This document shows, in pieces, positions 1 through 41,127 of a DNA stretch of 41,127 nt. The DNA comes from Candidatus Actinomarinales bacterium. Its GTDB lineage: Bacteria; Actinomycetota; Acidimicrobiia; Actinomarinales; Actinomarinaceae. The translations under genes were made by a program, and so were the position numbers. Under the pieces are notes generated by a model. That model was not told the origin of the DNA and made no database searches. It saw only the letters and a list, made by a program, of their open reading frames with translations. The stretch is from positions 1-41,127 of the forward strand of contig SGYT01000005.1 in the NCBI GenBank assembly GCA_004214055.1, written 5' to 3'. The first letter of the stretch is position 1; every line of letters begins with the position of its first letter.

Positions 1-1266
1 TTATTTACAAAACCCAGTACAGCTAGAAATGCAAATATATTAGCAGCAACTGGAATGCTGATAGGAGTTGCTCTTACAATTTATACAAATATTGAATTTA
101 ATAATTTATTGTTTTGGTTAGTTACCTTAGGAGGGTTCTTGATTGGGGCTATGTTAGCAAGGTTGATTAAAATGACCGAGATGCCAGAGTTGGTTGCTCT
201 TTTTAATGGACTTGGTGGAGGGGCATCTGCCCTTATTGCTTTTGTAGATTTAAATTTCTATGGATCAAGTGCTATATCAGCTTTTTCTTTGATACTAGGA
301 AGCATAACTATTAGTGGAAGCTTCATAGCAGTATTAAAACTCCGAAATAAATTAAATATTAAGAGTGGTTATCTCTCGTTGGTTAACATCACCAGCTTTA
401 TATTTCTAGCATTGCTAGTGTTTTATCTCTTTAACAATGCATCTTTTGCAAACTTGGCAGTTGTTGCTCTTCTTTTAGGAGCACTTCGAGTTGTGTTAAT
501 CGGAGGTGCTGATATGCCCGTCGTTGTAGCTCTGCTTAATTCTTTATCTGGAGTAGCGGCAATGTCAGCAGGGTTTATAGTTTCAAATGTTATCTTGATT
601 ATTGGTGGATCTTTGGTGGGTGCATCAGGAATTATTCTGACACTACTAATGTGTGAGTCCATGAATCGAAATATTCTTAATGTTCTTAAAGGAGGTTTTG
701 GAGGTGTTTCAGATACAGATAACGAATATAGTAAGGACCCTATTTCCGCAACTCCTGAAGATGTTGCAATTAGCCTAAGTTATGCAGAAAAAGTCATTAT
801 CGTCCCAGGTTACGGAATGGCTGTAGCTCAAGCACAATCTTCTATTAAAGATTTAACTGACATGCTAAAAAATATGGGAATTCAAGTAAAATTTGCAATT
901 CATCCAGTAGCTGGGCGTATGCCAGGGCATATGAATGTTCTTTTGGCAGAAGTTGATATTGACTATGAAGATTTAATTGAAATGGATGAAATCAATAAAG
1001 ATTTTTCTAATTCTGATGTTTGTTTAATTGTTGGTGCGAATGATGTCGTTAACCCAAGTGCCCGCAATAATGAAGATTCTCCAATATATGGAATGCCAAT
1101 ATTAGATGCAGATAAATCAAAACAGGTTGTGGTTATTAAGAGGTCAATGTCACCAGGTTATGCAGGTATTGCAAATCCTTTATTTGTAAATGAAAATACT
1201 AGAATGCTCTTTTCTGATGCAAAAGATGGATTAAATCAAATACTGAATTCTTTTGCCCAGGTTTAG
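1..1266 (+). CDS. pntB: NAD(P) transhydrogenase subunit beta, 5'-truncated by window edge
   Basis: Beta subunit of proton-translocating transhydrogenase, which uses the proton gradient to move hydride from NADH to NADP. The track starts at an internal Met at 55, but the frame is open to base 1 and the residues before it (LFTKPSTARNANILAATG) match the family's N-terminal segment, so the gene begins outside the window, probably 25-40 residues earlier. The first half is a bundle of membrane helices containing the MTEMPELVAL loop. The second half is the NADP-binding domain III, with VPGYGMAVAQAQ, GRMPGHMNVLLAEVDI, VGANDVVNPSAR and KRSMSPGYAGI, all well conserved. In a rhodopsin-bearing cell this enzyme could turn light-driven proton motive force into NADPH; that link is inference. 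It converges on the photolyase gene, with an 18-bp gap. Confidence 0.95.
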   Translation, partial: LFTKPSTARNANILAATGMLIGVALTIYTNIEFNNLLFWLVTLGGFLIGAMLARLIKMTEMPELVALFNGLGGGASALIAFVDLNFYGSSAISAFSLILGSITISGSFIAVLKLRNKLNIKSGYLSLVNITSFIFLALLVFYLFNNASFANLAVVALLLGALRVVLIGGADMPVVVALLNSLSGVAAMSAGFIVSNVILIIGGSLVGASGIILTLLMCESMNRNILNVLKGGFGGVSDTDNEYSKDPISATPEDVAISLSYAEKVIIVPGYGMAVAQAQSSIKDLTDMLKNMGIQVKFAIHPVAGRMPGHMNVLLAEVDIDYEDLIEMDEINKDFSNSDVCLIVGANDVVNPSARNNEDSPIYGMPILDADKSKQVVVIKRSMSPGYAGIANPLFVNENTRMLFSDAKDGLNQILNSFAQV

Positions 1267-1284
1267 ATAGTTTTTTTATCTAAA
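1262..1284. terminator. AT-rich hairpin between convergent pntB and phr
   Basis: TTTAGATA and TATCTAAA form perfect 8-bp arms around a T-rich 7-nt loop. The hairpin covers the pntB stop codon and ends at the photolyase stop. It may end transcription from both sides, but the stem is AT-only and weak. Confidence 0.35.
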
Positions 1285-2748
1285 TTAAGACCATTTTTCT
1301 AAATAGCCTGATAAATTAAATTTTTTAGCTGTTGAGTCAGATGTCATGTATCTTATTTTTCCAAAAATAGGTCTTTCTGGTCCCCATGCTCTGTCATATC
1401 TGCCTAGAGTCCAAAAAATTCCTGAATAAGAATTAGGATCTCTTCCGTCTAATGCATATTTATTGTTTAGTTGAATCATGTAATTTAGTGCTGTTTTAGG
1501 ATGTTCAGTCCATTCTAAGATTTTTTTACCCCATAACATGCGTAAATAATTCTGAATTATTCCCTCTTCTTTAAGTTGCTTTTGGGCGGCGTTCCAGACT
1601 TCATCATGGGTTTTTGAATTTTCTAACTCTTCAAAACTATAAATATGCTCTCTTTCGTCTTTCGAATGCTCTTCTAATGTTTCTAATGCCCATTCTGGTA
1701 AAGACTCGTACTGATCATAATTAGATTTGTACACACATGTATGAAAGCCCACTTCTCTCCAAGTGATTAATTGGTCTAAGAAGCCTTCTGCATTCTCAGA
1801 CATACCCCACCACTCTCTTCTGTTTCCAACTTTTTTTTCATTTGTTTTATCTTTACTCCAGCCCTCCATTTCTGCAATCTTTTTAAATACTTCGTAAGAA
1901 GAAAGGTTTCCAAAATGAAAGTATGGGGATAGCCCGCTACCTACATCTTCTGAAGGGTGGCTTCTTCTTTCTGAGTAATCATTAAAACTATTTTCAAGAA
2001 AATTATCCATCCTTTCTTTGGCAGCTTTATAGCCTCCGGTAATATTCGATACCTTGACACTTTTATCTACCGGCAGCTCACTGACAAACTCCGGAATATT
2101 TATCTCGATAAAGTTTGTTGGCTCCCATTTTTTTAGAGTTGCTTTAATCAAGTCTTTATTGAAACTATTCTTTAATTTAGCTACTGGATTTTCTGCCGGA
2201 GGAGATTCTAAATGTTCAGCTATATTCTTGTGCATATTTCTTCTGAAGTCGTGTGCTCTTACAAATTCTTTTTCTGCTGATCGAATAGGCATTAAGCCGT
2301 TGGAGTCAACTATTTCATATTTACATGTAACAATTCCTTTTCCCTTAGCTGCCATTTGAGGAATGAAGTATGCTGGATAATCGTCAGAAATAACTACTGA
2401 AGCTTTTGATGCAAGACTTTCAAGTAAGCCATTTATTTCACCTACACTAGTCTCTACAAATGGAAAATATCCTGCTTTTGTCTCATAAAGTAAATCGTAA
2501 TTATCTTTCATGCTTTCAATAATGAATTGTTGAAATCTATCACTTGCCCACTCATATTGAAGTTGCAATGGTTCAAATATAAGTAGTGGTTTATTTAATT
2601 CATTTGCCCACTCAATAGCTCTTTGTAAAGCATGGTTGTATCGTGTTCTTCTATACATAAGAAGCCAGTACAGAACGTATTCGCCAGTTTCAATATTTGG
2701 CTCTGTATCGTTTAAAATATTTATTCTGTTTTTATTTACTTTTAACAT
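1285..2748 (-). CDS. phr: Class II CPD photolyase (deoxyribodipyrimidine photo-lyase)
   Basis: Repairs UV-made cyclobutane pyrimidine dimers in DNA using FAD and blue light. The 487 aa are close to the class II length. The N-terminal Rossmann-like antenna domain begins around EYVLYWLLMYRRTRYNHAL. The C-terminal FAD-binding domain has SGLSPYFHFGNLSSYEV, EGFLDQLITWREVGF, EHIYSFEELENSKTHDEVWN and DGRDPNSYSGIFWTLGRY followed by ERPIFGKIRYM, a class II series. It is divergent from the rhodopsin gene, with a shared 121-bp promoter region holding two strong dyads, so both light-related genes are probably co-regulated (inference). The start ATG at 2748 lies just after the spacer. Confidence 0.93.
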   Translation of the reverse strand: MLKVNKNRINILNDTEPNIETGEYVLYWLLMYRRTRYNHALQRAIEWANELNKPLLIFEPLQLQYEWASDRFQQFIIESMKDNYDLLYETKAGYFPFVETSVGEINGLLESLASKASVVISDDYPAYFIPQMAAKGKGIVTCKYEIVDSNGLMPIRSAEKEFVRAHDFRRNMHKNIAEHLESPPAENPVAKLKNSFNKDLIKATLKKWEPTNFIEINIPEFVSELPVDKSVKVSNITGGYKAAKERMDNFLENSFNDYSERRSHPSEDVGSGLSPYFHFGNLSSYEVFKKIAEMEGWSKDKTNEKKVGNRREWWGMSENAEGFLDQLITWREVGFHTCVYKSNYDQYESLPEWALETLEEHSKDEREHIYSFEELENSKTHDEVWNAAQKQLKEEGIIQNYLRMLWGKKILEWTEHPKTALNYMIQLNNKYALDGRDPNSYSGIFWTLGRYDRAWGPERPIFGKIRYMTSDSTAKKFNLSGYLEKWS

Positions 2749-2779
2749 CTATATACCTATTATAAAAAAAATCTAAAAC

Positions 2780-2799
2780 TTTGTGAATAATTTCACAAA
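2780..2799. promoter_or_regulatory. CRP/GlxR-like dyad 1 (phr side)
   Basis: TTTGTGAA and TTCACAAA are perfect 8-bp arms separated by 4 bp, which contains TGTGA-N6-TCACA, the textbook site of CRP-family regulators. It lies where the photolyase transcript would begin: a perfect TATAAT on the minus strand reads from 2808 to 2803. The minus strand of this dyad also reads TTATTCACA, which fits a DnaA-box consensus, but the symmetry favours a dimeric regulator. Confidence 0.6.
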
Positions 2800-2816
2800 C
2801 ATATTATATTTGTATT

Positions 2817-2844
2817 ATACATTGTGAATTATTTCACAATGTAT
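2817..2844. promoter_or_regulatory. CRP/GlxR-like dyad 2 (rhodopsin side)
   Basis: ATACATTGTGAA and TTCACAATGTAT are perfect 12-bp arms around TTAT. The core TGTGA-N2-TA-N2-TCACA also fits the consensus known for actinobacterial GlxR. Its centre is 41 bp from that of dyad 1, close to four helical turns, so the two would face the same side of the DNA. It overlaps a possible plus-strand minus-10 element (TATTAT, 2813-2818) for the rhodopsin gene, so binding here could block or tune that promoter. A third half-site, ATGTGAAA, sits at 2851-2858 just before the ribosome binding site. Confidence 0.65.
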
Positions 2845-2869
2845 TAAAGAATGTGAAAAGAGGAAAAAA

Positions 2870-3544
2870 ATGGAAGAGCTAACATATAGGCTTTTTATGG
2901 TTGGTACTGTGGGAATGCTTGCAGCTACTGTTTACCTATTAATGGCCTCAAGAGAAGTTGATGCTAAATACAGAAGAGGTGTTTACATATCTGCTCTTGT
3001 AACGGGTATCGCTTATTACCACTACAACAAAATGACTGCATCATATTTACTTAATCCAGGTGAATTTGATACAGGATTGAGATATGTTGACTGGGTATTA
3101 ACTGTACCGTTAATGTTCGTCGAAATTATTGCAATTACTTCCGTGGGGGCAGTTGCAACAAAGAAATTTAGAGATTGGGGCTTTGCCGGTCTTGTAATGA
3201 TAGGAGCTGGATATTTTGGAGAAATCTCTGAGGCATCATCAACCAACTACTGGATTGGTTTTGTCTTGGCAATGGCTGCATATATTTATCTAATGTTTCA
3301 ATTACAAAATGAAGGTGAAGGAATGTCAGGGGATGAGCTAGTTCAATTTAATAAAATTAAGAACTTAATATTTATTGGTTGGATAATCTATCCATTAGGC
3401 TATATTTCACCAGTTTTGGGATCAGATCTAGGAGCGCTTAGAGAGCTTCTTTATAACGTTGCCGATATTGTAAACAAAGTGGGTCTTGGAGTTTTGGTAC
3501 TTGGCTTAGCAAGAATTAAGTCAGGCGAAAAAATAAATTCCTAA
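2870..3544 (+). CDS. Proton-pumping rhodopsin (DTE type, green-tuned)
   Basis: Seven-helix retinal protein of 224 aa that should pump protons outward on illumination. Helix C carries Asp74, Thr78 and Glu85, the DTE triad of proteorhodopsin-type pumps (acceptor, Thr, donor). Met82 stands at the spectral tuning position, where Leu or Met gives green and Gln gives blue absorption. His51 in helix B matches the conserved His that pairs with the acceptor Asp. Lys203 in DIVNKVGLG is the Schiff-base lysine and WIIYPLGY is helix F. By eye, Phe131 aligns where carotenoid-binding rhodopsins have a Gly window, so an antenna is not expected, though this alignment is uncertain. GAGGAAAAAA precedes the ATG. 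No retinal synthesis gene is in view. Confidence 0.96.
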   Translation: MEELTYRLFMVGTVGMLAATVYLLMASREVDAKYRRGVYISALVTGIAYYHYNKMTASYLLNPGEFDTGLRYVDWVLTVPLMFVEIIAITSVGAVATKKFRDWGFAGLVMIGAGYFGEISEASSTNYWIGFVLAMAAYIYLMFQLQNEGEGMSGDELVQFNKIKNLIFIGWIIYPLGYISPVLGSDLGALRELLYNVADIVNKVGLGVLVLGLARIKSGEKINS

Positions 3545-3571
3545 GCTTATACACCCTCCCATGTATAGCTC

Positions 3572-3609
3572 GTTTAAACAGGTGACTAGCGATAGCTGCC
3601 TGTTTAAAC
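3572..3609 (+). terminator. Long stem-loop with GNRA tetraloop after the rhodopsin gene
   Basis: GTTTAAACAGG and CCTGTTTAAAC are perfect 11-bp arms. The stem continues inward through two G-U pairs and one A-C mismatch to CTA/TAG, closed by GCGA, giving about 17 pairs in all. No clear T tract follows (TAAAAAATTG). It may therefore be a 3' stabiliser or processing end rather than a classic intrinsic terminator. Confidence 0.55.
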
Positions 3610-3621
3610 TAAAAAATTGAT

Positions 3622-3753
3622 TTATTTATCTTTTTTAAGGTATTTAAGATCAATTCTAATTAACCCGATTACAAAAAAAGTAAGGGTTGTAACTGGAAAG
3701 AGAAGAATAATAAAATACGGATTTGAAATTAAAGTTTTTAGTAACTCAGACAT
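3622..3753 (-). CDS. Putative 43-aa single-span membrane protein
   Basis: Too short for the track. The frame reads MSELLKTLISNPYFIILLFP and continues with a hydrophobic stretch, ending IRIDLKYLKKDK. It has one membrane segment of about 20 residues (roughly 12-33) and a basic tail, so the C-terminus is predicted to face the cytoplasm. No good Shine-Dalgarno is seen before the ATG. It is convergent with the rhodopsin gene and separated from it by the long stem-loop. No family is recognised. The clean membrane-protein composition in this AT-rich DNA supports it, but a chance frame cannot be excluded. Confidence 0.4.
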   Translation of the reverse strand: MSELLKTLISNPYFIILLFPVTTLTFFVIGLIRIDLKYLKKDK

Positions 3754-3856
3754 ACATAAAATTTTATATACAAACCTGTATTAGACAAAAAAAATACAGA
3801 GAATTTCTTATTAATAAAAAACTCATCTAGTGTGTAATTGTTAAGGAAAGGAAATA

Positions 3857-4015
3857 ATGACAAGAATCAGTCTTTATGCAAGTATTGTATCTGTTCTAGT
3901 ATCAGTTTATATATTTGCTTTTATGGATGAACCTCATTTAGCTATTTATATAGGCTTGTGGGCTCCAACCCTTATTCTATATGGGCAAGCTTACGACAAC
4001 GCTAACAAAAGCTAG
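3857..4015 (+). CDS. Small two-span membrane protein (52 aa), unknown function
   Basis: Absent from the track because of its size. It is preceded by AAGGAAAGGAAATA, a good ribosome binding site. The protein starts MTRISLYASIVSVLVSVYIF and has a second hydrophobic segment after FMDEPHLA (AIYIGLWAPTLILYG), then a polar tail QAYDNANKS. The TAG stop abuts the next ATG (TAGATG), suggesting translational coupling with the 34-aa gene behind it. It lies downstream of the rhodopsin gene. I do not recognise the family; the ribosome binding site and coupled partner make it more likely real than chance. Confidence 0.6.
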   Translation: MTRISLYASIVSVLVSVYIFAFMDEPHLAIYIGLWAPTLILYGQAYDNANKS

Positions 4016-4120
4016 ATGTTTACAATGAAAAAAGTAGATAAAATATTTTTTTGGACTTTTTTATTTTTTGCGTTTGTAATGCACGCATACCTTGTTTTAT
4101 CTACTTTTTTAAATAATTAA
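4016..4120 (+). CDS. Small single-span membrane protein (34 aa), coupled to upstream gene
   Basis: The ATG follows directly on the stop codon of the 52-aa gene. The product begins MFTMKKVDKIFFWTFLFF and ends VLSTFLNN. A positively charged start followed by one long hydrophobic helix gives an inside-to-outside topology. An alternative start is the second Met (4025). No family is recognised. Such paired micro-proteins often join a larger membrane complex, but nothing here says which. Confidence 0.5.
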   Translation: MFTMKKVDKIFFWTFLFFAFVMHAYLVLSTFLNN

Positions 4121-4172
4121 TTTAAACTTTCTTCATATCTAACAGTATTTATTCCTGATAGGATTAGATTCT

Positions 4173-4634
4173 GTGAGTAGTTTAAGAGAAAAAATAAAAA
4201 TGTCTCAAGAAGAAACTCTTCTCTTTCTTAAGAAACAAATATCTCTACAAATAGGAACAATAAATAAAGATGGGAGTCCCCATTTAACAACAATGTGGTA
4301 TCTATATGATGGAAGTAGATTCATTTTTCATACTTATACAAAATCACAAAAAATTATTAATTTAAAAAGAGACTCTAGGATCACACTTTTAACAGAAAAA
4401 GGTAGTCAATATTCTGACTTGCAAGGAATAATTGTATATGGAACTGCTGAAATTATAAGCGGCAAAGACAGTTTAGAAGAAGTAACCAGACATATGGAAG
4501 CAGTTGGAGAGAAGTATATTAAAGGTGAAGATGGTACTCAGTATTTAGAGGGTATGAAACTTCAAGCTCCTAAAAGATCTGTTGTTGTTGTTAAGCCATC
4601 TAAATTTATTTCTTGGGATCACACTAAAATTTGA
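4173..4634 (+). CDS. PPOX-class (F420/flavin-binding) split-barrel oxidoreductase
   Basis: A 153-aa split beta-barrel protein of the pyridoxamine-phosphate-oxidase-like superfamily. The strand QIGTINKDGSPHLTTMWYLYDG, then FIFHTYTKSQKIINLKRDSRITLL, is the usual cofactor-binding core, and VVVVKPSKFISWDHTK is the typical C-terminal strand. In actinobacteria such proteins mostly use F420 to reduce small molecules; the substrate cannot be read from sequence. The GTG start at 4173 has AGGAT upstream. An alternative ATG nine codons in (4200) would still keep the whole domain. Confidence 0.8.
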   Translation: MSSLREKIKMSQEETLLFLKKQISLQIGTINKDGSPHLTTMWYLYDGSRFIFHTYTKSQKIINLKRDSRITLLTEKGSQYSDLQGIIVYGTAEIISGKDSLEEVTRHMEAVGEKYIKGEDGTQYLEGMKLQAPKRSVVVVKPSKFISWDHTKI

Positions 4635-4662
4635 GACTAAGAAAAGGCTCTAGGTATTTCTT

Positions 4663-5073
4663 TTAATTTCTTGATTCTAGATATTCTTTTAAACCTTCTA
4701 AGTCATCAACAATATTTTCGCCAAATTTAAATAACCCCCATGTAAAATTATTTATTGGTTTAACATTATTTGCGTTTATGCCTAGTAGTTCCTTACCTTT
4801 TGCATACGAGTAGCCTACCTCAGCCGCAGTTCCAGAGTCTACATCCCTTCCTGTTAATAAAGCTACAACAATATCTGCAGAGTCTAAATATTCCATATCT
4901 ACATCAAATACTTTGATCCTTTTCTCTAGAGTAAATTCACCTGTAATTAAACCAGCATCTCTATGAGGTAAAAAAACATCGTATGAATAACTTTCTATAA
5001 TCTCAGCTATTTTTTCTAAATAACTTCTTTCATGATCATCAAATAATGGTCCAGCTATGTAAACTTTTTTCAT
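4663..5073 (-). CDS. Nucleoside 2-deoxyribosyltransferase family protein
   Basis: A 136-aa protein that either transfers deoxyribose between bases or hydrolyses nucleotide N-glycosidic bonds. KKVYIAGPLF at the N-terminus is the family's first strand and loop. DVDSGTAAEVGYSYAKGKEL (residues 77-96) contains the catalytic Glu85 and the Asp/Ser/Gly that bind the sugar. D58 in FDVDMEYLDSADIVVAL fits the second conserved acidic region. The gene is followed in the operon sense by nothing and preceded by a DUF3445 gene two bases away, so the two are probably co-transcribed. The role is most likely nucleoside salvage or nucleotide sanitation. Confidence 0.85.
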   Translation of the reverse strand: MKKVYIAGPLFDDHERSYLEKIAEIIESYSYDVFLPHRDAGLITGEFTLEKRIKVFDVDMEYLDSADIVVALLTGRDVDSGTAAEVGYSYAKGKELLGINANNVKPINNFTWGLFKFGENIVDDLEGLKEYLESRN

Positions 5074-5075
5074 AC

Positions 5076-5789
5076 TTATATTCTATTTAAAAATTCTTTA
5101 ACTTTCTTAAGGTCTTTATATTTTAAAATATCTTCTGTCATTGAGTTAATGCTCTCTAATATTCTTATGTCCCAAACTTCAGCTAATGGTATGACCTCCA
5201 CTTTGATAAAAAATAAGCTTGTTAAGTTATCTATTGGTGCTGTGGTCTGTGTTTCAACTCTAAAATATAAATTTTCAAATGTGCTTAATTCTGGTTTTTT
5301 GTAGTCTGGATATTCACTTAGTTCTTTGCTTGTGGTGATTGTCCAAACCCATCTCTTTATAGGTTTTTTTGTCATGTATTCAGAAATTTTCTTACTTGCT
5401 TTTATTAATTTCTGATTATCAGCAACTGGTTTGTGTATTACTGAGAGTTTTTTTCCTAATTTCTCTCTGGGTCTCCACCCACTGGGAAAACAGATTGAAG
5501 CAGCCTCCATTTTTCCTTTATGCATTATTGCAAAATCTTCCTCAACTTTTAGAGTAATTTCAGGAAGTGATCTTTCTTTGTCTAGGTTGCAAAATTTCGA
5601 AAATTTTTGGACTAAACCCAGGTTCTTCGAAATCGAGGTTTCTCCATATAGTTTTTCTCCTAGTAAATCAATTTGTCTTTTTTTCTCTTCTAAGTACTCT
5701 TCATCAGGATTTTGATTATAAATAGGACCCTTATGTATGTTCATTGTCGGATTATTTGTAAATGGTGTCTTAACAAAATCTATATTCAT
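5076..5789 (-). CDS. DUF3445 protein (heme-dependent oxidative N-demethylase-like)
   Basis: A 237-aa protein resembling DUF3445, the family that includes the heme-binding alpha subunit of oxidative N-demethylases. It shows the family pattern: FAIMHKGKMEAASICFPSGW, then RPREKLGKKLSVIHKPVA, and later NLYFRVETQTTAPI, where the family usually has RVERQT. PLAEVWDIRILESINSM closes the domain. Partner subunits of a demethylase are not present in the window, so the substrate is unknown. The ATG at 5789 is 31 bp from the divergent hydrolase start at 5821 if that start is TTG. Confidence 0.7.
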   Translation of the reverse strand: MNIDFVKTPFTNNPTMNIHKGPIYNQNPDEEYLEEKKRQIDLLGEKLYGETSISKNLGLVQKFSKFCNLDKERSLPEITLKVEEDFAIMHKGKMEAASICFPSGWRPREKLGKKLSVIHKPVADNQKLIKASKKISEYMTKKPIKRWVWTITTSKELSEYPDYKKPELSTFENLYFRVETQTTAPIDNLTSLFFIKVEVIPLAEVWDIRILESINSMTEDILKYKDLKKVKEFLNRI

Positions 5790-5820
5790 TAATATTAATT
5801 TAATACAGAAAAGAGGAAAA

Positions 5821-6561
5821 TTGGTAAATGCAGGTGTTTTATTGCTACATGGATTATTCGAACATAAAGGTAGGCACAGAATTAATGCCGAATGGTTTGA
5901 AAATCTAAATATAAAATCTCATTTAATCAATCTCCCTGGTCACGGCGATAATGTCGAAAATAGAGGTGATTTAGTCTCATGGGAAGAAAATAGTAAAGCT
6001 GTAATTGAAGGATTTAAAAGTTTAGAAAATAAAGAAAAGAGGATTTTATTTGGACATTCGTATGGTGGGCTTGTTGCTACCTATGCTGTTCTTAAACAGC
6101 TCATAGAACCAGATTACTTAATATTGACAGCTCCTCTTTTTGAAGATAATTATCCAAAATTTATAAGAAATCTTTCTGGAACAATGGCAAAAGTTGCCCC
6201 AAAGTTAAGGGCGCCTTCACCTGTAACAAGAAAGAATCTTTCAACAGATAAGAGTGTTTCTGAAGACTACTTTAATGATCCGTCCGTCTTTAGAAGCCTC
6301 ACTTTTAGATTTGGAAATGCTATTACAGAAGCACAAACATATGTAAATAATAATATCGAAAAATTAGAGATTCCTACAATAGTACTCCATGGAAAGGGGG
6401 ATGTTCTAGTCCCTATTTCTGGTTGTGAGAAAATCTCTCGATTAAACAACGTTACTTTTGTTGAAGTTGATAATTCTAAACATGAAATACTTAATCAAGA
6501 CACAAGACCATTTGCGTTAAGTGAAATACACCAATGGCTAAGGGGAAATAAAATTATTTAA
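5821..6561 (+). CDS. Alpha/beta hydrolase, monoacylglycerol-lipase-like
   Basis: A serine hydrolase of 246 aa. The track start at 5737 overlaps the divergent gene and adds unrelated residues; TTG at 5821 follows AGAGGAAAA and gives MVNAGVLLLHGLFEHKGRH, the normal beginning of the family. The oxyanion HGLFEH, LPGHGDN and the nucleophile elbow GHSYGG (Ser80) are clear, as are Asp194 in HGKGDVLVP and His221 in NSKHEI, which complete the triad. The family cleaves acyl esters of glycerol or lysolipids. No signal peptide is seen, so it should act in the cytoplasm. Confidence 0.85.
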   Translation: MVNAGVLLLHGLFEHKGRHRINAEWFENLNIKSHLINLPGHGDNVENRGDLVSWEENSKAVIEGFKSLENKEKRILFGHSYGGLVATYAVLKQLIEPDYLILTAPLFEDNYPKFIRNLSGTMAKVAPKLRAPSPVTRKNLSTDKSVSEDYFNDPSVFRSLTFRFGNAITEAQTYVNNNIEKLEIPTIVLHGKGDVLVPISGCEKISRLNNVTFVEVDNSKHEILNQDTRPFALSEIHQWLRGNKII

Positions 6562-6573
6562 TCTAAAACCTTT

Positions 6574-6590
6574 TTGCAAAGCATTTGCAA
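6574..6590. promoter_or_regulatory. Dyad overlapping the cbiM minus-35 region
   Basis: TTGCAAA-GCA-TTTGCAA is a perfect 7-bp inverted repeat with a 3-bp centre. It covers the likely minus-35 hexamer (TTGCAA, 6585-6590), a position suited to a repressor, perhaps one sensing nickel, cobalt or cobalamin. The regulator is not identified. Confidence 0.5.
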
Positions 6591-6612
6591 TAAGTACTAT
6601 CTATTTTATAAT
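6585..6612 (+). promoter_or_regulatory. Promoter of cbiM, probably giving a leaderless mRNA
   Basis: TTGCAA and a perfect TATAAT (6607-6612) are separated by 16 bp. The ATG begins only seven bases after the minus-10 element, so transcription should start at or next to the start codon. Confidence 0.6.
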
Positions 6613-6618
6613 TTAATT

Positions 6619-7545
6619 ATGCATGTACCTGATGGCTTTATAAACGCACAAGTCTCTATTGGATCTGGCATAGTTAGTTTTGCTACTCTCTGGGCTTATG
6701 TAAGAAATGCAAAAAATTTAGTAGCTGATAAGTTGATTGCTTTAACTGGCATGATGTCAGCATTAATTTTTGTTCTTCAAATGATAAATTTTCCAATAGC
6801 AGCTGGAACAAGTGGCCATTTACTTGGTGGGGCTTTAGCAGTGATTGTCTTAGGGCCACATCTTGGAATTATTTGCATCTCTATCGTTGTTGTTATTCAG
6901 TCTTTATTGTTTGCTGACGGTGGCTTAAGTGCTTTAGGAATAAATGTTTTTAACATGGCGATAGTTACTTCACTAGTTGGTTGGTTAGTGATTACATCTT
7001 GGAAAAAACTATTTGGAGAGGCTAACGTATCAATAATTTCAGGATCTATTGTTGCTGGTCTTTTGTCTGTTATTTTTTCATCTATTGCATTTGTGTTTGA
7101 GTATGCTCTAGGTGGAACAGTTGCTGTTCCGTTAAGCAGTGTTCTATTAGCAATGCTTTCAACACATTTGTTAATTGGTTTAGGAGAAGGCGTAATAACA
7201 GCTCTTATTGTCTCTCTTCTTCTTAGGGTTAGATCAGATTTAGTTTATGTAAAAACCAATGAGCATGTCTCGAATAACACATCATCAATTTATGGATTGT
7301 TTATTCTTCTACTTCTTTGTTTTACATTAATAACACCTTATGCTTCCTCCTCTCCTGATGGACTGGAATCAGTTGCTGAAAATTTTGGATTTTTAGAAAC
7401 AGATGGTCTAGTTTTGTTTTTAAATGATTATGGAATATCAGGCCTAAACAATAGTTTCCTATCAACAGTAATTAGTGCAGTTCTAGGAATCGTTGTGGTT
7501 GTTGGGGTTAGTAACGTTTTTTTAAAATTACAAAAAAGAACTTAA
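6619..7545 (+). CDS. cbiM: CbiM-type cobalt/nickel ECF transporter permease with PDGLE domain
   Basis: Substrate-binding membrane component of a group I energy-coupling-factor transporter for Co or Ni ions. The track start at 6574 adds 15 residues; ATG at 6619 gives MHVPDGF, the invariant N-terminus whose His2 binds the metal. The membrane core includes SGHLLGGALAVIVLGPHLG and ALGINVFNMAI. After about 210 residues comes an extra module with ASSSPDGLESVAENFGF, the PDGLE (CbiN/NikN-like) domain, fused here at the C-terminus. The CbiQ and CbiO partners are not in the window, so either they lie elsewhere or other ECF modules are shared. A TATAAT seven bases upstream and a dyad over the minus-35 suggest a regulated leaderless transcript. 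Confidence 0.9.
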   Translation: MHVPDGFINAQVSIGSGIVSFATLWAYVRNAKNLVADKLIALTGMMSALIFVLQMINFPIAAGTSGHLLGGALAVIVLGPHLGIICISIVVVIQSLLFADGGLSALGINVFNMAIVTSLVGWLVITSWKKLFGEANVSIISGSIVAGLLSVIFSSIAFVFEYALGGTVAVPLSSVLLAMLSTHLLIGLGEGVITALIVSLLLRVRSDLVYVKTNEHVSNNTSSIYGLFILLLLCFTLITPYASSSPDGLESVAENFGFLETDGLVLFLNDYGISGLNNSFLSTVISAVLGIVVVVGVSNVFLKLQKRT

Positions 7546-7649
7546 AAAGTGGGAAAAAAAGATTAATTATTTTTTGATTAAATTAATGTTTTTTAATATC
7601 TTTATATTAACTTTTTGTGAAGAAAGTCTTTATAGACAATCATTACAAG

Positions 7650-7715
7650 AAGGGTTAGAGATAACCCTTGAAGGAGTTAATTCAGGAAACTGAAGAAGCG
7701 GAGAATTCAAGGGTT
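7650..7715 (+). ncRNA. Candidate structured RNA with two mutually exclusive stems
   Basis: AAGGGTTA-GAGA-TAACCCTT (7650-7669) is an 8-bp hairpin with a GNRA loop. Its right arm is part of AACCCTTGAA (7663-7672), which is also perfectly complementary to TTCAAGGGTT (7706-7715), so only one of the two stems can form. The longer 10-bp stem encloses TTCAG-GAAA-CTGAA (7681-7694), another GNRA hairpin, and is followed by TTTCTCATTTCTT. This is the logic of a riboswitch or attenuator. I could not match it to a known class such as TPP, cobalamin, SRP RNA, tmRNA or RNase P. Confidence 0.5.
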
Positions 7716-7809
7716 TTCTCATTTCTTGACCTTTTTCAAAGTTACTTACTGTTTAACTCAAATTCACTGAATATTTAATTTACTAAAACATAATGAACTT
7801 GGTAATCAA

Positions 7810-7832
7810 AACAAATGTTCCCTTTATTTGTT
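7810..7832. repeat. Inverted repeat AACAAAT/ATTTGTT
   Basis: Perfect 7-bp arms with a 9-nt loop, lying 74 bp before the udg start. AT-rich, so it may be chance. Confidence 0.35.
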
Positions 7833-7845
7833 GGTATACAAAAAT

Positions 7846-7869
7846 CCCTAGGAACTTTATTTCTTAGGG
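7846..7869 (+). repeat. Stem-loop CCCTAGGAA/TTCTTAGGG before udg
   Basis: Nine pairs including one G-U and three G-C closing pairs, with a 6-nt loop, ending 36 bp before the udg ATG. No T tract follows. It could be part of the same leader RNA. Confidence 0.45.
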
Positions 7870-7905
7870 TGTTCAATTAAGCAAATTTGACTAATATTTT
7901 ATACG

Positions 7906-8484
7906 ATGGTGAATCAAACAAAGTTTAAAGTCTTAGAAAAAAAATGTACTGCGTGCTTCAAGTGTTCATTATCTTCTACAAGAAAAAATGTAGTATTTGG
8001 TAGAGGAAACCCTAACGCAGAAATGTTTGTAATAGGTGAAGGTCCAGGGCAGCAAGAAGATGAGCAGGGTTTAGCATTTGTTGGGAGAGCTGGAAAAATG
8101 TTAGATACTGCATTTTCTGCTGTTGGTCTTGATACGAATAAAGATTGCTATATTTCAAATATTGTAAAATGTAGGCCACCAAACAATAGAAAACCTTTGC
8201 AAAGTGAAGTTTCTGAGTGTATCCCTTGGTTAAATGAACAGATAAAACTAGTAAAACCAAAAATTATTGTTCTAGCAGGTTCAACTGCGACTGAGTCATT
8301 TCTTGGTGTCAAAGAACCTATATCTAAAATAAGAGGTAGGTGGATTGAAAAAGATAATATAAAATATATGCCTATATTTCATCCTTCGTACCTGCTTAGA
8401 AACCCATCAAAAGAGAAAGGTAAGCCAAAGTGGCTAACTTGGCAGGACTTAAAAAAAATTAAAAAAGAGCTTAGTTCTATCTAG
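7906..8484 (+). CDS. udg: Family 4 uracil-DNA glycosylase (4Fe-4S)
   Basis: Removes uracil arising from cytosine deamination in DNA, the first step of base excision repair. The 192 aa match the usual family 4 size. Cluster ligands are Cys17, Cys20, Cys89 and Cys105, with the usual X2 and X15 spacings. The active-site motif is GEGPGQQEDEQGLAFVGRAG (44-63), and HPSYLLR (159-165) is the DNA-intercalation motif. The 3' end overlaps the convergent EamA transporter gene by 8 bp. The upstream 360 bp are rich in hairpins, so regulation by a leader RNA is possible. Confidence 0.93.
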   Translation: MVNQTKFKVLEKKCTACFKCSLSSTRKNVVFGRGNPNAEMFVIGEGPGQQEDEQGLAFVGRAGKMLDTAFSAVGLDTNKDCYISNIVKCRPPNNRKPLQSEVSECIPWLNEQIKLVKPKIIVLAGSTATESFLGVKEPISKIRGRWIEKDNIKYMPIFHPSYLLRNPSKEKGKPKWLTWQDLKKIKKELSSI

Positions 8485-9394
8485 AAGAGAATTCTTCTTT
8501 GGTACTTATAACTAATGATATAAAAATAAATATTCCAGAAATAATAATATTTCTATTAAATACTTCATTAAGGAATACCACACCCGCTGTAACTCCAATT
8601 ATTGGTACTAGGTAATCAACCGTTGCGACTAACAGTGCACTCACTCTTTGAATCAACCAAGTAAACGTCATGAAAGCCCCAAGATTAAAAATAACTAGAA
8701 TCGCTAGCCTAAATTTTTGGCTTGTGTCAAGAGCCTCTATCCCAACACCTGAAACAAAAAATACTGTCCAAGAAAGAGCCACTACTAAGGGATATTGGTA
8801 TGTTAACCAACTAGTTACTTTATATTTTGGGGCATATTTTCTATTTAACACAGTAGCAAAAGCAATCCCTTGAACTCCTATAAAAGCTAAGGAGCCTCCT
8901 AAGAAAATATTACCCTGATCGAGTAAACCTGTTTCTCTTGATATAAATAAATACGCGATACCTGAAAAACCTGTTGCTATTGCTATGTATTTAGTTGTTG
9001 AAATCTTTTCTTCCTTAAGTAGTATTTTTAACCACATAACAGTAAAAACTGGCGCTGAACTAATCATTAAGGTAACTAGGCCAGAAGAAATATATTGAAG
9101 AGAGAAAATAAATGACCAACCTACAAGAAATATTGAAAAAACGCCAGTAAAAGAAGCTTCCTTTAACTGTGTTTTGTTAATTTTTCCTTTATCGAAAATT
9201 AAATAATAAGTAAAAAGTAACGACCCAATTATAGAAACTCTAGCTGTTACTAAAAATATTTCGTTGACTCCTTCTATGAGAAGGCTTCTTGAAATGACAT
9301 TACTGGAAGCCCAAAAAAAAGCAGCTCCAAACAGGCATATAACTGTTTTAAAGATTGATGGTTTTTCTAATGCGTTAGTTTCAGGTTTACCCAT
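8477..9394 (-). CDS. EamA/DMT-family transporter
   Basis: A 305-aa inner-membrane protein with ten predicted helices made of two EamA repeats. The first repeat begins ICLFGAAFFWASSNVISRSLL, and the second near GGSLAFIGVQGIAFATVLNR. SSGLVTLMISSAPVFTVMW is the typical helix-4 segment of the first repeat. Relatives export amino acids or other metabolites; the substrate cannot be told. The start ATG at 9394 is divergent from the TPP-riboswitch transporter, with a 180-bp spacer that is mostly that riboswitch. Confidence 0.85.
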   Translation of the reverse strand: MGKPETNALEKPSIFKTVICLFGAAFFWASSNVISRSLLIEGVNEIFLVTARVSIIGSLLFTYYLIFDKGKINKTQLKEASFTGVFSIFLVGWSFIFSLQYISSGLVTLMISSAPVFTVMWLKILLKEEKISTTKYIAIATGFSGIAYLFISRETGLLDQGNIFLGGSLAFIGVQGIAFATVLNRKYAPKYKVTSWLTYQYPLVVALSWTVFFVSGVGIEALDTSQKFRLAILVIFNLGAFMTFTWLIQRVSALLVATVDYLVPIIGVTAGVVFLNEVFNRNIIISGIFIFISLVISTKEEFSSR

Positions 9395-9450
9395 TTGGTT
9401 AGCCTAACATTAATAGAAACTAAGAAAAATACTTACACTATTAGGTACAA

Positions 9451-9537
9451 TGGTAAAAACGGGAGCAAAGGCTGAGAGGGTTTTAAAAACCGACCGTAAG
9501 AACCTGTTGGGTAATTCTAACGTAGGGAAATCAGTTC
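9451..9537 (+). promoter_or_regulatory. TPP riboswitch (THI element)
   Basis: The conserved core is present in order: ACGGGAGC, GGCTGAGAGGG, ACCGTAAGAACCTG, a short GTTGG-GTAAT-TCTAAC hairpin, and CGTAGGGAA. This is the thiamine pyrophosphate aptamer. TPP binding should shut down the transporter gene 38 bp downstream. The outer stem is short (TGGT/ATCA), so the exact ends are approximate. A TACAAT at 9446-9451 could be the promoter minus-10 element. No strong terminator follows, which favours control at translation. Confidence 0.93.
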
Positions 9538-9574
9538 TTTATTCCCAATATTTTATAAAGGAATGACTATATAA

Positions 9575-10939
9575 ATGGATGGACTTATAACTTATATAAT
9601 AATTTTGGTAATTCTAACTTTGATCTATGTAAGAACAACAAAAATATCATCAACTGAAAAAGAATACTTTGTTTTAAGCCGGTCTGAAAATACTGCAGGA
9701 CTTGCTCTAAGTTTTTATGCAAGTGGTATGGGTTTGTGGATATTAACAGCACCTGCTGAAGTAGCGTGGTGGGGTTTAGGGTATGACGTTATAGGTTATG
9801 CAGTTTCTGCAGCTACCCCTTTTTTATTACTATATTTTCTCGGTTCAAAAATTGCTGAGCTAACACCTGATGGTGCTACTCTTCCTCAGTTTATCCAATC
9901 TCGCTATGGAAGAACTGCTCAAATAGTAGTTTCATTAGTAGCAATAATTTATATGAGTGCTTTTTTAATAGCTGAATTCGCTTCTATAATTTTCTTATTT
10001 CCGTCTATTTCAGAAACATCTGGGATTGCTGTTGCAGTTTTAATTGGACTATTTACATTTGCGTATATAAGGAAATCAGGATTTAAAGCATCTTATATAA
10101 CTGATAGATTCCAGGGAGTAGCAATTATAGTTTTGCTATTTATATTGTTTGGGGTTTGGTTTAGTGAAAATTCTTATGCAGATATAGTAAATTATTCAAA
10201 ATTAGGTGGCATAAACAGTTTTGAAACTTTTAGCTTGAGATCTGCCCTTGCTGTAGTTTTAGCAGTAACAGCAGCAGAAATATTCTCTCAGGGCTATTGG
10301 CAAAGAACTTTTTCAGCAAAAAATAGTGAAACTGTAAAAAAAGCATCACTAATTGCAGGTTTTGGTGCTTTTATAACTATCCTCCTTTTAGGATTTGCTG
10401 GTGCAGTTGGAGCGGGGAAAGGATTAGAAAGCCCAACTCTTAGCTTTATAGAACAGTTTGAACTAAGTCCAGTTTTGTCAATCTTGCTAATAGTTCTTTG
10501 CACGCTTTTAGTTGCTTCCAGTATTGATACTCTTGAAAATGCAATATCATCTACTATTTCTTTAGATATTCTTAAAAAGGGAGCAAAAGAAGCAGAGTAT
10601 ACAACTTTAGGAATAGTGGTTTTAGCAATAATTGCATCAACTACAGTAACTAATATATTCTCAGTTTTCCTAGTAGCTGACTTATTTGCTACATGTTTAG
10701 TTTTTCCTGCTTTTTATAAATTAAAGACTAAGTCAACTGATCTGTTTCTTTTATTTCCTTTCATTCTTTCTTTATTGTGTGTATTTATTTATAGGTATCT
10801 ATTCGTAGATCTAGCAAACAATCCTGGTGGTGTCTTTATTCCAACCGATCTTTACGGATTAGCTGATTTAAATACTTTTTTGGTTGGTTTCTTAACTTCC
10901 ATGTTTATCACAGTTGCATACAATAGAATTTCAAAATAA
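9575..10939 (+). CDS. Sodium-solute symporter family, TPP-riboswitch controlled (ThiV-like)
   Basis: A 454-aa SSS-family permease with about 13 membrane helices. Helix 1 region KISSTEKEYFVLSRSENTAGLALSFYASGMGLW and the TLPQFIQSRYGRTAQ loop are typical of the family. Because a TPP riboswitch precedes it directly, the substrate should be thiamine or a precursor. In SAR11 bacteria a similar riboswitch-controlled SSS protein, ThiV, is proposed to import the pyrimidine precursor HMP, and this looks like the same solution in another lineage (inference). AAGGA lies 12 bases before the ATG. The next gene follows closely, so it may be read through. Confidence 0.85.
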   Translation: MDGLITYIIILVILTLIYVRTTKISSTEKEYFVLSRSENTAGLALSFYASGMGLWILTAPAEVAWWGLGYDVIGYAVSAATPFLLLYFLGSKIAELTPDGATLPQFIQSRYGRTAQIVVSLVAIIYMSAFLIAEFASIIFLFPSISETSGIAVAVLIGLFTFAYIRKSGFKASYITDRFQGVAIIVLLFILFGVWFSENSYADIVNYSKLGGINSFETFSLRSALAVVLAVTAAEIFSQGYWQRTFSAKNSETVKKASLIAGFGAFITILLLGFAGAVGAGKGLESPTLSFIEQFELSPVLSILLIVLCTLLVASSIDTLENAISSTISLDILKKGAKEAEYTTLGIVVLAIIASTTVTNIFSVFLVADLFATCLVFPAFYKLKTKSTDLFLLFPFILSLLCVFIYRYLFVDLANNPGGVFIPTDLYGLADLNTFLVGFLTSMFITVAYNRISK

Positions 10940-10967
10940 ACTTATTCAATAAGGATTAGGAACAATA

Positions 10968-12842
10968 TTGAGACCAAATAATTTAATCGACTTTAGAAAA
11001 ATATCAAATATTACTTCTAGTAATAAAGAGGTGTTAGCACAAAGTACAAAAATGGATTTTGATGAAAATACTTACAAAAATGAGCTTTGGAAATATTCAA
11101 AAAATACATGGAAAATATTTAAAGGATCAAAAAAAAGTAATTTTTCTATACCTAAATATTCCAATAATAAAAAACTAATTTCTTATATAAAGTCTACAAA
11201 AAATAGTAAGAAAAAAATTATATCTTCTATTTGTATTCAAAATGGAAATTCAATAAATACTGTATTTGAAACAGAAGATTCGATTCAAAATTATTATTGG
11301 TCTTCTAAAGATAGTTTTATATACATAGTCACTAAAGAGTGGGATAAATCTTTTAAAAGTATTGAAGATAAAGACATGGAGCCCCTTTATCTTGAAAATA
11401 TACCATACAGGTTTGATACTCGTGGAATAATTTTTAATAAAAGAAACCATGTGTATAAAGTAAATATTTCAAACCAAAGAAAAACAAAAATTATTGATGG
11501 AGATAAAGAAGGCTTTATATCTATTGGTTCAATTGTTGAAAGTGGAGACTCTCTATATTTTACTGCAAATTCTTATAACGAATCTGGTTCCATGCTAAAT
11601 GAAAAAATTATCAAAAAGACTGGAAGCAAGTTAGAAACTATCCATAAAGACGGAATGTGGGGGAAGTTATTTATTTTTAACAATGAGTTGCATGGAATAG
11701 GTTTAGATAAAAGATTTGATTGGCCAACTAATATAAGCATCCATCAAATTAAAGATACAGGTAAAACAACATTGCTTTATTCAAGTCTTGATCGGCCAAT
11801 AGTAAATGTTAAATGTGAAGATTCGTTTATGTATATATTGTATGAAGATTCTGGTAAGCAACTTCTTGCAAAAGGTGATGGTAAAAATATTCAAATACTA
11901 ATTGAGGATCAAGTTACTATATCTGATTTTGCAGTAGATTCAAAAAAGGTTGCAGTTGTTGTAAATACTTTTTCAAAGCAAGACGAAATATATCAGCTAG
12001 TAAATGGAGCGTTGGAAGATTGGGAAAATACACCTTCCAAGGCAAACTATAGTTTTCATAGAAAAGTTAAATCATACGAATGCATTTATAAAAGAATAGA
12101 TACAGGTAAATCAAAAATTGATGCGTGGGGCATTTACGTTGGTAAAAACAACCCTACATTGCTGAGTATACATGGAGGTCCTGCTGCACAATATGGTTTT
12201 ACTTATTTTGATGAATTTCAGACATATGCACAAGCTGGATTCAATGTAGTCGCATGCAATCCTAGAGGGGCGTCAGGTCGTGGTCATAAATTTTTAAGAG
12301 ATGTTTGTGGAAATAAATGGGGAGTTAATGATACTCATGATGTTGTCTCTACATTTAAACAAATGGTAAAAGAATTAAAAATCTCTAATAAAAACTATGG
12401 AATAATGGGTGGCTCCTATGGGGGGTTTATGACTGCTTGGGTAATTAGTCATTATCCGAAAATGTTTAAGTCTTCTATTGTTGAAAGAGCTCTTTTGAAC
12501 TGGGAAACAATGGTTGGGACGTCAGATATTGGTATAACCTTCCCAGAAATGTACTTATTAGAGGAGTTTGATAAAAATATAAGTCTCTACAGAAAAAAAA
12601 GTCCTATTACTTATGCAAATAATATAGTTACTCCAACCTTAATTATTCATTCTGAAAATGATTACAGATGTCCTGTTGAGCAAGGTGAACAGTTGTTTTC
12701 TAACCTTAAAAGGAGAGATGTTGAATCAGCAATGATGCGTTTCCCTGCAGAAAGCCACGAGCTTTCAAGGTCCGGACAGCCTCTTCATAGAAAACAAAGG
12801 TTTGAAGCCATAATTAATTGGCATAAAAAACACCTAACTTAA
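10968..12842 (+). CDS. S9-family prolyl oligopeptidase-like peptidase
   Basis: A serine peptidase of 624 aa that cleaves short peptides or acylated amino acids. The N-terminal 380 residues look like the beta-propeller that filters substrates. The C-terminal alpha/beta-hydrolase domain holds SIHGGPAAQYG (oxyanion), CNPRGASGRG, and the triad Ser483 in GGSYGGFM, Asp565 in HSENDYRCP and His597 in AESHELSRSG. Start TTG at 10968 is preceded by AAGGATTAGGA; no signal peptide is seen, so it should be cytoplasmic. The gene lies 28 bp behind the thiamine-type transporter and is probably co-transcribed, but a functional link is doubtful. It converges on ndh. Confidence 0.92.
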   Translation: MRPNNLIDFRKISNITSSNKEVLAQSTKMDFDENTYKNELWKYSKNTWKIFKGSKKSNFSIPKYSNNKKLISYIKSTKNSKKKIISSICIQNGNSINTVFETEDSIQNYYWSSKDSFIYIVTKEWDKSFKSIEDKDMEPLYLENIPYRFDTRGIIFNKRNHVYKVNISNQRKTKIIDGDKEGFISIGSIVESGDSLYFTANSYNESGSMLNEKIIKKTGSKLETIHKDGMWGKLFIFNNELHGIGLDKRFDWPTNISIHQIKDTGKTTLLYSSLDRPIVNVKCEDSFMYILYEDSGKQLLAKGDGKNIQILIEDQVTISDFAVDSKKVAVVVNTFSKQDEIYQLVNGALEDWENTPSKANYSFHRKVKSYECIYKRIDTGKSKIDAWGIYVGKNNPTLLSIHGGPAAQYGFTYFDEFQTYAQAGFNVVACNPRGASGRGHKFLRDVCGNKWGVNDTHDVVSTFKQMVKELKISNKNYGIMGGSYGGFMTAWVISHYPKMFKSSIVERALLNWETMVGTSDIGITFPEMYLLEEFDKNISLYRKKSPITYANNIVTPTLIIHSENDYRCPVEQGEQLFSNLKRRDVESAMMRFPAESHELSRSGQPLHRKQRFEAIINWHKKHLT

Positions 12843-12850
12843 AATTTGAT

Positions 12851-14092
12851 TTAATCAATATCTCTATATATAAGTCTTGTTCCTCTTTTATTTAAAAAAT
12901 ATGCAAATATCCACTCAATCGCTACAAGTATCTTTGACCTATATCCAATTAGGTAAATTAAATGAATTAAGCTCCAGAATATCCAAGCTGTAAAGCCAGC
13001 CATTTCATAATTACCAAGAACACCTACCGCCTTAAATCTTCCTATCGTGGCCATCATTCCTTTGTCTGAATATTTAAATGGCCTTCTGTTTGATGATTGA
13101 ATGTTATTTTTTATATTATAAGCAACGTATCTTCCTTGTTGTATAGCAACAGGTGCTATTCCAGGTAGTGATTCTCCATTTTCTGTTTGAAAGTTTGCTG
13201 CATCACCAATAACATAAACGTCTTCATCTTCTTTTATAGAGCAATCTAAATTTACAACTGCTCGTCCTTCATTATCGTTTTCTGTTTGGAGGTGTTTTAT
13301 AAGGGAGCTTGCCTCATTTCCCGCTGCCCAGATAATATTATCTGCCTCTATTACGTCCTTGTCTGTAGTAACAAATGATTCTTTGATATTCTCAACTCTT
13401 TCTTTTGTTCTTATTTTTACTCCTAAATCATTTAAGTACTTGTGAGATTTCTTGGAAAGGGTTTCGCTATAGGCTGGAAGTATTTTTTCCCCAGCTTCAA
13501 GTAAATATATATTTGCATCCGAACTATTAAAATTTCTAAATTCTTTGGTCATATTTCTGTATGCAATTTCTGCAATTGAACCGGCTAGCTCTACCCCTGT
13601 TGGCCCACCTCCAATAATTACAAAATTAAGATATCTCTTTCTACTATTTTCATCTTTTTCATTTTCGGCTTTTTCAAATGCTTTTAATATTTTTTCTCTT
13701 ATGTCTAAAGCATCATTTATAACCTTTAATCCTTTTGCAAAATTTGACCATTCGTTATTTCCAAAAAATGAATAACTTGAGCCTGTGCTAACTATTAACT
13801 TATCGTAACTTAGCACCTGATCATTATCTAAAACAACCTCTTTTGTCTCTCGTTTTATTTCCTCTACCTCAGCAAGAATTGTTTTTACATTTTTGTCATT
13901 TTTAAATAAGTTTCTAAGTGGAACAGTAATGTCTGCTGGGGAAAGTACTGCTGTTGCTACTTGATATAGAAGTGGTTGAAATAGATGATGGTTAGTCTTA
14001 TCTATCAAGATAAAATCATTTTTACTTTTTCGTGCTTTTTTAAGAAAACTTAATCCGCCGAATCCACCACCAATTACTATAATTTTTTCCAT
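12851..14092 (-). CDS. ndh: Type II NADH dehydrogenase (NDH-2)
   Basis: A 413-aa FAD enzyme that passes electrons from NADH to the quinone pool without pumping protons. The first FAD motif is VIGGGFGGLSFLKKA (residues 5-19), the quinone/FAD segment HHLFQPLLYQVATAVLSPADI is diagnostic, and VIIGGGPTGVELAGSIAEIA is the NADH-binding fold. VYVIGDAANF is the last FAD motif. The C-terminus (WIFWSLIHLIYLIGY, then IEWIFAYF) is the usual amphipathic membrane anchor. An NDH-2 together with a rhodopsin and transhydrogenase would let the cell decouple redox balance from proton pumping (inference). Confidence 0.93.
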   Translation of the reverse strand: MEKIIVIGGGFGGLSFLKKARKSKNDFILIDKTNHHLFQPLLYQVATAVLSPADITVPLRNLFKNDKNVKTILAEVEEIKRETKEVVLDNDQVLSYDKLIVSTGSSYSFFGNNEWSNFAKGLKVINDALDIREKILKAFEKAENEKDENSRKRYLNFVIIGGGPTGVELAGSIAEIAYRNMTKEFRNFNSSDANIYLLEAGEKILPAYSETLSKKSHKYLNDLGVKIRTKERVENIKESFVTTDKDVIEADNIIWAAGNEASSLIKHLQTENDNEGRAVVNLDCSIKEDEDVYVIGDAANFQTENGESLPGIAPVAIQQGRYVAYNIKNNIQSSNRRPFKYSDKGMMATIGRFKAVGVLGNYEMAGFTAWIFWSLIHLIYLIGYRSKILVAIEWIFAYFLNKRGTRLIYRDID

Positions 14093-14124
14093 TTAATTAA
14101 ATTATAATCTTGAAAAAAGAATGT

Positions 14125-14625
14125 TTAATGGTCTCTCGATCTTGATGACTTTGTCATTGTTTTTTCTAATTTTCCATTTTTAAATGTAAAAGACTCTATA
14201 CCATCAACTAAATGTTTACCTTGTTGGGATTTCTGTGAAATAACCTGTAAAACCATGCCCTCAAATGGGGAAATTAGCGTTATTGAGTGTTGTTTAAAGT
14301 GCTTTGATGACTGGTCTCTTCTAATAACGTCGCTAATCATGTGTTGTGATTCCCACGACCAATCATCGTCCGCAACAACAAATTTACATATATGCCTGGT
14401 CTGAGATTTATCAATCCTTGCTCCTGGACAAACTATCATCGATCCCTCTACCCATGGGTTAAGACCTACAGAGTCAATCTTGGGAAAACCAACATCAAAA
14501 GCAGAATCAATAATTTCATCTGTGTCTCCTTTTTCAAGGTTACGTTGTTTAATCACTTCTGATATAGAATTTTGCAATTCAAATAATTCTTGATCTTTTA
14601 AATCTTCTAATTCTTTTTTGTCCAT
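14125..14625 (-). CDS. Conserved-looking hypothetical protein, 166 aa
   Basis: I do not recognise the family. It begins with an acidic, helical segment (MDKKELEDLKDQELFELQ), then a mixed alpha/beta region with VEGSMIVCPGARIDKSQ, VVADDDWSWESQHMISD and SITLISPFEGMVLQVI. There is no signal peptide or membrane helix, so it should be cytoplasmic. It is the last gene of the minus-strand run that contains the MacB-type exporter, 39 bp after the PDP-repeat protein, and may belong to the same transcript. The normal codon use and good start suggest a real gene. Confidence 0.6.
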   Translation of the reverse strand: MDKKELEDLKDQELFELQNSISEVIKQRNLEKGDTDEIIDSAFDVGFPKIDSVGLNPWVEGSMIVCPGARIDKSQTRHICKFVVADDDWSWESQHMISDVIRRDQSSKHFKQHSITLISPFEGMVLQVISQKSQQGKHLVDGIESFTFKNGKLEKTMTKSSRSRDH

Positions 14626-14664
14626 ACTTTAAATTAAAACAGGTAAGTAAGACATTTTCTCAAC

Positions 14665-15186
14665 TTAATCATCTAAGTTTTCAAGGGGATTTTCTGGTTG
14701 ACACACTTCAAATGCTTCCTGGACTTCATCTGAAGACCAATCTACGTCTGCATCTCTGAATGCAAAAAATCCAAATTCTCCCGGTGTTGGATCTGGAAAA
14801 TCTATTCCCTCTTCTCTCATACATTGAGAAAATTCAAGAGATGCATCAATTAAAGCTGCTTCTACTTCAGGATCTAAATCAAACTGCTCAGGAAGTGCTC
14901 TTCTCAGAATGTCTTCACAGTTCGTAAAGGCTTCTTCAAATGCTTCTTCGTTTTCAATATTAAGTTCATTAAATTCTGGATTTCCATCAATATCGAAAGT
15001 TGGATCTGGAAAATCTATTCCCTCTTCTCTCATACACCGAGCAAACTCAAGCACTCCTTCTTCGAAGGTTATTTCTTCTTCGGCAACTGTTGTTTCTGTT
15101 GTTGATTCAATTGTTGCAACACGCTGGCTTTCTTCTCCTCCTATAGTGCAAAAACTAATAAACAATAAAAGTACGATTTTTTTTAT
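14665..15186 (-). CDS. Secreted two-repeat CxREEGxxxPDPT protein (exporter-linked, C)
   Basis: The track starts at TTG 15165, which would cut off the signal peptide. The frame is open further, and from ATA at 15186 it reads KKIVLLLFISFC, a clean export signal, so a rare ATA start (or a one-base run-length error in the A-rich junction) is proposed. Two repeats follow: FARCMREEGIDFPDPT with a second Cys in FTNC, then FSQCMREEGIDFPDPT with a second Cys in FEVC. The mature part is very acidic. The Cys in ISFC could be lipidated, though Phe at -1 is unusual. The gene overlaps the end of the permease gene. The motif occurs widely in actinobacterial secreted proteins of unknown role. Confidence 0.7.
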   Translation of the reverse strand: MKKIVLLLFISFCTIGGEESQRVATIESTTETTVAEEEITFEEGVLEFARCMREEGIDFPDPTFDIDGNPEFNELNIENEEAFEEAFTNCEDILRRALPEQFDLDPEVEAALIDASLEFSQCMREEGIDFPDPTPGEFGFFAFRDADVDWSSDEVQEAFEVCQPENPLENLDD

Positions 15187-16364
15187 TTTCTCACCGCCTC
15201 TGCTGGTTGTATTTTAGAAGCTTTAATAGCGGGATAAACTCCTGATAAAGCTCCTATTAATAAAGCCAATACAATTGCTCCTAAAACTTGGAGTATTGGT
15301 ATTGAAAAAACGATATTTGAATACTCTGTATAGCCTAACGTTATTCCGGCCCCAAGTAACACACCCACTAATCCTCCAACACCTGATAACAAAACGCTCT
15401 CAAGTAAAAATTGGTATCTTATTTCTTTTCTAGTTGCTCCAATGGATCTTCTAACCCCTATCTCCATTCTTCGTTCAAGTACAGACATAACCATTACGTT
15501 TGCAATTGCTACACCACCAACAAGAAGAGCAACAGACCCTAGGCCTAAGAGAAGGTTTGTGAAAGCTACTTCTGCTGCCTCTTGTGCTTCAAGTGCATCA
15601 GAAGGTCTTGAAACGCTTACTTGGTCCGGATTTTCTGGGTTCATTGAGGGTGCTAAAACCTCTACAACATCTTCAATATAGGCAGGATTGGACCTTACGT
15701 ATATTGTTGTAGGCTCCTCATCAATATTAAATAGTGTCTTTGCAACGCCGTATCCAATAAATACTGATCTGTCAAGATCCGGATGTATCTTTAATTCATC
15801 TAATATCCCAACAACTCCAAACCATTCGTTTTCAATTAAGATTTTTGTTGGTATTGAAAGATCTCTTATTCCTAACCTGGTTGCTGTTACACTACCTAAA
15901 ACAGTTACTGGAATATCACTAAGGGCGTCATTTATAAAACGACCTTCGGTAAGTTTTCCACCAACAACATCTAGTAATTCTGATCTAGTAACAAGGGTGG
16001 AAATCCCGCCTCCTTCAAATTCAGATATAAAATCTGTTCTCCTAACTAATAAGTCTGTCTGTGTTGTAGAGGTTACTTCTTGTACTGGTCCAATTCTTTC
16101 TACCATTCCAAGAACTCCGTCAGGTAAATTTTCTTGAGTTCCAAAAAAACCAGCTTGTGGTGAAGCTTTTATAAGATTTGTTCCTAAAGACTCTAAAGTA
16201 GCTAATAAATCAGCTCTTCCCGAGGCAGAAATTCCAGTAACAGCGACTATTGCTGCAATTCCGATACCTATACCTATAGAGGTTAAAGCAGCTCTTCCTC
16301 TTCTTGCTTTAACTCCATAAAAGGCAACCATAAACAAGTCACTAATTTTAAGTTTTTGCTTCAC
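15183..16364 (-). CDS. MacB/FtsX-type ABC transporter permease
   Basis: A 393-aa inner-membrane permease of the MacB class. One helix near the N-terminus (ALTSIGIGIGIAAIVAVTGIS) is followed by a large outside domain, then three helices at the C-terminus, with SVLERRMEIGVRRSIGATRKEIRYQF as the coupling segment between them. The gene starts right after the ATPase gene ends and its last bases overlap the following secreted protein. MacB transporters are mechanotransmitters that move or release substrates outside the membrane rather than pulling them through it. This fits with the small secreted proteins encoded on both sides, but the substrate is unknown. Confidence 0.9.
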   Translation of the reverse strand: MKQKLKISDLFMVAFYGVKARRGRAALTSIGIGIGIAAIVAVTGISASGRADLLATLESLGTNLIKASPQAGFFGTQENLPDGVLGMVERIGPVQEVTSTTQTDLLVRRTDFISEFEGGGISTLVTRSELLDVVGGKLTEGRFINDALSDIPVTVLGSVTATRLGIRDLSIPTKILIENEWFGVVGILDELKIHPDLDRSVFIGYGVAKTLFNIDEEPTTIYVRSNPAYIEDVVEVLAPSMNPENPDQVSVSRPSDALEAQEAAEVAFTNLLLGLGSVALLVGGVAIANVMVMSVLERRMEIGVRRSIGATRKEIRYQFLLESVLLSGVGGLVGVLLGAGITLGYTEYSNIVFSIPILQVLGAIVLALLIGALSGVYPAIKASKIQPAEAVRK

Positions 16365-17045
16365 TTATGCCACTATCTTTCCGTCAACTAACTTCACAAC
16401 CTTCTTAAACTTTTTTGCATGGTTTTGATTGTGGGTAATCATTATTACTGTTTTTCCTTGTTTATTTAATTCTTTAAGAATCTTAAGTATGTTATCTCCT
16501 GACTCTTTATCAAGGTTTCCTGTTGGCTCGTCTGCAAGAACAAATGCAGGATTTTGGACTAGAGCTCTTGCTATAGCTACTCTTTGTTGCTGTCCACCAG
16601 ACAACTCTTCAGGTAAATGTGTTAGCCTGTCTCCTAATCCAACCTCTTTTAAAACTTTTGCTGCTCTTTTTAGTCTCTCTTCTCTTTTGATTCCTTGGTA
16701 GAGCAACCCCTCTGCAACATTCTCTTGTGCTGTTAAACCTGGTAGGAGAAAAAAACTTTGAAAAATAAATCCAATTTTCTCACCTCTAAATTTTGACAAC
16801 TGATCATCTGATAAAGTTGATGTATCTTGACCCTCTATCTCTATATGGCCTTCAGTTGTAGAATCTAACAGGCCAATCATATTTAATAAAGTTGATTTCC
16901 CACTACCAGACTCTCCAACTATCGAAACTAAGTCTCCTTCTTTTATATCTAAAGAAATTTGGTCTACAGCTTTTACAGGTGGTGGGCCTTCATATATTTT
17001 TGATATATTGTTTAACGATATTACTGTTTTCGTTTTTGATTTCAT
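16365..17045 (-). CDS. ABC transporter ATP-binding protein (MacB/LolD type)
   Basis: A 226-aa ATPase driving the adjacent permease. Walker A is GESGSGKST, the signature is LSGGQQQRVAIARALV, and Walker B is FVLADEPTGNLD, all intact, with the H-loop in VIMITHNQNHAKKF. ISLNNISKIYEGPPPVKAVDQISL is the N-terminal strand of the LolD/MacB/FtsE group. The first 4 bp overlap the adaptor gene, and the permease follows with no spacer, so all three are translated as a unit. Confidence 0.94.
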   Translation of the reverse strand: MKSKTKTVISLNNISKIYEGPPPVKAVDQISLDIKEGDLVSIVGESGSGKSTLLNMIGLLDSTTEGHIEIEGQDTSTLSDDQLSKFRGEKIGFIFQSFFLLPGLTAQENVAEGLLYQGIKREERLKRAAKVLKEVGLGDRLTHLPEELSGGQQQRVAIARALVQNPAFVLADEPTGNLDKESGDNILKILKELNKQGKTVIMITHNQNHAKKFKKVVKLVDGKIVA

Positions 17046-18616
17046 CTTGGTACGATTACGAGCTGCCCTTCACTAATATTTCCAACTATCTCAACATACC
17101 CATCCGTAAATACCCCTATTTCAACTCCTACATAAGTACTGTCAACTCCAGATTCTCCCGAGAAAACTTCTGTTTCTGAATCTCCATTATAGATTTCAAC
17201 AGCGTAGCCTCCTTCAGCAAGAGCAATCAAAGCGTTGACTGGTACATAAAGAACGTCTTGAGATACTTCTGTTGTTACAAATACTTTTACTGGTGCTTGG
17301 TCATATATATCTATTTCTTCAGGGTTTGTAACGTCTAATTTAACTTGGATAAAGTTTCCGGTTTGTGTTTCTGTTACTACTTGGTCTATAAATTTAATGG
17401 TTGTGTCTGTTCTTTCGTCTGTTGGAAGCTCTATCTCAACATTTTCGCCTAAAGCAACAGTATCTTGATCTGCTGCAGGAAGCCAAAATAAAACCTCTAT
17501 CCCAGTAGAAGAAATATTGTACATCTGTCCGTTTATTGTTACTGCTCCACCAACTTTATTTATATAGGAACCGACAATTAAAGGAGTTGATGAAGCGTAT
17601 GCATTTGTAGGGCTAAATGTTTCAGATTTTGCTGTTAACTCTAAGTCTTCAAGTTCCTCTTTTGCCTTTGCTAGTTCTGCTTCCTGGTCAATCCCTTCGT
17701 TATATGCTTCAAGTGCATCATCATAAGCTTTTTGAGCTGTTTCTACTGCTAGTGCTTCTGTTGCATCTATTTCGGACTCTTTTCCTTCTTCCAGAGCTTT
17801 TATTCTTTTTTGTTTTTCAATAGATTGTTCGAGATCTTCTATTTCACCATCTAAAGTTCCTGCTGCTTTTTTTTCTTTTGTTTCAGGATTTGTCTCGTCT
17901 CTTAATAGTGTTATAGACTCTTCTGAAGCTTTTATGGAGGTGTCAGCAGCTTTCCATGCTGCGCTTTCTTCTGTTGCACTCTCTTTGGCATCATCTAGTT
18001 TTTTCTTTTTGTCGTTTACTTGAGCAATAGTTGTTCCTCCTGATGATATAGTGTCTTCTATTACTTCTATTGAATCTTTTTTAGCGTTGATTGCTACCTG
18101 TTCAGAAGGGGTTATTTCTGATTTTGTTTCAATTTTATAGTCTATATAAAGCCTATTTAGCATTGATGATGTTGTCTCATCAAATTTTTCATCGGCTATA
18201 AAGCCTTCTTCGGCATACCCAAGTGAGATTAATGCTTCTTCAACTTGTTTAATATCTGGTCCTTCATCTGATGTTAAGTCAAGAGTTCTATAAAAAGGTG
18301 TGGAGCCTTCCAAAAGGATGACTGGTTTATTATCTACAGCATAAAGCACTTGTCCATAATTAATAACTGTTCCTTCTTCTGGTAGATAGGTTATAACTCC
18401 AGTAATTGAAGAGTTCAACACTGCCTTATCAACCTGGCTTAGGGTGCCGTTATATTCTTCTTTTTTTGCTAAATCTCCTTTAGAGATTTTAACAGTAGTT
18501 AACTCAAGGGTTTTCTGAGTAGATAAGGAGGCTGTATTTTGAGAACCAAAATAAAATGAAGCAGCACCTACAGTAATAATGACTATCCCTATAATTATGT
18601 TTTTTCTTGAAATCAT
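17042..18616 (-). CDS. HlyD/MacA-like adaptor with peptidoglycan-binding domain
   Basis: A 524-aa membrane-anchored adaptor. An N-terminal helix (NIIIGIVIITVGAASFYFGS) is followed by a barrel-sandwich start (VLNSSITGVITYLPEEGTVI), a peptidoglycan-binding-like module (GPDIKQVEEALISLGYAEEG), and a long charged coiled coil about residues 175-345. Last come beta-barrel and membrane-proximal domains (VEIELPTDERTDTTIKFI and VLYVPVNALIALAEGGYAVEI). This layout is common in actinobacteria beside MacB-like ATPases and probably spans or grips the wall in a cell without an outer membrane. It overlaps the ATPase gene by 4 bp. The coiled coil is longer than needed for wall anchoring alone, so it may dock the PDP-repeat proteins (inference). 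Confidence 0.85.
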   Translation of the reverse strand: MISRKNIIIGIVIITVGAASFYFGSQNTASLSTQKTLELTTVKISKGDLAKKEEYNGTLSQVDKAVLNSSITGVITYLPEEGTVINYGQVLYAVDNKPVILLEGSTPFYRTLDLTSDEGPDIKQVEEALISLGYAEEGFIADEKFDETTSSMLNRLYIDYKIETKSEITPSEQVAINAKKDSIEVIEDTISSGGTTIAQVNDKKKKLDDAKESATEESAAWKAADTSIKASEESITLLRDETNPETKEKKAAGTLDGEIEDLEQSIEKQKRIKALEEGKESEIDATEALAVETAQKAYDDALEAYNEGIDQEAELAKAKEELEDLELTAKSETFSPTNAYASSTPLIVGSYINKVGGAVTINGQMYNISSTGIEVLFWLPAADQDTVALGENVEIELPTDERTDTTIKFIDQVVTETQTGNFIQVKLDVTNPEEIDIYDQAPVKVFVTTEVSQDVLYVPVNALIALAEGGYAVEIYNGDSETEVFSGESGVDSTYVGVEIGVFTDGYVEIVGNISEGQLVIVPR

Positions 18617-18649
18617 ATTTATTAATTTTACCCTTAGTTGTAGATTACC

Positions 18650-19183
18650 TTACTTGTCTGTTCTTGAGGCTGTTCTTTCTGGTTCACACTCCTCTAAATA
18701 CTCTTTAATTATTTCTCTGTCTTCCCCTGCTTCACTTAAATTTAGCTTTGGATCGTCTTGTGTGGGATCTGGTATATTCAAGCCTTTATCTCTTAAGCAT
18801 TGGGCTAGTTCTAAGCTTTCATCAAATTTTTTTGCTTGTTCTTCTGGGTTAACGGACTCTCTGTCTGGCCATAATTCATTTTCTTGTATACAGCTCTCTA
18901 CATCCTCCATTATTTCTCCTCCTTCTTCTCTACCTTTTTCTTTCCCTTCTTCATTTCTATTCATTTGTTGTAACATAGATTTTAAATCTTGAATATCAAA
19001 AGGTGTCTGGAGATCGTATCCTTTAGTGTTCAAACATTCAGTAAGAACTAATGGATAATCTTCCTCAGTAATAACTTCTGTTTCTTGAGCCCTAGTATTT
19101 ATGTCAGTTAAAGTCGCTACACCTTGGTCTTTGTTGTTAGAACACGCAACAAGAAATATTAAAAGAAATACTATTTTTCTCAT
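18650..19183 (-). CDS. Lipoprotein with two CxRxxG-PDP repeats (exporter-linked, B)
   Basis: A 177-aa predicted lipoprotein: MRKIVFLLIFLVACSNN has a good lipobox (LVAC). The second repeat is clear, LAQCLRDKGLNIPDPT with its paired Cys in LEECEPE. The first is degenerate, VLTECLNTKGYDLQTP with the second Cys in VESCIQE, and carries a Glu/Gly/Lys-rich insert (about residues 73-88). It lies 33 bp upstream of the adaptor gene and 12 bp downstream of the next paralogue, so an operon is likely. Function unknown; the repeat is probably a small disulfide-stabilised module. Confidence 0.75.
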   Translation of the reverse strand: MRKIVFLLIFLVACSNNKDQGVATLTDINTRAQETEVITEEDYPLVLTECLNTKGYDLQTPFDIQDLKSMLQQMNRNEEGKEKGREEGGEIMEDVESCIQENELWPDRESVNPEEQAKKFDESLELAQCLRDKGLNIPDPTQDDPKLNLSEAGEDREIIKEYLEECEPERTASRTDK

Positions 19184-19195
19184 ATAGCGAATACT

Positions 19196-19780
19196 TTAAT
19201 CGTTTTCTTCCCTGAGGTCTTCTGGAACTTCGTATCCATTTTCTGTTATGCATTCCCTCACCATGGCCCTTAGGTCTTTTGCTGATATTACACCTGTTAT
19301 AACATATTGTGGAAGAGTGTCTCTTAAGCCGTTTTCACTTGTTGGATCTGGAACGTCTAAACCTTTTTCTCTTATACATTGTGCTATCTCTAACTCTGCA
19401 TCTAGTATTTCTGCTTGCTGTTCTGGGGTTGCCTGATCTCTAGCATCAAGTGGAACATCATATTCTTCAGCACATTTTTCTATTAGTGAATAAAATTCTT
19501 CTCGCTCTTCTTGATTCATTTCTACAAAAATAGGAGTTAATATTCTTCTTAAATCACCAGGTTTTTTTGGGTCTTCTAGTTCATAATTATTATCTCTAAT
19601 ACATTGTGCAAGCAATAGCTCTGAATCAGCCCAGGAACGCTCTTCTGGGGTAATAATTGTTGTTGTAGTGGAATCCATACCCTCTAGGGAGAGTACTCCT
19701 TGTTCTTCATCGTTGCTAAAAAAAGAACAGGAAGAAATTAGTAGAAAAACAACTAAGAACAAAGGAGTTCTTCTGTTCAT
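19196..19780 (-). CDS. Lipoprotein with two CxRxxG-PDP repeats (exporter-linked, A)
   Basis: A 194-aa predicted lipoprotein with signal MNRRTPLFLVVFLLISSC (lipobox ISSC). Repeat 1 is LAQCIRDNNYELEDP with its second Cys in IEKCAEEYDVP, and repeat 2 is IAQCIREKGLDVPDPT with its second Cys in VRECITENGYEVP. It is the first of the three paralogues in the transcript. As in the others, each repeat has exactly two Cys. The mature part is acidic. The thioesterase gene upstream ends 3 bp before this start, so it may be the true head of the operon or merely share it. Confidence 0.75.
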   Translation of the reverse strand: MNRRTPLFLVVFLLISSCSFFSNDEEQGVLSLEGMDSTTTTIITPEERSWADSELLLAQCIRDNNYELEDPKKPGDLRRILTPIFVEMNQEEREEFYSLIEKCAEEYDVPLDARDQATPEQQAEILDAELEIAQCIREKGLDVPDPTSENGLRDTLPQYVITGVISAKDLRAMVRECITENGYEVPEDLREEND

Positions 19781-19783
19781 TTT

Positions 19784-20218
19784 TTAAGTTGTTCCTAACT
19801 TTTTCTTAAGATCATCAGTAATTGTTGTCGGTTTGCTTGTTTTCATGTCCGTATAAACATGAACTATTTCAGAGGCACTAGCTAACTCTCCTGTTTCTTT
19901 TATGAACATGGCCATTATCCATGTCATGCTGGTGTTTCCTACGTCTTTTATTTTTAAACCAACTTCTATTTCATCATCAAAATACAAAGGTTTATTGTAC
20001 TGCACAATAACTTGTACTGTATGAAAGTCTTTGTTTGTTTCTTCTATTTCTTTTTCGTAGTCGTAATCTAAGTCTCTGAAATATTCAACAACTGCCTGGT
20101 CGTAAAAAGCTAGATAATTTGCGTTATGCATTATTCCTTGTGGATCAAGTTCGTAATATCTTATCCTTGTTTCCCAGAAAACTGTAAAATCTGATTTTGT
20201 GACCTCTATCTTTGACAT
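19784..20218 (-). CDS. Hot-dog fold acyl-CoA thioesterase (4HBT-like)
   Basis: A 144-aa thioesterase that should hydrolyse an acyl-CoA. TRIRYYELDPQGIMHNANYLAFYDQA is the usual catalytic segment (YxxDxxGIxHNxxY), with Asp25 in the place of the family's catalytic acid. VQYNKPLYFDDEIEV and ELASASEIVHVYTDM complete the hot-dog strands. It lies two bases after the phosphofructokinase gene and three before the first PDP lipoprotein. The substrate is not known. Confidence 0.85.
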   Translation of the reverse strand: MSKIEVTKSDFTVFWETRIRYYELDPQGIMHNANYLAFYDQAVVEYFRDLDYDYEKEIEETNKDFHTVQVIVQYNKPLYFDDEIEVGLKIKDVGNTSMTWIMAMFIKETGELASASEIVHVYTDMKTSKPTTITDDLKKKLGTT

Positions 20219-20220
20219 GG

Positions 20221-21423
20221 TTATACGAATATCTGAGTTTTTGGCTCAATACCTCCAGTTAAAGGCATTGCATATTCAAAAAATTCGTTTGTAACATAAG
20301 GCTTGTTTTGATCAAGAAAATCTTTTGGCATAACTTTTGTATTTTTTGCAACCTTTTCAAGCTCAACAAGGTCAACCTCACAATAATATTTTTCGGAAAG
20401 CTGTCTTTTTAATATAATAGATCCGCTATTTTCAGTTTTTGAGGCAATAACAGCATGTTGACCTACTCTTTCTGCTTCGTCTGCATCAATCTCTGAAACA
20501 TCTGCCAAAAAAGATCTCTGAAGATACCCGAAAGTGTCTGCTCTTACTCTTGCTCCTTGTATGTTTTCTGAAACAATGTTTGCAAGTGTGTCTCCTAAGG
20601 CTCCTGAGCCTGATAATTGAATGTTCCCATGGCTGTCTTTTTTACCAGCAAGTCCTGACCCAGATTGATCAGCATAGGTTTGTAGAAAATATTCCCCTTT
20701 TTCATTATGAACCCCTTCTGAAACAGCTACTAGACACCTTCCTAGTGACTCATATACTTCTTTTACTTCCTTAACAAAACTATCTATATTAAATATCTTT
20801 TCTGGAACATAAACTAAATGGGGTCCATCTTCCTCTGTAGATTTACCTAATGTACTTGCTGCTGTAAGCCATCCGGCATGTCTTCCCATTAATATATTTA
20901 TTTTTACACCTTTTAAGCTTCTGGTATCAGCATCATCTCCTTGGAAACCGTGAGCAACAAACCTTGCTGCAGAACCATAACCTGGGCAATGGTCTGTTTC
21001 AAGTAGATCATTGTCTACTGTTTTTGGTATATGAAATGCTTTCATGTCATAATTTGCACTATCTGCTCCTTTTTTAATTAGATGAGCTGTTTCTGCAGAA
21101 TCATTACCTCCTATGTAGTAAAAGTTTCTTATGTTTTGTTTTTCAAATATCGATATAAGTTTTTCAATGTTGCTTTCACTTGGTTTTTTTCTAACAGAGC
21201 CTAGTGCTGCTGCTGGACTTTTTCCTATTCCGTAGAGCTGTGATTCAGATAATGATGATAAATCAACAAAATCTTCTGACAACATACCTTCTAGGCCGTG
21301 CTTTGCTCCTAGTATTTCATCAAAATTTTGATTGAGAGATTCTTTTATAAAGCCAACTAAGGATCTATTAATAACTGCGGTTGGTCCGCCAGATTGTCCT
21401 ATAACAGCTTTTCCTGCTGACAT
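20221..21423 (-). CDS. 6-phosphofructokinase, predicted PPi-dependent
   Basis: Converts fructose 6-phosphate to the 1,6-bisphosphate (400 aa). The phosphoryl donor site reads GGNDS (105-109), and Asp108 stands where ATP enzymes have Gly. Lys134 in PKTVDND also replaces the Gly of ATP enzymes. Both are the known marks of pyrophosphate-dependent forms. The Asn in GGNDS instead of GGDDS is unusual. IGQSGGPTAVINRSL is the first phosphate loop and MGRHAGWLTAAS binds substrate. A PPi enzyme is reversible and saves ATP. It sits five bases from a DUF2090 aldolase, its likely partner in the pathway. Confidence 0.9.
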   Translation of the reverse strand: MSAGKAVIGQSGGPTAVINRSLVGFIKESLNQNFDEILGAKHGLEGMLSEDFVDLSSLSESQLYGIGKSPAAALGSVRKKPSESNIEKLISIFEKQNIRNFYYIGGNDSAETAHLIKKGADSANYDMKAFHIPKTVDNDLLETDHCPGYGSAARFVAHGFQGDDADTRSLKGVKINILMGRHAGWLTAASTLGKSTEEDGPHLVYVPEKIFNIDSFVKEVKEVYESLGRCLVAVSEGVHNEKGEYFLQTYADQSGSGLAGKKDSHGNIQLSGSGALGDTLANIVSENIQGARVRADTFGYLQRSFLADVSEIDADEAERVGQHAVIASKTENSGSIILKRQLSEKYYCEVDLVELEKVAKNTKVMPKDFLDQNKPYVTNEFFEYAMPLTGGIEPKTQIFV

Positions 21424-21427
21424 CTAT

Positions 21428-22336
21428 TTAGCTCCCGCTTTGATACACCGAAAGGAAGCCAAGGTACGATTCAGCTATTTCATTAACCGCCTCTTCCCTT
21501 GTTTTTTCTCCCTCGTGAAAACCTTTAAGTGCATTCCAGAATATAGACCTTCCTATGGCAAAACCCCTGTATCCGTCTACAGATGATCCTGCCCTCAGCC
21601 ATTCGTTGACTTTTTGGTCACTTGCACCTCTGCCTAAAACAACTGCCATAACATTTTCTCTGTCTCCTGTTTTTATTGCGGCAGCTACATTTTCACAATC
21701 TTCTGATGTATCAAGGCCTTCTATTTTCCAAATATCTGGGTCTGCTCCTCTTTCTCTCATTTCTTCAACTACCCTGACTGCTAGTTTGGGTCTAATTTCT
21801 GAATCATATCGAGCTTGATCGTTTTCGACAGATGCAAGTTGTTCTTCAGTTGCTGGGACAAGAAACTCTAAAAGAAATTTTTTACCGTTTTCACTTAACC
21901 AATCAGACAATTCTTTAATCCTGCTTCCTTGAGTTTCCCTTATTTCTTCTTCGTCATCAGGGTTCCATCGAACAAGAATTTTTACAAAATCGGCTCCTAC
22001 TTCCTTAATTTTTTCTCCAAACTGATCGCCATATTCAAAGTCAAAAACTTTCTGTCCTGATTTTTCAACTGGTGCAGCAAATTTAATATTCATCTCTTTT
22101 GCTTTTTCTTGAACTTCTAGACCAAAAGTTTCATCAACGAGTATTGCAGGGTCTCCACCTGCTATTCCAGATTCTTTAGCTTTTAGAAAACCATCAAATA
22201 TGATTTGTTTCATTTCGCTAACTTTATTTGCTTCCCCTTCAGTTGGTTCTCTTCCTTCTACTCCTAAAAGTCCTTTTGTTATGGTGCCTCTATGGTCAAA
22301 AGCTAATATATATAAATCTTCTGAGTAGCCTTTCAT
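21428..22336 (-). CDS. DUF2090-type aldolase (IolJ/LacD-like class I fold)
   Basis: A 302-aa TIM-barrel protein of the DUF2090 group, whose known members cleave 2-deoxy-5-keto-gluconate 6-phosphate in inositol breakdown. LYILAFDHRGTITKGLLG is the signature start. VDETFGLEVQEKAKE, ADFVKILVRWNPDD (with a candidate Schiff-base Lys) and PDIWKIEGLDTSEDCENV are further conserved segments, and VLGRGASDQKVNEWLRAG is the phosphate-binding end. Neighbouring PFK and the absence of inositol genes suggest it may serve as the fructose-bisphosphate aldolase of the cell (inference). It is four bp upstream of the PFK gene and likely co-transcribed with it. Confidence 0.75.
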   Translation of the reverse strand: MKGYSEDLYILAFDHRGTITKGLLGVEGREPTEGEANKVSEMKQIIFDGFLKAKESGIAGGDPAILVDETFGLEVQEKAKEMNIKFAAPVEKSGQKVFDFEYGDQFGEKIKEVGADFVKILVRWNPDDEEEIRETQGSRIKELSDWLSENGKKFLLEFLVPATEEQLASVENDQARYDSEIRPKLAVRVVEEMRERGADPDIWKIEGLDTSEDCENVAAAIKTGDRENVMAVVLGRGASDQKVNEWLRAGSSVDGYRGFAIGRSIFWNALKGFHEGEKTREEAVNEIAESYLGFLSVYQSGS

Positions 22337-22344
22337 CTTTTTCC

Positions 22345-23310
22345 TTACACTGTTTCTTTTTGTTTCCTTGTTCTTGAGTATACAAATAAACCCAGAAAGA
22401 TGAACAGTACTAGATAAAGTATGTTGTTTTCAAAAACTGGGGGGTTTTGTATTTCTTCAAAATATTCATTCAAATAAATCAATCCCGGATCTTCTTCAGA
22501 TTGTGCAATTTCAGATAATGTATTAATTAAATCAACTGTGCTTACTCCCCAGTTGTTTGCAAGGTTTTCATTTAAAAAATAGACATTATCATTCTGAATA
22601 GCTCTAATTTCTTCCCAACCAATTCTTGTTGAAAGATCTTTGTTCAGATAATCAGAATGGCCAACCACAATTAAATTTGGATTTAAGTTTATGACTTCTT
22701 CTTCGGAAAATTCAGGATAACCACTACCAAATGGATCTTCTTTTAGGTTAGCTATGTTTTCAACTCCTAAAAGATTGTAAATTTCGCCTATAAAAGAGTT
22801 TTCGTTAACCGTATATATTCCGTATGTAAAACCAATTTCATGAAATACTGTAATGTTTTCTTGTGAAAAGTTTTCAATAATTTCAGCAATGTCATTTTTC
22901 ATTAAAGACACCAAGTCTGCTGCTTCTTCTGCTTTATCTATTAAAACTCCAATTTTTTCAATTTGAGAATAAACGTCTTCAAAGTTTTTTGCAGGTGGAA
23001 GTAGTGTGTAATTTATGTCTAAATCTTCTAGCCCTTCAACTATTCCATTGAAATCAAAAGCCACAACAACTAAATCTGGATTTAATTTCAGCAATTCTTC
23101 CGCAGTAATGGTAAATGCGTCTATTTTCTCAACAGATAGCTCTGTTTCAGAGAATGAGTCAACGCCGACTAAAAGATTCTCTCCTCCTAAAACCCTTATA
23201 ACCTCTGTGTGGGTTGTTGATAATGAAACAACTCTTTGTTCTCCATTTATGTCTTCAGATCCTGTACACATTGATATGAATGTGGCAAGAATTAGTAATT
23301 TATATTTCAT
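22345..23310 (-). CDS. btuF: BtuF-like cobalamin-binding protein with C-terminal membrane anchor
   Basis: Captures corrinoid outside the membrane for an ABC importer. The track start at 23328 is too early; ATG at 23310 follows AGGAAAGGAAATT and gives MKYKLLILATFISMC, a signal sequence. The two-lobed fold shows RVVSLSTTHTEVIRVLGG, LNPDLVVVAFDF, FGSGYPEFSEEEVINLNPNLIVVG and the backbone helix in between, as in BtuF. Unusually it ends with a membrane helix (NILYLVLFIFLGLFVY) and a basic tail, so it is anchored at its C-terminus and perhaps not lipidated. The cobalamin riboswitch upstream supports B12 as substrate. The importer subunits are not in this window. Confidence 0.85.
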   Translation of the reverse strand: MKYKLLILATFISMCTGSEDINGEQRVVSLSTTHTEVIRVLGGENLLVGVDSFSETELSVEKIDAFTITAEELLKLNPDLVVVAFDFNGIVEGLEDLDINYTLLPPAKNFEDVYSQIEKIGVLIDKAEEAADLVSLMKNDIAEIIENFSQENITVFHEIGFTYGIYTVNENSFIGEIYNLLGVENIANLKEDPFGSGYPEFSEEEVINLNPNLIVVGHSDYLNKDLSTRIGWEEIRAIQNDNVYFLNENLANNWGVSTVDLINTLSEIAQSEEDPGLIYLNEYFEEIQNPPVFENNILYLVLFIFLGLFVYSRTRKQKETV

Positions 23311-23349
23311 AATTTCCTTTCCTACCATGAGAAAAGACTGATACTCAAT

Positions 23350-23372
23350 CCCTTCTCTCGAGGGTTTTTTTT
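23350..23372 (+). terminator. Plus-strand terminator-like hairpin antisense to the btuF leader
   Basis: CCCT-TCTCTCG-AGGG followed by eight T on the plus strand. No plus-strand gene ends here. The 4-bp stem is weak; on the minus strand the same bases are part of the riboswitch expression platform. Confidence 0.3.
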
Positions 23373-23380
23373 AAGTTAAA

Positions 23381-23457
23381 CTAAAAAGTCGACCTGACTT
23401 ATCTTTCGAATTACAGTTGCGGGACAGTGCTAGATTTTCACTAACTTCGCTTTTTAA
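23381..23457 (-). promoter_or_regulatory. Compact cobalamin riboswitch
   Basis: On the minus strand the spacer reads GTGAAAATC, then CACTGTCCCGCAACTGTAA and AAGTCAGG, the conserved cobalamin aptamer core and B12 box. The outer stem TTAAAAAG/CTTTTTAG closes it at about 77 nt, far shorter than the usual class I (about 200 nt) and near the compact class found in marine metagenomes. An A8 run and a small hairpin (CCCT/AGGG, 23350-23364) follow before btuF. The A8 could compete for the U-rich stem strand. B12 binding should lower btuF translation or transcription. Confidence 0.9.
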
Positions 23458-23484
23458 TTTCTTTGTTTAAAAGATTCTAGCAAA

Positions 23485-24087
23485 TTATTTTTGTTCGTCT
23501 TCTTCGTTTGAGATATTTTTAAAAGATTCTGAAAGTGTTTGCTCTTCAATGTCTCTTGGTACGTCTGGTCTTGGCATTTCTGGATAGGCAGTTTCATTCT
23601 TTTCTTTGTTTCTTTCATCTCTCATTTTTTTTACTGTTCTAGATAGTGTCATAAAGACTGTTTCTTTGTTTTCATCTTTTTCTTTTTTTGTTCTTCTTTG
23701 TTTTATGACGGTTTCTTCCCCATATGACTCTTCTAAAACAACAACCTCTATCCCGCCAACAAGGTCTGAAACCAAATTATAGAAAAAAGCACCTATTGTT
23801 GCTAAGGCCGTCTGCGTTAATAAATATACTGTTGCTAAAAACACAACTGAGGAAAAAAGTGCTTCTATGTTTCCAACAAGAGAAGCATTTTCATCTAAAA
23901 GCGCAAGCCTTCTTGCAATGTCTTCCAGGCCCTGAGGTACTCCTGCGTTGATTAATAAAACCCATAAAATACAAAAGCCCAAAACAATAGTAAGAGCGAC
24001 AACAAAATTTAATACGAAAGTAACTTTTAAAACCGTCCAAGGATCTACCTTTCTTATTATTCTTCTTACTCTGTTTACTCTTACCAT
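23485..24087 (-). CDS. DUF3566 transmembrane protein
   Basis: A 200-aa membrane protein of the DUF3566 family, which sits behind gyrA in most actinobacteria. RVRRIIRKVDPWTVLKVTFV is the family start, followed by one helix (FVVALTIVLGFCILWVLLI), a loop with GLEDIARRLALL, a second helix region (LFSSVVFLATVYLLTQTAL) and FYNLVSDLVGGIEVVV. The last 75 residues are a charged, probably disordered cytoplasmic tail. The function is unknown. The gene follows gyrA after four bases and is likely co-transcribed. Its presence strongly supports the actinobacterial assignment. Confidence 0.9.
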   Translation of the reverse strand: MVRVNRVRRIIRKVDPWTVLKVTFVLNFVVALTIVLGFCILWVLLINAGVPQGLEDIARRLALLDENASLVGNIEALFSSVVFLATVYLLTQTALATIGAFFYNLVSDLVGGIEVVVLEESYGEETVIKQRRTKKEKDENKETVFMTLSRTVKKMRDERNKEKNETAYPEMPRPDVPRDIEEQTLSESFKNISNEEDEQK

Positions 24088-24091
24088 TTTT

Positions 24092-26590
24092 TTAATCTTC
24101 TGTTTTTATTGGTATAAAAGCAGATATTTCCTCTTCCTTAGAGAGCTTCATAACTTTAACACCTTGGGCCGCTCTGCTCATTTGTTTTATTTGCTTTACT
24201 GCACATCTTATAGCGGTTCCTCCCGTACTCATAAGCATAACCTCTGTATCTTCATCTACAGACCTTGCGCCTATTAAATCTCCTTTGGTTTCTGTTACTT
24301 TTAGCGCTTTTACACCCATTCCTCCTCTTCCTGCTCTTCTAAACTCTTCTAGCTTTGTTCTCTTTCCATATCCCTTTGCAGTAATAAATAAAAGAGTTTC
24401 TTCTCTTGACGTAGAAGCACCAACAACTTTGTCTCCCTCTCTAAGCTTTATTCCCCTAACACCCATTGCTGTTCTACCTTGAGGTTTTAGGTTGGTTTCG
24501 TCAAACCTTATTGCCTGTCCTTTCTTTGAAACAAGTATTACGTCTTCTTTTCCAGATGTTGTTTTTACAGAAACAACCTTGTCTTCATCTTTGAGTTTTA
24601 TTGCTTGTAAAGATTTATAGTTTGAATCAAAATCTTTAAATGCTGACTTCTTAACCGTGCCTTTTTCAGTCATTATTAAAAGAAATTTCTCTGTTTCGTA
24701 GTCTCTTGTGTCAATTATTGCCTGAACCTTTTCGTCTTGACCCATTGAAAGAACGTTATGTATTAATGAACCTTTTGCTGTCCTTGTTGTTTTTGGAAGC
24801 TCGTGAGCTTTTGCTCTATATACTTTTCCTTGGTCTGTAAAGAACAGTAAATACGAGTGAACGGATGTTGATAAAAGATGTTCAATTACATCTTCGTCTG
24901 AAGAAGATGCTTTGACTCCTTTGCCCCCTCTTCCCTGTTTTTTATAAGAAGCGGAAGGAACAGACTTAACATAACCACCCGAAGAAACAGAAACAATTAT
25001 TTCTTCATCCTCAATAAGGTCTTCTATCTTGACCTCTCCTACGTCTGCTACTAGCCTTGATCTTCTTTCATCTCCAAATTTTTCAGTTATTGCTTCTAAC
25101 TCATCAATAAGAATTTTGTTTTGTTTTGCTCTGCTTTTTAGTATTGATGTAAGTTCTTTTATTATTTCTTTGAGTTCTTTTTTTTCTTCTTCTAGTTTTT
25201 CTTTTTCAAGAGCGGTTAGTCTTCGTAGGGGCATATCTAGTATGTGTGAAGCTTGTGTTTGAGATAATTTAAATTTCTTCATTAGAGATTTTCTTGCTAC
25301 GTCAACGTCTTTAGAAGCTTTAATTGTTTTTATAATTTGATCTATTTTGTTTAGAGCTAATAAAAGTCCTTCAACTATATGCAATCTCGATTTTGCTTTT
25401 TCAAGCCTGTGTTTTGTTCTTCTTTGAATAACATCTATCTGGTGTTTTATATAAAACCCTATAAGCTGTGGAACGGAGAGGACTTTTGGAACACCATCAA
25501 CGAGAGCAACTGAATTTACGGAGAACGAGTCTTGTAGTTGTGTTTGTTTAAATAATTGATTTAATACAACTTGAGGAACAGCGTCTCTTTTTAGTTCAAC
25601 GACAAGCCTTGTACCGTTTCTGTCACTGCTTTCATTTCTTAAGTCTGAAACTCCTGTTAGTTTTTTATCTTGTACTAAAGATGCTATTTTCTCCATTATT
25701 CGATCTATTGACGCCTGATATGGTAACTCCTTAACTACAATTGCAGATCTTCCTTTTCCTAGTTCTTCAACGTCGGCAACTGCTCTTAGTTTTATTGAGC
25801 CCCTTCCTTTTAATATTGCATCTTTTATTGTTGGGGTTTCAACGATTAATCCGCCGGTTGGAAAGTCTGGACCTTTAATTATCTTTAAGTAGTCGCGTGG
25901 TTTTGGGTCTTTTGTTTTTAATGTAAATTTAACTGCCTCGGTAATTTCTTGTAAGTTGTATGGTGGCATATTTGTCGCCATTGCTACAGCAATTCCTTCT
26001 GCTCCATTTATAAGTAGGTTTGGAAACCTTCCAGGTAGTACTTTTGGTTCTGTTGTTTCTCCAGAGTAATTTGGTTCAAAGTCAACAGTTTCCTCATCAA
26101 TCCCGTCAAGAAGCTGTGACGCCAATAAAGACATTCTAGATTCTGTATATCTCATTGCTGCTGGGGGGTCGTCTGGGGTTCCAAAGTTTCCTTGTGGCTC
26201 GATAAGCGGATATCTTGTACTGAAGTGTTGACCCAACCTTACAAGGGTTCCATAAATAGCTTCATTACCATGTGGGTGATAATTACCCATAACATCACCA
26301 ACAACTTTTGAGCATTTTCTAAATGGTCCAGTTGGTCTAATACCTGTCTCATACATTGAATAAAGAATTCTTCTTTGAACCGGCTTTAATCCGTCCTTTA
26401 CATCTGGAAGCGCTCTGGAAACAATAACCGACATTGCATAGTCTAGAAAAGATTTAGAAATTTCATCTTCTACAGCTATCGCTCCGTTTTGGACTACAGG
26501 TTTCTTTGCTACAGGTTTTTTTGCTACAGGTTTTTTTCTAGCTGTTTTCTTTGCTACAGGTTTTTTTCTAGCTGTTTTCTTTGCTGGCAT
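24092..26590 (-). CDS. gyrA: DNA gyrase subunit A with basic repeat N-terminal tail
   Basis: Cuts and rejoins DNA to introduce negative supercoils (832 aa). The active-site Tyr148 is in AAMRYTE, and the GyrA box QGRGGKG in the C-terminal pinwheel shows it is gyrase and not topoisomerase IV. The first 34 residues are an extra tail made of AKKTARKKPV repeats, encoded by a perfect 30-bp tandem duplication. In the quinolone-binding region HPHGNEAIYGT, Glu110 stands at E. coli Ser83 and Gly114 at Asp87; both residues that hold the water-metal bridge are lost, so low fluoroquinolone sensitivity is predicted. The ATG shares one base with the gyrB stop. Confidence 0.96.
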   Translation of the reverse strand: MPAKKTARKKPVAKKTARKKPVAKKPVAKKPVVQNGAIAVEDEISKSFLDYAMSVIVSRALPDVKDGLKPVQRRILYSMYETGIRPTGPFRKCSKVVGDVMGNYHPHGNEAIYGTLVRLGQHFSTRYPLIEPQGNFGTPDDPPAAMRYTESRMSLLASQLLDGIDEETVDFEPNYSGETTEPKVLPGRFPNLLINGAEGIAVAMATNMPPYNLQEITEAVKFTLKTKDPKPRDYLKIIKGPDFPTGGLIVETPTIKDAILKGRGSIKLRAVADVEELGKGRSAIVVKELPYQASIDRIMEKIASLVQDKKLTGVSDLRNESSDRNGTRLVVELKRDAVPQVVLNQLFKQTQLQDSFSVNSVALVDGVPKVLSVPQLIGFYIKHQIDVIQRRTKHRLEKAKSRLHIVEGLLLALNKIDQIIKTIKASKDVDVARKSLMKKFKLSQTQASHILDMPLRRLTALEKEKLEEEKKELKEIIKELTSILKSRAKQNKILIDELEAITEKFGDERRSRLVADVGEVKIEDLIEDEEIIVSVSSGGYVKSVPSASYKKQGRGGKGVKASSSDEDVIEHLLSTSVHSYLLFFTDQGKVYRAKAHELPKTTRTAKGSLIHNVLSMGQDEKVQAIIDTRDYETEKFLLIMTEKGTVKKSAFKDFDSNYKSLQAIKLKDEDKVVSVKTTSGKEDVILVSKKGQAIRFDETNLKPQGRTAMGVRGIKLREGDKVVGASTSREETLLFITAKGYGKRTKLEEFRRAGRGGMGVKALKVTETKGDLIGARSVDEDTEVMLMSTGGTAIRCAVKQIKQMSRAAQGVKVMKLSKEEEISAFIPIKTED
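26521..26580. repeat. Perfect 30-bp tandem duplication in gyrA 5' end
   Basis: Bases 26521-26550 and 26551-26580 are identical (TTGCTACAGGTTTTTTTCTA...). On the coding strand they give two copies of a ten-residue K/A/R/P unit, and partial copies continue to about 26495. Copy number may vary by slippage. Confidence 0.95.
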
Positions 26591-28512
26591 TATACGTCCA
26601 AAAATCTAACGTCTTTTGCGTTTTGTTCAATAAATGTTTTTCTCTTTGAAACATCGTTACCCATGAGAATCTCGAACATGTTTGCTGCTTTAGCTTCTGC
26701 TGCTTTTCCATCAGCAATACTGACCTTTATTAGGCTTCTTGTTTCTGGATTCATTGCTGTGTCCCACAGCTCCCCGGCGTTCATCTCTCCTAGTCCTTTA
26801 AACCTGCTTATATCAAATTTTTTATTTTTATTTTCTTTCTTAAACCTCTCTAGGGCTTGGTCGTCTTTAAGATAGTTTATCGATCCAGAAGATTTCGCTC
26901 TATAAAGAGGGGGTTCAGCAATCCAAACCTTGCCTTCTTTAATAAGCCCAGGCATAAATTTAAAGAAAAATGTTAATAATAGTGTTCTTATATGGGCTCC
27001 ATCAACGTCAGCATCTGTTAAAAGAATTATCTTGTCGTACCTTGATTCTTCGCCTTTGTATTCAGCTTTTATTCCTGTACCAATAGCTTTTATAAGAGAG
27101 CTTATTTCTTCATTCTGTAGTGCTCTGTTTTCTGTAACTTTTTGTACGTTAATGATCTTTCCTCTTATTGGTAATATTGCTTGTGTTCTGGATTCTCTAG
27201 CCTGCTTCGCTGGGCCTGCTGCAGAATCTCCCTCAACTATAAATAATTCACTTTCACTCGGATTTGTAGAGGAGCAGTCTGCAAGCTTACCTGGAAGCCC
27301 AGATGTTTCTAAAATGCTTTTTCTTTTTGTAAGTTCTCTTGCTTTTTTAGCACTCATTCTCGCTTTTGCTGCTACAGCACATCTTTCTACAATAGCTCTT
27401 CCTTCTTTTGTGTTTTTAGATAACCATTTTGGCAGTTCTTTGTTTACTAAAACCTGCACTTTTGACTTCATTTCTGTATTTCCAAGTTTTGTTTTTGTTT
27501 GACCTTCGAATTGTGGTTCTTTTACCCTAACTGAGATTACCCCTGTTATTCCTTCCCTTATGTCATCACCCGTTAGTGAGATGTCTGAGTGTAGGTTTCT
27601 TGATTTTGCAAAATCATTAATTGCTTTTGTTATGGCTGTTCGTAAGCCCTCTTCATGGGTGCCCCCTTCCAGTGTGTGGATGTTGTTTGCAAAACTTTTA
27701 ATATTTACATCATCTTCATTTTTCCACTGAAGAGCTACTTCAATTTCTGAATCTTTACTTTGGTCGGAAAAGGATATTGTTTTTTCATGAAGGACTTCAA
27801 AACCATCATTTAAATAATCAACAAAATCAACCAAACCGCCTTTGTATAAAAACTTATCTTTTGTTGCTGGTTTTACTCTGTTGTCAACAAGAACAATTTT
27901 TAGTCCTTTGTTTAAAAATGCTGTTTGTCTTAACCTTTCTGATACAACGTTGTATTCGAACCTTTGTGTTTCTTCAAAGATTTCTGGGTCTGCTAGAAAA
28001 TTTATTTTTGTTCCTGTCTTTTTTGTAGCTTTTCCTTTTTTAATTTTTGACACAGGTTTGCCGAGATCAAAGTTTTGATTCCAAACAAATCCGTCTCTTT
28101 GTACTTCAGCTTTAACAAAGACTGAAAGAGCATTAACTACCGATATACCAACACCATGAAGCCCACCACTAACGCTGTAAGCTTCTGATTCAAACTTTCC
28201 TCCAGCGTGTAGTGTTGTTAAAACAGTTGTAAGTGCTGATTCTTTTGTTTTCGGTCTTGGTTTTACGGGTATTCCGCTCCCGTTGTCTGTAACAGTAACT
28301 GATCCGTTCTTTTCAAGACTGACTTCAATTGAATTACATCGTCCCGCCATTGCTTCGTCTACAGAATTGTCCACCACTTCCCAAATTAGGTGATGTAAAC
28401 CGTTTGGACCTGTTGATCCTATATACATAGCAGGTCTTTTTCGAACTGCTTCAAGCCCTTCTAAGACTTTTATGTCTTTAGAATCATACTTTTTTGAATC
28501 TTTTTTTGGCAC
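26590..28512 (-). CDS. gyrB: DNA gyrase subunit B
   Basis: ATPase subunit of gyrase, 640 aa. The GHKL ATP site has YIGSTGPNGLHHLIWEVVDNSVDEAM (residues 30-55) and GGLHGVGISVVNAL. The Toprim domain carries EGDSAAG (427-433) and DADVDGAHIRTLL, which hold the metal ions for cleavage. NNIHTLEGGTHEEG is the transducer loop. The start is GTG with GGAGATCC just upstream. It overlaps gyrA by one base, ensuring balanced synthesis. recF, usual upstream in actinobacteria, is missing. Confidence 0.97.
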   Translation of the reverse strand: MPKKDSKKYDSKDIKVLEGLEAVRKRPAMYIGSTGPNGLHHLIWEVVDNSVDEAMAGRCNSIEVSLEKNGSVTVTDNGSGIPVKPRPKTKESALTTVLTTLHAGGKFESEAYSVSGGLHGVGISVVNALSVFVKAEVQRDGFVWNQNFDLGKPVSKIKKGKATKKTGTKINFLADPEIFEETQRFEYNVVSERLRQTAFLNKGLKIVLVDNRVKPATKDKFLYKGGLVDFVDYLNDGFEVLHEKTISFSDQSKDSEIEVALQWKNEDDVNIKSFANNIHTLEGGTHEEGLRTAITKAINDFAKSRNLHSDISLTGDDIREGITGVISVRVKEPQFEGQTKTKLGNTEMKSKVQVLVNKELPKWLSKNTKEGRAIVERCAVAAKARMSAKKARELTKRKSILETSGLPGKLADCSSTNPSESELFIVEGDSAAGPAKQARESRTQAILPIRGKIINVQKVTENRALQNEEISSLIKAIGTGIKAEYKGEESRYDKIILLTDADVDGAHIRTLLLTFFFKFMPGLIKEGKVWIAEPPLYRAKSSGSINYLKDDQALERFKKENKNKKFDISRFKGLGEMNAGELWDTAMNPETRSLIKVSIADGKAAEAKAANMFEILMGNDVSKRKTFIEQNAKDVRFLDV

Positions 28513-28587
28513 GGATCTCCTAAGATACGCTTCTTTTTATGTTTTTTACAGCCCTAGCTGAACTCTTATTTTAGCCGAAATCCGTTG

Positions 28588-28875
28588 TTATTGTTGGTTA
28601 TTTTCGATTTGAACGTCCAACAAATTTAGCTTTATTTTTGTTTTTTTTTCAATATCGATCAATATTTTTTGTTCCTCGAGTTTAATTGAGTCCATTGCTC
28701 TTTTCGAGGTTGTATAAAGTGTTGCAACCTCACCCACAACAGGACCTGGGGTTGTTTCTTCAGACCATAAAAATTTATTCTTATCAAAATAGCTCTTTAT
28801 TTTTTTAGATTTAGAAAAGTCTATTCCTAAGCTGTTGTTTTCAACATTAATTTTTTCAGGTTTTTTGTTTTTCAC
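28588..28875 (-). CDS. Short DUF721/DciA-like protein
   Basis: A 95-aa basic protein in the place where actinobacteria carry DUF721 (DciA, the ancestral loader of the replicative helicase). SEETTPGPVVGEVATLYTTSKR is reminiscent of the family's W-x-x-VVG-x-x-VA-x-H-T segment, and KLEEQKILIDIEKKTKIKLNLLDVQIEN of its C-terminal strands. It is only about half the usual length and quite divergent, so the call rests partly on position. The GTG start overlaps the dnaN stop by four bases. A 75-bp spacer without obvious features separates it from gyrB. Confidence 0.6.
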   Translation of the reverse strand: MKNKKPEKINVENNSLGIDFSKSKKIKSYFDKNKFLWSEETTPGPVVGEVATLYTTSKRAMDSIKLEEQKILIDIEKKTKIKLNLLDVQIENNQQ

Positions 28876-29987
28876 TGACTTGTTCTTACGGGCATTAATA
28901 AATATTTATAGTTTTCTACTTCTCCTTGAATAACAACTGGTTTTTCGTTGCCGGAAAATCTTATATAAACCGTTTCTCCGTCTAAAACTTCGATTCCTTG
29001 CATGAAATAATTTGGATTAAAAGACATCTCAAAACCAGAAAGGCTCTCAAGGTCAACCCCCAGAGTTTTTACAGCAACCTCTTCGTTTCCTCCGCCAATG
29101 TCTTTGTTAACTGTTGTTATCTTAAGGGTTTCGTTGTTTTCTAAAATAATTTTAACTGGAATAAAACCCTCAGCAACAACAGTTGCTCTGTCTAGGGATT
29201 CTAAAATTTCTGTTTTTTTAACCTCTATTGAGAACAAAGTCTCTTTTGGGAAAAGGTTTTCGTATTCTGGAAAACTTCCTTCAAGTTTCCTTAATGAGGC
29301 TGAAAATTTTTCATTATAGAAACAAATTTCTCTTTCGTTCGAGTTTATTTTTATTGTTTCGTCTGTGTCTTCAAAAACTCTTATTGTTTCGTTTAGTGCT
29401 CTATATGAAATTATACCTATATCTTTTATGGGAACTTCTGACAAACTGTGTGTTGCTAGCCTGTAGCTGTCTGTAGCAACTAGTTCTGTTTTGTTGTTTT
29501 TGTTATTAAAGTAAACCCCTGTTAAAACAGGTCTTCCTCCTTCTGGGGAACTTGCTATTCCTACTTTTTTAATTGACTCAAACAATTCTAAAGTTTCTAC
29601 TTCCTCTGTGTTCTCTTTTTTGTTTTCTTCAAGTATTGCTTCCGGGTATGTTTTTTCGTCTAGCTTCCTTAATTCAAAAGCCATCTTATTAATCTCTACC
29701 TTTAGTTCTGATCCTATGTCTGAAAACGTAGCTTCTCCTGTTGGTAGTTTCCTAACAATCTCTGACAAAACCCTTGCATTAACGAGTGTTTCGCCTTCCA
29801 CCTCCGTTTTGACTTCTGTTCTTGCTTTTAAAACAACATCTAAATCAGAACCGATAACCTCCAACACATCCCCTTTAGTTTTAAGATATAAACCCTGTAA
29901 AGAGGGTGTAGCGGGTCTCGGGTCTACAACCCTAGAAACAACGGAAACAACCTCTTTCAAGTCTTTTATTTTTATTTTAAATTTCAA
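28872..29987 (-). CDS. dnaN: DNA polymerase III beta sliding clamp
   Basis: Ring-shaped processivity clamp, 371 aa, the normal length. Three topologically equal domains are visible from PATPSLQGLYLKTKGDVLEV, through SSPEGGRPVLTGVYFN and TDSYRLA, to the C-terminal YKYLLMPVRTS that forms the partner-binding pocket. The start is TTG at 29987, preceded by AAGGAATTAAA; no ATG fits. It is separated from dnaA by 116 bp that hold palindromic repeats. Same operon direction as gyrB and gyrA. Confidence 0.96.
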   Translation of the reverse strand: MKFKIKIKDLKEVVSVVSRVVDPRPATPSLQGLYLKTKGDVLEVIGSDLDVVLKARTEVKTEVEGETLVNARVLSEIVRKLPTGEATFSDIGSELKVEINKMAFELRKLDEKTYPEAILEENKKENTEEVETLELFESIKKVGIASSPEGGRPVLTGVYFNNKNNKTELVATDSYRLATHSLSEVPIKDIGIISYRALNETIRVFEDTDETIKINSNEREICFYNEKFSASLRKLEGSFPEYENLFPKETLFSIEVKKTEILESLDRATVVAEGFIPVKIILENNETLKITTVNKDIGGGNEEVAVKTLGVDLESLSGFEMSFNPNYFMQGIEVLDGETVYIRFSGNEKPVVIQGEVENYKYLLMPVRTSQ

Positions 29988-30028
29988 TTTAATTCCTTAT
30001 AAGTTTAATAATAATAAAGGTGTTGAAA

Positions 30029-30041
30029 GTGTTTAAAACAC
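30029..30041. promoter_or_regulatory. Palindrome GTGTTT-A-AAACAC in dnaA-dnaN spacer
   Basis: Perfect 6-bp arms around one base. It contains GTGTTTAAAAC, which recurs exactly at 30071-30081, 42 bp away. May be an operator for dnaN or a nonstandard initiator site. Confidence 0.45.
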
Positions 30042-30071
30042 AACAAAAGAACCCTTTTAAATGAAAAACAG

Positions 30072-30089
30072 TGTTTAAAACTTTAAACA
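30072..30089. promoter_or_regulatory. Palindrome TGTTTAAA-AC-TTTAAACA in dnaA-dnaN spacer
   Basis: Perfect 8-bp arms with a 2-bp centre, sharing the GTGTTTAAAAC word with the site 42 bp away (four helical turns). No canonical DnaA box is seen in this spacer. Confidence 0.45.
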
Positions 30090-30103
30090 TATAAAACCAA
30101 CAA

Positions 30104-31417
30104 CTAAGAAGATCCAACTAAATTTATTTTATTGTCAAAAATGTTCATTTCTTTCAACAACAAAGTTGATTCTTTTGACCTTTTCAAACAAGATAAAACT
30201 GTTGAATGAGATCGTCCACCGAGAAAAATACCGATTTGAACAAGAGAAAGCTCCGTATGTTTTCTAAGCAAAGCAACGCAAAGATTTCGTGCCTCAGCAA
30301 CACCTGCGCTTCTGTTTTTAGAAACTATTAGTTTTTTATCTACCTGGTAAACGCCAGACACGTAATCCAAAATAAATTCCGGTGTCAAGAAAGAAACAAG
30401 GTTCTTTTTTGAATCTCCCAAAATATTTTTGATATATTCAGAGTTTCCAAGACCTGTTTGTTTATTGATAACCAAGTTGTTGATTATTCCGTTTATATCT
30501 CTAAAGCTATCAACCTCAACCTCAACAAGCTCTAGAATTTCACCTTTTGTTAACAAAACATCTTTAAAACTTTCATTTTTAAGTTTCAACATTTCTTCAA
30601 ACATTTTCTTATCTGGTTTTCCAATATCTGTAACCAAGCCGTTCAAAACTCTTGAAATAAGTCGTTCTGGAAAACCCAAAAGACTTTGTGGTTTTTGGTC
30701 TGAAACAAGAACAACGGCTTTTTCGTTGTTTAAAAAATAATTTATTGTATGAAAAAGCTCTTCAGAAACACCTTTTTTACCAACAAAAAATTGAATATCA
30801 TCAATTAAAAGAACATCTACCGATCTAATTTTATTTTTAAACAAATCAATATCCTGGTTCTTTATACCGCTTACATAAGACTCCAGAAAAGACTCGGAAT
30901 CTATATAGTAAGAAGAAAAACAAGACTCTTCCATTGTTTTCAACAGGTGGGTCTTACCAACACCTGGCTCACCATGAATAAAAAGAGGGTTAAACCTTTT
31001 TCCTGGATCTAAAACAACATTTTTTGCTGCTGTAACAGCAAGGTTGTTGGGAACACCAACCAAAAGATCATTAAAAACAGAAAGATTTGGAACTGGCTTA
31101 TCCTTTTTTACTTTTCCATCCACAGACCTTTCCTCAGAAGGTTCAGCGGCAGAAGGGGTGAAGGAATTTTCATTTTTAAGTTTTCTATCTAAGATAAAAA
31201 CACAGTCTTCAGAACCAGAAACGTCTTTGTAAACGCTTTTAATTTTCTTATAAAGCCTTTTTTCAATAGAGCTTTTAACAAACTCAGAATTTACAAATAA
31301 ATTTAGCTCTTTTTCTTTGTTTGTGCGAAAATCAACTTGATCCAACCAATACATGTCTGTCTTTGACAACTGCTCTTTTAGTATTTTTTCTTTAAAATCT
31401 ACAAGTTCTTGCTTCAT
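30104..31417 (-). CDS. dnaA: Chromosomal replication initiator DnaA, divergent
   Basis: Binds oriC and opens it for the helicase (437 aa). Domain I (about 1-80) is followed by a charged linker, then the AAA+ core with Walker A GEPGVGKT (149-156), Walker B LLIDDIQFF and the arginine-finger region ERLISRVLNGL. Domain IV has VAEARNLCVALLRKHTELSL and GGRSHSTV (400-407). Most DnaA proteins have GGRDHTTV here, so the usual Asp is Ser. Since these residues touch the DnaA box, the recognition sequence may be altered. It is transcribed away from oriC, with rpmH divergent on the other side. Confidence 0.95.
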   Translation of the reverse strand: MKQELVDFKEKILKEQLSKTDMYWLDQVDFRTNKEKELNLFVNSEFVKSSIEKRLYKKIKSVYKDVSGSEDCVFILDRKLKNENSFTPSAAEPSEERSVDGKVKKDKPVPNLSVFNDLLVGVPNNLAVTAAKNVVLDPGKRFNPLFIHGEPGVGKTHLLKTMEESCFSSYYIDSESFLESYVSGIKNQDIDLFKNKIRSVDVLLIDDIQFFVGKKGVSEELFHTINYFLNNEKAVVLVSDQKPQSLLGFPERLISRVLNGLVTDIGKPDKKMFEEMLKLKNESFKDVLLTKGEILELVEVEVDSFRDINGIINNLVINKQTGLGNSEYIKNILGDSKKNLVSFLTPEFILDYVSGVYQVDKKLIVSKNRSAGVAEARNLCVALLRKHTELSLVQIGIFLGGRSHSTVLSCLKRSKESTLLLKEMNIFDNKINLVGSS

Positions 31418-31689
31418 GCTTATAGTAATTTAATTTATTAGTAAAAAAAAACATAGAGTGCTAAAAACAAACTAAACAAAAAAAGAAAAAGTAATTTTAG
31501 AAAAAAAGCCTAAATTACTTAAGTTTTATTTGAAACAATCAACAAAAACAAGACCAAAAAAAATAGATTACAAAAGCTAGTTAATATACTTTTCGCGAAG
31601 CTAATTTATTTTTACCAAACACTCAAATAAATAATTTATTTACTTTGTTTAATTAATTATTTCATTTATTGTGAATACACAGGTAAAAA
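31418..31689. other. Presumed oriC region between dnaA and rpmH
   Basis: A 272-bp, extremely AT-rich spacer without genes, where transcription diverges (dnaA leftward, rpmH rightward) and gene strand bias switches. It holds a bulged hairpin AAGTAATTTTAG/CTAAATTACTT (31489-31520), the palindrome TTCGCGAA (near 31593) and AAATAAAT-A-ATTTATTT (31625-31641), fit for unwinding. Only one DnaA-box-like word is seen, GTATTCACA on the minus strand (near 31670-31678), one mismatch from TTATNCACA. The promoters of dnaA and rpmH must also be here. Confidence 0.7.
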
Positions 31690-31824
31690 ATGAAAAGAAC
31701 TTATCAACCTAGTAACAGAAAAAGAAGCAGAAAACACGGTTTTAGAACAAGAATGCGCACCAGGGCGGGACGTGAAGTCCTTAAAAGACGAAGAAGCAAG
31801 GGTCGCAAAGTTCTTTCTGCATAA
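31690..31824 (+). CDS. rpmH: 50S ribosomal protein L34
   Basis: Absent from the track because it has only 44 residues. [20 protein letters not shown] is the universal L34 start and the end [12 protein letters not shown] is also typical. Very basic, as needed to bind 23S rRNA. The gene stands at its usual place beside oriC, ahead of rnpA, whose TTG start follows after four bases. AGGTAAAAA precedes the ATG. Confidence 0.97.
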
Positions 31825-31828
31825 CTAG

Positions 31829-32152
31829 TTGGTAAATTTTACTACTTTTAAAAATAGCAAACATTTTTTAGACCTGAAAAGAGAAGAAAACTGTTTAACT
31901 GAACAAGGCTTAAGAGTTTACATAAAAGACAGCGAAAAAGAGCTGTCAAGGCTGGGGATAAGCATCCCCAAATCAGAAGCAAACGCAGTTAAGCGAAACA
32001 AATTTAGAAGAAAGATTAAAGAGGTAGTTAGAGGTTTAGAGGCAAAAAAAAGTTTTGATATATATATTGTTGGAACAAAAAAAGGTAGCAACCTTAAATA
32101 TAAAGAACTAAATAACATTATTGCATCTCACCCAAGACTAAAAAAGAATTGA
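31829..32152 (+). CDS. rnpA: Ribonuclease P protein component
   Basis: Protein cofactor of RNase P, which trims tRNA 5' leaders (107 aa). The signature NAVKRNKFRRKIKEVVR is the RNR motif that binds the RNA subunit and the pre-tRNA leader. DIYIVGTKKGSNLKYKEL is the usual C-terminal strand and helix. The start is TTG at 31829. Its stop overlaps the TTG start of yidD (TTGA). Confidence 0.92.
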   Translation: MVNFTTFKNSKHFLDLKREENCLTEQGLRVYIKDSEKELSRLGISIPKSEANAVKRNKFRRKIKEVVRGLEAKKSFDIYIVGTKKGSNLKYKELNNIIASHPRLKKN

Positions 32153-32361
32153 AGATTAGAAGTTTAATATTTTTAATATTTAGATCAATGCTAAGTTTTT
32201 TTGGCTTTGGTCAAGGAAACTGCATGTATTACCCAACCTGTTCTTCTGTTCTAAGCGAAGAAGTAAACGAAAATGGCTATATTAGAGCTTTACCTTTGGT
32301 TTTTCACAGGGTTTATATTTGTAATCCGATATATAGAAAATTTGGTAAAAATTGGCAATAA
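32149..32361 (+). CDS. yidD: Membrane protein insertion efficiency factor YidD
   Basis: A 70-aa protein that helps YidC insert membrane proteins. GNCMYYPTCSSVLSEEVNENG carries the conserved YPTCS motif, and ALPLVFHRVYICNPIY matches the family's R-x-x-R-C-x-P region, with Val-Tyr-Ile before the Cys. The TTG start overlaps the rnpA stop by four bases and its end overlaps yidC by ten, so the four genes are translated together. Confidence 0.9.
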   Translation: MKIRSLIFLIFRSMLSFFGFGQGNCMYYPTCSSVLSEEVNENGYIRALPLVFHRVYICNPIYRKFGKNWQ

Positions 32362-33185
32362 TAGAACCTTTCGCAGAAGCTATAGGATTCCTGCTTTCCT
32401 ATATATACGATTTTGGTGTCTCTTACGGCATATCAATAGTTGTATTGACAATAATTATTAACATTATAATTTTTCCTCTTACTTTAAGACAAACAAAATC
32501 TACAAAAAGAATGCAAGACGCCCAACCAGAACTTAAAAGGTTGCAAAAGCAATACAAAGACGACAAAGAAGAAATGAACAAAAAGGTCGCAGAATACTAT
32601 AAAGAAAAAGGAATAAACCCCCTTGGTTGCATTGTTCCGCTTTTAGTTCAAATGCCAGTTTGGTTTGCACTATTTAGGGTTTTAAGAGAGCCCCTTTTAT
32701 TTATACCAAAAGAAGCGAGCCTTTATTCGGCACTTGAAGATCCTCTAAGTGTTTTATATTTCAACATGGATTTACAAATTCCAGCATCGGCTATTAGTAA
32801 CTGGATGGAGAGGTTTCCATACATTATTTTAATATTATTAGTTGTAGGAACAGCACTAATACAACAAAACCAACTAACAAAGAAGCAAGGAAAGTCAAAC
32901 AACGCCCAACAACAACAAATGCAAATGATTGGAAAGGTTATGCCAATATTTTTTGGTTTTATATCCTGGACCCTTCCGTCTGGGTTGGTTGTTTATTTCT
33001 TAACGGGGAATATTTTTAGAATTGGACAACAAGCATTAATAGTTAAGCTTGAGGAAAATCAATCTGACAAAAGCAGTAAAGAAAACGGGAAAAAGAAAGA
33101 AAAAGATCTGGAAAACGAAGAAAACAATGAAGGACCTATAGTCAACGATTCTCGTAAAAAAAGAAAAAAAAGAAGGAGAAAATAA
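32352..33185 (+). CDS. yidC: YidC/Oxa1 membrane protein insertase
   Basis: Inserts and folds inner-membrane proteins (277 aa, the short type of gram-positive bacteria without the large periplasmic domain). Five membrane segments are seen, starting with YGISIVVLTIIINIIIFPLT, then the cytoplasmic hairpin KSTKRMQDAQPELKRLQKQY, NPLGCIVPLLVQMPVWFALF, and SWTLPSGLVVYFLTGNIF near the end. The C-terminal 45 residues are very basic and bind ribosomes. The start is TTG at 32352. The stop overlaps the ATG of jag (TAATG). Confidence 0.94.
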   Translation: MAIIEPFAEAIGFLLSYIYDFGVSYGISIVVLTIIINIIIFPLTLRQTKSTKRMQDAQPELKRLQKQYKDDKEEMNKKVAEYYKEKGINPLGCIVPLLVQMPVWFALFRVLREPLLFIPKEASLYSALEDPLSVLYFNMDLQIPASAISNWMERFPYIILILLVVGTALIQQNQLTKKQGKSNNAQQQQMQMIGKVMPIFFGFISWTLPSGLVVYFLTGNIFRIGQQALIVKLEENQSDKSSKENGKKKEKDLENEENNEGPIVNDSRKKRKKRRRK

Positions 33186-33937
33186 TGCCTAATAAATGGG
33201 TAGAGGTTGAAGCAAAAACAATAGATGATGCAATCAAGGCAGGCCTAAAAGAATTAGAACTCGATGATGCAACCGAGGCTGACATAAATATATTAAGAGA
33301 ACCCGAAGGAGGGGTTTTTGGTGTTGGAGGAACAAAGGCTCTAGTTAGAATCTCTGTTAGAAGCGGTTTTAAAAACAAAAACGGAAGAAGATACAAACAA
33401 AGAAACAGAAATGAAAGACCACAAAACCGAAGAGAAAAATTCGACACAAGAAAGCCGCGAGTAGAGGCTGATCCCAAAGAACAGTTAGAAGTTTCAATAT
33501 CCTTTTTAGAAGGATTAATAAAATCATTCGGCCTAAAGGGAGTAGTAAGTGGCGAGGTGAATGAAAGAAACCTTGTAGTAAAGGTTTCCGGAGAACAAAC
33601 AGAGGCTCTTGTTGGCGAAAAGGGAAATATTATTCGCTCTTTACACGAACTTACAAGAACGGTTGTCCAACGAAAAACCGGTGCCGGAACAAGGTTAAGG
33701 TTAGATGTAGCTGAATACGCGGAAAAAAGAAAAGAAGCACTAACAATTTATGCAGAAAGATTAACAAATCAAATACTTGAAGACAAGCAAGAGGTTATGT
33801 TAGAGCCGATGAACTCGGTTGACAGAAAAACACTACATGATGCGGTTTCTGAAATAAAAGGTATAAGGTCTTATTCTGAAGGAAGAGAACCCTATAGGTC
33901 TGTTGTTTTTGCTCCAAGCGAACAAGAAGAAGAATGA
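33185..33937 (+). CDS. jag: Jag/KhpB RNA-binding protein (SpoIIIJ-associated)
   Basis: A 250-aa RNA-binding protein found next to yidC across gram-positive bacteria. Residues 3-55 are the Jag_N domain (WVEVEAKTIDDAIKAGLKEL, then GGVFGVGGTKA). A basic linker of about 35 residues leads to the KH domain (VSGEQTEALVGEKGNIIRSL) and the R3H domain (LEPMNSVDRKTLHDAVSEIKG and YRSVVFAP). KhpB with KhpA controls cell division and wall growth in other species. It overlaps rsmG by four bases. Confidence 0.92.
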   Translation: MPNKWVEVEAKTIDDAIKAGLKELELDDATEADINILREPEGGVFGVGGTKALVRISVRSGFKNKNGRRYKQRNRNERPQNRREKFDTRKPRVEADPKEQLEVSISFLEGLIKSFGLKGVVSGEVNERNLVVKVSGEQTEALVGEKGNIIRSLHELTRTVVQRKTGAGTRLRLDVAEYAEKRKEALTIYAERLTNQILEDKQEVMLEPMNSVDRKTLHDAVSEIKGIRSYSEGREPYRSVVFAPSEQEEE

Positions 33938-34557
33938 CATATAATCCCCAAATTCCAAAGTGGGGAGAAAAATATCTAGAGGAAAAAAAAGAAAAACTTG
34001 TTAATTATCATAAGTGGTTATCTACTACAGGAAATAAGACGGGATTAATAAGTCAAAAAACAGACCAATATATTTGGGATGAATTTATAGTTCATTCCTT
34101 ATATTTTTATAAAATAATTGAAGATCTTGGAGTAGAAAAAAGTAGTATTTTTGATTTGGGAACTGGAGGGGGAATTCCGGGGGTACCAATATCTATTGTA
34201 AGCAGCACAAAAGTAGTACTAGTTGATAATAAAAAAAGCAGAATATTTGAACTAGATAGGCTAATTAAAATACTAAAGATAGAAGGTGTTGCAGCTAAAG
34301 AAAAAAACGCAATTGAGCTTATAAAAACTAAGGAAAACGCTATTTTTACACTACGTTGCTATCTTTCCACCTCAAGTTTGATTAAAGAAACAAAAAAAAC
34401 ACTAAAGAAATCAAAAAAATTAAATAAAAATATATATCTTGTCTCTTCCAATAAAAAAAATAATATCAAAACAGATAAAATGTTTCACGTGAAACAAGAA
34501 AAATTTCTTATCAATAAAAACGACTATCGATTTATTGATGTTATAACAAGTATGTGA
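33934..34557 (+). CDS. rsmG: 16S rRNA (guanine527-N7)-methyltransferase RsmG
   Basis: Methylates G527 of 16S rRNA with SAM (207 aa). The SAM loop is FDLGTGGGIPGVPISIV (73-89), and WDEFIVHSLYF is the N-terminal helix that enters the fold. The gene also carries a perfect parS site: MFHVKQ (183-188) is the translation of that palindrome, so codon choice there is constrained by DNA binding. The overlap with parA is four bases (GTGA). Confidence 0.92.
   Translation: MTYNPQIPKWGEKYLEEKKEKLVNYHKWLSTTGNKTGLISQKTDQYIWDEFIVHSLYFYKIIEDLGVEKSSIFDLGTGGGIPGVPISIVSSTKVVLVDNKKSRIFELDRLIKILKIEGVAAKEKNAIELIKTKENAIFTLRCYLSTSSLIKETKKTLKKSKKLNKNIYLVSSNKKNNIKTDKMFHVKQEKFLINKNDYRFIDVITSM
34481..34496. promoter_or_regulatory. 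parS: parS centromere site inside rsmG
   Basis: TGTTTCACGTGAAACA is a perfect 16-bp palindrome identical to the parS consensus. It lies 58 bp before the parA start and 3 kb from oriC. ParB loads here and spreads along DNA, so this is the nucleation point for origin segregation. Confidence 0.97.
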
Positions 34558-35324
34558 AAACAATTTCAATAATTTGTCAAAAAGGAGGAGTAGGAAAAAC
34601 AACAGCAGTTGTTAACTTATCCACTATTTTTTCAAAAAAAGGTTATAGAACATTAATTATTGATCTAGATCCCCAGGGAAACGTCTCAACATATCTAAAT
34701 TTCGATAAAAATACCAAAAATGTTACAAGTAGTATTGATTTATTAAGCGGTGTAACAGAAATTTTTACAGGCGAATTAAGCGAAAATCTTTCAATTATTC
34801 CTTCAAATAAAGAAATAGCCAGATATAACGATGAAAAAATCATTGGAGGCGCAAAAATTAGTAAGTTGAAAAAATATGGTCTTTTTAATGAGTTTGACTT
34901 TGTTTTCATAGACACTCCGCCAACCATGAGTTCCTTGGTTCAGGAAGGAATTGCTGCTTCAGACTATTACTTAATACCAACAAAGCCGGAATTTTTAGCT
35001 ATTGAAGGAGTAGCTCAAGCCATGAGTTTTGCTAAGACAACATTAAAAAACATACCAAACGTAAATGCTATATTTTTAGGGGTTTTACTAAATCAGGTTG
35101 AAACAAGAAGAGCTAGTTATGAAGAGTTTTTATCAGAATTAGAATATTTACTTGGAGACAGACTCTTCAAGACTAAAATTTCTCATCTCACAGAAATTGC
35201 AGACAGCCCTTTTTATGGTAAAACTGTGATAGATTTTAATAAGGAGAGTAAGGCAAGAATTCAATTTAACAAACTGGCAGAAGAAATAATAGAAAGAGTT
35301 GATAAAAATGAAGAGATCACTTAG
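34554..35324 (+). CDS. parA: Chromosome partitioning ATPase ParA (Soj)
   Basis: Walker-type ATPase, 256 aa, that moves ParB-bound origins along the nucleoid. The deviant Walker A is KGGVGKTT (10-17), followed by IIDLDPQGNVSTYL. FVFIDTPPTMSSL is Walker B and LIPTKPEFLAIEGV the switch region. GTG start overlaps the rsmG stop. The C-terminal 17 bp overlap parB, so both are made at a fixed ratio. Confidence 0.95.
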   Translation: MKTISIICQKGGVGKTTAVVNLSTIFSKKGYRTLIIDLDPQGNVSTYLNFDKNTKNVTSSIDLLSGVTEIFTGELSENLSIIPSNKEIARYNDEKIIGGAKISKLKKYGLFNEFDFVFIDTPPTMSSLVQEGIAASDYYLIPTKPEFLAIEGVAQAMSFAKTTLKNIPNVNAIFLGVLLNQVETRRASYEEFLSELEYLLGDRLFKTKISHLTEIADSPFYGKTVIDFNKESKARIQFNKLAEEIIERVDKNEEIT

Positions 35325-36108
35325 CTCGCTAATAACAGATACAAACGTAAGGGAGTTCAAGGCTATCGAGATAGAAATATCTCAAATAAAAAAAAGCGAC
35401 ACACAAGCACGTACAAATTTTGATAAAGGTAAGTTGCTAGAGCTCAGCCAGTCAATAGTTAAAAATGGAATTTTACAACCACTAATAGTTCAAGAAGCTG
35501 GAGAAAACCAATATAGATTGATTGCTGGCGAGAGAAGGTTGAGAGCAGCAAAAGAAGCCGGATTAAAAGCTGTTCCGTGTTTAATAAAAGACGTTAGCTC
35601 AAGAGAAGCTGCAGTAATTGGCTTGGTTGAGAATGTTCAAAGAAAGCAGCTTAAAACAACAGAAGAAGCAGCAGGATATAAAAAACTATTAGAAGAATAT
35701 AATCTTGAAACTAAAGATATAGCAGAGCTAGTTGGAAAAAGCAGATCCTACGTTTCAAACTTACTTAGATTATCAAAGTTAAGTACAGAAGTATACGGCG
35801 CTCTTGAAGAAGGACTTGTTACAATGGGTCAAGTTAAACCAATAATAAACCTAGAAGAAAATCAGCAAAACGAAATCCTTACTGAAATTTTAAGCTTAAA
35901 GCTTTCTAGTAGACAAGTAGAAGAAAGAGTAAGAAAAATAGCAAACCCCTCAGATAAAGTTTCCGAAAAGCTGCTGCACTATAAAAACTTTTTTGAAAAT
36001 AAAACAGGTTCGAAAGTAGATATAAAAACAAACAAGAACAACTTTAAAGTAACATTAAACTTTCGCACAGAGGATGATCTTAATGTTTTTATTAATAGTT
36101 TTAAGTAG
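35308..36108 (+). CDS. parB: Chromosome partitioning protein ParB (CTPase)
   Basis: The track start (TTG, 35299) is three codons too early; ATG at 35308 gives MKRSLSSLI. ParB clamps onto DNA at parS and slides using CTP (266 aa). The N-terminal domain has LIAGERRLRAAKEAGL (CTP-binding box) and LVENVQRKQLKTTEEA, followed by the helix-turn-helix DIAELVGKSRSYVSNLLRLS that reads parS. The C-terminal about 50 residues form the dimer domain. Its last eight bases overlap the convergent cwlM-like gene. Confidence 0.95.
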   Translation: MKRSLSSLITDTNVREFKAIEIEISQIKKSDTQARTNFDKGKLLELSQSIVKNGILQPLIVQEAGENQYRLIAGERRLRAAKEAGLKAVPCLIKDVSSREAAVIGLVENVQRKQLKTTEEAAGYKKLLEEYNLETKDIAELVGKSRSYVSNLLRLSKLSTEVYGALEEGLVTMGQVKPIINLEENQQNEILTEILSLKLSSRQVEERVRKIANPSDKVSEKLLHYKNFFENKTGSKVDIKTNKNNFKVTLNFRTEDDLNVFINSFK

Positions 36109-37045
36109 ACAGAGATTCATTCAACCCATCTAATAGAGAATTAAGTAATTTCTCCAATAGATCAATTTGGTAAAATTTACCATTTACTAATACAGCAACA
36201 GATTTAGTACTTTTCAAAAGATTCGAAGACCTTCCGACAGAGGGAATATTATATTCAGAAGAAATTGAGTCACTTATTTTCTTACCAATAATACTTTCTG
36301 AAAAACTTCCTTTAAAATATTCTATAAAACTATCATCAGAATCCTTAAAAGAAACAAACAATGTGGGCTGTTTGTTGTTTATATAATTTATTACATTTAT
36401 TTCTTCTACTTTTTCACCAGCTTCAGAAGCGAAAGAAGGAAGGATGTTTTTTTCTAGACACAGCTGTTTTACCTTTTCATAAATAACAAGCTGTTCTTTG
36501 TAGTTTCCAATATTTGGAATATTAAAAGAAACAGAATAACCAATATTTCCTGAGAGAAAACTTGGTGAAATTGTTTTAATAGCCTCATTGAGTGAGGTAT
36601 CAAAACCCGGTCTTATTAATCTTTTTATTTCGTCAACTGTATTTAGACCAACGGTTCCATCAATAGCTAGCCCCTTATTTTCTTGAAATTTTATTACAGA
36701 CGAAACAACTTCCTTTGTAAAAACTCCGTTAATAGGTTCTGAATAAAAACCCAATCTAGACAAAAGCTCTTGTAACTCTTCCACGTCTGATCCGTAAAGG
36801 TTTGGGTTTGTTTTTGTTAAAATCCTGTCTCCCAGCCTATATCCATAGTTAACCAACTCAACCCACAATGCTTCCTTTGTTGAAAGGCTTCGAAGGCTTC
36901 TGTCTTCTAAAAACAAAGAAAGAATAGATTTAATTTCAGTTTTGTCTTCTGCTGATGAATAGCCAATGTAATTTAATTTTTCTTTAAGATCTTGTAATTC
37001 TACTTCTGAAAGTTCATCTACAAAAGAGAGAGAATCTAAATTAAT
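36101..37045 (-). CDS. CwlM-like protein with two peptidoglycan-binding domains and inert amidase fold
   Basis: The track starts at TTG 36916, inside a domain. The frame is open to a stop just above 37045, and the extra residues (VELQDLKEKLNYIGYSSAED, then TEIKSILSLFLEDRSL) complete a first peptidoglycan-binding module, so ATT at 37045, seven bases after AAAGGTGG, is proposed as start (314 aa). WVELVNYGYRLGDRI followed by VEELQELLSRLGF is very like actinobacterial CwlM, whose gene lies near trxB. The last 150 residues resemble an amidase_3 fold, but FVSFKDSDDS replaces the zinc-binding SxHxN, so catalysis is unlikely. In mycobacteria CwlM regulates MurA; a similar role is inferred. Confidence 0.75.
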   Translation of the reverse strand: MNLDSLSFVDELSEVELQDLKEKLNYIGYSSAEDKTEIKSILSLFLEDRSLRSLSTKEALWVELVNYGYRLGDRILTKTNPNLYGSDVEELQELLSRLGFYSEPINGVFTKEVVSSVIKFQENKGLAIDGTVGLNTVDEIKRLIRPGFDTSLNEAIKTISPSFLSGNIGYSVSFNIPNIGNYKEQLVIYEKVKQLCLEKNILPSFASEAGEKVEEINVINYINNKQPTLFVSFKDSDDSFIEYFKGSFSESIIGKKISDSISSEYNIPSVGRSSNLLKSTKSVAVLVNGKFYQIDLLEKLLNSLLDGLNESLST

Positions 37046-37955
37046 GTTCTAGCCACCTTTCAGCATCAATTGCTGCTTGACAACCGGTGCCAGCAGCTGT
37101 TACTGCTTGTCTGTAAACAGAATCAGCTACATCACCCGCTGCAAAGACCCCGGGAACAGAAGTGCTAGTATCTGTTGTAAAACCAGTCTTTATATAGCCC
37201 TTTTCATCTAGATCAACCAAACCATCCAAAAAAACTACGTTTGGTGTATGACCAATAGCGACAAAAACTCCATCTATAGTTAGTTTTGAAGATGAACCAT
37301 CTCCAGTGTCTTTAAGAGAGACCGAATTCACGGCTTCTTTTCCATGAATTTCCGCTACTTCCTTACTCCAGAGCACCTCAATTTTTTCATTTTCTAAAAC
37401 TCTATCTTGCATAATTTTACTAGCTCTAAACGAGTCTCTTCTATGAACAATATAAACCTTTGTTGCAAACTTTGTTAAGAAAAGAGCTTCTTCCATTGCT
37501 GAATCTCCACCACCGACAACTATTACTTTTTTTTCTTTAAAAAAGAAACCATCACAAGTAGCACAAGAAGAGACCCCGTGGCCTTGAAGTTCTTTTTCTC
37601 CTTTTACATCAAGCCATATTGCAGATGCTCCAGATGAAATAATTACTGACTTAAATTCATAAGAGCCCTTTCCTGTTTCGAGCTTAAAGCCGCCATCAAT
37701 TTTTTCTATTTTATTTACTGTCTCTGTTTTAATTTGGGTTCCAAATTTTTCAGCCTGTTTTTTAAATATCTGCATTAAGTCAGGTCCCATTACTCCTGAA
37801 TCAAAACCAGGGTAATTCTCTACATCGGTTGTTAGCATAAGTTGACCACCTGACTCTAAGCCCTCAAAAAGGACAGGCTCTAAACTCGCTCTTGAAGCAT
37901 AAATGCCGGCAGTATAACCAGCAGGACCAGAACCAATAATTGCTAGATTATGCAT
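37041..37955 (-). CDS. trxB: Thioredoxin reductase
   Basis: Reduces thioredoxin with NADPH (304 aa). FAD motif IIGSGPAGYTAGIYASRA (6-23), redox-active CATCDG (Cys131/Cys134) and NADPH motif VVGGGDSAMEEALFL are intact; TSVPGVFAAGDVAD is the second FAD contact. In most actinobacteria trxA follows at once; here trxB overlaps the cwlM-like gene directly and no trxA is found. Its start overlaps the preceding small membrane gene by eight bases. Confidence 0.95.
   Translation of the reverse strand: MHNLAIIGSGPAGYTAGIYASRASLEPVLFEGLESGGQLMLTTDVENYPGFDSGVMGPDLMQIFKKQAEKFGTQIKTETVNKIEKIDGGFKLETGKGSYEFKSVIISSGASAIWLDVKGEKELQGHGVSSCATCDGFFFKEKKVIVVGGGDSAMEEALFLTKFATKVYIVHRRDSFRASKIMQDRVLENEKIEVLWSKEVAEIHGKEAVNSVSLKDTGDGSSSKLTIDGVFVAIGHTPNVVFLDGLVDLDEKGYIKTGFTTDTSTSVPGVFAAGDVADSVYRQAVTAAGTGCQAAIDAERWLEH
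37053..37060 (-). promoter_or_regulatory. Shine-Dalgarno supporting an ATT start
   Basis: On the minus strand AAAGGTGG lies within the trxB 3' end, seven bases upstream of ATT 37045. No ATG, GTG or TTG exists in frame until 36916. Confidence 0.5.
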
Positions 37956-38232
37956 TTCTTTTCTTTCTGTAGTTGTTTAAAGATAAAAATAGAAAAACCA
38001 AACCAAGTGCAGCCATGGCGAAACCAGTTGGGTTAACTCCAAGCAACAAACCAAGTCCCTGCATTATTTTAATTACACCCATAAATAAAAAAACCAAGGA
38101 TGTTAATAAAAGGACAACAAGCAATAAACCTAGACTTGCAAACCCTGTAAAACGCTGAATAGGCCTAACAATAAGTTCTTTTATTGTTTTTATTAGACCA
38201 TCTATAGATTCTATAAAGCTATCTTCTTCCAT
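37948..38232 (-). CDS. Small two-helix membrane protein, 94 aa
   Basis: An acidic-to-basic N-terminus (MEEDSFIESIDGLIKTIKEL) leads to a first helix (FASLGLLLVVLLLTSLVFLF) and a second one (FAMAALGLVFLFLSL) with a basic tail YRKKRNA. The topology resembles phage-holin-superfamily/DUF actinobacterial proteins, but no family is certain. It overlaps the trxB start by eight bases, so the two are co-translated and might work together at the membrane. Confidence 0.7.
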   Translation of the reverse strand: MEEDSFIESIDGLIKTIKELIVRPIQRFTGFASLGLLLVVLLLTSLVFLFMGVIKIMQGLGLLLGVNPTGFAMAALGLVFLFLSLNNYRKKRNA

Positions 38233-38283
38233 ATTGTTATCTTAAGCCACTTAAGTTTATTAATGAACTCTTTAAATTTCGTT

Positions 38284-38994
38284 TTAGTTTGAGGAGGTCA
38301 TTATTAGTAGCTTTTTTTTAGAAATGTTGAACGAGTTGTTTGTATAAAGTCTTAAGGCAGCCTCATTGTTTTCTTGGGTGTTTAGTTTCATCTTTTTGTA
38401 ATTTTTTGATTTAGCAAATGATAAAACATACTTAAGTAACTTGTCACCTATACCTTGTTTTTGAAAGTCTTTATGAACACCAAACCTCTGAAGATAGGTA
38501 AAGCCACGAGTTTCACCAAGAATTGCATATCCCCTTAATTCGTTATCTGAAAAAATCTTAAACAAATGATTGTTATTACAGCTTTTCATTGTTTCAACAA
38601 AATTAGAATAAGAGTTTTTCCAATAGGAGCTAAAGATCTTCCTGTCTACTTCTAGCAAGACCCCTATGTCTGACAAGTTAAATTTTGTATGCTCTACTGA
38701 TTTGTAGTCACTTTGATTTAATTGTTTAATATCCTTAAGATTTGATTCACAAATAAGCAAACTATGTTTTTGAACCCAGCCAGCGTCTAACCACCTTGTT
38801 GCTTCTACTTCACTTATCATTGAGGAATTAAAGGATAAACTCAGTTCCTGCGATGTTTTATTTACACTTTTCAATAGAGACTTCCCACCAAGAATTTTCT
38901 CAAAATAAATACAGTCAACAAACTCATTCCATTTTCTTGTATAAAAAGAGCCGTTTAATTTAAGATTTAATTTTTTCTCATCTGTTAAATACAT
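38284..38994 (-). CDS. GNAT-family N-acetyltransferase
   Basis: A 236-aa acetyl-CoA-dependent transferase with an extra N-terminal half. The GNAT core is in the last 110 residues: GYAILGETRGFTYLQRFGVH, then KDFQKQGIGDKLLKYVL (the pyrophosphate loop Q/RxxGxG/A) and LNTQENNEAALRLYTNNSF. The N-terminal about 120 residues look like a second, degenerate GNAT copy. The acceptor is not known. Start overlaps the NUDIX gene by 17 bases. Confidence 0.85.
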   Translation of the reverse strand: MYLTDEKKLNLKLNGSFYTRKWNEFVDCIYFEKILGGKSLLKSVNKTSQELSLSFNSSMISEVEATRWLDAGWVQKHSLLICESNLKDIKQLNQSDYKSVEHTKFNLSDIGVLLEVDRKIFSSYWKNSYSNFVETMKSCNNNHLFKIFSDNELRGYAILGETRGFTYLQRFGVHKDFQKQGIGDKLLKYVLSFAKSKNYKKMKLNTQENNEAALRLYTNNSFNISKKKLLIMTSSN

Positions 38995-39406
38995 ACTTTA
39001 AAATTTTTTTATCTTCATCATAAGTTAATAGATCAAGGGCTTTTTTTTCTGGAACAATTGCTATTTCTTCAATTTCATGATCTGGTTCTTTCACAAATTC
39101 TTTTATAACTGTCATTTCGTAAAACCAAACTGTTTTTTGAATAGTTTCTCCATATTCAATTGAATATCTTGATTCAGCTATAGGTTTATCTCCTAAGCAT
39201 TTAACCTCAAAGCCGGTTTCTTCAAAAACTTCTCTTTCTGCTGCTTCGAGGGGAGTTTCACCTTCTTCTAGATGTCCTTTTGGAAAACCCCAGAAGCCAG
39301 AACTATAATTTTTTTTATACTCTTCTCTTAGGCGATTTTTTACTAAAAGAATCTTGTTTCCTGCTAGAACTATTCCGCCTGCTGCAAAATCTACTTTAGA
39401 ATTCAT
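38978..39406 (-). CDS. NUDIX hydrolase
   Basis: A 142-aa pyrophosphohydrolase. The Nudix box GHLEEGETPLEAAEREVFEETGF (44-66) is complete, with FWGFPKG ahead of it. Close relatives of this length hydrolyse (di)nucleoside polyphosphates or oxidised nucleotides. It is divergent from the CCA-adding enzyme with a 35-bp spacer, which is too short for more than overlapping promoters. Confidence 0.9.
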   Translation of the reverse strand: MNSKVDFAAGGIVLAGNKILLVKNRLREEYKKNYSSGFWGFPKGHLEEGETPLEAAEREVFEETGFEVKCLGDKPIAESRYSIEYGETIQKTVWFYEMTVIKEFVKEPDHEIEEIAIVPEKKALDLLTYDEDKKILKYVFNR

Positions 39407-39441
39407 ACTTTATTTTTCCAATTATTCTCTAAGCTAACAAT

Positions 39442-40815
39442 ATGGTACCAACAACATTGACAAATGCTTTAGATGAAAAGCCTTTTCTTAAAGAGGTTTC
39501 GACCTCTTACGAGGAAGCTGGCTTTGAAATATATCTTGTTGGAGGAGCTGTAAGAGATGGAATTTTAGGAATTGAAACAAAGGATTTTGACTTTACAACA
39601 AACGCGAGCCCAGAAGATTCTTTGGAATTGCTTGGCAACAAAGGCTATAAAACAACAGAAATAGGGAAAGCTTTTGGAACAATTGAAACAATAATCGAAG
39701 AATGTTCTCTTCATATAACAACATATAGAGAAGACACCTATGATAAAGATTCAAGAAAACCAGTAGTTAAAACTTCAAGAGATCTAGACAAAGACCTAAG
39801 CAGAAGAGACTTTACAATTAACGCTCTTGCATATGACATGAGTAAAAATAAAATTATTGATCCATACAGTGGACTAAAAGATCTTTCAAAAGGAATAATA
39901 AGAACACCAGATAGCCCAAATATTTCTTTTTCTGACGATCCGCTAAGGATGCTTAGGGCTTGTAGGTTTATAAGCACACATGGTTTCACTCCAAACAATG
40001 AGGTGTTTGAAGCAATTACAAAAAACCTAGAGAGAATACAAATAGTAAGCACTGAAAGAATAAGAGACGAATTTACAAAACTACTTACAGGCGAAAATCC
40101 GTCACTAGGAATAAAAGCATTTGTTGAAAGCGGATTAAGTCAACTAATAATGCCTGAGTTGGATGAATTAAAAATTGAAGTAGATCCAAACCATCATCAT
40201 AAAGACGTTTACGAGCATACGATGATTGTTGTAGATAGGGTTTCCCCAATACTAGTTTCTAGAATGTCGGCACTTCTACACGACATAGGAAAACCCAACA
40301 CTAAGGGAATTGAGAATGGAAAAGTGCACTTTAGACACCACGAAGTTGTTGGTGCCAAAATGAGTAAAAAAATTCTAAAGAGACTCAAGTATGATAATGA
40401 GACAATCAAGAAAGTCTCACTTTTAGTTGAAAACCACCTAAGGCCACATACTTTTAAGATGGGTTGGACAGACGCTGCAGTAAGAAGATACATAATTGAC
40501 GCCGGAGGGTTGATGGAAGAGCTAAACGATTTAGTAAGAGCAGATATTACAACTAAGAATAAAGCAAAATATGAAGAGATAAACAAATATTTAGACGAAA
40601 TGGAAGAGAGAATAAAAGAAGTAGCCGAAAAGGAAGAGCTATCTAAATTGAGACCACCTATTTCAGGAGATGAGATAATGAAGATGTTTAACTTAGAACC
40701 AGGACCGGATGTTGGGAAGATTATGAAAGCTTTGTATGAGCAAAGAGTCAACGATGGAGAGGTTTCTAAGGATGAAGCAACAAAATTAGCTGAAGAAGTT
40801 TATAAGAAATTATAA
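39442..40815 (+). CDS. CCA tRNA nucleotidyltransferase with HD domain
   Basis: Adds or repairs the CCA end of tRNAs (457 aa). The nucleotidyl-transfer head has LVGGAVRDGILG (33-44) and the metal-binding DFDF (Asp48, Asp50). RRDFTINALAYD and DDPLRMLRACRF are the neck motifs of class II enzymes, and HHHKDVYEHT with LLHDIGKP forms an HD phosphohydrolase domain in the C-terminal half, as in other actinobacterial members. The start ATG at 39442 lies next to the promoter region shared with the NUDIX gene. Confidence 0.93.
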   Translation: MVPTTLTNALDEKPFLKEVSTSYEEAGFEIYLVGGAVRDGILGIETKDFDFTTNASPEDSLELLGNKGYKTTEIGKAFGTIETIIEECSLHITTYREDTYDKDSRKPVVKTSRDLDKDLSRRDFTINALAYDMSKNKIIDPYSGLKDLSKGIIRTPDSPNISFSDDPLRMLRACRFISTHGFTPNNEVFEAITKNLERIQIVSTERIRDEFTKLLTGENPSLGIKAFVESGLSQLIMPELDELKIEVDPNHHHKDVYEHTMIVVDRVSPILVSRMSALLHDIGKPNTKGIENGKVHFRHHEVVGAKMSKKILKRLKYDNETIKKVSLLVENHLRPHTFKMGWTDAAVRRYIIDAGGLMEELNDLVRADITTKNKAKYEEINKYLDEMEERIKEVAEKEELSKLRPPISGDEIMKMFNLEPGPDVGKIMKALYEQRVNDGEVSKDEATKLAEEVYKKL

Positions 40816-40878
40816 AAAAACTACCTTATTAATCTCAGTATAGTAAAGTTGCCTAGTCTAAAAAATATAAGGAGAAAC

Positions 40879-41076
40879 ATGCCTAAGGGCAAAGTTAAAT
40901 GGTTTAACCAAACTAAAGGATACGGATTTATAGCTCCAGACGAAGGAGATAAGGATATATTCGTACACATAACTGCGGTTAGAGACTCTGGAATGCAAAA
41001 TCTTGAAGAAGATCAAGAAGTAGAGTTCGAAATTGTAGAAAAAGATGGTAAAGCCTCAGCTGAAAACCTAAAGTAA
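40879..41076 (+). CDS. Cold-shock protein (CspA family)
   Basis: The track start (40849) adds ten residues; ATG at 40879 follows AAGGAGAAAC and gives MPKGKVKWFNQTKGYGFIAP, the true family start. The 65 aa are the usual size. RNP1 (KGYGFI) and RNP2 (DIFVHI) are both present, so it should bind single-stranded nucleic acid and act as RNA chaperone. A TATAGT at 40839-40844 may be its minus-10 element, giving its own transcript with a short leader. Confidence 0.95.
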   Translation: MPKGKVKWFNQTKGYGFIAPDEGDKDIFVHITAVRDSGMQNLEEDQEVEFEIVEKDGKASAENLK

Positions 41077-41127
41077 CGTTCTAATTACTTAGATCTAAAA
41101 TACTACTAGCAATTTTCACTACAAATA

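Follow-up and report, generated by a model that had tools for sequence, protein, structure and literature searches.

Rex from S. aureus controls genes of anaerobic fermentation and nitrate respiration in a non-phototroph and recognizes the consensus TTGTGAAW4TTCACAA, a motif for which the paper also cites TGTGAn6TCACA as the consensus in earlier use (PMC2883068). Its binding is enhanced by NAD+, reduced by NADH, and strongly impaired when the length of the spacer is altered (PMC2883068). An actinobacterial Rex has been characterized in S. avermitilis, for which the available text of PMC5355995 describes direct repression of nuo and of the WhiB gene wblE, as well as footprints that extend from −42 to −16 at nuoA1 and from −3 to +25 at cydA1. 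The targets named in that text also include cyd, atp, rex-hem, hppA, and ndh2, and a rhodopsin is not mentioned in it.

The regulation of proton-pumping rhodopsins has been approached from a different side. In Vibrio campbellii, proteorhodopsin is tied to the state of the cell, and not to light alone, through RpoS (PMC3380642). For Ca. Actinomarinales, the part of the genome study PMC7771536 that is available reports the same rhodopsin as the one considered here, its pairing with a photolyase (in tandem in G1–G3 and on the opposite strand in G4), and two nuo operons; operators or a regulator of the rhodopsin are not reported in that part. No paper linking Rex to a rhodopsin gene was found in the literature searched, which was a limited collection.

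The window analyzed here is a stretch of 41,127 nucleotides from a Candidatus Actinomarinales genome. It harbors a proton-pumping rhodopsin that belongs to the marine actinobacterial clade (MACR; 2870–3544, + strand; PF01036, E = 6.6e-35; closest solved structure 5JSI, E = 2.4e-94) and, divergent from it, a class II-like DNA photolyase (1285–2748, − strand; TIGR00591 phr2, E = 9e-103, below the curated cut-off). The organism belongs to Candidatus Actinomarina, and its rhodopsin is 96% and ~71% identical to those of named relatives. A strong 12-bp stem hairpin without a proper T run (3572–3609, −18.3 kcal/mol, z −3.5) lies just past the rhodopsin and is a possible terminator. On the other side, a gene for the transhydrogenase beta subunit (pntB, 55–1266) converges on the photolyase and is also found near the gene pair in L004. 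Members of the transhydrogenase family can spend proton-motive force to move hydride from NADH to NADP+; as an idea, illumination might allow the enzyme of which pntB encodes a part to complete a feedback loop. Further along the window, the gene at 12851–14092 (− strand) is by its sequence a probable type II NADH dehydrogenase, with no Rex operator motif (ROP) within 200 bp, and gyrA, gyrB, dnaN, dnaA, and parA/parB-like genes, also assigned by the look of their sequences, probably mark 23485–36108 as a replication-origin region.

The 121-bp spacer between photolyase and rhodopsin contains two perfect TGTGA-N6-TCACA dyads, TGTGAATAATTTCACA (2782–2797) and TGTGAATTATTTCACA (2823–2838), as the original prediction described them. 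They are the only matches in the window, even when one mismatch is allowed, and their centers are 41 bp apart, or ~3.9 helical turns. The full repeats exceed the cores first recognized, such that both dyads are perfect 18-bp repeats of the form TTGTGAA-W4-TTCACAA and agree with the Rex consensus at 14 of 14 specified bases, with a W4 spacer. The first candidate operator, ROP1 (2781–2798, no strand), reads TTGTGAA-TAAT-TTCACAA and is identical to the 18-bp consensus of the S. aureus Rex regulon (PMC2883068). The second, ROP2 (2822–2839, no strand), reads TTGTGAA-TTAT-TTCACAA and is nested in a longer perfect dyad, TACATTGTGAA/TTCACAATGTA.

On the basis of base composition, perfect 18-mers are expected 0.010 times per 747-kb assembly and 1.4e-6 times per spacer. 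The genome scan that had been proposed as a check finds three in the assembly, two in the rhodopsin spacer and one upstream of nuoA. The bare CRP core is expected 0.77 times per genome; therefore, the significance of the sites comes from the extended motif. Because counts of the two-mismatch motif are near background (13 vs 6 for the control in G000; 17 vs 17 in G037), interpretation outside the rhodopsin promoters is restricted to sites with zero or one mismatch. A third half-site, TGTGAA (2852–2857, + strand), does adjoin the ribosome-binding region of the rhodopsin as predicted, yet a role as an operator is not supported, since it is kept only in the three-genome lineage of the window (L012–L014), with an AAAGGAG region elsewhere instead.

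The divergent −10 elements that the dyads were said to flank exist as consensus matches. The predicted photolyase promoter, TTCACA-17-TATAAT (2759–2787, − strand), matches the consensus at 11 of 12 positions and employs the left arm of ROP1 as its −35; its spacing is also visible in the L013 and L014 sequences. The predicted rhodopsin promoter, TTGTGA-18-TATATT, matches at 9 of 12 positions. Its −35, TTGTGA, would occupy 2781–2786, and its −10, TATATT (2805–2810, + strand; a consensus match only), begins 7 nt past the right arm of ROP1 at a position that is kept across lineages as TATATT, TACATT, or TAAAAT. From these promoter scan positions, it follows that ROP1 overlaps the predicted −35 elements of both genes and the spacer of the rhodopsin promoter, while ROP2 lies just beyond the predicted start. 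Counted from a rhodopsin start placed by means of the −10, ROP1 would span roughly −36 to −19 and ROP2 roughly +6 to +23. Rex operators are expected within a promoter or shortly past it, which is where the two dyads lie relative to the predicted start site, and the S. avermitilis operators described in the available text of PMC5355995 likewise lie over the −35 and spacer or just past the start. The dyads look like genuine operators located in both promoters. DNA looping between them, which the original prediction had considered, was rejected: in most relatives only one of the sites is good, and the distance between sites is variable. It is also unnecessary, because a steric block suffices to account for the layout.

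A protein to read such sites is encoded in the same genome. The rex gene (G000:C1, about 16.0–16.6 kb) specifies a product that scores 263 bits against NCBIfam NF003992 (cut-off 226), and its best solved structure is T. maritima Rex (PDB 5ZZ5, E = 5e-44). Rex is encoded in 38 of 42 Actinomarina genomes; it was not found in the other four, all drafts, one of which is 90% complete. Twelve DNA-contact residues have been named in T. maritima Rex (PMC8836258). Nine of these, including Arg48, Arg60, and Gly61, are invariant in 31 Actinomarina Rex sequences, and at the remaining contact positions Lys49 is replaced by Arg, Lys43 by Asn, and Glu34 is variable. The GVGNLG motif, the mark of NAD(H) binding, is present.

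Companion operators place the motif at canonical Rex targets, namely nuo and WhiB. A perfect ROP adjoins rex in all 30 rex loci fetched, ~1.5 kb from the gene, and in the loci in which genes were read (L001, L050, L053, and L188) it lies between a geranylgeranyl-reductase-family gene and nuoA. The nuo operon behind it in G041 is of the complete nuoA-N type with the NADH-oxidizing subunits NuoE, F, and G. The second nuo operon is reported to be EFG-less, with a proposed use of F420, in the available part of PMC7771536; neither this operon nor the nearby heliorhodopsin has a ROP in the two loci compared (L188 and L189). Additional perfect ROPs occur upstream of a WhiB gene and of a small-protein/CopZ-like/copper-ATPase operon. 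As far as the available text of PMC5355995 describes it, the S. avermitilis regulon is similar in its operator, TTGTGAANNNNTTCACAA, in its nuo and WhiB-family targets, and in being governed by an actinobacterial Rex. In contrast to the targets listed there, Actinomarina apparently adds a light-driven proton pump. What can be read in the genomes themselves is the sequence, position, and conservation of the operators, the presence of rex, the residues with which its product would contact DNA, and the operators at the other targets.

The first gene of the copper-ATPase operon (L155:735–929, − strand) encodes a 64-aa protein with no Pfam match, and the operator word of this operon, TGTGAATATATTCACA, recurs in many genomes. 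A 505-aa ORF that combines PNPOx_N and UbiA domains (L157:331–1848, − strand) and is followed by a UbiE-like methyltransferase shares a one-mismatch ROP, TTGTGCATAATTTCACAA (L156:1574–1591), with an ABC transporter on the other side of the operator, divergent from it.

The two dyads are very probably Rex operators, at which Rex would keep rhodopsin transcription repressed as long as NADH/NAD+ is low, with high NADH releasing the rhodopsin together with nuo. Binding, repression, and the NADH switch at the Actinomarina operators are proposed by analogy with the characterized Rex proteins. Rex in its ligand-free form or with NAD+ would bind ROP1 and ROP2 and block RNA polymerase at the rhodopsin promoter; in the lineage of the window, Rex bound at ROP1 would also block the divergent photolyase promoter. 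Upon a rise in NADH/NAD+, NADH-bound Rex would close and leave the DNA, allowing the rhodopsin to be transcribed alongside the nuo genes of complex I and the remaining members of the regulon. The proposal that energy state, rather than light alone, governs the rhodopsin is thus borne out to the extent that the sites, as Rex operator motifs, point that way. This likens the locus to the RpoS-dependent proteorhodopsin of V. campbellii, in which a proton-pumping rhodopsin also follows the state of the cell; the difference is that the latter is driven by a positive stress/stationary-phase sigma factor and not by a redox-responsive repressor that acts at defined promoter operators (PMC3380642).

Of the joint control of both light-related genes by the same sites, the part that concerns the rhodopsin is likely, and the part that concerns the photolyase is plausible only in the lineage of the window, judging from the arrangement of the genes. 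Because the photolyase is divergent in this lineage only and stands in tandem in every other locus in which both genes were found, in agreement with PMC7771536 for G1–G3, its control by Rex would be lineage-specific. Elsewhere, the photolyase lies upstream in tandem and lacks an operator of its own in five loci, where the 200 bp preceding it contain no ROP.

Alignment of the region upstream of the rhodopsin across relatives, a further check suggested at the outset, gives a divided answer. A rhodopsin-promoter ROP (at most 2 mismatches of 14) is found in 21 of 32 genomes, distributed over three lineages with rhodopsins ~67–72% identical to that of the window. Both ROPs are perfect in all three genomes of the window's lineage, while the second lineage retains the upstream site and the third retains the downstream site. 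Ten genomes that form one clade (L030–L039) carry perfect half-sites, TGTGAA-CGT-TTCACA, with a spacer of 3 bp, and in a single genome, L025, no site at the rhodopsin is clear. The 3-bp-spacer clade has good support and branches from within the genomes that keep the downstream site with a 4-bp spacer. Rex control is probably weakened in this clade, because an altered spacer length strongly impairs binding by S. aureus Rex. Beyond the genus, 33 non-Actinomarina rhodopsins of the class have no convincing ROP upstream (the best, L137, has two mismatches), nor do 30 rhodopsin loci of the phylum (four or more mismatches); thus, rhodopsin ROPs look specific to the genus Actinomarina as sampled.

It is likely that the rhodopsin of this widespread marine lineage of photoheterotrophs joined the Rex regulon beside the NADH-type complex I, such that both pumps are switched by NADH/NAD+, and that one clade has loosened this control by the loss of a single base from the spacer. 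The same distribution could be taken to mean that Rex matters chiefly at nuo and that the rhodopsin sites are relics under loss, given that the 3-bp-spacer clade is nested among 4-bp lineages, one genome is site-less, and the majority of genomes retain just one of the two sites. This is improbable, however, as both sites are perfect in every genome of the window's lineage, and three lineages have retained sites at constant positions in the promoter, in genomes whose intergenic distances have a median of 2 bp according to the available part of PMC7771536.

Even less probable is a different regulator, for example a light-responsive repressor, that reads the rhodopsin dyads while their half-site letters match Rex by chance. 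One clade does keep the half-sites at a 3-bp spacing, at which Rex should bind poorly, but the same perfect 18-mer adjoins rex in each of the 30 loci and occurs at typical Rex targets (nuo and WhiB), and identifiable two-component systems are reportedly absent from the group (PMC7771536, available part).

The original prediction had assigned the dyads to a cAMP-responsive protein of the CRP/GlxR type governing both genes, and TGTGA-N6-TCACA is indeed also the core of the CRP consensus. This core is nonetheless common to the Rex motif, and Rex sites resemble CRP sites by their nature because TGTGAn6TCACA was the earlier Rex-motif consensus; beyond the core, the longer arms TTGTGAA/TTCACAA correspond to Rex. 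The cNMP-binding domain PF00027, the ligand domain of CRP, FNR, and GlxR, is present in none of the 42 Actinomarina genomes, with controls including C. glutamicum positive, and class III adenylate cyclase is likewise found in none of the 42, which speaks against cAMP control. Matches to HTH_Crp_2 are partial, covering part of the 70-position profile, and the single match looked at in detail proved to be an iron repressor of the DtxR type. A CRP/FNR/GlxR regulator was therefore rejected; the lack of any CRP-family regulator is the outcome that the original prediction had named as refuting it, and within the limits of these genomes this reading, of very low probability, is excluded.

Assignment of the dyads to Rex bears on how marine bacteria decide when to make their rhodopsins. 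A Rex operator would supply a defined sensor (NADH/NAD+), a defined protein, and a defined target on the DNA for a lineage that is widespread, uncultured, and otherwise sparsely regulated. The proposal can be tested in vitro without culturing the organism, with the 3-bp-spacer clade serving as a natural control. One may speculate that an NADH-rich cell builds its redox-driven and light-driven proton pumps together. If Rex control is true, the rhodopsin would be made at high NADH with complex I, the opposite of a simple induction by starvation.
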